Shown piece after piece: positions 1 through 50,717 of a DNA stretch of 50,717 nucleotides. The notes under the pieces are model-generated. The model was not told where the DNA came from, searched no databases, and saw only the letters and a list, made by a program, of their open reading frames with translations. A program made the translations under genes and the position numbers. The stretch's first letter is position 1. The number at the start of each line of letters is the position of its first letter. The DNA is from Candidatus Merdicola faecigallinarum (GTDB taxonomy: Bacteria; Bacillota; Clostridia; TANB77; CAG-508), in assembly GCA_018714565.1 (NCBI GenBank), contig DVNH01000015.1:1-50717 (forward strand), read 5' to 3'.

Positions 1-13
1 GGAGGAAAATTCT

Positions 14-769
14 ATGGAGAAACAAGGAAATTTAAAAAATGTAGTAATTATTATTTTAGCATTAGTCATTATTGCACTCGTGGTAGCAATTTACTTTTTA
101 ACGAATTCAAGTACATTACAAGTATCAACATATGCAAAAGAAAATCCAATGAGCAAAGAAGAAGTATTAAGCTTAGTAGAAAAAGGAGCAGAGTATTCTA
201 ACTGGTATATGACAGTAGAAACTGTTGTAGAAGAAAAAATGAATGTAGAAGGAAGAAAAGAAGTACCCGAAAATGAAGATGCTTATCGAATTAAAACAGA
301 AGAATATTATAAGGACAATGTTTTAGTAGTAAAAACAAGCCAATTAAATAAACAGGATAATTTATCTTGGACAGATTACAACACAGGAGATCAAATTAAT
401 ATTACAAATGAGGGAGAAAAAAAGACAATTGAAGAAAATAAGATAGAAGAGGAAATCAGAGATAGTAGAGTTCTTTTAAATTCTAATATAATAGAAGATT
501 TAAAAAGAGAAGGGAATCAATTTGAATATTTAGGAGAGACGAAATACCAATATAGAGATTGTATCGTAATCAAAATAACAACAAAGGATGGAGAAGAGCA
601 ATTATATTATATTGATTCAGAAAAAGGAATTCTTTTAAAACACGTAATGAATCATGCAAATGCAATTTCTACCATTTTATATAATATGCAATATGATGTC
701 GTAACAGATGAAAATATAGAAAAACCAGATTTAGCAGATTATGAAGGTTATGAAAGAATTCAAAAATAG
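14..769 (+). CDS. Membrane-anchored extracytoplasmic protein, function unknown
   Basis: I do not recognise a family. The start has a good ribosome binding site (GGAGG, first bases of the window). One hydrophobic segment lies at about residues 9-30, followed by a charged, mostly soluble region of about 220 residues rich in Glu, Lys, Asn and Tyr. This suggests a single N-terminal anchor with the body outside the membrane; no lipobox Cys is seen. The C-terminal half (YQYRDCIVIKI, then EEQLYYIDSEKGILLKHV) looks beta-rich, like LolA/RseB-type lipoprotein-fold domains, but that is only an impression. It lies 85 bp upstream of gpr on the same strand, so a link with sporulation or envelope is possible but unproven. 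Confidence 0.7.
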   Translation: MEKQGNLKNVVIIILALVIIALVVAIYFLTNSSTLQVSTYAKENPMSKEEVLSLVEKGAEYSNWYMTVETVVEEKMNVEGRKEVPENEDAYRIKTEEYYKDNVLVVKTSQLNKQDNLSWTDYNTGDQINITNEGEKKTIEENKIEEEIRDSRVLLNSNIIEDLKREGNQFEYLGETKYQYRDCIVIKITTKDGEEQLYYIDSEKGILLKHVMNHANAISTILYNMQYDVVTDENIEKPDLADYEGYERIQK

Positions 770-804
770 AAATATAAATTGATCAAAAAATAAAATAAAA
801 GTAT

Positions 805-854
805 AAAAATAATCTTTTTTTCGGAAAATAATAACGAAAGGAAGGTTATTTTTT
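805..854 (+). promoter_or_regulatory. Stem-loop abutting the gpr start codon
   Basis: AAAAATAATC (805-814) can pair with GGTTATTTTT (844-853, one G-U). The loop holds the likely gpr ribosome binding site (GAAAGGAAGG) and the structure ends in a T-run directly before the ATG. It could be a weak terminator or control initiation. The stem is A/T-rich, so stability is uncertain. Confidence 0.35.
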
Positions 855-1790
855 ATGTATAATTTTAGAACAGATTTAGCAGATGAGAGAAACGAAATCT
901 ATCGAAAAGCAAATAAAATGGAAAGCAATATTCCTGGAATCGAAACAGAAGAAGAACCAGTAAATGAAAGTATTAAAGTAACAAGAGTAAAAATAACAAA
1001 TGAAGAGGCACAAAAAGCGATAGGAAAGCCAATTGGAACATATATTACAATTGATGTTAAGAATATAAAAATAGCAAGAGAGGAAGAAATACAAAAAGCA
1101 AGTGAAGTATTAACCAAAGAGCTAAAAGAGATGCTTGGAAAACATGTTCAAGCAAAAGACGATATTTTAGTAGTAGGACTTGGAAATATTTATGTTACTC
1201 CAGATGCTTTAGGACCAAAAGTAATAAATGAGATTGATGTAACAAGACATTTAATACACTATTTACCACAATATGTAGACGAAAACACAAGACCAGTAAG
1301 TGCTGTCTCACCAGGAGTACTTGGAACGACTGGAATTGAAACGATGGAAATCTTAAAAGGAATAATTGATAATATTAAACCAAAACTTGTCATTGTAATT
1401 GATAGTTTGGCTTCAAGAAGTATGGAAAGAATTAGTAGCACGATTCAATTAGCAGATACAGGAATTGTACCAGGAGCGGGAGTAGGAAATACAAGAAAAG
1501 AATTAAGTGAGGCAACACTTGGAATTCCAGTAATTGCTTTGGGGATTCCAACCGTAGTAGAAACAGCAGTAGTAGTAAATGATTGCTTAGATGTGTTTAT
1601 TAGTAAGTTACAAGAAGAAGCAAAATCGAATGATTATCTGAACCAATTAAAGGAAGAAGATAATTACGAAGAAATTAAAGAATCACTTATGCCAAAAGAA
1701 TTAAATTTTATTGTAACACCAAAGGAAATTGATACGTTAATTGAGAATATGAAAGATATTGTCGCAAGAGGAATTAATTTTGCTTTATAA
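855..1790 (+). CDS. gpr: GPR spore protease (germination endopeptidase)
   Basis: GPR (peptidase family A25) is made as a zymogen in the forespore and degrades small acid-soluble spore proteins at germination. The 311-residue protein is slightly shorter than the Bacillus enzyme and has the family blocks: N-terminal FRTDLADER, then a middle section with VVGLGNIYVTPDALGPK, SPGVLGTTGIET, VIDSLASRS and ADTGIVPGAGVGNTRKE. The acidic N-terminus is consistent with a propeptide. The start lies about 10 nt after GAAAGGAAGG. It is convergent with a second sporulation gene. Its presence shows that the organism sporulates or descends from spore formers. Confidence 0.95.
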   Translation: MYNFRTDLADERNEIYRKANKMESNIPGIETEEEPVNESIKVTRVKITNEEAQKAIGKPIGTYITIDVKNIKIAREEEIQKASEVLTKELKEMLGKHVQAKDDILVVGLGNIYVTPDALGPKVINEIDVTRHLIHYLPQYVDENTRPVSAVSPGVLGTTGIETMEILKGIIDNIKPKLVIVIDSLASRSMERISSTIQLADTGIVPGAGVGNTRKELSEATLGIPVIALGIPTVVETAVVVNDCLDVFISKLQEEAKSNDYLNQLKEEDNYEEIKESLMPKELNFIVTPKEIDTLIENMKDIVARGINFAL

Positions 1791-1797
1791 TTTCTTT

Positions 1798-1851
1798 CGT
1801 GGTTTTATGGAAATGTTTGCGTTTATCGTGAAAGGGTGGCATAAAACCACG
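1798..1851. terminator. Perfect 12-bp stem between convergent gpr and ytxC-like genes
   Basis: CGTGGTTTTATG (1798-1809) is the exact reverse complement of CATAAAACCACG (1840-1851), leaving a 30-nt loop. No T-run follows directly on either strand, although T-rich DNA follows on the plus side. It sits where a shared terminator is expected, but the long loop is atypical. Confidence 0.55.
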
Positions 1852-1869
1852 TTAGAAATTTTTGATTTC

Positions 1870-2733
1870 TTATATTTTTTGAGGATTTACATGGTGAAGA
1901 AGTTTATAGGTATTGCAAATGGAACAATCTTTACATAAAGTAACTCGATTTTCAAAAATAGATTGAATTGTATGAGTGAATTCATTTTCTTCATCAATTA
2001 GATGTAAAATAATTTTTTGGGGCAGTATTGTGAGTAATGTGTTTAAAATAAAATCATTAGAAGAAAAGGTAATATCGGATAGATATTTTGCTCCAAAACA
2101 ATTGCGATCAATTGGAATGATGTTTTTTTTACTATCAATTAAGAGGGAATCTTCTTCCAGATAAATTAGATGAACTAAATCCAAAGAAGGTTCTTTCGAT
2201 GAAATATAAGCTTGAAGTAAATGAACAAATTCATTATATTCTCTTTCAATGATAAAGTCATTTACACATAAATCAATCGTGGAATCCAAAAGTTTCATAT
2301 AATTTGATAAACGAAAGTTAATAAATCCATCTAAAACAATTGATTTATTCTCACTAATATATTTTAAAAGAGCAATATAAATATCATCTTTTCGATTTAG
2401 AGAGTCTATATTTTCGGAAGTGTTTAAATAACTAAGACAGTGATCTAATATAATTTCCTTTTCTTCTTCTGAAAAATAGAAATAATTTAATTCAATATAT
2501 TGTTTTAGTTTGGATTTTTCATAACAAGAAAGGATTGTATCTACTAAAATATCACAAACATGATAATGAAAAAATTCTACATTGTCTCCAGAATAATGAA
2601 GAATAATATTATGATATAATTTGAATTCTCTATGAGACAAGGAAACAGATTCCATTGGAAAAGTTTCAAAAGCTTTTAGTAGATATGCAATTACTTTTTT
2701 TCGATTTGTTTTGATACAAATAGAATTTAACAT
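1870..2733 (-). CDS. ytxC: YtxC-like sporulation protein
   Basis: The 287-residue protein matches the length and general character of the clostridial/bacillar YtxC family (sporulation protein of unknown biochemistry). It is alpha-helical and Leu/Ile/Asp-rich with no signal peptide. The C-terminus carries a small Cys cluster (CKDCSIC) that could bind metal. The assignment is by overall resemblance and position beside gpr, without a diagnostic catalytic motif, so it is moderate. The ATG at 2733 is preceded by GGGGAG and seven Ts; that ribosome binding site lies inside a long hairpin (see 2741-2807). Confidence 0.65.
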   Translation of the reverse strand: MLNSICIKTNRKKVIAYLLKAFETFPMESVSLSHREFKLYHNIILHYSGDNVEFFHYHVCDILVDTILSCYEKSKLKQYIELNYFYFSEEEKEIILDHCLSYLNTSENIDSLNRKDDIYIALLKYISENKSIVLDGFINFRLSNYMKLLDSTIDLCVNDFIIEREYNEFVHLLQAYISSKEPSLDLVHLIYLEEDSLLIDSKKNIIPIDRNCFGAKYLSDITFSSNDFILNTLLTILPQKIILHLIDEENEFTHTIQSIFENRVTLCKDCSICNTYKLLHHVNPQKI

Positions 2734-2740
2734 AAAAAAA

Positions 2741-2807
2741 CTCCCCTCATATATATGTAATATTATCTACTAAAAGACATTTCATTATACATATATTATG
2801 AGGAGAG
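2741..2807 (-). promoter_or_regulatory. Hairpin enclosing the ytxC-like ribosome binding site
   Basis: CTCCCCTCATATATATG (2741-2757) and CATATATTATGAGGAGAG (2790-2807) are near-perfect inverted arms (one bulge, one mismatch). On the minus-strand RNA the 3' arm contains GGGGAG, followed by a run of seven Us and the AUG. The same structure could end GH57 transcription or hide the ribosome binding site of the downstream gene. Confidence 0.6.
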
Positions 2808-2827
2808 GCATATTTTGGAAACTTGTT

Positions 2828-4420
2828 TTAATAATAAATCATATAATCAATTTCATCAAAAATTTTATCTTTTTGATATACTTCATTTAAATATTCTTCG
2901 TCAATTTTATTTTCTTTTATTTGAGTATATAATTTCGTGAATCTTCCAATATGATCTTTAATACGTTTTTTAGCATAATCCACCATAGTTCCGTTGGTAA
3001 TAATAAATAACCAGTCACTACTTTGGGCAAGCAATAGTTCTCTAGCACATTGGTTTAAAGCAAATCGGCGTAAAGGATCGGTTTCATTTGGATACAAATA
3101 AGCAAGCTCACACATACGATCTCCTGCAACATGTAAATGCCTATGTGCGTAATCATTCGTAGGATTTAACCATACTTCACTATATCCATTTGCCCCCCAA
3201 CTAGAACGGCATGGGGAACATACTTGCATTTCTGGATATTTATCAATATATTCTCCAGGAGTAATTAGTTCAAAATTACAATCATCATAATAAACCTTTT
3301 TAAATAAGGTATATAACCAATAAGGACCTTCATACCACCAATGACCATAAAGTTCTGCGTCATATGGGCATAGTATAATTGGAGGTTTTTCCATAAAAGA
3401 AGATAGGTGAGCAATTTGAGCATGTCTACTATCAAAAAAATGTCCTGCTTGTTTTTCAACAGAATCTTTTGCCCATTGTAGATTATAATAATCTTTTTGA
3501 TCTGTTTTTCCTGTAATACGATAATATTTAATTCCAGTATTAACACGAACGCCATCATGGGCAATATATGGTTTTATATAATCATAATCTGCTTCATAAC
3601 CAATATCACGATAAAATTCACGGTAGTTGTAATCTCCAGGATATCCGTTAATGGAACTCCAAACCTGTCTAGAAGATTCAATATCTCTACCAAATGCAAT
3701 AACACCACCAGGAGATACAATTGGAGAGAAAGTACCATATATAGGAGTAGGGTCTGCATATAAAATACCATGAGATTCGGTGATAATATATTCGATTCCA
3801 AATTCTTTTAAATAACGGTCTGCTTCTGGAACATATCCACATTCTGGAAGCCAGATACCACGTGGCTGTCTTCCAAAATATTTTTTATATGTTTGTACAC
3901 CTACTGCAATTTGAGCTTTTACAGTTTTCTCATTTACATATAGAATAGGAAAATATCCGTGAGTAGCTCCACATGTGATAATTTCTAATACTCCAATATC
4001 TTGAAAATGTTTAAAGGCTTCGATTAGGTTACAATGATATACGTCTTTGAAAATATGTAAATCACTTGAATATTTTTCAACATAATATTTTGAAAGTTCA
4101 TTTAATCTAGCATCATATACTGTTCTTTTTACTTCTTTTTTTGCAAGTTCAATATGATCTAAAAGATAATTAATATATTTCTTTTGTAAAAGTTTATTGT
4201 CTAACATCCACAAAAGAGGTGGTGTCATGGACATCGTAATTCTAAAATTAACTTTTTCATCTACTAATTTTTGATAATTCATAAGAAGAGGGATATAGGT
4301 TTCTGAAATTGCTTCAAATAGCCATTGTTCTTCCAAATAATTATCGCTTTCTGGATGGTGTATAAAAGGTAAATGTGCATGTAGTACAAAACTAACATAG
4401 CCTTTTTTATTTGTATTCAT
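2828..4420 (-). CDS. GH57 1,4-alpha-glucan branching enzyme
   Basis: This is a 530-residue GH57 protein with the family layout: N-terminal HAHLPF (about residues 14-19), the nucleophile block GIWLPECGYVPEAD with Glu193, the acid/base block CPYDAELYGHWWYEGP with Asp354, then a helical DUF1957-type C-terminal region. The Asp position matches that known from archaeal and Thermus GH57 branching enzymes. It should form alpha-1,6 branches in a cytoplasmic alpha-glucan. On the same strand lies the DUF4912 gene (upstream in transcription), and the glucan phosphorylase is nearby on the opposite strand, supporting a role in glycogen-like storage. GH13 GlgB is not seen. An alternative is another GH57 amylase or 4-alpha-glucanotransferase activity. 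Confidence 0.88.
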   Translation of the reverse strand: MNTNKKGYVSFVLHAHLPFIHHPESDNYLEEQWLFEAISETYIPLLMNYQKLVDEKVNFRITMSMTPPLLWMLDNKLLQKKYINYLLDHIELAKKEVKRTVYDARLNELSKYYVEKYSSDLHIFKDVYHCNLIEAFKHFQDIGVLEIITCGATHGYFPILYVNEKTVKAQIAVGVQTYKKYFGRQPRGIWLPECGYVPEADRYLKEFGIEYIITESHGILYADPTPIYGTFSPIVSPGGVIAFGRDIESSRQVWSSINGYPGDYNYREFYRDIGYEADYDYIKPYIAHDGVRVNTGIKYYRITGKTDQKDYYNLQWAKDSVEKQAGHFFDSRHAQIAHLSSFMEKPPIILCPYDAELYGHWWYEGPYWLYTLFKKVYYDDCNFELITPGEYIDKYPEMQVCSPCRSSWGANGYSEVWLNPTNDYAHRHLHVAGDRMCELAYLYPNETDPLRRFALNQCARELLLAQSSDWLFIITNGTMVDYAKKRIKDHIGRFTKLYTQIKENKIDEEYLNEVYQKDKIFDEIDYMIYY

Positions 4421-4528
4421 TATATTCTCCTTTTGTTTGTATAAATTCTTTTAAATAATAATAAAATCTTAAAAAATAAAGATCAAAAATTTCCTTAATC
4501 AAAAATTTTTAGAAAAATCCTTTTCGAT

Positions 4529-4572
4529 AAAAATAAAGGAAAAAAGTGAAATCACCTTTTTCCTTTATTTTT
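4529..4572 (-). terminator. Intrinsic terminator after the DUF4912 gene
   Basis: AAAAATAAAGG (4529-4539) pairs across a short loop with CCTTTATTTTT (4562-4572), the stem continuing inward through the A/T and GTGA/TCAC tracts. On the minus strand it ends in a T-run. It begins 5 nt after the DUF4912 stop. Confidence 0.85.
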
Positions 4573-4576
4573 CTTC

Positions 4577-5617
4577 TCACTTAAATTTGGAAGATGGATT
4601 TCCTTTTGAAGATGGATTGGATAAATCATAAAATTCTTCGATATTTTCATCTTTATAAATTTGTTTATATAAATCATAAATATTATAAATTCTTCCCATG
4701 TTACGAATAAAGGAAATGCTAGCTGTTTTAACTGCTCTTTGTGCATTTGTTTTTACATTTTTAAAGTAAATCATTTCCTGCTTTTGATCAAATAAAATAT
4801 GATCATTTGGTGCTTCTATTACATTAGAAGAAGTGATAGGAACATAATTATTTGAAACAGAAGGAATAGAAACAGAAGTATGAATTGGTCTTCTACCTAA
4901 TTCAATTTTATATTTACACTTGCTGTCATTTACATTTAAATACCAACAGTTAGCAAAATCATTAATATCTACTTCAAAATGATAATTCATTGTTTCATTA
5001 AAAATGTTTAAAACAGGTTTTGTAACTTCAAAGAAATTTTCACCATATTGTTTTTTGTAATTCTCACGATCAATATCTGAGATATCCCAATAAACAAACA
5101 AAGTAGTTGGCGTTTGAGCTAATACTTTTACTACTGTTTGATTATATCGATAAGGAAGATCATAATATTCAAGTACAGAAAAATCTTCTGGAAAAGCAGT
5201 TTTAGAACGAAGAGTTGTTGAAACATCAGAAATATTTTCTAAAGTTGTTTCTATATTTTCTTCATTTAATTTTTTTTGCTTTGTAGAAGTAGATTTCTTT
5301 TTAGTAGTAGCTGCTTTTTTCGTTGTAGTAGAAACTTTTTTTGCTTTTTCTTTTTTATTATCTTTTAATTTTTTTGTATCATCTTTCTTGTCTGCTACTT
5401 TTGCTTTTTTAGTAGTAGTTTTGTTTTCTTTTTCAGATTTTTTTGAGGTTTTAGTCTCTACTTTTTTGCTTGTTTTGTTTTCTTTAGAAGTAGTTTTCGT
5501 AGCTTTCTTTTCTTCCTTTTCATTTGGTGAATCTTCTTTTTTTAGTTTTGATTTGCTATTAGCTTTTGATAATAATTTATTTACGAATGATTGGTTCTCT
5601 TTTGCTTCTTTTGGCAT
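4577..5617 (-). CDS. DUF4912 protein with Lys-rich N-terminal tail
   Basis: Residues 1 to about 120 are low-complexity, dominated by Lys, Thr, Ser and Glu. The following part contains the DUF4912 signature (LPYRYNQTVVKVLAQTPTTLFVYWDIS) and a beta-rich region, about 200 residues in all. DUF4912 has no firm biochemical role; in Firmicutes it is often found next to GH57 glucan-branching enzymes, as here. That suggests a glucan-binding or glycogen-associated function, but this is inference from context. The basic tail could contact RNA, DNA or an acidic surface. The ribosome binding site (AAGGAGGAAAAG) supports the 5617 start. Confidence 0.8.
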   Translation of the reverse strand: MPKEAKENQSFVNKLLSKANSKSKLKKEDSPNEKEEKKATKTTSKENKTSKKVETKTSKKSEKENKTTTKKAKVADKKDDTKKLKDNKKEKAKKVSTTTKKAATTKKKSTSTKQKKLNEENIETTLENISDVSTTLRSKTAFPEDFSVLEYYDLPYRYNQTVVKVLAQTPTTLFVYWDISDIDRENYKKQYGENFFEVTKPVLNIFNETMNYHFEVDINDFANCWYLNVNDSKCKYKIELGRRPIHTSVSIPSVSNNYVPITSSNVIEAPNDHILFDQKQEMIYFKNVKTNAQRAVKTASISFIRNMGRIYNIYDLYKQIYKDENIEEFYDLSNPSSKGNPSSKFK

Positions 5618-5740
5618 TTCTTTTCCTCCTTAGTAAAACACATTAATTCTTCTTTTATATACTATATCAAAAAGAAAATAAATTCAAGACCAAAATCCGA
5701 CAAAATAAAATTATTTTAAAATAGAATTATCTATTTGAAA

Positions 5741-6175
5741 TTATAAAAAATTTTTCAATTGTTCAATACTATCTTCTTGAAAATGAACAAAATGATTTAC
5801 TGTATTTTTAATATCATTTTCAATATTAGGATAATTTTTTTGTAATTTGATGCCTTCAATCATTCCCATGGTAGTACCTTGAATCAACATGTCAGCTAAA
5901 TGAGAGGTAGTTTTATCATTGATCGTATTCATTTGAATACCAGTCCATCCTACAATTTTATCTTTCATGTTATTTTCGCTTGGAATTTCACCGTAATTTT
6001 CAAATAATTTATTTGTTTCTTCCAAAAGATTTCCATATTGAGTATATTGAAAGCTTAAATTATCTTTGAAAGTGGAATCTTCTGTTTTTTCAGAAACAAA
6101 AGAAATAGAATTCATTCCCATTTTTGCAGCTTTATGAAGCTCAGTTAGAACAAAAATATTATTATTGTGACTCAT
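5741..6175 (-). CDS. Small all-helical ferritin-like protein
   Basis: This 144-residue protein has an amphipathic helical pattern (ELHKAAKMGMNSISFVSEK; WTGIQMNTINDKTTSHLADMLIQGTTMGM; HFVHFQEDSIEQL). It resembles short clostridial proteins with a ferritin-like or DUF2383-like four-helix bundle. Conserved metal ligands of true ferritins are not obvious, so iron binding is not claimed. It has its own ribosome binding site (GAAAGGAG) and starts divergently from glgP. It lies 123 bp upstream of the DUF4912 gene on the same strand, so cotranscription is possible. Confidence 0.65.
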   Translation of the reverse strand: MSHNNNIFVLTELHKAAKMGMNSISFVSEKTEDSTFKDNLSFQYTQYGNLLEETNKLFENYGEIPSENNMKDKIVGWTGIQMNTINDKTTSHLADMLIQGTTMGMIEGIKLQKNYPNIENDIKNTVNHFVHFQEDSIEQLKNFL

Positions 6176-6482
6176 AAAAAACTCCTTTCAAGAGAATAAA
6201 AAAGTATTCTCTTAAAAATTAGTATAACCACAAATTTTTATTGTATAGAAAAAATATATTTATTGTTTAGATAAATTTTTTGTTGAAAAGCAAAATGCAC
6301 TGTATAGCTTGTTTTTACAATGCATTTGAGTAAGACAATAAGGATTTATTTAAACAGAAATAAAAACAAAAAACTTTTCAGAAATGATTTGACAAATTGA
6401 AACGAATCATGGATAATAAATATGTTAAAAGAAAAGTACAAAAAGATAAAATTTTAAAATTACAAAGGAGGAAATATACAAA
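6176..6482. other. Intergenic region between divergent genes, glgP promoter side
   Basis: This 307-bp stretch without a gene holds the glgP promoter (6389-6417) and an inverted repeat, CAAAATGCA (6291-6299) with TGCATTTG (6321-6328), whose inner bases GTA/TAC can extend the stem. The hairpin lies between divergent genes, where a terminator is not expected. I see no small ORF with a ribosome binding site. Confidence 0.5.
6389..6417 (+). promoter_or_regulatory. SigA-type promoter of glgP
   Basis: TTGACA (6389-6394), 17-bp spacer, GATAAT (6412-6417), about 65 bp upstream of the glgP start. Confidence 0.75.
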
Positions 6483-9053
6483 ATGTATGTTTTTAATAAA
6501 ATTACCGTAAATCCACAATTACCAAAAAGAATCGAAAAGTTAACAGAAATTGCAAATAATTTGTGGTGGTCATGGAATACTGAATTTTTAAAATTATTTA
6601 AGGAAATTGATCTTGATCTTTGGGAAAGTTCAGGTAAAAATCCAGTAAAATTTTTAAAATTAGTATCACAAGATAAACTAGAAAATGCAATCAAAGATGA
6701 AGAATTTTTGAAGAAATATGATAAAGAAGTAGCTGATTTCGAAGGCTATATGAACAATAAAGATACTTGGTTCGCAAGAAATTATCCAAATCATAAAAAT
6801 GATTTAATTGCATACTTTTCGGCAGAATATGGTTTGGATGAAATTTTACCAATTTATTCTGGTGGTCTTGGAATTTTATCGGGAGATCATTTAAAGTCTG
6901 CGAGTGATTTAGGATTACCATTTGTTGCTGTTGGGCTTTTATATAAAAATGGATATTTCCACCAAAAAATTAATGGATTTGGAGTTCAAGAAACAGAATA
7001 CCATAATATTGACTTAGCAAATCTTCCAATTAATCCAGTAAAAGGAGAAAATGGAGAAGATTTAATCATTGACGTGGATTTTCCAGAAAGAAAATTATAT
7101 TTAAAAGTATGGTATATTCAAGTTGGAAAAGTAAAATTATATCTAATGGATTCCGATATTGATAAAAACATAGCAGAAGATCGTGTTGTTACTCTTAGAC
7201 TATATGGCGGAGATCAAGAGATGAGAATTCGCCAAGAGATTGTACTAGGAATTGCAGGAGCTCGTTTGTTAAAAATATTAAACTTAAAACCAAATGTATA
7301 CCATATGAATGAAGGACATTCTGCATTTTTAACATTAGAAATTATAAGAGATATGATAAAAGAAAAAGAAGTATCTTTTTCGATTGCAAGAGACATAGCA
7401 ACTTCTAAAACTTTATTTACAACACATACACCAGTACCAGCAGGAAATGATATCTTCCCAGTTAGTTTAGTTGATAAATATTTTGCATCATACTGGCCAC
7501 AATTAGGAATTAAGAGAGAAGAATTTTTAGAATTAGGAATGAAGCCAAACCAAGGATTAGATCAAGGATTTAATATGGGAATTTTGGCATTAAAAATTGC
7601 AGGAAAGAAAAATGGAGTTAGTAAACTTCATGGAGCTGTATCAAGAGAATTATTTGCAGATGTATGGCCAAATATTGCACCAAATGAGTCACCAATTGGT
7701 TATGTAACAAATGGAATTCATACTTGTTCATGGCTTGCACAAAACCTAAAAGATTTATATAATCAATATTTAATCCCATTCTGGCAAGATAATATTCATC
7801 AAGATTATATATGGGAAAAAATTAAAGATATTCCAAATGATAAACTATGGAAAGCACATACAGCAAGAAAAGAAAAATTGTTAAAATTAGTAAAAGAAAA
7901 TATTACAACAAGATTAAGAGCAAGTGGAATAGGATATGATGAAATACATGAAATAACTTCAAAATTAAATCCAAATGCGTTAACAATAGGATTTGCAAGA
8001 AGATTTGCAACTTATAAAAGAGCAACCCTTATTTTTAAAGATTTAGAAAGATTAACACAACTTCTAAATGATGAAACAAGACCAGTACAATTGATTTTTG
8101 CAGGTAAAGCACATCCTGCAGATCAAGAAGGACAAGACTTAATTCGTTATATTCATGATATATCGATGAAGCCACAATTTAAAGGAAAGATATTTGTATT
8201 AGAAAATTATAATATTGCAATGTCAAGATATTTAATTAGTGGTGTGGATGTATGGCTTAATAATCCAAGAAGACCAATGGAAGCATCCGGAACAAGTGGA
8301 CAAAAAGCATCTGTTAATGGAGTAATTAATTTTAGTGTACTAGATGGATGGTGGGCAGAAGGATATAACCAAAAAAATGGATGGACAATTGGAACAAATG
8401 CAGAATATCAATCTTATGAAGAACAAGATTTAGCAGATAGTGAAAGTTTATATGCAACATTAGAAAATAAAATTATTCCATTATATTATAAAAATAAAAA
8501 TGTAGAAAATGGCGTATCTGAAAAATGGATGGAAATTATGAAAAACTCAATTATTTCAACAGGAGGAAAGTATAGTACTGCTAGAATGGTAGTAGATTAT
8601 ACGAAACAATACTATATGCCATTATGTGATCTTACGAAAGAGTATTATTCTGATTTAGAAAATGTAACAGAATATGAAAATTGGAAACAAGAATTATATC
8701 AAAATTGGAAAGATATCAAAATTAATCAAGTAAATAATGTAGACAATGTAACAGTAGATGCTGGAAATTCGATCGAAGTACACTGTGAAGTGGAACTTCC
8801 TAATATAGCAAAAGAAAACATTGAGGCAGAAGTATATTATGGTAAAATTTCAGAAAACGGAATTGTAGAAGATGTTCATATTATCCCAATGACATTACAA
8901 GACGCTAATGAAGAGAAAAGAAAATATATCTATTCAGCAAAAATAGGATTGACAACAGGAGGAGAATATGGATATACTTTCCGAGTAATGCCAAAACACA
9001 AAATGTTATTAGAAAGTAGTAATTTAGATTTAGTAAAATGGATTACAAAATAA
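6483..9053 (+). CDS. glgP: Alpha-glucan phosphorylase (GT35, DUF3417 type)
   Basis: It releases glucose 1-phosphate from alpha-1,4-glucan ends. The 856-residue protein has the DUF3417 N-terminal domain (residues about 10-115, NLWWSWN) typical of archaeal/Thermotoga-type phosphorylases, followed by the GT35 core: SAEYGLDEILPIYSGGLGILSGDH, HMNEGHSAF, TTHTPVPAG, and the PLP block ASGTSGQKASVNG with the cofactor Lys at about residue 608. The last ~100 residues form a beta-rich extension. The ribosome binding site AAAGGAGG supports the start. A terminator follows, so it is probably monocistronic. With the branching enzyme and pgi it forms a glucan-mobilising group; no synthase is present in the window. 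Confidence 0.93.
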   Translation: MYVFNKITVNPQLPKRIEKLTEIANNLWWSWNTEFLKLFKEIDLDLWESSGKNPVKFLKLVSQDKLENAIKDEEFLKKYDKEVADFEGYMNNKDTWFARNYPNHKNDLIAYFSAEYGLDEILPIYSGGLGILSGDHLKSASDLGLPFVAVGLLYKNGYFHQKINGFGVQETEYHNIDLANLPINPVKGENGEDLIIDVDFPERKLYLKVWYIQVGKVKLYLMDSDIDKNIAEDRVVTLRLYGGDQEMRIRQEIVLGIAGARLLKILNLKPNVYHMNEGHSAFLTLEIIRDMIKEKEVSFSIARDIATSKTLFTTHTPVPAGNDIFPVSLVDKYFASYWPQLGIKREEFLELGMKPNQGLDQGFNMGILALKIAGKKNGVSKLHGAVSRELFADVWPNIAPNESPIGYVTNGIHTCSWLAQNLKDLYNQYLIPFWQDNIHQDYIWEKIKDIPNDKLWKAHTARKEKLLKLVKENITTRLRASGIGYDEIHEITSKLNPNALTIGFARRFATYKRATLIFKDLERLTQLLNDETRPVQLIFAGKAHPADQEGQDLIRYIHDISMKPQFKGKIFVLENYNIAMSRYLISGVDVWLNNPRRPMEASGTSGQKASVNGVINFSVLDGWWAEGYNQKNGWTIGTNAEYQSYEEQDLADSESLYATLENKIIPLYYKNKNVENGVSEKWMEIMKNSIISTGGKYSTARMVVDYTKQYYMPLCDLTKEYYSDLENVTEYENWKQELYQNWKDIKINQVNNVDNVTVDAGNSIEVHCEVELPNIAKENIEAEVYYGKISENGIVEDVHIIPMTLQDANEEKRKYIYSAKIGLTTGGEYGYTFRVMPKHKMLLESSNLDLVKWITK

Positions 9054-9068
9054 GAAAAATATAATGAG

Positions 9069-9150
9069 AATAGGAGAGCAATTAAGAAAAAGCAAGACGA
9101 AAATATTTAATATTTAGATCTTACTTTAACGAATCGCTCTCTTATTTTTT
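9069..9150 (+). terminator. Terminator after glgP
   Basis: AATAGGAGAGC (9069-9079) pairs with GCTCTCTTATT (9136-9146, one G-U) and a T-run follows. The loop is long (about 56 nt) and holds a smaller A/T hairpin. Confidence 0.7.
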
Positions 9151-9159
9151 GAAAAAATA

Positions 9160-9188
9160 TTGAATAATAAAAACAATTAGGATAGAAT
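9160..9188 (+). promoter_or_regulatory. Promoter of pgi
   Basis: TTGAAT (9160-9165), 17-bp spacer, TAGAAT (9183-9188), about 35 bp before the pgi start. Confidence 0.6.
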
Positions 9189-9223
9189 AGGAATAAAATA
9201 AACATAGGAAAAGAGGTTTTAAT

Positions 9224-10531
9224 ATGGAAAATTTAAAAATAGAATTGAAACATACCAATATTTCAGAAGAAGAAATGAATCAATATAGTACAGAAGTAGA
9301 AAAAATTCATCAAGACTTATATAAAAAAGCAAATGATGAAAAAGAGTTTTTAGGATGGCTTAATTTGCCAACTGATTATGATAAAGAAGAATTTGATCGA
9401 ATAAAAGCAGTTGCAAAAAAAGTAAAAGAAGATTCTGATATTTTCCTTGTCATTGGGATCGGAGGCTCTTATTTGGGAGCAAGAGCAGTGATTGAAGCAA
9501 TGAATAGTCCATTTGCAAATGAAATGGTAGAGGAAAAAAATCCAAAAGTAATTTTTGTAGGAAATAATTTAAATCCAGATTATATTCATGATGTGATTGA
9601 ATTTATAGGAGATAAGGATTTATCCATTAATGTAATTTCAAAATCAGGAACAACAACAGAACCAGCAATTGCTTTTCGTATTTTTAGAGAATTTTTAGAA
9701 AATAAATATGGAATTGCTGAGGCAAGAAGTAGAATTTATGTAACAACAGATAAACAAAAGGGAGCATTAAAGAAATTAGCAGATAGCGAAGGATATGAAT
9801 CTTTTGTCATTCCAGACAATGTTGGAGGAAGATACTCCGTATTAACTGCGGTTGGATTATTACCAATTGCTGTAAGCGGAATTGATATTGACAAACTAAT
9901 GTGTGGAGCTGTTGCAGCACAAAATCGCTATGCAGATGAAAAATTAAAGTATAATGATTGTTATAAATATGCAGTAGCAAGAAATATTTTATACAAAAAA
10001 GAAAAAAATATTGAATTATTAGTAGATTATGATCCTAAACTACACTATATGATTGAATGGTGGAAACAATTATATGGAGAAAGTGAAGGAAAAGAGGGAA
10101 AAGGAATTTTTCCTGCTGGTGTAGAATTTACTACAGATTTACATTCTATGGGACAATATATTCAACAAGGAAGAAGAAATTTATTTGAAACGGTATTAAA
10201 TATCGAGAATTCAAAAACAGATTTAGAGATAAAAAATGATGAGGATAATTTAGATGGCCTAAATTATTTAGTAGGAAAATCTTTAGATTATGTGAATAAG
10301 AAAGCAATGGAAGCAACCATAGAAGCTCATGTGTCTGGTGATGTACCTAATATTGTCATTACAATGAATCAATTAGATGAAGAGAATTTAGGACAATTAA
10401 TTTATTTCTTTGAATTAGCATGTGCAATGTCTGGAAGATTACTTGGAGTAAATCCATTTGACCAACCAGGGGTAGAAGCTTATAAAAAGAATATGTTCCG
10501 TTTACTTGGAAAACCAGGATATGAGAAGTAA
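9224..10531 (+). CDS. pgi: Glucose-6-phosphate isomerase
   Basis: It interconverts glucose 6-phosphate and fructose 6-phosphate in the cytoplasm. At 435 residues it is close to the Firmicutes enzyme. Visible motifs are [13 protein letters not shown] (about residues 77-90), the phosphate-binding [10 protein letters not shown] (about 139-148), the region [15 protein letters not shown], and the C-terminal [12 protein letters not shown] containing the catalytic-region Gln and Lys. It has its own promoter and terminator, so it is a single-gene unit next to glgP. It would feed phosphorylase-derived hexose phosphate into glycolysis after phosphoglucomutase, which is not in the window. Confidence 0.96.
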
Positions 10532-10559
10532 AATGGATATGTTTTTCAATTATAATTAT

Positions 10560-10600
10560 AAAAAACAGGAATGTATATGAATAATACATTCTTGTTTTTT
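10560..10600 (+). terminator. Intrinsic terminator after pgi
   Basis: AAAAAACAGGAATGTAT (10560-10576) pairs with ATACATTCTTGTTTTTT (10584-10600) around a 7-nt loop; one G-U. A strong bidirectional shape. Confidence 0.9.
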
Positions 10601-10622
10601 CTTTTGTAATTTCTTAATATAA

Positions 10623-10651
10623 TTGAAAACCAAAAAAGAATGAGGTATAAT
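10623..10651 (+). promoter_or_regulatory. Promoter of the P-loop/Asp23-cmk-plsC operon
   Basis: TTGAAA (10623-10628), 17-bp spacer, TATAAT (10646-10651), 52 bp upstream of the first gene. Confidence 0.75.
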
Positions 10652-10703
10652 GTATTAGACTTAAGGATAAAGATGAATAAGAAGAAAAGTAAGAGGAGTA
10701 AAC

Positions 10704-11546
10704 ATGAATAATATGAAAGTATATGCTTTTGTAGGACCATCTGGAACAGGAAAAAGTTATCGAGCACAAATGGTTGCAAGTGAAAATAATATTAATTTTA
10801 TTATCGATGATGGGCTTTTTATCAAAGATAATGAGATTATTGCGGGAGAATCCGCCAAAAAAGCGCCTACAAAAATAGAAACAGTAAAAAAAGCTTTATT
10901 TATACAAAAAGAGCAAAGAGAAGAAATGAAAAAAGCAATAAAGCAGTATAAGCCAGAAAGAATTTTAATTTTAGGAACTTCGGATGGAATGGTTCAAAAA
11001 ATAGCACAAAACTTAAATTTGCCACCAATCGAAAAAATCATTTATATCCAAGAAATTGCGACGCCACAAGAAATTCAAGAAGCAAGAAGAAGTAGAGTAA
11101 CAGAAGGAAAACATGTTATTCCTGTACCAACTTTTGAAATAAAAAAAGATTTTTCAGGTTACATATTAGATCCACTTCAAATTTTTAAATTTAAGGGAAG
11201 AGGAGCAAAACCATATATTTCAGAAAAATCAATTATAAGACCTACTTTTAGTTATATGGGAAATTTTACGATTTCAGATACTGTTTTTAGACAGCTTACC
11301 GAATATCTAGCAAAAAGAGAGAAAGCAATCTTTCGAGTATTAAAGACAAGAGTTGAAAATTATGGAGAAGGGCCAAGCATCTATTTAGAAGTGATGGTAG
11401 AGTATGGCTATAATGTAATTGATGCAGTAGAAAATTTTAAAGCAAAAGTCATTCGAGAGATCGAAAAACAAACAACAATGAATGTAAAATCGATGGATAT
11501 TGTAATTAAAGGAATTCATATGCCAGAACAAGAAAGGAAGGAATAA
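10704..11546 (+). CDS. P-loop NTPase fused to an Asp23 (DUF322) domain
   Basis: The N-terminal half has a clear Walker A motif, GPSGTGKSY (Lys17), and Rossmann-like strands (RILILGTSDGMV). The C-terminal ~95 residues (from about 185) match the Asp23/alkaline-shock domain: GNFTISDTVFRQL, LEVMVEYGYNVIDAVENF, KQTTMNVKSMDIVIKGIHMP. Asp23 domains in Gram-positive bacteria are linked to the cell envelope and the AmaP/Asp23 system. A fusion to a nucleotide-binding domain suggests a regulated version, but no substrate is known to me. The gene ends 2 bp before cmk, so it is the first gene of the cmk-plsC operon. The start ATG follows AGAGGAGTAAAC. Confidence 0.8.
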   Translation: MNNMKVYAFVGPSGTGKSYRAQMVASENNINFIIDDGLFIKDNEIIAGESAKKAPTKIETVKKALFIQKEQREEMKKAIKQYKPERILILGTSDGMVQKIAQNLNLPPIEKIIYIQEIATPQEIQEARRSRVTEGKHVIPVPTFEIKKDFSGYILDPLQIFKFKGRGAKPYISEKSIIRPTFSYMGNFTISDTVFRQLTEYLAKREKAIFRVLKTRVENYGEGPSIYLEVMVEYGYNVIDAVENFKAKVIREIEKQTTMNVKSMDIVIKGIHMPEQERKE

Positions 11547-11548
11547 AG

Positions 11549-12223
11549 ATGGCTTTTATTGTAGCAATTGATGGCCCAGCTGGAAGCGGAAAAGGAACTA
11601 TAACAAAATTAGTAGGAGAAAAACTAGGCTTAGTAAATATTGATACTGGTGCAACATATCGATGTGTAACATTAGCAGCACTTCAAAAAGGTTATACATT
11701 AGAGCAAGAAGAAAAGATAGTGGAATTATTAAATGAGATACAGATCGAATTAAAAAAAGAAAATGGAAAAGAGAAATTTTATCTAAATCATATCGATGTA
11801 ACAGATGAAATAAGAACACCAAAGGTGAATGCAATGGTTTCTCAAGTATCTCATATTCCACAAGTTAGAGATAATATGGCAAACTTCCAAAGAAAGATGG
11901 CAGAAGGTAAAGATGTTATTATGGAAGGAAGAGATATTGGAACAAATGTATTTCCAAATGCAGATGTTAAAATATATTTAGATGCAACACCGGAAGAAAG
12001 AGCCAAAAGAAGGATTTTGCAAAACCAAGAAAAGGGAATAGAATCAACCTATGAAGAGATATTAGAAAATATAAAATTTAGAGATCACAATGATAAAACA
12101 AGTAGTGTAGCACCATTAAAACAAGCAGAGGATGCGATATATGTTGATTCGAGTCATTTAACAATAGAAGAAGTAACAGATAAGATTATTAAAATAATAC
12201 AAGAAAGAAGAGAAAAGAAATGA
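11549..12223 (+). CDS. cmk: Cytidylate kinase
   Basis: It phosphorylates CMP and dCMP to the diphosphates. The 224-residue protein has the Walker A IDGPAGSGKGT (residues about 6-16), the CMP-site DTGATYR, MEGRDIGTNVFPNA and RAKRR of the lid region. The ribosome binding site (AAGGAAGGAATAAAG) overlaps the end of the upstream gene. Its stop overlaps the plsC start by 4 bp (ATGA), indicating translational coupling. The order cmk-plsC-S1 protein is typical of Clostridia. Confidence 0.96.
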   Translation: MAFIVAIDGPAGSGKGTITKLVGEKLGLVNIDTGATYRCVTLAALQKGYTLEQEEKIVELLNEIQIELKKENGKEKFYLNHIDVTDEIRTPKVNAMVSQVSHIPQVRDNMANFQRKMAEGKDVIMEGRDIGTNVFPNADVKIYLDATPEERAKRRILQNQEKGIESTYEEILENIKFRDHNDKTSSVAPLKQAEDAIYVDSSHLTIEEVTDKIIKIIQERREKK

Positions 12224-12828
12224 AAACATTTTTTAAGAAGATTTTAAGAGTGATTGTAAGATCTGCAATATATGCATATTGTAAAGTAGTATATCGATTA
12301 AAAGTAACAGGAAAAGAAAATATTTTAAAAGAAGGACCTGTTATTTATTGTGGAAATCATCGAACCTATTTAGATCCACCATTAATTGTTATTACAGCTA
12401 GGAGACATGTAAGATTTTTGGCGAAAGAAGAGCTAAAGAAAAATCCGTTATTTGCTTTTTTAGGTGTTGTATTTGAAGGAATTTATGTAAAACGTGATAA
12501 TAAAGATATATCAGCATTAAAGACAACATTAAAAGCATTAAAAAATGGGGAATGTGTAGCGTTGTTTCCAGAGGGAACAAGAAATGGCTTAGAAAAAGGA
12601 GAAGATGTAAAAGAAGGAGCTGCTTTCTTCGCATTAAAAACAGGAGCAAAAGTACAACCTGTTGGAATTTATGGAGGAGAAAAGCCTTTTAAGAAAGTAT
12701 ACGTAAATTATGGAAAGCCAATGGATTATTCTGAATATGCTTCTAAAAATCCAGATAAAGAAACTTTAGAAAAAGTAAGTAAAGATATCATGGATAACAT
12801 AATAAAGTTGACAAAAGAGCCACAGTAA
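12220..12828 (+). CDS. plsC: 1-acyl-sn-glycerol-3-phosphate acyltransferase
   Basis: It makes phosphatidic acid from lysophosphatidic acid at the membrane. The 202-residue protein carries the acyltransferase box NHRTYLDP (catalytic His and Asp, about residues 46-53) and the second box FPEGTRNG (about 116-123). An amphipathic or membrane-associating segment is at the N-terminus (IVRSAIYAYCKVVYRL). It overlaps cmk by 4 bp. It would consume acyl chains made by the FASII cluster further along the window. Confidence 0.94.
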   Translation: MKTFFKKILRVIVRSAIYAYCKVVYRLKVTGKENILKEGPVIYCGNHRTYLDPPLIVITARRHVRFLAKEELKKNPLFAFLGVVFEGIYVKRDNKDISALKTTLKALKNGECVALFPEGTRNGLEKGEDVKEGAAFFALKTGAKVQPVGIYGGEKPFKKVYVNYGKPMDYSEYASKNPDKETLEKVSKDIMDNIIKLTKEPQ

Positions 12829-12852
12829 GATATAATATTTTCGTGTTTTATA

Positions 12853-12883
12853 GACGTTTTTCATAAGAGAAACGTCATTTATT
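12853..12883 (+). terminator. Weak hairpin after plsC
   Basis: GACGTTT (12853-12859) pairs with AAACGTC (12870-12876) followed by ATTTATT. The tail is only partly T-rich, so read-through into the S1 gene is likely. Confidence 0.45.
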
Positions 12884-12925
12884 AAGATTATACAAAAGAA
12901 AGAAAAATTATAGGAAGGTGAAAGT

Positions 12926-14023
12926 ATGTCACAAGAAAATCAAGAAAGTAGTTTTGAAACTTTATTAAATGAATCAATGAAAGAAATAAATATAGAAAAA
13001 ACAGTTACTGGTAAAGTAATCGCGATTAATACCAAGGATGAAATTATTGTAGATATTGGTTATAAAGCAGATGGAATTATACCAAAAAGCGAATATTCTT
13101 TTCAAGAAGATAGTAATCCAAGAGATGAAATAAAAGTAGGAGATGAAATTACAGCAGATGTTCTAAAAATGAACGATGGCTTAGGAAATGTTTTATTATC
13201 TTATAAAAGATATCAAGCAAGAAATGCAAGAGCAGAATTAGAAGAAAGAATTAAAACAGAAACAATTTTTGAAGAAAAAATAACAGATGTTACAGAAAAA
13301 GGTTTTATTGTAAATTATAAAGGAATTCGAATTTTTATTCCAATTTCACTTTCTGGAATTACTAGAAATGAAAGTGTAGAAGAATATAAAAATAGAAAAG
13401 TAAAATTTAAAATTATAGAACATGATTTTAAAAACAGAAGAATTATTGCATCCATTAAAGCTGTTAAAGATGAAGAAACAAAAAAAGTTTTAGACGATTT
13501 TTGGAGTAAAGCTGAATTAGGAAAAGAATACGAAGGAAAAGTAACAAGTATAAGTGCTTATGGTGCTTTTGTAGAGATTGGACCAATTCAAGGATTATTA
13601 CATATTTCAGAAATGACTTGGAATCGAAATAAAACACCAAATGATATTTTAAAAGTAGGACAAAAAGTAAAAGTAAAAGCAATTGATGTAGATAAAGAAA
13701 ATAGAAGAATGAAATTATCATATTTAGAAAAAGGACCAGATCCGTGGGGAAAAATGAAATATCAAATCAATGATATTGTAACGGTAACAGTTGTAAAATT
13801 CATGCCTTTTGGAGCGTTTGTAGAATTAGAACCAGGAATTGAAGGTTTAGTACATATTTCGCAAATAGCAGAAAAAAGAATTACAAAACCAGAAGAAGAA
13901 CTAAGTTTAGGTCAAAAGGTAAATGCTAAAATTATTGATATTAATTGGGAAAATAAGAAAATAGAATTATCCGTTAAAGAACTAGAAGGAACTAGTCACG
14001 AATATAAAGAGGAAAAGGAGTAA
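12926..14023 (+). CDS. rpsA: S1 RNA-binding domain protein (ribosomal S1 homolog)
   Basis: The 365-residue protein consists of four S1/OB repeats: about residues 20-90 (GKVIAINTKDEIIVDIGYKADG), 105-175 (more divergent, EKGFIVNYKGIRIFIP), 193-263 (GKVTSISAYGAFVEIG, LLHISEM) and 279-349 (VTVVKFMPFGAFVELEPG, LVHISQI). The last two are the canonical type. It binds RNA and may help translation of structured mRNAs. In many Clostridia the S1 repeats are fused to or next to IspH; here they stand alone after plsC. typA follows 6 bp later, with the typA ribosome binding site at the 3' end of this gene. Confidence 0.88.
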   Translation: MSQENQESSFETLLNESMKEINIEKTVTGKVIAINTKDEIIVDIGYKADGIIPKSEYSFQEDSNPRDEIKVGDEITADVLKMNDGLGNVLLSYKRYQARNARAELEERIKTETIFEEKITDVTEKGFIVNYKGIRIFIPISLSGITRNESVEEYKNRKVKFKIIEHDFKNRRIIASIKAVKDEETKKVLDDFWSKAELGKEYEGKVTSISAYGAFVEIGPIQGLLHISEMTWNRNKTPNDILKVGQKVKVKAIDVDKENRRMKLSYLEKGPDPWGKMKYQINDIVTVTVVKFMPFGAFVELEPGIEGLVHISQIAEKRITKPEEELSLGQKVNAKIIDINWENKKIELSVKELEGTSHEYKEEKE

Positions 14024-14029
14024 GCTTAA

Positions 14030-15844
14030 ATGATAAACGAAAAAATAAGAAACATAGCAATTATTGCACACGTAGATCATGGAAAAACAACATTAGTAGA
14101 TGCACTATTAAAACAAAGTCATATTTTTAGAGAAAATGAACAAGTAGCTGAAAGAATTATGGATTCTAACGATCTAGAAAAAGAAAGAGGAATTACGATT
14201 CTTTCTAAAAATACTTCTGTTATGTATAATGGGATTAAAATTAATATTGTTGATACTCCAGGACATGCAGATTTTGGAGGAGAAGTAGAAAGAGTATTAA
14301 AAACAGTAGATGGAGTTTTACTTTTAGTAGATGCATTTGAAGGACCAATGCCACAAACAAGAGAAGTATTAAAAAAATCATTAGCACTAAATTTAAAACC
14401 AATTGTAGTTATTAACAAAATTGATCGTCCAGGGGCAAATCCTGAAAAGGTTGTAGATCAAGTGATTGAATTATTTATTGAATTGAATGCAACAGATGAG
14501 CAATTAGATTTTCCAGTAATTTATGCTTCTGCTAAAAATGGAATTGCAAAAATGAATCTACAAGACGATACTGATAATATTAATTGTATTTTTGAGACAA
14601 TTATTAAGGAAATTAATCCACCAGCATGTGAGGAAAATGGTCCTGTTCAAATGTTAGTATCTAACATTGACTACGATGATTATGTAGGAAGAATTGCAGT
14701 AGGAAGACTAGAAAGAGGAATTATAAAAGCTAATATGCCGGTTGCTGTATGCAAGAAAGATGATAAAGTAGTAAATAGTAGAATTGTAAAATTATATACT
14801 CATGTTGGATTAAATAAAGTAGAAGTAGAAGAAGCAAAAGCAGGAGATATTATTGAAGTATCTGGAATTGCTGATATTAATATTGGAGAAACAATTTGTG
14901 CAATGGATCATCCTGAAAAAATAGATTTTGTAGATATTGATGAGCCAACAGTTTCAATGACTTTTAGTGTAAATAACGGACCACTAGCTGGAAGAGAGGG
15001 ACAATTTATTACATCAAGACATATTCGTGATCGTTTGTTTAAAGAACTAGAAAGAAATGTAAGTTTACGTGTAAAAGAAACAGATTCTGCAGATTCTTTT
15101 GAAGTATCAGGACGTGGAGAATTACATTTATCTGTATTAATTGAAACAATGAGAAGAGAAGGATTTGAGCTTTTAGTATCAAGACCAAAAGTTATTTTTA
15201 AAGAAATAGATGGTGTAAAATGTGAACCAATTGAAAGATTGGTTGTAAACGTACCAGATGATTGTATTGGAAATGTAATTGAAAAATTAGGAAAAAGAAA
15301 AGCAGAAATGGTTAATATGGAACCAGCAGAAGAAGGTCATACCAAAGTAGAATTTAAAATACCAGCAAGAGGTCTTATAGGATATAGAACAGAATTTATG
15401 ACAGATACAAAAGGAAATGGAACAATGAACCATATATTTGATTGTTATGAACCATATAAAGGTGATGTTGTATCTAGAGTAAGAGGAACGATTGTTGCAT
15501 TTGAAGCTGGAAAATCAGTAACTTATGGATTATATAATGCGCAAGACAAAGGTGATTTATTCATAGGACCTGGAGTAGAAGTATATGAAGGTATGATTGT
15601 AGGAATTAACTCAAGACCAGAAGACTTAGCAATTAATGTATGTAAAGAAAAACATTTAACCAATACAAGAGCTTCTGGATCAGATGATGCTTTAAGATTA
15701 GTACCACCAATTCAAATGTCTTTGGAAAAAGCAATTGAGTTTATACAAGATGATGAACTAGTAGAAATTACTCCTAAGAGTATTCGTTTAAGAAAGAAAA
15801 TATTAGACACAAAGACAAGAGAAAGAGAAGCAAGAAGAGGATAA
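14030..15844 (+). CDS. typA: Ribosome-associated GTPase TypA/BipA
   Basis: A translational GTPase that binds the 70S ribosome and aids large-subunit assembly and stress adaptation. The 604-residue length is typical. G1 AHVDHGKTT, G3 DTPGHADF, G4 NKIDRPGA are visible, followed by EF-G-like domains and the BipA C-terminal domain (SRVRGTIVAFEAGKSVTYGL). The sequence GERGIT-like switch I is present as EKERGITI. Tetracycline-protection proteins share these G motifs, but the C-terminal BipA blocks settle the identity. A terminator follows. Confidence 0.96.
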   Translation: MINEKIRNIAIIAHVDHGKTTLVDALLKQSHIFRENEQVAERIMDSNDLEKERGITILSKNTSVMYNGIKINIVDTPGHADFGGEVERVLKTVDGVLLLVDAFEGPMPQTREVLKKSLALNLKPIVVINKIDRPGANPEKVVDQVIELFIELNATDEQLDFPVIYASAKNGIAKMNLQDDTDNINCIFETIIKEINPPACEENGPVQMLVSNIDYDDYVGRIAVGRLERGIIKANMPVAVCKKDDKVVNSRIVKLYTHVGLNKVEVEEAKAGDIIEVSGIADINIGETICAMDHPEKIDFVDIDEPTVSMTFSVNNGPLAGREGQFITSRHIRDRLFKELERNVSLRVKETDSADSFEVSGRGELHLSVLIETMRREGFELLVSRPKVIFKEIDGVKCEPIERLVVNVPDDCIGNVIEKLGKRKAEMVNMEPAEEGHTKVEFKIPARGLIGYRTEFMTDTKGNGTMNHIFDCYEPYKGDVVSRVRGTIVAFEAGKSVTYGLYNAQDKGDLFIGPGVEVYEGMIVGINSRPEDLAINVCKEKHLTNTRASGSDDALRLVPPIQMSLEKAIEFIQDDELVEITPKSIRLRKKILDTKTREREARRG

Positions 15845-15856
15845 AAGAAAAAAAGT

Positions 15857-15884
15857 GACAGTAGAAAAATTACTGTCCCTTTTT
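15857..15884 (+). terminator. Intrinsic terminator after typA
   Basis: GACAGTA (15857-15863) pairs with TACTGTC (15871-15877) around a 7-nt loop, then CCTTTTT. Confidence 0.9.
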
Positions 15885-15940
15885 CATGTTTTTTAGAAGT
15901 GAATGGAATTTTTATCATTATGAAGTAAATCTAAAGAGAT

Positions 15941-16597
15941 ATGACAAAAAAAGAAAGGAGAAAATCGTATCATATAGAGGAATGTATACGAGCAAAGCAA
16001 ATGAATCGAAAAGAATTAGAAAAAATAAAAGAAAAAGCATTGGAGGATCATATTCCTATTATTATGGATGAAACGTTAGAAGTAATTGACGAATTATTAG
16101 AAGGAAAAAAATTAAATCGAATTTTAGAAATTGGAACTGCTGTTGGATATTCTGCTATTTGTTTTTCTAAATATTTAGAAGATGATGGAATGATTGATAC
16201 AATAGAAAGAGATCCCGATCGTGTGAAAGAAGCAAGAAAAAATATAAAGAAGGCAGAAGTGGAACAACAAATTCAAATTTATGAAGGAGATGCAGTAGAA
16301 ATCTTACCTACATTAAATCAAACTTATGATTTAGTCTTTATTGATGCAGCAAAAGGAAAATACCCATTCTTTTTGATGCAAGCGAAAAGAATGCTAAAAG
16401 AAAAAGGAATTATTCTAGCAGACAATATTTTATATAAGGGATATGTGTTAAGTGACTATAATAAACACAAGCAAAGAACCGCAGTAAGAAATTTAAGAGA
16501 ATATATTAAAGAAACAACAGAAGATCCTGAACTAGATACTAAAATTGTAGAAGTAGGAGATGGCCTAGCTATTAGTAAAAAAATAAATAGCAAATAG
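15941..16597 (+). CDS. trmR: O-methyltransferase, TrmR-like (tRNA 5-hydroxyuridine)
   Basis: An SAM-dependent methyltransferase of the YrrM/TrmR type, which methylates 5-hydroxyuridine at the wobble position of tRNA in Firmicutes. Motif I ILEIGTAVGYSAICF (about residues 59-73), acidic IERD (about 88-91) and VFIDAAKGKY (about 129-138) with the metal/substrate DNILYKGYV are present, as in catechol-O-methyltransferase-like enzymes. The start is uncertain: ATG 15941 has only a weak ribosome binding site, while a good AAGGAG (15955-15960) lies inside the reading frame with no ATG/GTG/TTG at proper distance; AUA at 15974 or ATG 16001 are alternatives. Confidence 0.78.
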   Translation: MTKKERRKSYHIEECIRAKQMNRKELEKIKEKALEDHIPIIMDETLEVIDELLEGKKLNRILEIGTAVGYSAICFSKYLEDDGMIDTIERDPDRVKEARKNIKKAEVEQQIQIYEGDAVEILPTLNQTYDLVFIDAAKGKYPFFLMQAKRMLKEKGIILADNILYKGYVLSDYNKHKQRTAVRNLREYIKETTEDPELDTKIVEVGDGLAISKKINSK

Positions 16598-16612
16598 AAA
16601 TAAAATGAAGAG

Positions 16613-16652
16613 AACCCTCATGATTAAAACAATTCGTTTTATCCTGAGGGTT
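16613..16652. terminator. Bidirectional terminator between trmR-like and RelA/SpoT-like genes
   Basis: AACCCTCA (16613-16620) pairs with TGAGGGTT (16645-16652), with an inner AAAAC/GTTTT stem. It sits between convergent genes and is flanked by T-rich DNA on the plus side. Confidence 0.85.
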
Positions 16653-16658
16653 TAAATT

Positions 16659-17585
16659 TTATAGGTCTCTTGGATCAAGGCTATATCCTGTTTTATCAGA
16701 TAATTTATCAACAATTTCTTTCGAAAAACCAGGATGTTCTGCAAATTTAGGTTGGAATTTGTGAAAGGTATTTTCGAACATTCCGGCAACATAAAGCTTT
16801 TGATTTTTTCCTGAAAAGTAAATATAATGAGCTAAATCATCTTCTGAAAGATCTTCAACAGAATCTGGAAAAACAAGTTGTTTGCCGTTTCGATGATCGT
16901 GAGAAGCTGGACCAGTTCTTGCTAAGTTATAAGAATGCATAGATTTTGTTTGCCATTCTAAATACCATAAAGGAAATTTTGTACTACCAAAGGTAATATG
17001 CCTTGCAATATATTCGTCGCTTGTATTATAGTCACGATCTCGATCAGCGATATGATAAAGTCCATAATTCTTTTTAAAATAAGGATCATTTGGTAGTGTA
17101 GATAAAAATTCAAACATTTTTTCTGCTATTTTTATTTCGCAAATATCATTTGCAGTTTCATATTGTTCTCTTCGAATTTTTTCAATTAATGCTAAATCTT
17201 CTTTGCGGATTTTATAGTTAGGATCATTTTCCTTCGCTTGTTTATGGGAAAGAATGGCTTCTTCTAAGTTTTGATGTGCTATTTCTCTTCTTTTTAAAAA
17301 GGCAGAAACTCCAAGCGATTCTGGAACATTATCCTTTACATGTAGAATAACGGTTTTTGATCCATAGATATCATAAATGTCTTTGTCTTGAGAAGCTTTT
17401 TTCTTATAACTATTTTTTCCTTTAATTCTTGTTTTATTTTCTGTATCAACACCAGGAAAATTTTTTTCTAATGCTACACAAACATCATAAAAAAATTTAC
17501 ATGTAAAATTGAAATAGTCTACATCAGTGACCATTTCATATTGTTTCATATAACGTTCTAATTTTAAACTTTCTTTAAAATCCAT
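16659..17585 (-). CDS. Divergent RelA/SpoT-fold nucleotidyltransferase-like protein
   Basis: The 308-residue protein shows, in order, the hallmarks of a (p)ppGpp-synthetase-like domain: RIKGKNSYKKK (residues 53-63; compare the basic RVKxxxSIxxK block), DIYG (72-75; compare DIAGxR with the Mg-binding Asp), YIARHITF (192-199; compare YxSLH) and LEWQTKSMH (209-217; compare E-x-Q-x-R-T with the catalytic Glu). Between DIYG and the Tyr/His block lies a roughly 115-residue helical insertion, longer than in small alarmone synthetases. There is no HD hydrolase or TGS/ACT domain. It could make an alarmone, be a toxSAS-type toxin or be inactive. The neighbour on the same strand is a CmpB-like membrane protein, not a recognisable antitoxin. 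The family call rests on motif order only. Confidence 0.6.
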   Translation of the reverse strand: MDFKESLKLERYMKQYEMVTDVDYFNFTCKFFYDVCVALEKNFPGVDTENKTRIKGKNSYKKKASQDKDIYDIYGSKTVILHVKDNVPESLGVSAFLKRREIAHQNLEEAILSHKQAKENDPNYKIRKEDLALIEKIRREQYETANDICEIKIAEKMFEFLSTLPNDPYFKKNYGLYHIADRDRDYNTSDEYIARHITFGSTKFPLWYLEWQTKSMHSYNLARTGPASHDHRNGKQLVFPDSVEDLSEDDLAHYIYFSGKNQKLYVAGMFENTFHKFQPKFAEHPGFSKEIVDKLSDKTGYSLDPRDL

Positions 17586-17640
17586 AGTTTTTCCCTCTTT
17601 TTATTTTATGATAGGAATAGAAAAAATATTACAAAATTAT

Positions 17641-18195
17641 TCATATTAAGTAATGTATACTAGAAAATACTGTATCAACAACTAATATTAATGTAAAAAT
17701 AGTAACTAAATTAATTTGAAACCAAAAAGGAAATTTATTTAAAAATTTAGTTACAATCTTTTTTACAAATGGATGTACATAGTGAATAAATATTAAACCA
17801 GCAATTCCCCAAAAAAAAGTATAAAGAATGCTAATTCTACCGTTTAGATTTAGAAAATCATTTGTATAATCCCACCATTTTGTAGCAAAGATAGCATCTA
17901 AGCCAAAGCCAACAATATATTCAAATACAGAAAAAATAATTGCAGATAGAAGAAATAGTTTTAAAGGTTTATCTTGATAGCTTTGAATAAAAATAAGCAT
18001 GATAATTGCCCCAAAACCATAAATTGGACAAATTGGTCCAAATAAAAATCCTCTATTTGTAAAATGCCCTAATACACAAAATGAATATAAAGTTTCACTT
18101 AACCATCCTATAAAAGAATAAATAAAAAAATATAATAATAATGTTTGTGTTTTTGTTAATTGCTTGCGTACAACTAAACTAGTGCTAGTTTCCAT
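17641..18195 (-). CDS. CmpB-like putative ABC-transporter type IV membrane protein (PF06541)
   Basis: The protein (184 residues from the chosen start) has about five membrane segments and the PF06541 blocks YSFIGWLSETLY, NRGFLFGPICPIYGFGA, FEYIVGFGLDAIF and KWWDYTNDFLNLNGRI. The family is annotated as a putative ABC-transporter type IV, but its function is not established. ATG 18195 is preferred over the longer ORF start at 18255 because AGGGGGA precedes it by 5 nt. A second, longer family member is encoded at 21527. It lies upstream of the RelA/SpoT-like gene on the same strand with a 55-bp gap. Confidence 0.8.
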   Translation of the reverse strand: METSTSLVVRKQLTKTQTLLLYFFIYSFIGWLSETLYSFCVLGHFTNRGFLFGPICPIYGFGAIIMLIFIQSYQDKPLKLFLLSAIIFSVFEYIVGFGLDAIFATKWWDYTNDFLNLNGRISILYTFFWGIAGLIFIHYVHPFVKKIVTKFLNKFPFWFQINLVTIFTLILVVDTVFSSIHYLI

Positions 18196-18434
18196 ACATC
18201 CCCCTATTAATGGATTGTTTTTAGAATACATAATATTATATAAAAAAAAACGCATTTTGTAAATGTTTTCAACGGATTGTAATGAATAAAAGTGAAATAG
18301 TAAAAAGAAAAAAACAGTAAAAAGTATGAAAGAAAATTTTCAAAAATAAAAATCTTAAGAATTGAAAAAAATAATACACAAAAATCAAAAAAGTAGTATA
18401 ATAGGGAAAAAATAAAATAAAGGGGGAAAATAAT

Positions 18435-19160
18435 ATGATTCAAATTCAAAATTTAACAAAATCCTATGTAAAAGACAAGAAGTCAGTAGATAATTTGAAT
18501 TTAGAAATAAAGGATGGAGAGATTTTTGGATTTTTAGGCCCAAATGGTGCGGGAAAAACAACAACCATAAAAATGATTACAGGAATTTTGAATCCAGATG
18601 AGGGAGATATTTTGATTGATGGTAAGAGCATTCAAAAAGACCCTTTAGAAGCAAAGAAAAAATTTGGCTTTGTACCAGATAGTCCAGATATGTTTCTAAA
18701 GTTAAAAGGAATTGAATATTTAAACTTTTTGGCAGATATCTATGAAATTTCAGAGGACACAAGAAAAGAAAGAATTCAAGTCTTAACAGCAAAATTTGAA
18801 ATACAAGATGCTTTAAATAGTCAAATACAGAGCTATTCTCATGGTATGAGACAGAAAATTGTAATCTGTGGAGTTTTACTAAATAATCCTAAAAATTGGA
18901 TTTTAGATGAGCCAATGACAGGACTTGACCCAAAGTCTTCATTTGATTTAAAAGAAATGATGAGGAAACATACTCAAGAAGGAAATAGTGTATTTTTTTC
19001 TACACATGTATTAGAAGTTGCAGAGAAATTATGTGATAGGGTAGGAATTATTAATAAGGGAAAATTAGTTTTTGTAGGAACTTTTGAAGAAATGAAAGAA
19101 AAATTCAAAGAGAATAAATCATTAGAAGAATTATTTTTGGAGATTACAGAACATGAATAA
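18435..19160 (+). CDS. ABC transporter ATP-binding protein
   Basis: A 241-residue ATPase with Walker A GPNGAGKTT (about residues 33-41), a variant signature YSHGMRQK in place of LSGGQ, Walker B WILDEPMTGLD and the H-loop STHVLEVAE. The HGM-type signature is typical of export ATPases working with two-component permeases such as the CcmA/NatA-like group. It overlaps the permease gene by 8 bp, indicating coupling. A TATAAT (18397-18402) lies upstream, without a clear -35. Substrate unknown. Confidence 0.92.
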   Translation: MIQIQNLTKSYVKDKKSVDNLNLEIKDGEIFGFLGPNGAGKTTTIKMITGILNPDEGDILIDGKSIQKDPLEAKKKFGFVPDSPDMFLKLKGIEYLNFLADIYEISEDTRKERIQVLTAKFEIQDALNSQIQSYSHGMRQKIVICGVLLNNPKNWILDEPMTGLDPKSSFDLKEMMRKHTQEGNSVFFSTHVLEVAEKLCDRVGIINKGKLVFVGTFEEMKEKFKENKSLEELFLEITEHE

Positions 19161-20817
19161 AAAAGTAATTACCCTTACAAAAATTTTCCTAAAAACTTCC
19201 TTCCAAGGTATGGAATTTCAAAAACAAAAAAGTAAAAATAATAAAAATATTGGATATATCATTTTATATGGAATTTTATTTCTTTATTTAGCTGGTTTAA
19301 TTGGTATTATGAGCTACGGTATGATTCATATGCTTGCAAGTATAGGGCAAGAAAAAGTATTCTTAGGTTTATTCTTTTTAGTGTTAGCCGCTTTTATGCT
19401 AATACAAAATATTTTTTCCAGCCTTAACGTACTGTACTTTGCAAAAGATATAGAATATTTATTACCATTACCAATAAAGCCAAGAGAGATGGTTCAAGCA
19501 AAATTAAATACCATTTTAATAACAGAATATATTATGGAACTTATTATAGGAATTACTCCGCTTATCATTTATGGAATTCTAACAGGAGCAGGTATTTTAT
19601 ATTATTTCGCAATGATTATAATATTACTTGTATTTCCTATTTTGCCAGTTCTTATATCTACTCTAATAATTATGATTATCATGGCATTTTCAAAGTTAAC
19701 AAAAAATAGAGATAAATTTCAATTAATTACTAGTTTAATTGCAATTGTGTTTATCGTAGGAATTCAATTTGCAATAGGAGGAAAAGATTATTCAGAAGAA
19801 CAAATGGTTCAGCAATTATTAAAAGCAAATGGAATGGTAGAGATGATAACTCCTTATTTTGTTACAATTGATCCTGCTATTCAAGCCTTAACTGCTAGTA
19901 ATTGGTTAGGCGCATTTATTGAAATTATAAAAATAATTGCTATTTCAGCTGGTGCATATATTATCTTTCTTTTAGCAGGTACAAAATTATATCTAAAAGG
20001 TGCTGTAGGAAGTTTAGTAGGAGCATCTAAAAAAGTTAAAAAATTAAAGGAAAAAAATGCATATCGAAAAAATAAAGTGGGAATAAGCTATGTAAAAAAA
20101 GAATTAAAAATATTAATTCGAAATCCAATCTATTTTATGCAATGTGTGCTTCCTGCACTTCTAATACCAGTAGTATTTATTATTGCTGGTTTGTCAGGAT
20201 TTATGAGTCAAGAAGGAAATGTTGAGTTAAATACATTGAAGGCACAAATTCAACCATTTTTAGAAAATCCAATTACAATTTGTGTTTTACTATGTATTTT
20301 ACAATTCTTTTCTATGATGATATATGTGTCTGCAACAGCAATTTCAAGAGATGGGAAAAATGCAATTTTTGTAAAATATATACCACTTTCTTTATATAAA
20401 CAATTTATTTATAAGGCAATTCCAAATATAATAATGAGCATAATTGCAATTTTAGTTACATTAGCAGTAGCAACCTATATAATTAATTTACCAATCTCAA
20501 TTAATATTTGTATTTTTGTGATTTCATTTGTTTTAAGTGTGATCCAAAGTTATTTAATGTTATTGGTAGATTTAAAGAAACCAAAATTAGAGTGGGATAC
20601 AGAATATGCAGTAGTAAAACAAAATATGAATTTAATGTGGCCAGCTATTTTGGGAGTGGTAAATATCGGAATTATCATTGCTTTAACAATACTATTTTCT
20701 TGGCTACCATATTGGGGATATAGTATTTTATTATTTACAATTACGATTATAATTCTGTTGATACTACAAAAATATATAAAAAGAAATCAAGTAAAATTGT
20801 TTGAAAAGATTTATTAG
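19153..20817 (+). CDS. ABC transporter permease (putative exporter)
   Basis: The 554-residue membrane protein has roughly twelve hydrophobic segments arranged in two halves, separated by a basic cytoplasmic loop (KKVKKLKEKNAYRKNKV). Each half includes the pattern of an ABC-2-like exporter: LLPLPIKPREMVQAKL in the first and KYIPLSLYKQFIYK in the second, both matching the short cytoplasmic helix that contacts the ATPase. Substrate unknown. The ATP-binding partner lies directly upstream with overlapping ends. A copy of the 112-bp repeat starts 14 bp after its stop. Confidence 0.88.
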   Translation: MNKKVITLTKIFLKTSFQGMEFQKQKSKNNKNIGYIILYGILFLYLAGLIGIMSYGMIHMLASIGQEKVFLGLFFLVLAAFMLIQNIFSSLNVLYFAKDIEYLLPLPIKPREMVQAKLNTILITEYIMELIIGITPLIIYGILTGAGILYYFAMIIILLVFPILPVLISTLIIMIIMAFSKLTKNRDKFQLITSLIAIVFIVGIQFAIGGKDYSEEQMVQQLLKANGMVEMITPYFVTIDPAIQALTASNWLGAFIEIIKIIAISAGAYIIFLLAGTKLYLKGAVGSLVGASKKVKKLKEKNAYRKNKVGISYVKKELKILIRNPIYFMQCVLPALLIPVVFIIAGLSGFMSQEGNVELNTLKAQIQPFLENPITICVLLCILQFFSMMIYVSATAISRDGKNAIFVKYIPLSLYKQFIYKAIPNIIMSIIAILVTLAVATYIINLPISINICIFVISFVLSVIQSYLMLLVDLKKPKLEWDTEYAVVKQNMNLMWPAILGVVNIGIIIALTILFSWLPYWGYSILLFTITIIILLILQKYIKRNQVKLFEKIY

Positions 20818-20831
20818 AATTCAAATTAAAT

Positions 20832-20943
20832 TAAGAAAAGTGGCTTCGCCAGATGTACAGATTGCTTCGCAATCGCACAGACTAATGTAACTTAACCTTG
20901 TTACTCCAGAAATTTCTGACGAAATTTCCTATGTAATAAAAAA
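20832..20943 (+). repeat. 112-bp structured repeat, copy 1
   Basis: It begins TAAGAAAAGTGGCTTCGCC and ends TGTAATAAAAAA. Internal elements: triloop hairpin TGGC-TTC-GCCA, triloop hairpin GATTGC-TTC-GCAATC, GTAAC/GTTAC stem, and GAAATTTC-TGAC-GAAATTTC. The terminal A-run continues into the terminator stem at 20939-20973. Confidence 0.9.
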
Positions 20944-20973
20944 GGATCCAGAGCCTAAGCTTGGATCCTTTTT
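20939..20973. terminator. Bidirectional terminator shared by ABC permease and the convergent orphan gene
   Basis: AAAAAGGATCC (20939-20949) pairs exactly with GGATCCTTTTT (20963-20973). The stem includes the last sense codons of the minus-strand gene, whose stop is at 20955-20957 in the loop. The 5' A-run is the end of repeat copy 1. Confidence 0.9.
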
Positions 20974-21386
20974 ACCATGTAACTACCCAAAACATATTCG
21001 CCACGTACTAGTTCTGGGCGATTAGAAACAGTAGGTAAAAAGTTTCTAAGTTTATGAGCCACTTTGCCAGTTGGAAGAAACAAGTAAAAGTGATAATCTC
21101 GACAAGGTGTCATCATACGGGTAATCAGAATTACCCGATTTGCAGTACATAGATTTGAAATATCCTCATAATCCACTTCTGTTAAAGAAAGATCAAACAG
21201 TTGCAGTTCCTTTTCTAAAATTTCAAGTAGTTCAAAGTCGGGAACATGAGAATCAACCATTGTTCCGATCAAGTCTCCTATGCAATAGTCTTGCCAAATT
21301 CCCAGTGCAAAAGCATGACAGGGAAGTGAGATAGGGCAAGAGATAGAAAAGTTTTCTAGCTGCAGATTCTGTTTCCGTACCTCCAT
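20955..21386 (-). CDS. Orphan protein of unknown function
   Basis: I do not recognise this protein of about 143 residues. It has no signal peptide or membrane segment; Cys residues are frequent (CPISLPCHAF, DYCIGD, NLCTAN, TPCRDYHFYLF). Its base composition is less AT-rich than its neighbours and it uses codons such as CTG, CCC and GGC more often, suggesting recent transfer. AAAGGAGGG precedes both TTG 21392 (3 nt) and ATG 21386 (9 nt); the ATG spacing is better. Its 3' end is embedded in the stem of a bidirectional terminator. Confidence 0.6.
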   Translation of the reverse strand: MEVRKQNLQLENFSISCPISLPCHAFALGIWQDYCIGDLIGTMVDSHVPDFELLEILEKELQLFDLSLTEVDYEDISNLCTANRVILITRMMTPCRDYHFYLFLPTGKVAHKLRNFLPTVSNRPELVRGEYVLGSYMVKRIQA

Positions 21387-21526
21387 ATTCAAAGTCCCTC
21401 CTTTAGAGAATTTAATCTATTATATCATAAAGATTGCAAATCGTAAAATAGAGTCATTGCGTATATAATAAGAATATGATAAGATGATGTCGAATTATGT
21501 CAAAAAACTTTGAGAGAGGAGAAAAA

Positions 21527-22471
21527 ATGGAAAAACTAATTGGCAAAACAAAAGAAAATGAAAAGGAAGAAATAGAAAAGCGAAAAGAAGACAAACAAAC
21601 TGAAAAAATAGAAAAGGATCAAGAAGAAAAAGGAAGAAAAGGCAAGAAGAAAAAGCCTTTTATGATTTTAGGATTTAGTATATGGAGATTAATGGGATAT
21701 TTTATTATTTATAGCATTGCAGGTTTTTTGATCGAAACAGCATTTGGTGCACTTACAAAGGGAGTTATTGAAAGTAGAAAAAGCTTTTTGTATGGTCCGT
21801 TTTGTGGAATTTATGGTATAGGTGCTGTGATTATGATCCTGTTTTTACAGTATTTTAGAAAAAATAATTATACTCTATTTTTCGGAGGATTTGTTATTGG
21901 ATCGATTGTGGAATATTTTGTTAGTTTATTTGGAGAAATGATGCTAGATGTAAAATGGTGGGATTATTCTTCAGTACCATTAAATTTAGGGGGGAGAATT
22001 TGTGTGTTCTTTTCACTATTTTGGGGAATTTTAGCAATCTATTTAATGTCACATTTAAATCCGAAAGTAGATAATTTAATCGAAAAAATGAAACAAAAAT
22101 TAAAGCGAAATACAAAAGTAATTCGAGGAGTTACGTTAGCGGTGACAATTTTATTATTTATTGATTGTGTACTTACAGGATTTGCATTAAAAATGTTTTA
22201 TGTTCGATTAACAACAGAGTACAATCTAGATTTACAAGGAGTAGATAAATATTTGGCCAAATACGAAGAATTATATCAAAAACCAGAGATTAAAAAAGTA
22301 GTTGATAAATATTGGAATGATAAAGTAATGTTAAAAACATTTCCTAATTTAAAAGTGATGGCAAAAGATGGTACCATGATTTATGTAAGCGATGTGCTAA
22401 AGGATATTCAGCCATATTATGTTAGGATCTTTACTCCTAGAGTGCCAGGAGCAGTAATTGAAGGTTCTTAA
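21527..22471 (+). CDS. CmpB-like membrane protein (PF06541), long form
   Basis: The 314-residue protein has a very charged N-terminus (about 45 residues of Glu/Lys), then the PF06541 blocks YSIAGFLIETAFG, SFLYGPFCGIYGIGA, VEYFVSLFGEMML and KWWDYSSVPLNLGGRI across about five membrane segments. It ends in a soluble ~75-residue tail. ATG 21527 is chosen over 21497 because GAGAGGAG precedes it by 5-6 nt. It is a paralog of the gene at 17641 but carries extra N- and C-terminal domains. Function unknown; the family name implies a transporter, without experimental support that I can cite. Confidence 0.8.
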   Translation: MEKLIGKTKENEKEEIEKRKEDKQTEKIEKDQEEKGRKGKKKKPFMILGFSIWRLMGYFIIYSIAGFLIETAFGALTKGVIESRKSFLYGPFCGIYGIGAVIMILFLQYFRKNNYTLFFGGFVIGSIVEYFVSLFGEMMLDVKWWDYSSVPLNLGGRICVFFSLFWGILAIYLMSHLNPKVDNLIEKMKQKLKRNTKVIRGVTLAVTILLFIDCVLTGFALKMFYVRLTTEYNLDLQGVDKYLAKYEELYQKPEIKKVVDKYWNDKVMLKTFPNLKVMAKDGTMIYVSDVLKDIQPYYVRIFTPRVPGAVIEGS

Positions 22472-22540
22472 AATATGATTTAGACTGTTTTAAGACGTAT
22501 TTAAAAAGCAAAAATGTCAAAATTTGTAGAAATTCTTTTC

Positions 22541-22569
22541 TTGCAGATTGGAAATCAATATGATAGGAT
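22541..22569 (+). promoter_or_regulatory. Promoter of pepF
   Basis: TTGCAG (22541-22546), 17-bp spacer, TAGGAT (22564-22569), 25 bp before the pepF start. Confidence 0.6.
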
Positions 22570-22593
22570 ACAAAAGGTAGTAGGAGGTAAAAA

Positions 22594-24360
22594 ATGGATA
22601 AAAAATATGAGTGGAATTTAGAAGATTTATTTAAGAATGAAAAAGAATTAGAAGAAAATAGAAAAAAGATTTATGAATATTTAAGCGAAATAGAACAATA
22701 TCAAGGAAAACTTATCAATTCTTCAGAAAACATTGCAAAATGTTATCAAACATATGAAAAAATGTTAGAGATTTTTGATAAGGTATATTCTTATGGTATG
22801 TTTCGTTACCATCAAAATATGGCAAAACCAGAAAATATTGCCTTGTTTAAAAAATCAGAACAAACTAATGCTGATATTGCCAAAAGAACATCCTTTATCG
22901 TACCAGAGATCACAAAAATAGAGGAAGAAACTTTAAAACAATACTTAGTAGAAAATAAAAATTTACAAAGATATCATAGAATAATAGAAGATATTATAGA
23001 AGACAAAAAGCATATTTTGAGTGAAGAAGTAGAAAATGTTTTAGCAAGTTATTCAGAAGTCTTTAATGGATGTGAAAACACTTATGATATTTTTACCAAT
23101 ACGGAATTTGTATATCCAAAAATAAAAGATGAAAATGGAAATGAAGTAGAATTAACAGATGCAACTTATTCAAAATATTTAGCAAGCAAGAACCAAGATG
23201 TAAGAATTGGAGCTTTTAATTCAATGTATTCTCTGTATAAAAAGCATATTAATACGATTACAGAACTATATTTAACAAGAGTAAAAGAAGATACAATTAG
23301 CAGTCAACTAAGAAAGTATAAAAGCTCTTTAGAAAAGGCAGTAGAAAATGATGATGCCACATCAAAGGTATATGAAAGCTTAGTAGAAGTAGTGAATGAA
23401 AATTTAAAGATTAACCATCGTTATATGAAATTAAAGAAAAAGTTATTAGGCTTAGAAGAAATGCATATTTATGATATTTATGTAAACACATATAAGGATG
23501 AATCGGAAAACATTTCTGTAGAGCAAGCAGAAGAAACAGTATTAAAAGCTTTAGAACCTCTAGGAACGGAATATCAAGAAAAATTAAAACATGCGTTTTC
23601 TTCACGTTGGATTGATGTATTTGAAAAGCCAAATAAGAGAAGTGGAGCATATAGTTCTGGTGTTCATGGGGTTCATCCGTTTGTTCTTACTAATTTTACA
23701 GGAAGATCAAGGGATGTAAGTACAATCGCACATGAATTAGGTCATGCAATGCATTCTTATTATTCATCTTCTAGTCAAAATATTATGGATGCTAGTTATA
23801 CTATTATGGTAGCAGAGGTTGCATCTACAGTAAATGAAATTATATTGGGTCAATATCTAATTGAGAAAGAACAAGACAAAATAAAGAAGGCAGCGCTTAT
23901 TAATGAACAATTAGATGATATTAGAGCAACTTTAATTAGACAGACTATGTTCGCCGAATTCGAAAAAATAATTCATGAAAGAGTAGAAAATTTGGAAACA
24001 TTAACTTCAGAAGAGTTATGTGATATTTATTTTAAATTAAATCAAAAATACTTTGGAAAAGATGTTGTAATTGATGATAATATAAAATATGAATGGGCAA
24101 GGATTCCACATTTTTACAGTTGTTTTTATGTATATAAATACGCTACTGGCATTTCAGCAGCAATTGCAATTGCAACGAAAATTTTAAACAAAGAAGAAGG
24201 AATTGTAGAAAAATATATTAATATGTTAAAACAAGGTAGAATGAAAAAATCTGTAGATTTATTAAAAATGGTGGGAGTAGATTTAGAATCAAAAAAACCA
24301 TATGAAGATGCTTTTGCATTTTATCATAAACAATTAGAAGAATTAGAAAAATTAGTATAA
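22594..24360 (+). CDS. pepF: Oligoendopeptidase F
   Basis: A cytoplasmic zinc peptidase of family M3B that cleaves medium-length peptides. The 588-residue length is typical. The HExxH motif lies in STIAHELGHAMHSYYS, and the third ligand region follows in MVAEVASTVNE. N-terminal helical repeats match the PepF substrate-cavity domain. TAGGAGG gives a strong start. A single-gene unit with its own promoter, followed by repeat copy 2 and two terminator hairpins. Confidence 0.96.
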   Translation: MDKKYEWNLEDLFKNEKELEENRKKIYEYLSEIEQYQGKLINSSENIAKCYQTYEKMLEIFDKVYSYGMFRYHQNMAKPENIALFKKSEQTNADIAKRTSFIVPEITKIEEETLKQYLVENKNLQRYHRIIEDIIEDKKHILSEEVENVLASYSEVFNGCENTYDIFTNTEFVYPKIKDENGNEVELTDATYSKYLASKNQDVRIGAFNSMYSLYKKHINTITELYLTRVKEDTISSQLRKYKSSLEKAVENDDATSKVYESLVEVVNENLKINHRYMKLKKKLLGLEEMHIYDIYVNTYKDESENISVEQAEETVLKALEPLGTEYQEKLKHAFSSRWIDVFEKPNKRSGAYSSGVHGVHPFVLTNFTGRSRDVSTIAHELGHAMHSYYSSSSQNIMDASYTIMVAEVASTVNEIILGQYLIEKEQDKIKKAALINEQLDDIRATLIRQTMFAEFEKIIHERVENLETLTSEELCDIYFKLNQKYFGKDVVIDDNIKYEWARIPHFYSCFYVYKYATGISAAIAIATKILNKEEGIVEKYINMLKQGRMKKSVDLLKMVGVDLESKKPYEDAFAFYHKQLEELEKLV

Positions 24361-24415
24361 TGAAAAAGAGGATTGGAATTCACCTTTATTTAGGAAATAT
24401 TACTAGATTTTGATA

Positions 24416-24527
24416 TAAGAAAAGTGGCTTCGCCACATGTACAGATTACTTCGTAATCGCACAGACTAATGTAACTTAACCTTGTTACTTCAGAAATTTC
24501 TGACGAAATTTCCTATGTAATAAAAAA
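24416..24527 (+). repeat. 112-bp structured repeat, copy 2
   Basis: Same length and ends as copy 1. The second hairpin reads GATTAC-TTC-GTAATC, so both stem sides changed together relative to GATTGC/GCAATC. The first hairpin is GTGGC-TTC-GCCAC, one pair longer than in copy 1. The A-run end leads into a terminator at 24535. Confidence 0.9.
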
Positions 24528-24534
24528 ATGTAAG

Positions 24535-24562
24535 CCTAAATTTATAAAGTTAGGTATTTTTT
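24535..24562 (+). terminator. Terminator hairpin 1 after pepF and repeat copy 2
   Basis: CCTAA (24535-24539) pairs with TTAGG (24550-24554), followed by TATTTTTT. The upstream A-run from the repeat can lengthen the stem. Confidence 0.7.
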
Positions 24563-24604
24563 AGAAGAAGCTTGATGGAAAAAACATTAAGTTTCTTCTT
24601 TTTT
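24563..24604 (+). terminator. Terminator hairpin 2 after pepF
   Basis: AGAAGAAGCTTGATG (24563-24577) pairs with CATTAAGTTTCTTCT (24585-24599) with two G-U pairs, followed by Ts. It is in tandem with the hairpin at 24535. Confidence 0.8.
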
Positions 24605-24674
24605 GGAAGAACTATGCGAAATGAATTGTAAATGATATAATACATAAAGTAAAATAAGAAAAGGAGAAAAAGAA

Positions 24675-27600
24675 ATGCCAGAAGTAAAATGGACGAAAGA
24701 TCAAAAATTAGCAATTGAAGAAAAAGGATCGAACATATTAGTTGCGGCAGCAGCACGGAAGTGGAAAAACTGCTGTTTTAGTAGAACGAATTATTCATAA
24801 AATATTAGTAGAAAAATTAGATATTACTTCCTTATTAGTAGTAACATTTACAAATGCGGCAGCAGCAGAAATGAGGGAACGTGTTTTAAATGCAATTGAT
24901 AAAAAGTTAGAAGAATTTCCAGAAGACGTGCATTTACAAAAGCAAACGATGCTAATTCATAAAGCTAGTATTTGTACCATTCATTCTTTTTGCTTAGATG
25001 TAATTAAGAACCATTTTTACGAAATAGATTTATCACCAAACTTTAGAATTGGAGATACTTCGGAAATTGAACTTTTAAAGCAAGAAGTGTTGGACGAATT
25101 ATTTGAACAAAAGTATTTAGAAGGAGACAAAAATTTTTTAAAATTATTAGAGATTTATACTAATTATCGTGAAGACGATCCTTTAAAAGAAATGATACTA
25201 GAAATTTATCGTTTTATTCAAAGTAGTCCATTTCCAAAAGAATGGCTAGAAGAAAAAATAAATGATTTTTTAGTGCTAGAAGAAGATATGGATTTTGGAA
25301 AAACAGTTTGGGGTAAAATTTTACTAAAAAAATATGAAACATTAATTGAAGAAACAATCTTAGGGTTAAAACATGTAAAAATATCTTTAGACTTAAATCC
25401 AGAGTTGGATATGTATTCCAATACGATTCAAAAAGATATAGATACCTTAAATGAAATAAAAGAAGATATTTCTACATGGGATGAAACATATCAAAAGGCA
25501 AATTTATTTGCTTTTCAAAAATGGCCAGTGAATCGAAAAATAACTTCTAATATAAAAGACGAAGCAAAGGCGCAAAGGGATAAGATTAATAAAAAATTTA
25601 AAGCTGGAAAAGATAAAATTTTTATCTATTCCTCCAAAGAAGCGATTGGTGATGTGATAGAACTATATGAAATATTAAATCCATTAAAAGATTTAATTCT
25701 AGAATTTGAAGAAGCATATCAAAAGGCTAAAAGAGAAAAAAATATGATTGATTTTAATGATATCGAACATTTTGCATTAAAAATTCTAGTACAAAAAGAT
25801 GAAAATGGAAATTATATTCCTACTCAAACTGCAAAAAAATATCAAGAAAAATTTTCTGAAATTGCAATTGACGAATATCAAGATAGTAATTTAGTACAAG
25901 AATATATTTTACAGTCAATTTCAAGAGGAAATAATATATTTATGGTGGGAGATATTAAGCAAAGTATTTATAAATTTAGACAAGCAAGACCGGAACTTTT
26001 TTTAGAAAAATATGATCGTTATCAGTTAATTGAAAATAAAAAGGAAAAAGATGATTTAAAAATACAATTATTTAAAAATTTTAGGAGTAGAGAAAATGTC
26101 TTAAATTTTACCAATCTTATTTTCCAAAATATAATGAGTAAAGAATTAGGAAATGTAGAGTATAATGAAAAAGAATATTTAAATTTAGGGGCAAACTATG
26201 AAAAAATTGAAAATGAGAACTTAGAAGATAGAAAAATAGAAATTGATATTATTGACATAAAGAAGCAAGAAGAGGATGAATGGAAAGAAGAAGTCAAAGA
26301 AGAACAAAACGAAAATATTGAAAGGAAAGAAGAATTAGAAGAAACAGGAGAAGAAGAAAGAATAGAAGATATTACATTAGAAGCAAGATTTATTGCAAAT
26401 AAAGTAAAAGATCTTATTGCTAACCATTTTCAAGTATGGGATAAAAAAATAGAGGCTTACCGAGAGGTTACCTATCAGGATATAGTAATTTTATTAAGAT
26501 CCACTATAACTGCGGCTCCTGTTTTCGAAAAGGAATTATTAGATTTAGAAATACCAGTATTTAGTGATAGCTCTACGGAATATTTAGATTCGATAGAAAT
26601 TCAGACGATATTATCTGTTTTAAAGATTTTAGATAATCCATTTCAAGAAATTCCTCTTGTGATTGTTCTAAGATCTATGATCGGAAACTTTTCAGATAAT
26701 GATTTAATAAAAATTCGACTAGTGGATCCTTATTGCAATTTTTATGAGGCAGTGAAAAAAGCAAGATTACAGGTGGAGGATTCATTAAAGAATAAAATTG
26801 AGAACTTTTTAGATAAGATAAGTAATTGGAGAGAAAAGCAAGAGTATTTATTATTAAATGAATTAATATGGCATATATATAATGAAACAGATTATTACAA
26901 TTATGTAGGTTTAATGCCAAATGGAAAACTAAGACAAGCTAATTTAAAAATGTTATTAGAAAAAGCGAAAGACTATGAAAATGCAAGTTTTCATGGATTA
27001 TTTCATTTTCTTCAGTTTATTGAAAAGATGAAAGCGAATAGTAATGATATGGGAGCGGCAAAGGTGATTGGAGAGAATGAAAATGTTGTAAGAATTATGA
27101 GTATTCATAAAAGTAAGGGATTGGAATTTCCTGTTGTTATCTTAGCTGGAACACATAAAAGATTTAATATGCAAGATTTAAATCAAAAATTATTATTACA
27201 TCAAGAATTAGGAATTGGACCTAAATATATTAATTATGAAAAAAAGATAGAGTATGATACTTTAATAAAAGAAGCAGTAAAGTCAAAAGTAAAGGTAGAA
27301 ACACTATCAGAAGAAGAAAGAATTTTATATGTTGCTTTAACGAGGAGTAAAGAAAAATTAATTATAACTGGAATTTCAAAAGATATCCAAAAAGATTTGG
27401 AAGACAAAGAAAATCAATTACAGATTTACTTTCAAAATCAAAATGAAATCAATTCACAATTATTAGAACAATATAAGACATATTTAGATTGGATTGAGCT
27501 AGTTTATTTAAAAGAAAAAGAAAAAGAAAATGTAAAAGATTTAATTGATTTTCAAGTAATAAAAAAAGAGCAAATTTTAGACAAAAAAAATAAGGGAGAA

Positions 27601-28371
27601 CAGAAGAAAGAAATAACAAATTTAAATCAAATAAAAAGCCTTTCTGCAAAAGGAATAGAAGAAAAAATAGAAAAAATGTTAAATTGGGAATATCCGTATC
27701 AAAAATCCATTACAATTCCAAATAAAGTATCGGTTACAAAGCTAAAAATGATGAAAATGGAACAAAGTAAAAAAGAAATGTTAGCAATCGAGAAAGAAAC
27801 AGATAAAATAGTAAATGAATTGCCAAAACCTAATTTCTTAAGTAATGAGATAAATTTAACACCTGCCCAAAAAGGAACTATTTTACACCTATGTTTACAA
27901 AAATTAAGTTTACATGAAGATCATAATATAGAAACGATAAAAGCAATGATAAAAGATTTAGTAGAAAGAGAAATTATTACAAAAAAAGAAGCGGAAAGTA
28001 TATCCTATAACAAAATTCTAGAATATACGAAAAGTAAAATTTGGCAAGAATTAAAAACAGCGAGTTTAGTAGAAAGAGAAAAAACATTTTACATTTATAT
28101 ACCAGCAAAAGAAGTTTATCAAGAAGAGGTAGAAGAGAAAGTATTAGTACAAGGAATTATTGACTTATATTATTTAAATCAAAAGGGAGAATTAGTTTTA
28201 GTGGATTACAAAACAGACTATGTAGAAAAAGGAAAAGAAAAAAAATTGAAAGAAAAGTACATTGAACAATTACAACTATATCAAAGAGCACTGGAAAAAG
28301 CTTTAAAAAGGAAAGTAGATAGAATATATATATATTCTACTTATTTAGGAAAAGAAATCCAAATAAAATAA
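24675..28371 (+). CDS. addA: ATP-dependent helicase/nuclease subunit A (AddA), apparent frameshift
   Basis: AddA unwinds and trims DNA ends in AddAB recombinational repair. Motifs: the N-terminal KWTKDQKLAIEEKGSNILVAAAA block, Walker A GSGKT, TFTNAAAAEMRERV, DEYQDSN, GDIKQSIYKFR, MSIHKSKGLEFPVV, ALTRSKEKL, and the RecB-type nuclease VDYKTDYV near the C-terminus. The proper start (ATG 24675 after AAAGGAG) and the main frame are joined only if one base (C24756) is removed: the +0 frame reads AAAARKWKNC and stops, while the next frame gives GSGKTAVLVERI. As written the gene is broken exactly at Walker A. A Glu/Lys-rich insertion is at about residues 530-570. No addB is adjacent. A sequencing or assembly error is as likely as a real mutation. 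Confidence 0.9.
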
Positions 28372-28381
28372 CGGAAAACCC

Positions 28382-28410
28382 TTGCATTTTCAAGATTTAT
28401 ATAGTATAAT
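28382..28410 (+). promoter_or_regulatory. Promoter of the rimP-nusA-infB operon
   Basis: TTGCAT (28382-28387), 17-bp spacer, TATAAT (28405-28410). It lies just after addA and before the rimP leader hairpin. Confidence 0.8.
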
Positions 28411-28434
28411 TGCTCTAGCAAAATAAATTACTAG

Positions 28435-28459
28435 AAGAGTGGGAACAAATCCCACTCTT
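28435..28459 (+). promoter_or_regulatory. rimP leader hairpin (attenuator-like)
   Basis: AAGAGTGGG (28435-28443) pairs exactly with CCCACTCTT (28451-28459), followed by TCTAAG. It sits about 25 nt after the transcription start and before the ribosome binding site. It could attenuate transcription or act as an RNA-stability element. Confidence 0.7.
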
Positions 28460-28486
28460 TCTAAGTATAAAAGGAGGAGAATTCTT

Positions 28487-28933
28487 TTGGCAAGTCTAGA
28501 AGAAAGAGTAGAAGAGCTACTTAAACCTGTGATAGAAGAAATAGGATATTCTTTATACGACTTACAATATGTAAAAGAAGGGAAAGATTTTTACCTAAGG
28601 ATATATATCGATAAAGAAGAAGGAATTAGTTTAGAAGACTGTGAAAAGGTAAATAATCAAGTTAGTGATTTATTGGATGAAAAAAGTGGAATCAAAGATC
28701 CTTATTTTTTAGAAGTATCTTCACCAGGAATCGAAAGAATGATTCGAAAAGAAAGACATTTACAAGAAAATATCGGAAATAAAATTGAGGTTCGCTTATT
28801 TAAGCCATTGGAAGGAAAAAAAGTATATGAAGGTATTTTAAATTCATTTAATGAAGAAATGATTGAATTAGAAGAAATAAAAATACCAAGAAAAGATATT
28901 GCAACGATGAAAACTGTATATGATTGGGAATAG
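28487..28933 (+). CDS. rimP: Ribosome maturation factor RimP
   Basis: It assists 30S subunit assembly. The ORF track extends to 28439, but the match begins at TTG 28487 (MASLEERVEELLKPVIEE), 7-8 nt after AGGAGGAG. The resulting 148 residues are normal for RimP. Family blocks are GYSLYDLQYVKEGKDFYLRIYID, ISLEDCEKVNNQVSDLLD, YFLEVSSPGIER and the C-terminal KIPRKDIATMKTVYDW. It is the first gene of the nusA-infB operon. A non-ATG start also occurs in rnpM, ylxQ and probably infB. Confidence 0.94.
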   Translation: MASLEERVEELLKPVIEEIGYSLYDLQYVKEGKDFYLRIYIDKEEGISLEDCEKVNNQVSDLLDEKSGIKDPYFLEVSSPGIERMIRKERHLQENIGNKIEVRLFKPLEGKKVYEGILNSFNEEMIELEEIKIPRKDIATMKTVYDWE

Positions 28934-28950
28934 AGGAGGAATAGTAAAAA

Positions 28951-30048
28951 ATGAAAGAGGCAATTGATAATAAAGAATTAATACTAGCAATTGATGAATT
29001 AGAAAAAGAAAAAGGAATAAAAAAAGAATATTTAATGGAATCGATTGAATCAGCATTGCTTACAGCATATAAAAGAAATTTTAACTCACAGGAAAATGTA
29101 AAAGTAGTGATGGACAAAGAAACAGGAGCTTCTCATCTTTATTCTGTAAAAGAAATTGTAGAACAAGTAGAAGATCCAACATTACAAATTAGTTTAGTAG
29201 ATGCACAAAAAATAAACAAAACATTACAAATTGGAGATAACGTAGATATTGAATTAGTTCCAAAAAACTTTGGTAGAATTGCAGCTCAAACAGCAAAACA
29301 AGTTATTATTCAAAAATTAAGAGAAGCAGAAAGAGAAGTAATTTATTCAGAATACCATGATAGAAAAGGAGAAATTGTATCTGGAATTATTCAAAAAGCA
29401 GATAAAGGAATTGTGGTAATGGATTTAGGAAAGCTAGAAGGAGTTATGCCAGCTAAGGAGCAAATTCCAACAGAAACTTACCATGTAAATGACAAAATAA
29501 AAGGATATATTGCAGATGTAGAAAAAGGGGCAAAAGGAGCTCCACAAGTAATTATTTCAAGAGCTTGTCCAGATTTTGTAAGAAAGCTATTTGAATTTGA
29601 AATACCAGAAATTTATGAAGGAGTTATCGAAATAAAAAGTGTTTCTCGTGACCCAGGATATAGAAGTAAGGTAGCAGTATATTCTCCAAATGAAAACATT
29701 GATCCAGTAGGATCTTGTGTAGGGCAAAAAGGAGTAAGAATTCAAAACATCATAAATGAATTACATGGTGAAAAAATTGATGTAATTGAATGGAATGAAG
29801 ATCCAGCTATTTATATTTCTGCAGCATTATTACCAGCGCAAGTAATGGCAGTAGACATTAAAGAAGAAGAAAAATTTGCACAAGTAATTGTACCAGATGA
29901 TCAATTGTCTTTAGCAATTGGAAAATCCGGTCAAAATGCTAGATTAGCAGCAAAATTAACTGGCTGGAAAATAGATATTAAATCAGAAACACAATTTAGA
30001 GAAATGCTAATGAAAAAACAAGAAGAAATGGAAAGTGAAGAAGAATAG
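28951..30048 (+). CDS. nusA: Transcription termination/antitermination factor NusA
   Basis: NusA binds RNA polymerase and nascent RNA to modulate pausing and termination. The 365-residue Firmicutes form has the N-terminal domain, S1 domain (about residues 135-200, GEIVSGIIQKADKGIVVMDLG), KH1 (VAVYSPNENIDPVGSCVGQKGVRIQNI) and KH2 (FAQVIVPDDQLSLAIGKSGQNARLA). It lacks the C-terminal acidic repeats of E. coli NusA. It lies 17 bp after rimP, in the conserved order. Confidence 0.97.
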   Translation: MKEAIDNKELILAIDELEKEKGIKKEYLMESIESALLTAYKRNFNSQENVKVVMDKETGASHLYSVKEIVEQVEDPTLQISLVDAQKINKTLQIGDNVDIELVPKNFGRIAAQTAKQVIIQKLREAEREVIYSEYHDRKGEIVSGIIQKADKGIVVMDLGKLEGVMPAKEQIPTETYHVNDKIKGYIADVEKGAKGAPQVIISRACPDFVRKLFEFEIPEIYEGVIEIKSVSRDPGYRSKVAVYSPNENIDPVGSCVGQKGVRIQNIINELHGEKIDVIEWNEDPAIYISAALLPAQVMAVDIKEEEKFAQVIVPDDQLSLAIGKSGQNARLAAKLTGWKIDIKSETQFREMLMKKQEEMESEEE

Positions 30049-30103
30049 AAAAAATTTACATAAATTGGATAAAACCCAAGTATAATAGAAAGGAGGGAGA
30101 CAA

Positions 30104-30370
30104 GTGAAAAAAATACCACAAAGAACTTGTATCGGTTGTAAGGCAAAAAAAGATAAAAAAGAATTAATTCGTATTGTAAAAAATAAAGAAGGAGAAATTA
30201 CTATTGATCGAACGGGAAAAATGCAAGGAAGAGGAGCATATATTTGTGATGATATTACTTGTCTAGAACGTGCAATCAAAACGAAAAGCTTAGAAAGAAG
30301 TTTTGAATCTCCAATTGATGAAGGGGTTTATGAAAATTTAAGAGGTGTGATGATTGATAATAAAAAATAG
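30104..30370 (+). CDS. rnpM: RNase P modulator RnpM (YlxR)
   Basis: A small basic protein of 88 residues with PQRTCIGCKAKKDKKELIRIV and GRGAYICDDITCLERAIK, the YlxR signature; YlxR is known to bind RNase P RNA. GTG 30104 follows AAAGGAGGGAGACAA. It overlaps ylxQ by 17 bp. Position between nusA and ylxQ is the usual one. Confidence 0.92.
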   Translation: MKKIPQRTCIGCKAKKDKKELIRIVKNKEGEITIDRTGKMQGRGAYICDDITCLERAIKTKSLERSFESPIDEGVYENLRGVMIDNKK

Positions 30371-30677
30371 AGTATATGGTTTATTAGGAATTAGTGCAAA
30401 AGCTAGAAGAATAGCATATGGAGCAGATAGCTGTTTAGAAGAAATGAAAAATAAAAAGATATATCTTCTTATTGTTGCAGAAGACGCATCTCAAAAAACA
30501 ATAAAAAATTATAGATTTTATGCAGAGAAATACCAAGTTCCATTTTTAGTATGGGGGAAAATGGAAGAGATCAGTCAATCGATTGGAAAAAGAAATAAAG
30601 CAATTATTGGTATAAAAGATATTAATTTATCAAACGAAATACAAAAAATAATTAATGGGGGTGAAATTATTGGGTAA
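30354..30677 (+). CDS. ylxQ: YlxQ-type L7Ae/L30e-family RNA-binding protein
   Basis: The 107-residue protein has the L7Ae-like sequence [23 protein letters not shown] and [28 protein letters not shown]. It likely binds a kink-turn RNA or ribosomal RNA. The start is TTG 30354, inside the end of rnpM, with AGAGGTG upstream. It overlaps the infB start region. Function inferred from family. Confidence 0.88.
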
Positions 30678-33660
30678 GATAAAAATACACGAAATAGCAA
30701 AGAAATTAGACTTAACCAGTAAAGAAGTAATTGAAAGAGCAAAAGAATTAGGAATTGAGGTAAAAAGTCATTTAAGTGCCATTGAAGAGAAGGAAGCGGA
30801 AAAAATAGAAAAAAGTTTTGAAAAGGTAAATACAAAAAAGACAGAGAAAAAGCAAACAGAAAATAAAGGTGCAAAACAACAAGAAAAAAAGATGAAAAAT
30901 GATGGACCTGTTATTATTCGTAGAGAAGTTATTATTTCAGAAGAAGAAATGATGAAGAAGGAAGAAGAGGAAAAAAGGAGAAAGCAACAAGAGAGAAAAG
31001 CAAATGTGGGGTTTGTTGAGAGAGATAAAAATAAAGATTTTAATATTGTATATCGTAACAAACCTACGAAACCACTTACTGTAGAAGAGTTGTTTGGATT
31101 AAATAAAAAGAAAAAAGAGGATAAAAAAGAAGAGAAGAAAGTGGTAGAAGAAGTAAAAAAAGAAGCGAAAGAAGAAAAAACAATAGAACCAAAGAAAGAA
31201 GAAACAGTATTAAAACCAGAAAAGATTGAAAAAAGTGAAAGTGAGCCTATGTTAGAAGTATCAGAAAAACAAGTTGAAGAGAAAAAAATAGAGAATACAA
31301 AAATAAACAATAATCAAGAAAATTATAATAAGAATCCAAATTATCGTAGTAATCCAAATAATAATTACAAAAATAATGAGGGACATTCGAATAACTATCA
31401 TAATAATAATTATCGTAATAATACCCAAAATAGTAATCAAAATAATAATTTTAGAAATAATAACTATCGAAATAATAATGGTCAAAATGGTAATTATCGT
31501 AACAATACAAATAATAATTATAATGGTCGTAATTTTGGTGGTTATAATAATCGTACTCCAAAACCTCTTGATGAAAAAGGAATTGAAAAAAATATCAAGA
31601 ATATTATGTCTGCAGAAGTAATCGAAAAAGAGCCAGTAAGAGAATATAATAAATCTCTTAATAAACAAAAAAATAATCGTTTTGACGAAACAAAAGCGAA
31701 GAAACCTTCTAAAGCAAGAAGATCAGGGGATTTCGATATTAACGAGAAGAAACTAAAAGGATTAAAACAAGAAAATAGTTTATCTAATATGTTTGGAGAT
31801 CAAGAAGGTGGTATGTTAGATTACTACGATTTAACAACAACAAGAGGAAAACGTAGTAAAAAGAAGAATCAGAAACAAGATCAAGAACAATCAAAACAAA
31901 AAATATTTAAATTAACAGAAATCACAATACCAGAATCGATCACAGTAAAAGATTTAGCAGCAGAGTTAAAAAAGACAAGTGGTGAGGTAATTAAAAAATT
32001 ATTAGGTTATGGTATTATGGCAACCATTAATAACCAAATTGATTTTGATACAGCCTTCTTAGTAGCAGAAGAATTTGGTGTAACTGCGATAAAAAAAGAA
32101 GTAGTAAAAGAAGAAGATATCTTATTCGATGAATCAGAGGATAAAGAAGAAGAATTAGTTCCTAGACCACCAGTAATTGTAGTAATGGGTCACGTAGATC
32201 ATGGAAAAACATCTTTATTAGATGCAATTCGATCTACTAATGTAATTGAAGGAGAAGCAGGTGGAATTACACAGCATATAGGAGCATATCAAGTAAATGT
32301 AAATAATCGTGATATTACTTTCTTAGATACTCCAGGGCATGAAGCATTCACAAGTATGCGTGCAAGAGGAGCACAAATTACAGATATTGCTATTTTAGTT
32401 GTAGCAGCAGATGATGGTGTTATGCCTCAAACAGTAGAAGCAATTAACCATGCAAAATCTGCAGGAATTCCAATTATTGTTGCAGTAAATAAAATCGATC
32501 TACCAGGAGCAAATGTAGAAAAAATTAAAGAAGAGTTAATGAAATATGAATTAGTTCCAGAAGAATGGGGTGGAGATACGATTTATGTACCAATTTCTGC
32601 AAAAAAACACCAAAATATTGATCAACTATTAGAGATGGTATTATTAGTTGCTGACATGAAAGAATTAAAAGCAAATCCAAAGAAACAAGCAAAAGGTGCA
32701 GTAATTGAGGCAAGACTCGATAAATCAAAAGGACCAATCGCTTCTTTATTGGTACAACGTGGTACACTAGATGTAGGAGATACTATTGTAGTAGGATCTT
32801 CTATCGGAAGAATAAGAGCAATGAGAAATGCAAAAGGACAAAAGGTGAAAAAAGCTGGTCCATCTATGCCAGTAGAAATTATGGGATTAACAGAAGTTCC
32901 TGTTGCAGGAGACACTTTCTATGAAGTAAAAGATGAAAAAATGGCAAAACATTTAATTGAAAGAAGAAAACGTCAAGAAAGAGAAAAATCAATTAATAAT
33001 ATGTCAAAAGTAACATTAGATAATTTATTTAGTCAAATGGAACAAGGAAAACTAAAACAATTGAATTTAATTGTAAAAGCAGATGTACAAGGAACCGTAG
33101 AAGCAGTAAAACAATCATTAGAAAAATTATCCAATGAAGAAGTAAAAGTAAAAGTAATTCATTCAGCAGCAGGTGCGGTAACAGAGTCGGATGTTACACT
33201 TGCAAAAGTATCAAATGCAATTATTGTCGCTTTTAACGTAAGACCAGTACCAGGAGCAAAAGAAGAAGCTGATAAGAATGAAGTGGAAATTAAGCAATAT
33301 TCTGTTATTTATAAAGCAATTGAAGATGTAGAAGCTGCAATGAAAGGTATGTTAGATCCTAAATTTGAAGAAAAAGTAATTGGAACTGCTGAAATAAGAC
33401 AAACATTTAAGGTTTCTAACGTAGGAACTATTGGAGGAGCTTATGTATTAACTGGAAAACTAGAAAGAAATGCGGGGGTTCGTGTTATTCGTGAAGAAGT
33501 AGTAATTCATGAAGGAAAGCTTTCATCATTAAAGCGTTTCAAAGATGATGCAAAAGAAGTTGCAAAAGGATATGAATGTGGTCTTCAAATTGAAAATTAT
33601 AATGATATAAAAGAAGGAGACATTATCGAGGCTTTTGTAATGGAAGAAGTTAAAAGATAA
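30670..33660 (+). CDS. infB: Translation initiation factor IF-2
   Basis: A GTPase that delivers initiator tRNA to the ribosome. TTG 30670 ([15 protein letters not shown]) is preferred: GGGGGTG lies 6-7 nt upstream and the family N-terminus begins there; ATG 30655 has no ribosome binding site. The protein has the IF2-N domain, a long charged linker (about residues 50-215), an Asn/Tyr/Arg-rich low-complexity block (about 217-298), a second IF2-N-like region ([22 protein letters not shown]), the G domain ([38 protein letters not shown]) and domains II-IV ending [12 protein letters not shown]. The Asn-rich linker is unusual; the rest is standard. Confidence 0.95.
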
Positions 33661-33684
33661 GCTAGGCAAGGAAATATAAAAAGG

Positions 33685-33739
33685 AATAATAAAAGAAAAA
33701 GGGCATAAAAGACTTAAAAATGCCCTGTCTTTTATTATT
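33685..33739 (+). terminator. Long hairpin between infB and rbfA
   Basis: AATAATAAAAGA (33685-33696) pairs exactly with TCTTTTATTATT (33728-33739), enclosing a GGGCAT/ATGCCC stem (33701-33706, 33720-33725). It is a composite terminator-like structure ending 4-5 nt before the rbfA ribosome binding site. It may partially terminate or process the operon transcript. Confidence 0.75.
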
Positions 33740-33756
33740 GTTAAAGGAGAGAGACT

Positions 33757-34131
33757 ATGGCAAAAAAAACAAACCCTAGATGGGGACGAGTAGATGAAGA
33801 AATGAAAAAAGAAATTAGTTACATTATAAGTAATGAAATAAAAGATCCTAATGTTACAGGATTAATTAGTGTTACGAAAGTACATGTAACGACGGACTTA
33901 AAATATGCAAAAGTATATGTAAGTATATTAAATGCAAAAAATACAAAGGAAACATTAGCAGGATTAAAAAAATCAGCAGGATTTGTACGTTCAGAAGTAG
34001 CAAAGAGAGTGAATTTAAGAACAACACCAGAGATTATTTTTGAACTAGATGATTCTATGGAATATGGAGCAAGAATTGATTCGATATTAAAAGAAGTAAT
34101 GAAAGATATTAAACCAGAAAAAGGAGAATAA
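33757..34131 (+). CDS. rbfA: Ribosome-binding factor A
   Basis: It promotes late 30S maturation and cold adaptation. The 124-residue protein has a KH-like fold with the family blocks RVDEEMKKEISYIISNEIKDPNV, VHVTTDLKYAKVYVSIL and RTTPEIIFELDDSMEYGARIDSILKEV. AAAGGAGAG precedes the ATG. It lies 3 bp from nrnA, the usual order after infB. Confidence 0.96.
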   Translation: MAKKTNPRWGRVDEEMKKEISYIISNEIKDPNVTGLISVTKVHVTTDLKYAKVYVSILNAKNTKETLAGLKKSAGFVRSEVAKRVNLRTTPEIIFELDDSMEYGARIDSILKEVMKDIKPEKGE

Positions 34132-34134
34132 AAT

Positions 34135-35085
34135 ATGACGTTAGATGATATTACAAAAGCAATAAATGAAGCAGAAACAATTGCAATCCTAACTCATGAA
34201 AGTCCAGATGGAGATGCAATGGGAAGCAGTTTAGCAATGTATAATGCATTAAAAGATATGGGGAAAAAACCAGATATTATTATTCCGGAATATCCAAGAA
34301 CATTTTCTTTTTTGCCAGGAGCAGATGAAATTTTAAAAGAAGGAAAGCAGAAACAATACGATTTAGTGATTTCCTTAGACTGTGCAGATTTAAAAAGATT
34401 AAATGGATTTGCAAATTATTTCGAAGATGCAAAAACAACAATATCAATTGATCATCATAGAATGAATCCAATGTTTGCAGATTACAATTATGTGGATCCA
34501 GCATCCCCTGCTTGTTGTCAAATATTAGTAGTTATTTTAGAGTATTTAAAAGTTGAAATTACAAAAGATATTGGAACTTGTTTACTAACAGGAATTATCA
34601 CTGACACAGGAGGATTTAAGTATCCAGGAGTAACAGCAGAAACTTTTGAATTTGCTGCATGGCTTTTAACTTCAGGGGTGAATGTGTCTAATATTTATAA
34701 AAAAGTATTACAAATAAAAACAAGAGCAAATTATGAACTTTCAAAGTTGGCAATGAATCGAATGGAATTTTTAGAAGACGATAGAATTACATTTACTTAT
34801 ATTACATTAGAAGATGAGAAAAGATTTCAAGCAGAAGAAGGATCTCACGAAGGAATTGTTGAAATTGGAAGAGATATTGAAGGGGTTGAAGTATCTATCT
34901 TCTTACATGAGGCAGAAGATGGCTTTAAAGTATCTTTGAGATCGAATGAATATATTAATGTATCAGAGGTTTGCTTCATGTTTGGCGGTGGAGGACATAT
35001 GAGAGCTGCCGGATGCAAGATGACTGGAACAATTGAGCAAATTAAAAATAAATTAGTAAATGAAATTAAAAAAGAGTTAAAATAA
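34135..35085 (+). CDS. nrnA: DHH-family oligoribonuclease/pAp phosphatase NrnA
   Basis: It degrades short RNAs and pAp. The 316-residue protein has the DHH motifs LTHESPDGDAMGSS (residues about 18-31), DLVISLDCAD, ISIDHHRMN (about 107-115), ITDTGGFKY and the DHHA1 glycine motif FGGGGHMRAAG. The ribosome binding site overlaps the end of rbfA. The order rbfA-nrnA-truB is typical of Firmicutes. Confidence 0.94.
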   Translation: MTLDDITKAINEAETIAILTHESPDGDAMGSSLAMYNALKDMGKKPDIIIPEYPRTFSFLPGADEILKEGKQKQYDLVISLDCADLKRLNGFANYFEDAKTTISIDHHRMNPMFADYNYVDPASPACCQILVVILEYLKVEITKDIGTCLLTGIITDTGGFKYPGVTAETFEFAAWLLTSGVNVSNIYKKVLQIKTRANYELSKLAMNRMEFLEDDRITFTYITLEDEKRFQAEEGSHEGIVEIGRDIEGVEVSIFLHEAEDGFKVSLRSNEYINVSEVCFMFGGGGHMRAAGCKMTGTIEQIKNKLVNEIKKELK

Positions 35086-35126
35086 GAATAATTAAAAAAG
35101 TAGTTAAGCAAATATAGGGGTTAACA

Positions 35127-36005
35127 ATGGATGGAATTATTATAGTAAATAAGGAAAAAGGTTATACTTCACATGATATTGTAGCAAAAGTAAAAAAGTT
35201 ACTAAATGTAAAAAAAGTAGGACATACAGGGACTTTAGATCCAAATGCGACAGGAGTATTACCAATTTTAATAGGAGAAGGAACAAAATTATCTAGCTAT
35301 TTGACGAATCATGATAAGACATACCAAGCAACTTTAAAATTAGGAGAGAAAAGAGATACTGCTGATGTAGAAGGAAATGTAATAGAAACAAAAAAAGTGG
35401 AACAAGAAGTATTAACTGAAGAAAATATAAAATTTGTTTTTCAAAATTTTATTGGAAAACAAGAGCAAACCCCACCAATATATTCTGCAATAAAAGTACA
35501 AGGAAAAAAACTATACGAATATGCCAGAAAAGGGCTTAAAGTAGAACTACCAGTAAGAAATATAGAAATTTATGATATTAAATTAGATCTTATAAATTTA
35601 CAAGAAAACGAAATTATTTTTACTGTGAAGTGTTCAAAAGGTACCTATATTCGATCTTTATGTGAAGAAATAGCAGAAAAATTATGTACGGTTGGTTATA
35701 TGAAAGAATTAGTAAGAAAACAAGTAGGAGAATTTTATATAGAAAACGCAATTACCATAAATGAAATAGAAAATCAAAAAAATGATTTTTCAAAATTGCC
35801 AATAATTACAATGGAAGAATTCTTTAGAGAAAAATCTAAAATACAATTAAATGAAAAGAAGGTCATATTATTTCTAAATGGTGTATTATTAACAAGAAAT
35901 GAGAAAGATGGAATATATAGAATTTATAACGAAAAAGGTATTTTTATTGGAATAGGACAAATAAAAGATCACAAATTAAAAAGAGAAATTGTAATAAAAA
36001 AATAG
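35127..36005 (+). CDS. truB: tRNA pseudouridine-55 synthase
   Basis: It makes pseudouridine 55 in the T-loop of tRNAs. The catalytic Asp lies in KKVGHTGTLDPNATGVLPILIGEGTK (about residue 39). Other family blocks: QTPPIYSAIKVQGKKLYEYARKG and CSKGTYIRSLCEEIA. A PUA-like C-terminal extension is present. At 292 residues it is normal. It is followed by birA rather than the common ribF-rpsO. Confidence 0.96.
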   Translation: MDGIIIVNKEKGYTSHDIVAKVKKLLNVKKVGHTGTLDPNATGVLPILIGEGTKLSSYLTNHDKTYQATLKLGEKRDTADVEGNVIETKKVEQEVLTEENIKFVFQNFIGKQEQTPPIYSAIKVQGKKLYEYARKGLKVELPVRNIEIYDIKLDLINLQENEIIFTVKCSKGTYIRSLCEEIAEKLCTVGYMKELVRKQVGEFYIENAITINEIENQKNDFSKLPIITMEEFFREKSKIQLNEKKVILFLNGVLLTRNEKDGIYRIYNEKGIFIGIGQIKDHKLKREIVIKK

Positions 36006-36035
36006 TAGAATTATTCGAAACTACAGGAGATGTTC

Positions 36036-36584
36036 ATGTTATTAGAAAAAAATGTAAAGCATTACAAAGAATTAGAATCAACACAGAAACTAGCAAGAGA
36101 GAAAATTGAAGAATTAGAAAATGGTACTGTGATTCTTGCAGATAGACAAACTTTGGGATATGGCACTAAGGAAAGAAAGTGGTATACAGGAGATGGAAAT
36201 AATATTGCAATGACAATTGTAATAAAACCCAATTGTACAATAAAAAGTTTATCTACACTTACAATTGATATAGCTGCAAGTATACAAAGAGCAATTTATA
36301 CTTTATATGGATATTCATTAAAGATAAAAGAGCCAAATGATTTATTATTAAATAATAAAAAAATTTGTGGGATTTTAACACAGGTAACAACAAGGAAAGA
36401 ACAAGTTCAATCATTATTAATAGGAATTGGTTTTAATGTTAATGAAACAATTTTTGATTCCGATACAAAAATATTAGCGACTTCTTTAAAAAAGGAGTAT
36501 CAAAAAGAATTTTCAAGAGAAGAAATTATAAAACAAATTTTAAAAGAGATTGAGTTACAATTAAAGAGTAATTATATATTATAG
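36036..36584 (+). CDS. birA: Biotin-[acetyl-CoA carboxylase] ligase without HTH domain
   Basis: It should attach biotin to AccB (BCCP), encoded 5.7 kb downstream. The 182-residue protein is a group I enzyme lacking the DNA-binding domain. The biotin-binding loop reads GYGTKERKW (residues 41-49) instead of GRGxxGRxW, and the usual KWPND motif is KEPND (98-102); the NNKKICGIL block with catalytic Lys109 is kept. These substitutions in otherwise conserved positions are unusual and may mean altered specificity. ATG 36036 is chosen because CAGGAG sits 6 nt upstream; ATG 36030 overlaps that site. A lipoate-ligase relative is a less likely alternative. Confidence 0.82.
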   Translation: MLLEKNVKHYKELESTQKLAREKIEELENGTVILADRQTLGYGTKERKWYTGDGNNIAMTIVIKPNCTIKSLSTLTIDIAASIQRAIYTLYGYSLKIKEPNDLLLNNKKICGILTQVTTRKEQVQSLLIGIGFNVNETIFDSDTKILATSLKKEYQKEFSREEIIKQILKEIELQLKSNYIL

Positions 36585-36618
36585 GGGGAAACAAAAGTAA
36601 TGTGTTTCTTCCTTTTTT
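36584..36618 (+). terminator. Terminator of the infB-birA operon
   Basis: GGGGGAAACA (36584-36593) pairs with TGTTTCTTCC (36603-36612) through two G-U pairs, followed by TTTTTT (36613-36618). Those Ts are also the end of repeat copy 3. Confidence 0.8.
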
Positions 36619-36724
36619 ATTACGTAGGAAATTTCGTCAGAAATTTCTGGAGTAACAAGGTTAAGTTACATTAGTCTGTGCGATTGCGAAGCAATCTGTA
36701 CATCTGACGAAGTCACTTTTCTTA
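36613..36724 (-). repeat. 112-bp structured repeat, copy 3 (inverted)
   Basis: It reads as the reverse complement of copies 1, 2 and 4. In the shared orientation its first hairpin is TGAC-TTC-GTCA versus TGGC-TTC-GCCA in copy 1, a compensatory change. The remaining sequence is nearly identical to copy 1. Its T-run end forms the tail of the birA terminator. Confidence 0.9.
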
Positions 36725-36985
36725 TTGTATAGGAAAAAATATAGTAATAGATGTATACAAATTTGACATACTAATAAAAAGAAATAAAAAAATCTGAATA
36801 AAAGTTAAAATAGTAAAAATTCTAAAATGCTTGAAATAAAAGGGAAAAATAGAAGTTCTAAACGATATGAAAAATAATAATACCAAATAATTCCATATTA
36901 ATTTTACCAATTCCGCCAAAGCGGATGAATTATATGGTTAAATTAAATAAATTTGTACAATAATACTATGGATTATGGTGGAGAT
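36725..36985. other. AT-rich spacer before the XRE gene
   Basis: Together with repeat copy 3 this forms a stretch of about 400 bp without a gene. It contains a short G/C hairpin, CCGC-CAAA-GCGG (36913-36924), that stands out from the AT-rich background. TTGACA (36764-36769 region) has no matching -10. No other structure was seen. Confidence 0.4.
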
Positions 36986-37189
36986 ATGCGTATAGAAATA
37001 TTAGTAAAAGAACTTAGAAAGAATAATAATTTAACATTAGAGCAATTGGCGGAGAGAACAGGAGTATCTAAAAGTCATATTAATGACATTGAAAATGGAT
37101 TAAAAGAACCTGGACTTTCTGTCTTAGTGAGGTTAGCAAAAGCATTAGATGTACAGGTAACAGAATTATATAGAGTAATATGGAGATAG
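36986..37189 (+). CDS. Small XRE-family HTH regulator
   Basis: A 67-residue protein made almost entirely of one helix-turn-helix domain: KELRKNNNLTLEQLAERTGVSKSHINDIENGLKEP. It would bind DNA as a dimer; its target is unknown. ATG 36986 follows GGTGGAG and matches the usual domain start; the track ORF from 36953 adds 11 non-conserved residues. It is enclosed by inverted copies 3 and 4 of the 112-bp repeat and lies 580 bp upstream of fabH. A role in fab control is possible but not shown; the palindromic fab sites look more TetR-like. Confidence 0.85.
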   Translation: MRIEILVKELRKNNNLTLEQLAERTGVSKSHINDIENGLKEPGLSVLVRLAKALDVQVTELYRVIWR

Positions 37190-37192
37190 AAT

Positions 37193-37354
37193 ATGGAAGA
37201 GTTTTTTGAAAAAAGTATGGAGCAATATAATCAATATGTTATAAAATATGGGAAAAGACCAAAAGAAGTTGTATGGAATCGACTGGCTAAAAAAGAGGAT
37301 TTATTGTGTAGTTTATCTATGAAATATATTGGTAAAGTAAAATTCAGAAAATAA
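37193..37354 (+). CDS. 53-codon ORF ending inside repeat copy 4
   Basis: Too short for the ORF track. ATG 37193 starts 3 bp after the XRE stop with GGAGATAG upstream, so it is probably cotranscribed. The product begins MEEFFEKSMEQYNQY and is basic at the end (KYIGKVKFRK). I do not recognise it. Its TAA stop is formed by the first bases (TAAG) of repeat copy 4, so the element may have truncated a longer gene. Confidence 0.55.
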   Translation: MEEFFEKSMEQYNQYVIKYGKRPKEVVWNRLAKKEDLLCSLSMKYIGKVKFRK

Positions 37355-37463
37355 GAAAAGAGGCTTTGCCAAATGTACAGATTGCTTCGCAATCGCACGA
37401 ATTAAGGTAACTTAACCTTGTTGCTCCAGAAATTTCTAACGAAATTTCTTATGCAATAAAAAA
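37352..37463 (+). repeat. 112-bp structured repeat, copy 4
   Basis: The most diverged copy, yet the same length. Hairpin 1 is GGC-TTT-GCC, hairpin 2 GATTGC-TTC-GCAATC, the middle stem GTAAC/GTTGC (a G-U replaces A-U), and GAAATTTC-TAAC-GAAATTTC is kept. It is in inverted orientation relative to copy 3, 627 bp away. Confidence 0.9.
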
Positions 37464-37593
37464 GAAAAATGATTATTTTGTTTAAATATTAAGTGAAAAA
37501 CTATGTATTATCTTTTTATTTTATACAGATTTTGTCTTAATAAAAAAATTATTAAAATAAAAAGAATTCTTTTCTAATGTTCATATTTTTGGT

Positions 37594-37628
37594 AAAATTG
37601 AAGTTGGTAAAACAAACTTCAATTTTTT
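37594..37628 (+). terminator. Terminator upstream of the fab operon
   Basis: AAAATTGAAGTT (37594-37605) pairs exactly with AACTTCAATTTT (37615-37626), followed by Ts. It probably ends the XRE transcript or an unannotated small RNA. Confidence 0.85.
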
Positions 37629-37693
37629 GTTGTAAACGGAACACATAAATGTTAGAAAAATAATGTTTTAGAAAATATTTTATCACATAAAAC

Positions 37694-37724
37694 ATAAAAT
37701 CTGACCGGTCGGACTAATAGAAAA
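37694..37724 (+). promoter_or_regulatory. Operator-like site upstream of fabH
   Basis: A 31-bp sequence identical to 46175-46205. The core TCTGACCGGTCGGA is a 14-bp palindrome with one mismatched pair, centred on GACCGGTC, which is strikingly G/C-rich here. It lies about 25 bp before a possible -10 and 46 bp before the fabH start. TetR-type regulators often use such sites. Confidence 0.8.
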
Positions 37725-37769
37725 GAGAAGGAATTTAATATATAAATAAAAAGATAAAATGAGGTGACT

Positions 37770-38702
37770 ATGGAAAGTATAGAGATAATTGCAAGTGGTA
37801 GTTATATTCCTAAAAATAAAGTAACCAATGCTATTTTAGCAAAACAATTAGGAATAACAGAAGAATATATTTTTAAAAGAACAGGGATTAAACAAAGATT
37901 TTTTGCAAGTGAAACAGAATCAATAGAAAATATGGCAACAAATGCAGCAAAGGATGCATTAGAAAAAGCTAAAGTAGAAAAAGAAAAAATAGATATGATT
38001 GTAGTAGCAACAACAGCAACGGAATGCTTTATGCCAGGAATTTCTTACCAAGTACAAAGACAGCTTGATATTAAAGAATGTATTTGTTTTGATTTGCTTG
38101 CAGGATGTAGTGGGTATATTAATGGAATAGATATTATTCGAAACTATATTGCACTAGGAAGAATTGAAAAAGCAATTTTAATAGGAGTAGAAAATTTATC
38201 TGCTCATACCAAAAAAGATGATATTGGAACTGCAATTCTATTATCAGATGGTGCAGGAGCGACTATTATACAAAAAGCGGAGAAAGAAAAGAAATATGAA
38301 TCATATATAAAAAGTGAAGGACAGCAAGGGGATATTTTAATAAGTAAAGTGAATGAATCCATTTATATGGAAGGAAAAGAAGTTTATAAATATGCGATTA
38401 CAGAAACAGTAGAAAACATAAAAGAGTTATTAAAAAGATCAGGAGAAAAGTTAGAAAATATAAAATACATTATTCCTCATCAATCCAATGATCGAATTTT
38501 ACAAGCAATCGCAAATAGACTTAAAATAGATGAAAGTAAAGTATATCGAAATATTGCAACAAAAGGAAATACTTTTTGTGCAAGTATACCAATTGTATTG
38601 GAAGAAATACAGGAAAAAGAATTATTAAATCCAGGAGACAAAATAATTTTACTAGGATATGGTGGAGGTCTTAATACAGGAAGTATTTTAATGGAGGTAT
38701 AA
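37770..38702 (+). CDS. fabH: 3-oxoacyl-[ACP] synthase III (KAS III)
   Basis: It condenses acetyl-CoA (or a branched acyl-CoA) with malonyl-ACP to start fatty acid synthesis. The triad is visible: Cys in DLLAGCSGYING, His in IPHQSNDRI and Asn in TKGNTFCASIPI; GYGGGLNTGSIL is the C-terminal glycine motif. The start is ATG 37770 (after GAGGTG), giving 310 residues. First gene of fabH-D-G-F-accB-fabZ-accC; the fabD ribosome binding site overlaps its 3' end. Confidence 0.95.
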   Translation: MESIEIIASGSYIPKNKVTNAILAKQLGITEEYIFKRTGIKQRFFASETESIENMATNAAKDALEKAKVEKEKIDMIVVATTATECFMPGISYQVQRQLDIKECICFDLLAGCSGYINGIDIIRNYIALGRIEKAILIGVENLSAHTKKDDIGTAILLSDGAGATIIQKAEKEKKYESYIKSEGQQGDILISKVNESIYMEGKEVYKYAITETVENIKELLKRSGEKLENIKYIIPHQSNDRILQAIANRLKIDESKVYRNIATKGNTFCASIPIVLEEIQEKELLNPGDKIILLGYGGGLNTGSILMEV

Positions 38703-38704
38703 AA

Positions 38705-39646
38705 ATGAAAATAGCATTTATGTTCCCAGGGCAAGGAGCTCAAACGGTAGGAATGGGAAAAGATTTATATGAACATTACGAAGAAGTAAGAAAGGTATAT
38801 GAAGAGGCTTCTAAAATAGCTGGAAAAGATATTGCAAAATTAACTTTTGAATCTTCTTTAGAAGAATTAAGTAAAACGGAAAATGCTCAACTTGCGATTG
38901 CAACAATGAGTATTGGAATTTTAGAACTTTTGAAAAAAGAAAATATAGTAGCTGATATTGCAGTAGGATTAAGTTTAGGAGAATATCCAGCTCTTATGTA
39001 TGGTGGTTATATCCGTTTTGAAGATGGAATTAATCTTCTAAGACATAGAGGATATTTTATGGGGAATTTAGTACCAAAAGAAAAATATGCAATGGCAGCG
39101 ATTATTGGATTGGAAAGTAGTAAAATCGAAGAAGTATGTGCAAAGATAAGAGAAGAAGGGGTATTTGTTGTTCCAGCAAATTATAATTATTCTGCTCAAA
39201 CGGTTATTTCTGGAGAGGAAGAAGGAATTGAGAAAGCAATTGAAATGCTAAAAGAAAGTGGAGCGAAAAAAGCAATCAAATTACAAACAAGTGGACCTTT
39301 CCATACAAGTAAATTAGAAGAAGCAAGAAAAGCATATAAAAAGGAGTTAGAAAAAGTAAGTTTTCAAGAGGGAAATATTAAAGTAATCAAGAATTTAGAT
39401 GGAACAATTTATAAAGCAAGTGATGATATGCAAGAAATTTTAGCGAATCATATTGTAAGTCCCGTAAGATTTGATAAGGCAATTAAGCTTATGGAAGAAG
39501 AAGGAATTGATACTTTTGTTGAAATAGGACCAGGAAAAGCGTTATCTGGATTTATCAAAAAAGAAAAGAAAGATGCAAATGTTTTCAATATTGATAATAT
39601 AGAAAACTTAACAAAAGTAATAGAAGCTTTAAAACAATTGCAATAA
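38705..39646 (+). CDS. fabD: Malonyl-CoA:ACP transacylase
   Basis: It transfers malonyl from CoA to ACP. Motifs: FMFPGQGAQTVGMGKDLYE at the N-terminus, nucleophile Ser in VGLSLGEYPAL (about residue 91), Arg in LLRHRGYFMG, and His in TSGPFHTSKL (about residue 199). The 313-residue length is typical. It starts 2 bp after fabH with TGGAGGT as ribosome binding site. Confidence 0.95.
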   Translation: MKIAFMFPGQGAQTVGMGKDLYEHYEEVRKVYEEASKIAGKDIAKLTFESSLEELSKTENAQLAIATMSIGILELLKKENIVADIAVGLSLGEYPALMYGGYIRFEDGINLLRHRGYFMGNLVPKEKYAMAAIIGLESSKIEEVCAKIREEGVFVVPANYNYSAQTVISGEEEGIEKAIEMLKESGAKKAIKLQTSGPFHTSKLEEARKAYKKELEKVSFQEGNIKVIKNLDGTIYKASDDMQEILANHIVSPVRFDKAIKLMEEEGIDTFVEIGPGKALSGFIKKEKKDANVFNIDNIENLTKVIEALKQLQ

Positions 39647-39672
39647 AAAAGATGAGAAGGGAGATAGAAAAG

Positions 39673-40413
39673 ATGGAAGAAAGACGAGTTGTTTTAGTAA
39701 CAGGTGGATCGAGAGGTATTGGAAAGGCAATTGCAAGAAAATTTGCAAAAGAAGGATACAATTTAGTAATTAATTATGTATCAGATAAAACAAATATAGA
39801 GGAATTAAAACAAGAATTTGAATCATTTGGAATTCAAACATTATTTGTGAAAACAGATGTAACAAATTCTGAAGATTGTGAAAATATGGTAAAACAAGCA
39901 ATTGATACTTTTGGTAAAATTGATGTTTTAGTAAATAATGCAGGAATTACAAAAGATAATTTATTAATGAGAATGAAAGAAGAAGATTTTGATCAAGTAA
40001 TTAATATCAATTTGAAAGGTACTTTTAATGTAACAAAGTCAGTTGTACCAATGATGATGAAGAAAAGATATGGGAAAATTATTAATATATCTTCTGTGGT
40101 AGGAGTTTCTGGAAATGCAGGACAAAGCAATTATGCAGCATCAAAGGCAGGAATTATAGGATTTACAAAAAGTGTAGCAAAGGAACTTGCTTCAAGAAAT
40201 ATTTTAGCAAATGCAATTGCACCAGGATTTATTGCAACTGATATGACAGATGTATTAAGCCAAGAAGTAAAAGACCATATTAATGCACAAATACCATTAA
40301 AAAGAATGGGAAGTGCAGAAGAAATAGCAAACGCAGTTTATTTCTTAGGAAACGAAGAAAATACATATATTACTGGTCAAGTGTTAAATATTGATGGCGG
40401 AATGTTAATGTAA
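39673..40413 (+). CDS. fabG: 3-oxoacyl-[ACP] reductase
   Basis: An NADPH-dependent short-chain dehydrogenase of FASII. Visible: cofactor motif TGGSRGIGKAIA, NNAGIT, the catalytic Ser/Tyr/Lys in ISSVVGVSGNAGQSNYAASKAG, and NAIAPGFIATDMT. ATG 39673 (MEERRVVLVTGG) is preferred over 39652 because AGGGAG lies upstream at a good distance; this gives the family length of 246 residues. Confidence 0.95.
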   Translation: MEERRVVLVTGGSRGIGKAIARKFAKEGYNLVINYVSDKTNIEELKQEFESFGIQTLFVKTDVTNSEDCENMVKQAIDTFGKIDVLVNNAGITKDNLLMRMKEEDFDQVININLKGTFNVTKSVVPMMMKKRYGKIINISSVVGVSGNAGQSNYAASKAGIIGFTKSVAKELASRNILANAIAPGFIATDMTDVLSQEVKDHINAQIPLKRMGSAEEIANAVYFLGNEENTYITGQVLNIDGGMLM

Positions 40414-40438
40414 GATAAAAAATGAGGAGGAAAGAAAA

Positions 40439-41680
40439 GTGGAAAGACGTGTTGTTGTAACAGGAATGGGAGCAATTACTCCAATTGGAAATAATGTAGA
40501 AGAATTTTGGAAAGGAATAAAAGAAGGAAAATGTGGAATTGATGAAATTACACAATTCGACACAACTGACTATAAAGTAAAACTAGCAGCAGAAGTAAAG
40601 AATTTTTCAGCAGAGGATCATTTCGATAAAAGAACTGCAAAAAGAATGGATCGTTTTTCGCAATTTGCAATTGTAGCTGCAAGAGAAGCAATGAAAGATA
40701 GTAATATTACGAAAGAAAATACAGATATGAACCGTGTAGCTGCAGTAATTGGTACTGGAATTGGAGGACTTGCCACAATTGAAAAAGATAATAGAGCATT
40801 AGTAGAAAAAGGACCAGATAGAGTATCTCCTATGTATATCCCAATGTCAATTGTAAACATGGCAGCAGGAAATGTTGCAATTGATTTAGGAATAAAAGGA
40901 GAATCTGTTTCTATGGTAACTGCTTGTGCTACTGGAACACATAGTATTGGACATGGATATCATATGATTAAACATGGGTATGAAGATGTAGTACTTGCAG
41001 GAGGAACAGAAGGTTCTATCACTCCAACTGGTATTGCAGGATTTACAAATATTAAAGCATTAACACAAGAAACAAATAAAAATAGAGCAAGTATTCCATT
41101 TGACAAAGAAAGAAGCGGATTTGTAATGGGAGAAGGAGCTGGAATTATTGTATTAGAAGAACTAGAGCATGCAAAAGCAAGAGGAGCTAAAATATATGCA
41201 GAAATTGTAGGATATGGAGCAACTTCTGATGCATATCATATTACATCACCATCACCAGATGGAGAAGGTGCAGCAAGAGCAATGCAAAGAGCAATGAATG
41301 AAGCAAATATTAAGCCAGAAGAAGTTACCTATATTAATGCACATGGAACTTCTACTCATTTAAATGATGCAGGTGAAACATTAGCAATAAAAAGAGCATT
41401 AGGAGAAGCTAGTAAGAATGTTTTAGTAAGTTCAACAAAAGGAAATACAGGACATTTATTAGGAGCAGCAGGAGGAGTGGAAGCAATTGCATGTATTAAG
41501 GCAATTGAAAATGATTTTGTACCTCCAACAATTAATTACCAAGTTCCAGATGAAGAATGTGATTTAGACGTTGTTCCAAATCAAGGAAGAAATGTAGAAG
41601 TAAAATATGCTATGTCTAACTCTTTAGGTTTTGGAGGACATAATAGCTCTATCTTATTTAAGAAATATGAAAATAAATAA
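40439..41680 (+). CDS. fabF: 3-oxoacyl-[ACP] synthase II (KAS II)
   Basis: It elongates acyl-ACP with malonyl-ACP. The triad is in VTACATGTHSIG (Cys), NAHGTSTHLNDAGE (His) and GNTGHLLGAAGG (His). At 413 residues it is typical. The start is GTG 40439 after GAGGAGGAAAG. Eighteen bp separate it from accB. Confidence 0.96.
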   Translation: MERRVVVTGMGAITPIGNNVEEFWKGIKEGKCGIDEITQFDTTDYKVKLAAEVKNFSAEDHFDKRTAKRMDRFSQFAIVAAREAMKDSNITKENTDMNRVAAVIGTGIGGLATIEKDNRALVEKGPDRVSPMYIPMSIVNMAAGNVAIDLGIKGESVSMVTACATGTHSIGHGYHMIKHGYEDVVLAGGTEGSITPTGIAGFTNIKALTQETNKNRASIPFDKERSGFVMGEGAGIIVLEELEHAKARGAKIYAEIVGYGATSDAYHITSPSPDGEGAARAMQRAMNEANIKPEEVTYINAHGTSTHLNDAGETLAIKRALGEASKNVLVSSTKGNTGHLLGAAGGVEAIACIKAIENDFVPPTINYQVPDEECDLDVVPNQGRNVEVKYAMSNSLGFGGHNSSILFKKYENK

Positions 41681-41698
41681 AAGGAAAGAGGAAATTAA

Positions 41699-42151
41699 AT
41701 GAATTACGAGGATATCAAAAAAATATTAGATGACATGGGAAATTCTAAAATTGATAGTTTAGATATTGAATTTCCAGATGGTACAAAATTAAGCATGAAA
41801 AAAAATCAAACATTAGTAACAGGTGTAGCTCAAGAGGTAAAGCCTTTAGCTCAAGTAAACGTTAATACAAATGCAAAAAATGAAACAAATATAGATACAG
41901 AAGCAGAAGAAAATTTAAAAGAAGTAAAATCTCCAATGGTTGGAACTTTTTACACAAGTCCATCTCCAAATGCAGAACCATTCGTAAAAAAAGGAGATCA
42001 CGTAAAAAAAGGGCAAGTTCTTTGTGTAGTAGAAGCAATGAAATTAATGAATGAAATTGAATCAGAATTTGATGGTGAAATTGTTGAAGTTTGTGTAAAA
42101 AATGAAGATATGGTAGAATATGGAACTCCACTTTTCAAAATAAAAGAATAA
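41699..42151 (+). CDS. accB: Biotin carboxyl carrier protein of acetyl-CoA carboxylase
   Basis: It carries biotin between AccC and AccAD. The 150-residue protein has an N-terminal helical region, a flexible linker rich in Asn and Thr, and the biotinyl domain with [13 protein letters not shown] (biotinylated Lys) after the [12 protein letters not shown] block. The likely partner ligase is birA at 36036. Confidence 0.95.
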
Positions 42152-42180
42152 TCCTAAAGTAGAATAAAGGAGGAAAAAGT

Positions 42181-42603
42181 ATGTTAGATATTAATCAAAT
42201 AATGGAAATTATACCACAAAGACCACCTTTTTTGATGATTGATCGAGTGGAAGAATATGTACCAGGTGAAAGTTGTATTGCTTATAAAAATGTTTGTATT
42301 AATGAACCACATTTTCAAGGTCATTTTCCAGGAAATCCAATCATGCCAGGTGTTTTATCGATAGAAGCTTTGGCGCAAACTGGAGCAGTTGCTATTTTAT
42401 CTTTAGAAGAAAATAAAGGTAAAAATGCACTTTTTGGAGGAATTGATAAATTAAGATTTAAAAGACAAGTTGTTCCAGGAGACGTTCTTAAATTAGAAGT
42501 GAAAATTATTAAAAGAAAAGGACCAATTGGTGTGGGAGAAGCAATTGCAAGTGTAAATGGTGAGGTAGCAGTAAAAGGAGAACTTACTTTTGCTATTGTG
42601 TAA
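42181..42603 (+). CDS. fabZ: 3-hydroxyacyl-[ACP] dehydratase FabZ
   Basis: It dehydrates 3-hydroxyacyl-ACP in each cycle. The 140-residue hot-dog protein has [14 protein letters not shown], the catalytic His in [14 protein letters not shown], Glu in [11 protein letters not shown] and [14 protein letters not shown] strong AAAGGAGGAAAA precedes the start. FabA-type isomerase is less likely given the sequence and context. Confidence 0.95.
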
Positions 42604-42627
42604 CAATAAAGAAAGGAAGAAAGAAAA

Positions 42628-43971
42628 ATGCTAAAAAAAGTGTTAATAGCAAATCGTGGCGAAATTGCAGTAAGAATCATAAGAGCATGCCGTGAAATGG
42701 GAATTCGAACAGTTGCAATCTATTCAGAAGCAGATTCTTGTGCGTTACATAAAGAGCTTGCAGATGAATCTGTATGTATAGGACCTGCACCATCGAATAA
42801 AAGTTATTTGAATATTAAAGCAATTATTGAAGCAGCATGTTTAACTGGTTGCGATAGCATTCATCCTGGTTTCGGATTTTTGTCTGAAAATAGTCATTTT
42901 GCTAAAATATGTGATGAAATAGGAATAAAATTTATTGGACCATCTGCAAAGTTAATTGATTTAATGGGAAATAAATCAAAAGCAAAAGAAACAATGAAAA
43001 AGGCAGGAGTGCCAGTTGTACCAGGTTCTGATGGATTAGTAGGTACAATGCAAGAAGCAATTCAAATTGCAAATCAAATTAAATATCCTGTTATTTTAAA
43101 GGCTTCTGCAGGAGGCGGTGGTAAGGGAATTCGAATTGCCTATACAGAAGAAGAACTAATTAAATCTTATGAATTAGTAAAGCAAGAAGCGAAAATCTCT
43201 TTTAATGATGATAGTATTTATATTGAAAAGTTCATAGAAAATCCTAGACATGTTGAAATACAAATCTTAGCAGATGAACATGGAAATGCAATTCATTTAG
43301 GTGAAAGAGATTGTTCTGTTCAAAGAAGAAACCAAAAAGTGTTAGAAGAAACTCCATCTGCTGCAATTGATGATAAATTAAGAAAAAGAATGGGAGAAGT
43401 AGCAGTAAAAGCAGTAAAAGAAATTGGATATTATAATGCAGGTACGATTGAATTTTTAGTAGATAAAAATAAAGATTTTTATTTCATGGAAATGAACACA
43501 AGAGTGCAGGTAGAACATCCTGTAACAGAAATGGTAACAGGAATGGATATTATTAAAGAACAAATTAAAATTGCATCAGGAGAGAAACTTGAAATGAAGC
43601 AAGCAGATATCCACTTTACAGGACATAGTCTAGAGGCAAGAGTAAATGCAGAAAATCCTAGTAAAAACTTTATGCCATGTCCAGGGACAATTAAAGAAAT
43701 TCACATTCCTGGTGGAAATGGAATTCGTGTCGATACTGCGGTTTACTCAGGATATAAGGTGCCACAAAACTATGATTCCATGATTGCGAAAGTAATTGTT
43801 CATGGAAAAGATAGGAATGAATCCATTGCAAAGATGAAAAGTGCTTTGGCAGAATTTGTGATTGAAGGAATTGATACAAATATAGATTTTTTACTAAAAA
43901 TTCTAGAAAATGAAAACTTTATAAAAAATAATTATGATACATCATTTATCCATAAAGAATTTGGAATTTAA
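42628..43971 (+). CDS. accC: Biotin carboxylase of acetyl-CoA carboxylase
   Basis: ATP-dependent carboxylation of biotin on AccB. The 447-residue protein has the ANRGEIAVRIIRACREMG N-terminus, the ATP-grasp glycine loop SAGGGGKGIRI, GERDCSVQRRNQKV, EMNTRVQVEHPVTE and the expected C-terminal domain. It is the last gene of the first block; a strong terminator follows, so accD and accA are on a separate transcript. Confidence 0.96.
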   Translation: MLKKVLIANRGEIAVRIIRACREMGIRTVAIYSEADSCALHKELADESVCIGPAPSNKSYLNIKAIIEAACLTGCDSIHPGFGFLSENSHFAKICDEIGIKFIGPSAKLIDLMGNKSKAKETMKKAGVPVVPGSDGLVGTMQEAIQIANQIKYPVILKASAGGGGKGIRIAYTEEELIKSYELVKQEAKISFNDDSIYIEKFIENPRHVEIQILADEHGNAIHLGERDCSVQRRNQKVLEETPSAAIDDKLRKRMGEVAVKAVKEIGYYNAGTIEFLVDKNKDFYFMEMNTRVQVEHPVTEMVTGMDIIKEQIKIASGEKLEMKQADIHFTGHSLEARVNAENPSKNFMPCPGTIKEIHIPGGNGIRVDTAVYSGYKVPQNYDSMIAKVIVHGKDRNESIAKMKSALAEFVIEGIDTNIDFLLKILENENFIKNNYDTSFIHKEFGI

Positions 43972-43977
43972 AATAAT

Positions 43978-44020
43978 AAAAGAACATCTTTCGATTTTGT
44001 TGGAAGATGTTCTTTTTATT
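43978..44020 (+). terminator. Strong terminator after accC
   Basis: AAAAGAACATCTT (43978-43990) pairs exactly with AAGATGTTCTTTT (44004-44016), followed by TATT. It closes the fabH-accC transcript. Confidence 0.92.
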
Positions 44021-44036
44021 TAATTATTTAATAGAT

Positions 44037-44066
44037 CAAGACTCGCCTTAGCGAAGACGAGTCTTG
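44037..44066 (-). terminator. Terminator overlapping the 3' end of the MFS-like gene
   Basis: CAAGACTCG (44037-44045) pairs exactly with CGAGTCTTG (44058-44066). On the minus strand the 5' arm includes coding bases of the last few codons (KTRLR). The tail toward lower coordinates is only partly T-rich on that strand. Confidence 0.7.
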
Positions 44067-45211
44067 AAAATGTAAAAAATACTAATTATTGCAATTAACA
44101 AACTAATGGATGTCATAAAAATGGCGAGACGAAAAGGGACAAGCAAAAGTGTAGAAGATAAAATTCCTCCTATATTAGAAATGATATTAAGAATTGCGTC
44201 CTTTTGAATGTTCTCTTCCATATAACTATCATTTGCAAGCAGAAAGTATCTTGCTGGGCAAGCTAGCATTCCTTGAAATGAAATTGCACCAAATAAAATG
44301 GCTAGCATAAAGATGCTGGAAACATTAAGAATTGATAAGATTAGCACAATGAATAATGATAATACGTAGCCAAATAATATCTTTTTGTATTTGTTTAAAA
44401 TTTCAATAACAAAAAAAGCTAAAATTGCTATCAAAACAGTGATGCTTTTTGTTATTTTTAAAGTTGAAAATTCCATTCCGGAATCCATAAGGTGATATGA
44501 AAATATCATCACCAAATTAATTGTAGAAAATTGAATAAATATGGATGCTACCACAAAAAGTTTAAAATTTTTAGAATATTTCCGTAAATTAAACTTTTGG
44601 ATAATATTATCATTTTTTACATCAGGTTTAATGTTAACATAACTTATGTTTTGCTGTATAAAATATATTACTATAAAAGTAATTGAAGATGCTATACATG
44701 CAATTAAAAAACCAAGATTTCCCAATTGCACAAATAAGAAGTTACAAATTAATACAAAAGATCCTTTTACCATAAAAAATCCAATTTTTCTTTTATTTTC
44801 TACATGAATTAGCCGGTCATCCTCTGTTGCTACAACTTCATAACCATAGTGCAAAACAGACAGAATTTCGAACACCAAATCAAATACAAAATACATTAGA
44901 ATGAAGATAAAGATATGATTGAATTGTACGGTAAATCCAATAAGTATTGCCAGCAAAGCACAAATTAAAAGTAAATTTTTAAAACATTTTATAATTTTAC
45001 TCCTTGGTATGTACATTACAATTATATTTGCAACACTTAACATGCTTGAACAAAAAAAAGTAATCACTGAGCAAATTATTGTGATATTACCTATATGCTT
45101 ATACCTATCATAAATAAAATCGTTTATTCCATCATTCCAATACATGCTTGCAAAGCAAATACCCATTATTGCTAATGATATAATTCTCCGTTCTTGTTTT
45201 GGCATACTCAT
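44048..45211 (-). CDS. MFS-like membrane transporter, substrate unknown
   Basis: The 387-residue protein has about ten to twelve hydrophobic segments in the pattern of a major-facilitator carrier, with a central hydrophilic loop (QQNISYVNIKPDVKNDN...LRKYSKN). No drug- or sugar-specific motif is seen. It is transcribed opposite to the fab genes between accC and fabK, from its own promoter (45280-45308), and a perfect inverted repeat lies in its leader. AAAGGAG precedes ATG 45211. A polytopic export protein of another family cannot be excluded. Confidence 0.7.
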   Translation of the reverse strand: MSMPKQERRIISLAIMGICFASMYWNDGINDFIYDRYKHIGNITIICSVITFFCSSMLSVANIIVMYIPRSKIIKCFKNLLLICALLAILIGFTVQFNHIFIFILMYFVFDLVFEILSVLHYGYEVVATEDDRLIHVENKRKIGFFMVKGSFVLICNFLFVQLGNLGFLIACIASSITFIVIYFIQQNISYVNIKPDVKNDNIIQKFNLRKYSKNFKLFVVASIFIQFSTINLVMIFSYHLMDSGMEFSTLKITKSITVLIAILAFFVIEILNKYKKILFGYVLSLFIVLILSILNVSSIFMLAILFGAISFQGMLACPARYFLLANDSYMEENIQKDAILNIISNIGGILSSTLLLVPFRLAIFMTSISLLIAIISIFYIFKTRLR

Positions 45212-45237
45212 TATATTCTCCTTTACATTTAAAATAT

Positions 45238-45256
45238 TCTAGAAAATTCTTCTAGA
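45238..45256. promoter_or_regulatory. Inverted repeat in the MFS-like leader
   Basis: TCTAGAA-AATTC-TTCTAGA, perfect 7-bp arms, about 24-42 bp downstream of the minus-strand -10. It could be an operator or a short leader hairpin. Confidence 0.55.
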
Positions 45257-45279
45257 TAAATCAACGAGATACTTAATTT

Positions 45280-45308
45280 ATTATAGTATATTTAACATAA
45301 TTAGTCAA
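45280..45308 (-). promoter_or_regulatory. Promoter of the MFS-like gene
   Basis: On the minus strand TTGACT (45308-45303), 17-bp spacer, TATAAT (45285-45280). Confidence 0.75.
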
Positions 45309-45367
45309 CAATAGAGCATGTGAGTTAATATAATCATCTATTAAAATAATTTCAAAATTCTTTTCCC

Positions 45368-45396
45368 TTTACATGTTCTATAGAATTTGTTATAAT
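45368..45396 (+). promoter_or_regulatory. Promoter of the HExxH gene
   Basis: TTTACA (45368-45373), 17-bp spacer, TATAAT (45391-45396), 46 bp before the start. Confidence 0.75.
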
Positions 45397-45442
45397 AAAT
45401 TATGTAAATATCAACAGGTTTTTATGAAAAGGAGGCCTATGT

Positions 45443-46060
45443 ATGGCAGTGTACAGAGCAATCGTACGGAAAAGCACTTTAAAGCACAAGGTGGAGGTGA
45501 CTTGTAGAATATTGGTTCCGGATTTAAGCGTTGATCCTACACAAGCTCTAGCGTGTGGGGAAGACACCTATGAACGAAATGAGAATTTGGAACGGTTTGC
45601 AGAGGAATTTATGGAACCTCAATATTTTGGAGCAATGAGGAGGAATATTGAGGCATATGAAAACTCTTTGCTTCCAACCAGATTACTGTATAAACAACCG
45701 GTAGAAATTGGTCCGATTGCAATTAATATTCCGGCTGCATATGGACATGGAGTGATCTTTATGGAGAATGATGCAGTATGTGGGATTGGAAGAAGCACCG
45801 GAGAATTTTTATTTGGACACGAGATGGGACATAAGGCAATGGATGTAAAAGAAGAGGAAATGTTGATAAGAGAAATTGCCGGGATTCTTGCTATTGGATA
45901 TGATTTTAACGAGGAACGACTTAAGGAACTGGCAGCAGACGAGTTTGGAAATATGGTTGATACAAGAAGAGTGATAGATCGATGCATATTCCATTATCCA
46001 GTAGATGAAGGCAGAAGAAAAGAAATCCAAAGAAGGATTCTAAAATTCGCATGGAACTAG
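45443..46060 (+). CDS. Small HExxH metalloprotein, probable zinc peptidase
   Basis: The 205-residue protein has the gluzincin pattern FLFGHEMGHKAMD (HExxH at about residues 127-131) and, about 40 residues on, ELAADEFG, whose Glu could be the third zinc ligand. No signal peptide or membrane segment is present, so it should act in the cytoplasm. M48-like and ImmA/IrrE-like families both fit partly; I do not assign one. Codon use (CGG, CCG, GTG, GGC) and composition differ from the AT-rich neighbours, suggesting horizontal origin. AAAGGAGG precedes ATG 45443. It has its own promoter and terminator and is divergent from the MFS-like gene. Confidence 0.72.
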   Translation: MAVYRAIVRKSTLKHKVEVTCRILVPDLSVDPTQALACGEDTYERNENLERFAEEFMEPQYFGAMRRNIEAYENSLLPTRLLYKQPVEIGPIAINIPAAYGHGVIFMENDAVCGIGRSTGEFLFGHEMGHKAMDVKEEEMLIREIAGILAIGYDFNEERLKELAADEFGNMVDTRRVIDRCIFHYPVDEGRRKEIQRRILKFAWN

Positions 46061-46076
46061 TACGAGAACTTGTAGC

Positions 46077-46121
46077 ACAAAAGGGAGAAGAGGGGGATTT
46101 TGTTTCTCCCTCTTCTTTTGT
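46077..46121 (+). terminator. Terminator after the HExxH gene
   Basis: ACAAAAG...GAAGAGGG pairs with CCCTCTTC...TTTTGT (46077-46121). A long, purine/pyrimidine-rich stem. Confidence 0.85.
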
Positions 46122-46174
46122 AAGAAAAATAAAATTTCGGAGATTGTTTTAAAATAAAAAGCTATTTCCTATAG

Positions 46175-46205
46175 ATAAAATCTGACCGGTCGGACTAATA
46201 GAAAA
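46175..46205 (+). promoter_or_regulatory. Operator-like site upstream of fabK
   Basis: Identical over 31 bp to 37694-37724, including TCTGACCGGTCGGACTAATA. A TATAAT (46221-46226) follows 15 bp later. Bases outside the 31 bp do not match, so it is a conserved site and not a larger duplication. Confidence 0.8.
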
Positions 46206-46274
46206 CAGAATAAAATCATATATAATAGTAAAGATTATGTTACAAAAGAAAAAAAGGGGAAAAAGGAGAAGAAT

Positions 46275-47351
46275 ATGAATATTGAAGGATTAAAAATAGG
46301 AGAAAAGATTTCGAAATACCCAATTATTCAAGGAGGTATGGGAGTTGGAGTATCTGGATATAGGTTAGCTGGAAATGTAGCAAAAGAAGGAGGTATTGGA
46401 ATTATTTCAACAGCGGATATAGGATATCGAGAATCTGATTTTGAAACAAATCCAGTAGAAGCAAATTTAAGAGCAATCGATAAAGAGATTGATGAAGCAA
46501 GAAAAATTTCACCAGATGGAATTTTAGGAATCAATATTATGTGTGCATTAAATAATTATGCTGAAATGGTAAGAGAAGTGGTGAAAAAAGGAATTGATCT
46601 AATTATATCAGGAGCTGGATTACCTAAAGAATTACCTGAATTTGTAAAAGGAACAAAAACAAAAATTGCACCAATTATTTCTTCAGCAAGGGCAGCAAAA
46701 TTAATTACAAAATTATGGAGAACAAAGCATAATTATGTACCAGATATGATTGTAATAGAAGGTCCAGAAGCTGGTGGACATTTAGGTTTTAAATTAGAAG
46801 AATTACAAGAGGAGAAGAAACCAAAATTAGAGGATATTACAAAAGAAGTAATTGAAGAAATGAAAAAAGTAGAAGAAGAAACAGGAAAAAAGATACCAGT
46901 TGTTGTTGCTGGAGGAATTTTTGATGGAAAAGATATTGCAAAGTTTTTAAAATTAGGAGCTTCTGGAGTTCAAATGGCAACAAGATTTGTTACAACAAAA
47001 GAGTGTGATGCTGCTGAAGAGTTTAAAAAAGCATATATTAATAGTAAAAAAGAAGATATCGAAATCGTAAGCAGCCCAGTAGGAATGCCAGGAAGAGCAA
47101 TTAGAAATACATTTATTGAAAAGGTAAAACAAGAAAGACCAAAAATCACAAAATGTTTAAAATGTATCCAAACATGTGATGTAAAAACAACGCCTTATTG
47201 CATTACAAGAGCTTTAATTAACGCGGTAAAAGGAAACATGGAAAATGCATTAATTTTTTGTGGTAGCAATGCTTATCGATTAAAGGAAATAGTTTCCGTA
47301 CATGAATTAATGCAAGAATTAGTACAAGAAACAAAACAATGCATGGTTTAG
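46275..47351 (+). CDS. fabK: FabK-like enoyl-ACP reductase (nitronate monooxygenase superfamily)
   Basis: An FMN-dependent TIM-barrel protein. Motifs: PIIQGGMGVGVSGYRLAGNVAKEGGIG, GINIMCAL, IVIEGPEAGGHLG and VVAGGIFDGKDIAKFLKLGASGVQMATRF. At 358 residues it is longer than typical FabK (about 315-325) and has a Cys-bearing C-terminus (KCLKCIQTCDVKTTPYC). Position before accD supports a role in FASII, but a FabI homolog is encoded in the same block, so this enzyme may instead be a related reductase or nitronate monooxygenase. The C-terminal Cys group could bind metal. Confidence 0.78.
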   Translation: MNIEGLKIGEKISKYPIIQGGMGVGVSGYRLAGNVAKEGGIGIISTADIGYRESDFETNPVEANLRAIDKEIDEARKISPDGILGINIMCALNNYAEMVREVVKKGIDLIISGAGLPKELPEFVKGTKTKIAPIISSARAAKLITKLWRTKHNYVPDMIVIEGPEAGGHLGFKLEELQEEKKPKLEDITKEVIEEMKKVEEETGKKIPVVVAGGIFDGKDIAKFLKLGASGVQMATRFVTTKECDAAEEFKKAYINSKKEDIEIVSSPVGMPGRAIRNTFIEKVKQERPKITKCLKCIQTCDVKTTPYCITRALINAVKGNMENALIFCGSNAYRLKEIVSVHELMQELVQETKQCMV

Positions 47352-47368
47352 AATAAGGAGGATTTTCA

Positions 47369-48208
47369 ATGGTAATTGATAAAATTAAAAAAATTAATAA
47401 ACCAGATAATGTAAAGAACACAAAAGCTGCTGATATGTTAATTGGAAAATGGGTTAAATGTGATCAATGCAAAGAAATTTTATATAAAGAAGAAGTACAT
47501 GAAAACTTAAGTGTATGCCCAAACTGTGGAAAACATTTTCGTATATCATCAAGAAGAAGAATAAAACAAATTATTGATGAAGGAACCTTTGTTGAAACAA
47601 ACGAAAATATGCATACAGTAGATCCATTACATTTTGAAGGATATTTGAAAAAATTGGAGAGCTTAACAGAAAAAACAAAGATCAAAGAAGGTGTCAAGAC
47701 TGGATTTGGGGAAATATATGGGCATAAAGTAGTGATTGCAGTTATGGATGGAAATTTCATGATAGGAAGCATGGGAAGTGTTGTTGGTGAAAAAATAACA
47801 CAAGCGATAGAAGATGCAATCAAACATAAATTACCATTTGTCATCTTTTGTGTTTCTGGAGGGGCTAGAATGCAAGAAGGAATTATTTCTTTAATGCAAA
47901 TGGCAAAAACATCAAGTGCGCTTGCAAAATTGAATGAAGCAGGATTATTAAATATTACTGTTTTAACAGATCCAACAACGGGAGGAGTAACAGCAAGTTT
48001 TGCAAGTTTAGGAGATATTATTTTAGCAGAGCCAAATGCATTAATTGGATTTGCAGGCCCTAGAGTAATTGAACAAACAATTAAACAAAAGTTACCAGAA
48101 GGATTTCAAAGATCAGAATTTTTACTAGAACATGGATTTATTGATAAAATTGTAGAAAGAAAAGATTTAAAAAAGACAATTGCAAAATTAATCGAGTTAC
48201 ATCAGTAG
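47369..48208 (+). CDS. accD: Acetyl-CoA carboxylase carboxyltransferase subunit beta
   Basis: With AccA it transfers CO2 from biotin to acetyl-CoA. The 279-residue protein has the N-terminal zinc ribbon [27 protein letters not shown] (CxxC...CxxC) and the crotonase-like core [20 protein letters not shown] and [12 protein letters not shown]. It begins 17 bp after fabK and precedes accA. Confidence 0.96.
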
Positions 48209-48237
48209 TATTGGATGAAAATGAGGGAGGAATGAAG

Positions 48238-49044
48238 ATGGCAAACAAATTGACTGCTTGGGACAAAGTAATGCTTGCAAGAAAAATGGAAAGACCAAAA
48301 GCACTTGATTATATTTGGGATATTTGTGACGAATTTATCGAACTTCACGGAGATCGACTATTTGGTGATGATAAGTCAATTGTTGGAGGAATTGGAAAAA
48401 TAGATGAATATGTTGTTACTATTATTGGGCAACAAAAGGGAAAAACAACCAAGGAAAATATGGAAAGAAACTTTGGCATGACAAACCCAGAAGGATATCG
48501 AAAGGCATTGCGTTTAATGAAACAAGCAGAAAAATTTAAAAGACCAATTATTACTTTTATTGATACACCAGGAGCATATCCTGGAATCGGAGCAGAAGAA
48601 AGAGGTCAAGGAGAAGCGATTGCAAGAAATATGTATGAAATGGCAAGATTAAAAGTGCCAATTATATGTATTGTAATTGGAGAAGGATCTAGTGGAGGAG
48701 CTTTAGCTTTATGTGTAGGAGATAAAATTGTAATGCTAGAAAATAGTGTGTATTCTATTTTGTCACCAGAAGGGTTTGCAAGTATTTTATATAAAGATGC
48801 AAGCAAACATGAAGAAGCAGCTGAAAAGATGAAAATTACAGCAAAAGATCTAAAAGAATTAGGTGTTATTGATGAAATTATAGAAGAACCAGGAGAGGGA
48901 GCGCACGAATCACAAAAAGAAGTTTCTGCAAATATAAAAGCAATGATTTTAAAGAATTTAAAGGAACTTGCGACAATAGATGTGGAGGAATTAATCGAAA
49001 AACGTTATGAAAAATTTAGAAATATAGGAGAAGTTCAAAGTTAA
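48238..49044 (+). CDS. accA: Acetyl-CoA carboxylase carboxyltransferase subunit alpha
   Basis: The partner of AccD. The core reads [26 protein letters not shown] and [15 protein letters not shown], followed by [21 protein letters not shown] 48238 ([11 protein letters not shown]) is preferred: GGGAGG lies 7 nt upstream; the track start at 48211 (TTG) and ATG 48232 are badly spaced. The protein has 268 residues. Confidence 0.95.
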
Positions 49045-49131
49045 AAATAATATAATAATATAGATGAAATTATATGATATATGTTATATTAAATTTTAGA
49101 ATAAATAGAAATAAAATGAGGAGGAAAAGAA

Positions 49132-49902
49132 ATGTTATTAGAAGGAAAAAAAGTATTAATTATGGGAATCAGAAATAAATGGAGTATTGCATGGGGAGCA
49201 GCTCAATCTGCTTATGAGAATGGTGCAACTGTAATATTTACACATAATTCAATGGAAAGTGCAGAAAAAGTAGAAGCATTAATTAAGGAGATACCAGGAG
49301 CAAAATCTTATCCTTGTGATGCTGGATCGGATGAAAGTATTAGAAATTGTTTAGAAACAATTAAAGCAGAATATGGTAAAATTGACGGAATTTTACATAG
49401 TATCGCACATGCAAATACAGAAGATTTAAGAAATGACTTTATTTTAACATCAAGAGACGGATATGCACATGCTTGTGATATTAGTGCATATTCTTTAGTA
49501 GCGACAGCAAGAATTGCAAGAGAATTAGATATGTTAAATGAAGGAGCAAGCTTTGTTGCTTTCACTTACTATGGATCTGAAAAAGTAATGGAAGGATATA
49601 ACGTAATGGGAGTAGCAAAAGCAGCTTTAGAAGCAAGTATTCGCTATTTATCAAAAGATTTAGGAAAAGATGGATACCGTGTTAACGGAATTTCAGCAGG
49701 ACCAATTAAAACATTATCTGCAAAAGGAATTAAAGATTTTGGAACAATATTAGATGTTGTAGAACAAAGAGCTCCATTACATAAAAATGTTACAACAAAA
49801 CAAGTAGGAGATGTAACTTCATTCTTATTTAGTGATATGTCATCTGCTGTAACAGGAGAAATTATTCATGCAGATAATGGATTTAATGTAACAGGAATCT
49901 AG
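49132..49902 (+). CDS. fabI: Enoyl-[ACP] reductase FabI
   Basis: An NAD(P)H-dependent SDR reductase. Motifs: GKKVLIMGIRNKWSIAWGAA (cofactor loop), the Gly-poor region HSIAHANTED, and the catalytic Tyr/Lys pair in YYGSEKVMEGYNVMGVAKAALE; ADNGFNVTGI at the C-terminus. The 256-residue length is typical. It has its own GAGGAGG site and an 87-bp gap from accA. It duplicates the reaction expected of the FabK-like enzyme. Confidence 0.94.
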   Translation: MLLEGKKVLIMGIRNKWSIAWGAAQSAYENGATVIFTHNSMESAEKVEALIKEIPGAKSYPCDAGSDESIRNCLETIKAEYGKIDGILHSIAHANTEDLRNDFILTSRDGYAHACDISAYSLVATARIARELDMLNEGASFVAFTYYGSEKVMEGYNVMGVAKAALEASIRYLSKDLGKDGYRVNGISAGPIKTLSAKGIKDFGTILDVVEQRAPLHKNVTTKQVGDVTSFLFSDMSSAVTGEIIHADNGFNVTGI

Positions 49903-49954
49903 TAAAAAAATATTCTAAAAAATTTAGATTTAGAAAATAGAAAAATGATAAATT

Positions 49955-50002
49955 CTATTGACAATGAGAGTAAAAATGTGCTAATATATACATTGTCAAT
50001 AG
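49955..50002. promoter_or_regulatory. Perfect 12-bp inverted repeat around the tRNA-Leu promoter
   Basis: CTATTGACAATG (49955-49966) and CATTGTCAATAG (49991-50002) are exact reverse complements, 24 bp apart. The left arm contains the -35 and the right arm covers the likely transcription start. Confidence 0.75.
49958..49987 (+). promoter_or_regulatory. tRNA-Leu promoter
   Basis: TTGACA (49958-49963), 18-bp spacer, TAATAT (49982-49987), 21 bp before the tRNA. Confidence 0.8.
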
Positions 50003-50008
50003 ACAAAT

Positions 50009-50092
50009 GCGGATGTGGCGGAACTGGCAGACGCGCTGGTCTTAGGAACCAGTGTCAACGACGTGGGGGTTCAAGTCCCTTCATCCGCACCA
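50009..50092 (+). tRNA. tRNA-Leu (anticodon UAG)
   Basis: The acceptor GCGGATG pairs with CATCCGC; discriminator A and encoded CCA follow. The anticodon stem is CTGGT/ACCAG with loop CTTAGGA (anticodon TAG). A variable arm (TGTCAACGACGT region) marks a class II tRNA, and the T-loop is GTTCAAGTC. ORF 49945-50181 in the track overlaps it and is spurious. Confidence 0.95.
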
Positions 50093-50094
50093 AA

Positions 50095-50127
50095 AGTCGA
50101 GATATAAAAATCTCGGCTTTTTCTTTT
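50095..50127 (+). terminator. Terminator after tRNA-Leu
   Basis: AGTCGAGAT (50095-50103) pairs with ATCTCGGCT (50110-50118, one G-U), followed by a T-run. Confidence 0.88.
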
Positions 50128-50613
50128 GCCTGTAAGATTTACGGGATTTTAATAAAGAGAGTAAGTCCAGTTGTGCTATAGCTCTTGGTACTGTAAGTGA
50201 AAATGGATATATTCTTAGAAAATAAAGGCTTTTATCACTTTTCAAAACCTTTCATCACTTTTCATCGTTATTTGTTAATGCTGGACTTGTGCTGGACTAA
50301 ATAAAATCTATATAACATAGTAATACCAATAGATACAGGAACTTTAAAAATATATAATAAAAAACTAATGCTGGACTAACAATAAATATCAATAAATAGT
50401 GATAAAAAATAATGAAAGCAAATAAAAAGAACTTAAAGTATTGAAGATTAATAAAACTAATGAACTTAATTTAATTTTATAAAACGATAGAAAATTACAA
50501 GAGTTTATATTTGATATAAATGAATACAAATTACTTTTTATTTTTCAGTATAATTTTGAAAGTGTGTATGATATAATTAGTTTGTAAAATAGTAATTTGA
50601 AAGTGAGATAGTT
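50128..50613. other. Gene-free region downstream of tRNA-Leu with short repeats
   Basis: About 490 bp without a credible gene. It holds three direct copies of TGCTGGACT (50279-50287, 50290-50298, 50369-50377), one inverted AGTCCAG (50164-50170) and two copies of ATCACTTTTCA (50234-50244, 50254-50264). This resembles integrase arm sites near a tRNA attachment site. A short plus-strand reading frame ending GTVSENGYILRK (stop near 50225) could be a gene remnant. Confidence 0.45.
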
Positions 50614-50717
50614 ATGAAAAAAATATTTGAAAAGCACGAAACATTATTTTGTATATTGTTAATAGTATTCTATATAATAGTAAATTCATATTGCTTACAA
50701 AATTTTGGAATAGAAGA
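50614..50717 (+). CDS. Start of a membrane protein, cut by the window end
   Basis: ATG 50614 begins MKKIFEKHETLFCILLIVFYIIVN, with a hydrophobic first helix. Only 34 codons are visible. The start resembles some CPBP-family intramembrane proteases of Clostridia, but the fragment is too short to be sure. TATAAT (50572-50577) lies upstream; the Shine-Dalgarno GTGAGA is weak. Confidence 0.5.
   Translation, partial: MKKIFEKHETLFCILLIVFYIIVNSYCLQNFGIE

What the first reader, a model, noticed from the sequence alone, without database searches (positions are those of the whole stretch)
16659..17585. Candidate new RelA/SpoT-fold subfamily with a long helical insertion
The motif series RIKGKNSYKK, DIYG, YIARHITF, LEWQTKSMH reproduces the order of basic, Asp, Tyr/His and Glu motifs of alarmone synthetases, but about 115 residues separate the Asp and Tyr/His blocks, and the flanking TGPASHDHRNG segment is unusual. 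No HD domain is present. It could be a distinct alarmone synthetase, a tRNA-pyrophosphorylating toxin, or a repurposed fold.
Basis: inference. Interest (0 to 1): 0.6.

Follow-up and report, generated by a model that had tools for sequence, protein, structure and literature searches.

The report
Divergent small alarmone-synthetase-like protein with insertion
The gene encodes an odd, fast-evolving cousin of the bacterial enzymes that make the starvation signal ppGpp, with an extra helical stretch pushed into the catalytic core; it belongs to a group of such cousins seen here in only one family of small-genome Clostridia, and what it makes is still unknown.

Summary
Alone the protein matches nothing useful in Pfam, NCBIfam, PADLOC, PHROGs or PDB sequences, but two independent profiles place it with the RelA/SpoT synthetases: one from ~270-aa PF04607 proteins in the same slot of sister species, one from a 418-455-aa family ('f440') of the same bacterial family. 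Internal spacings of the active-site residues equal those of FaRel2 (R53.K55...S59...K63; D72..G75.K77; Y192; E210.Q212). TGPASHDHRNG is the RelA/SpoT GxAxH motif plus a clade motif (R..GK). About 60 extra residues, predicted helical, lie between the Asp and Tyr/His blocks; relatives have inserts there or earlier. The clade was found in one taxonomic family only, on chromosomes at conserved loci, not in the phage or plasmid collections searched. No antitoxin-like partner was seen, so the toxin reading is disfavoured. Structure prediction was low-confidence (pLDDT 48-51) and fold searches found nothing, so the fold is inferred from sequence. Best reading: a divergent, lineage-restricted small alarmone synthetase, probably still a pyrophosphotransferase; product unknown. 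New variant of a known kind.

The parts
16659..17585 (-). Divergent RelA/SpoT synthetase-domain protein, 308 aa
17593..17598 (-). ribosome-binding site AGAGGG, 7 nt before the ATG
   Evidence: sequence
17397..17429 (-). motif 1, R53.K55...S59...K63 (ATP ribose/triphosphate site; same spacing as FaRel2 R64.K66...S70...K74)
   Evidence: PMC11782079
17355..17372 (-). motif 2, D72..G75.K77 (Mg2+ Asp; FaRel2 D90..G93.R95)
   Evidence: PMC11782079
17052..17324 (-). stretch between motifs 2 and 3 (about residues 88-178) that holds the extra residues; two long helices predicted at about 94-120 and 128-161, the best part of low-confidence models
16998..17012 (-). motif 3, G-loop Y192.A.H196; the NG before Tyr is replaced by DE
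16941..16958 (-). motif 4, E210.Q212.K214 S215 (FaRel2 E145.Q147)
   Evidence: PMC11782079
16866..16913 (-). motif 5, G225.A.H229 followed by the clade motif R232..K235....P240
16613..16652 (.). inverted repeat between the two convergent genes, probable shared terminator
15941..16597 (+). O-methyltransferase (PF01596), conserved left neighbour of the slot
17641..18255 (-). PF06541 membrane protein, conserved right neighbour, 55 bp upstream, same strand

Best explanation
It is a fast-evolving, chromosomal small alarmone synthetase-like enzyme: a lone RelA/SpoT synthetase domain with an N-terminal helical part, a helical insertion between the donor-site strands and the G-loop, and a lineage-specific C-terminal region. 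It most likely binds ATP-Mg through R53, K55, S59, K63, D72 and Q212, stacks an acceptor purine on Y192, and moves pyrophosphate to its 3'-OH, with E210 in the site. The insertion is most likely a regulatory or docking element, as the equivalent place varies in length between relatives. Shown here: homology, motif and spacing conservation, chromosomal and lineage-restricted distribution. Inferred: the fold, catalysis, a (p)ppGpp-type product, and the role of the insertion.
For: Genus slot proteins are PF04607 members over the cut-off, and their profile finds RelP, YwaC and Rel structures (6ewz 2.4e-11, 7oiw 3.7e-12). The profile of six of them finds the window protein at 1.5e-11 (database of three sequences), and a 10-row version finds residues 1-100 at 1.8e-12 (Z=1000). 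A 21-row f440 profile built without the window protein finds it at 6e-25 (Z=1000). f440 against the slot family by hhalign: probability 95.6, E 1e-8. Several f440-like members have sub-threshold PF04607 matches (L031 4.7e-5, L035 2.2e-4, L018 3.6e-4). R71, K73, S74, S77, K81, D234, N317, G318, Y319, H323, E337 and Q339 are invariant across 12 aligned f440 members, and all but S74 and NG are kept in the window protein. R-to-D spacing of 19 equals that of the slot family (19); Y-to-E is 18, the value of nearly all f440-like relatives and 17 in FaRel2 (PMC11782079).
Against: No direct hit to any family library or PDB sequence. Structure models have pLDDT 48 and 51, with no Foldseek match at E<=0.001. 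The G-loop NG is lost and the Arg of DxxGxR is Lys, so activity could be reduced or lost. No close orthologue in 13 sister genomes, so selection on the active site could not be measured.
Confidence: 0.62

Rival explanations
1. A repurposed or dying synthetase fold: binds a nucleotide or partner but no longer transfers pyrophosphate.
For: Long end branch (1.03), NG to DE in the G-loop and S to G after K55, present in one of 14 genus genomes in this form; the genome also has Rel and a canonical SAS.
Against: The main donor-site residues and Asp, Tyr, His, Glu and Gln remain with native spacing; the frame is intact with native codon usage.
Confidence: 0.22
2. A toxSAS: toxin of a toxin-antitoxin or phage-defence pair that pyrophosphorylates the tRNA CCA end or makes (pp)pApp.
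For: The motif arrangement matches FaRel2 residue by residue, as it would any SAS (PMC11782079).
Against: Slot fixed between housekeeping genes and filled by an SAS-like gene in 10 of 13 sister genomes; no small partner ORF; PF06541 remains without the SAS in G002; no PADLOC hit; the window protein gave no match in plasmids or viral contigs and f440 none in phage records or viral contigs; f440 is near-universal in one genus (25 of 27).
Confidence: 0.1
3. Chance resemblance of motifs in an unrelated protein.
For: No direct library hit; failed fold search.
Against: 0 of 200,000 shuffles; two profile links; same genomic slot as clear PF04607 proteins.
Confidence: 0.03

Closest known systems
Slot neighbours in the same genus (unnamed PF04607 SAS, ~270 aa, e.g. 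L003)
   Same: same genomic slot, R-to-D spacing 19, closest N-terminal half
   Different: canonical KDYI..PK.NGYSSLH loop, no insertion (D-to-Y 57 against 120), and outside the window's group in the core tree (AU p 0.04, borderline)
f440 family (418-455 aa, L002, L005, L016 and others; delimited here)
   Same: YxAxH loop, ExQxKS, GxAxH..R..K....P, C-terminal region, extra length between Asp and Tyr
   Different: a further ~130-residue insert between motif 1 and the Asp, and an intact NGY loop
L035 (341 aa, genus g42)
   Same: same lay-out: ordinary R-to-D distance (27), D-to-Y 127
   Different: keeps DYLGFR and NGY; little overall identity
FaRel2 / CapRel / Tas1 toxSAS, RelP, RelQ
   Same: donor and acceptor residues with equal internal spacing (PMC11782079)
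   Different: no such long insertion in the FaRel2 spacing; toxSAS partners and ppGpp function not shown for this protein

Membership tests
RelA/SpoT synthetase domain (PF04607) | profile score above the curated cut-off (27 bits) | tested here: not met
   0 Pfam hits for the window protein; sister-slot proteins pass
RelA/SpoT synthetase superfamily (by homology, wider than Pfam) | detectable homology to accepted members | tested here: met
   chain of profiles
RelA/SpoT synthetase superfamily (by homology, wider than Pfam) | donor-site R.K...S...K, D..G.[RK], E.Q | tested here: met
   against FaRel2 residues
RelA/SpoT synthetase superfamily (by homology, wider than Pfam) | G-loop with NGY...H | tested here: inconclusive
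   Tyr and His kept, NG replaced by DE
RelA/SpoT synthetase superfamily (by homology, wider than Pfam) | synthetase fold, Asp and Glu in one site | tested here: inconclusive
   low-confidence models, no fold match
RelA/SpoT synthetase superfamily (by homology, wider than Pfam) | pyrophosphate transfer from ATP | not testable with these tools
   needs an assay
long RSH (Rel, RelA, SpoT) | HD hydrolase plus TGS/ACT domains | tested here: not met
   no other Pfam domain, 308 aa; the genome's Rel is elsewhere
toxSAS toxin-antitoxin | adjacent antitoxin or fused antitoxin domain | tested here: not met
toxSAS toxin-antitoxin | toxicity / tRNA or (pp)pApp product | not testable with these tools
   needs expression and assay

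The most novel reading that the evidence does not exclude
A lineage-specific clade of pyrophosphotransferases in which helical insertions either side of the catalytic Asp re-aim the RelA/SpoT core at a new acceptor or bind it to a dedicated regulator; in one genus the gene stands divergently beside the spore-coat cotJABC operon, hinting at a developmental or oxidative-stress role.
Probability: 0.2. Interest if true: 0.75.

Novelty: new variant of a known kind. Interest (0 to 1): 0.45.

Why it matters
Small Clostridia genomes (1.2-2.0 Mb) of this genus carry up to six PF04607 proteins above the Pfam cut-off, and the lineage has further divergent members that Pfam, NCBIfam and PADLOC miss. If these make alarmones, stringent-response gene counts from standard annotation are too low in this group, and the inserts are natural experiments on how the synthetase core is controlled.

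Tried and rejected
Direct searches of Pfam, NCBIfam, PADLOC, PHROGs and PDB sequences with the window protein: nothing useful. Searches of viral contigs, phage and plasmid records for the window protein or f440: none. Two AlphaFold2 runs with shallow permitted alignments (3 and 5 rows; the second holds Rel fragments, so it is partly circular) and two Foldseek runs: inconclusive. Loci from the genome search were not handed to the predictor because its stated rule does not list them. A profile of f440 alone does not reach RelA/SpoT sequences in the PDB. PF06541 as a partner or antitoxin: rejected, it remains in G002 where the slot holds a HAD-like gene. Simple orthology with the slot family: neither shown nor clearly excluded (AU p 0.0425, 93 columns, long branches).

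Full report
WHAT IS THERE. The ORF 16659-17585 on the minus strand encodes 308 aa. It has the codon usage of its neighbours, an AGAGGG ribosome-binding site, and an inverted repeat that probably ends both it and the convergent O-methyltransferase gene. Upstream on the same strand, 55 bp away, is a PF06541 membrane protein. None of 200,000 shuffles of the protein reproduced them.

HOMOLOGY. The protein alone hits nothing useful in Pfam, NCBIfam, PADLOC, PHROGs or the PDB. A search of related genomes brought two kinds of relatives. (a) In sister species the same slot, between the O-methyltransferase and PF06541 genes, holds a ~270-aa protein that passes the PF04607 cut-off; the slot is filled by such a gene in 10 of 13 sister genomes, once as a fragment at a contig edge, and by other genes in G002, G006 and G009. 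(b) In other genera of the family there are 418-455-aa proteins ('f440'). Profiles of (a) and (b), both built without the window protein, find it: (a) at 1.8e-12 for the first 100 residues, (b) at 6e-25 overall (Z=1000). A profile of (a) with two related proteins finds solved RelP, YwaC and Rel. f440 links to (a) by hhalign (E 1e-8), and several f440-like proteins have sub-threshold PF04607 matches. The homology to RelA/SpoT synthetases is therefore shown by a chain of profiles, not by a direct hit.

ANATOMY. FaRel2 contacts ATP with R64, K66, S70, K74, R77, D90 (Mg2+), G93, R95, E145 and Q147, and the acceptor with Y128 (PMC11782079). The window protein has R53.K55...S59...K63, D72..G75.K77, Y192 and E210.Q212: identical spacing inside each motif, and Y-to-E 18 against 17. 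The counterpart of R77 is not basic (Q66), the Arg of DxxGxR is Lys, and the NG before the G-loop Tyr is DE. R-to-D is 19, as in the slot family; D-to-Y is 120 against 57 in the slot family, 44 in a canonical SAS of the genus, 73-88 in f440, 127 in L035, 110 in L066 and 226 in L040. f440 has, besides this, about 130 extra residues between motif 1 and the Asp. So length change on either side of the Asp is a recurrent feature of this lineage's synthetases. Both models put two long helices at about 94-120 and 128-161, the best-predicted part of models that are otherwise poor. The 'TGPASHDHRNG' stretch is the family GxAxH motif with a clade motif R..K....P.

RELATIONSHIPS AND DISTRIBUTION. In a 93-column core tree the window protein falls with f440, L002, L031 and L035 (branch 94/93), apart from the slot family and canonical SAS; holding it with the genus slot proteins is only borderline rejected (p-AU 0.04) and long branches are present. 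Whether the window gene is a fast-diverged orthologue or a replacement in the slot is open. f440-like matches were found in 32 of 290 genomes of the order, all in the same family, and in 2 of 391 of the class, both in that family. In genus g19, f440 is in 25 of 27 genomes, and in 13 of the 20 loci that were read it lies next to a divergent cotJA gene, usually followed by cotJB and cotJC (PF11007, PF12652, PF05067). No match was found for the window protein in viral contigs or plasmids, nor for f440 in viral contigs or phage records.

HOW IT MOST LIKELY WORKS. I take it for a small alarmone synthetase-like pyrophosphotransferase with the insertion as a control or docking element. Activity is inferred from kept residues; the changed G-loop leaves room for a repurposed or inactive protein. 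The toxin reading is weak because the gene sits in a conserved slot with no partner, among housekeeping genes. The genome also carries Rel and a canonical SAS, so this is a third synthetase-type gene there.

KNOWN OR NEW. Atkinson et al. 2011 (PMC3153485) list 12 SAS subgroups and leave unplaced ones as divRel; I did not place the window protein in their tree, and found no paper describing this clade in the library searched. It is a new variant of a known kind.

Noticed in passing
L131-L145 (genus g19 loci): f440 genes lie next to a divergent cotJA (usually followed by cotJB and cotJC) at 13 of 20 loci read; a possible functional link to spore coat or oxidative stress.
   Followed up: partly
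G001, G004, G005 and other genus genomes (L043-L086): Up to six PF04607 proteins per 1.5-2 Mb genome, including ~173-aa, ~155-aa and ~330-aa paralogue families.
   Followed up: partly
L036, L040, L041: RelA/SpoT-like proteins of 505-665 aa with still larger insertions, found by the window's profile.
   Followed up: no
window 17641-18255 and 21497-22471: Two PF06541 (CmpB-like) membrane proteins within 4 kb on opposite strands.
   Followed up: no
window 20955-21392 (-): 145-aa ORF with no Pfam match.
   Followed up: no
L088, L095, L097: In G002 the slot holds a HAD-like gene (judged by its LIFDVDGTL motif); in G006 and G009 a sortase-like gene (judged by eye) follows the O-methyltransferase.
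   Followed up: partly
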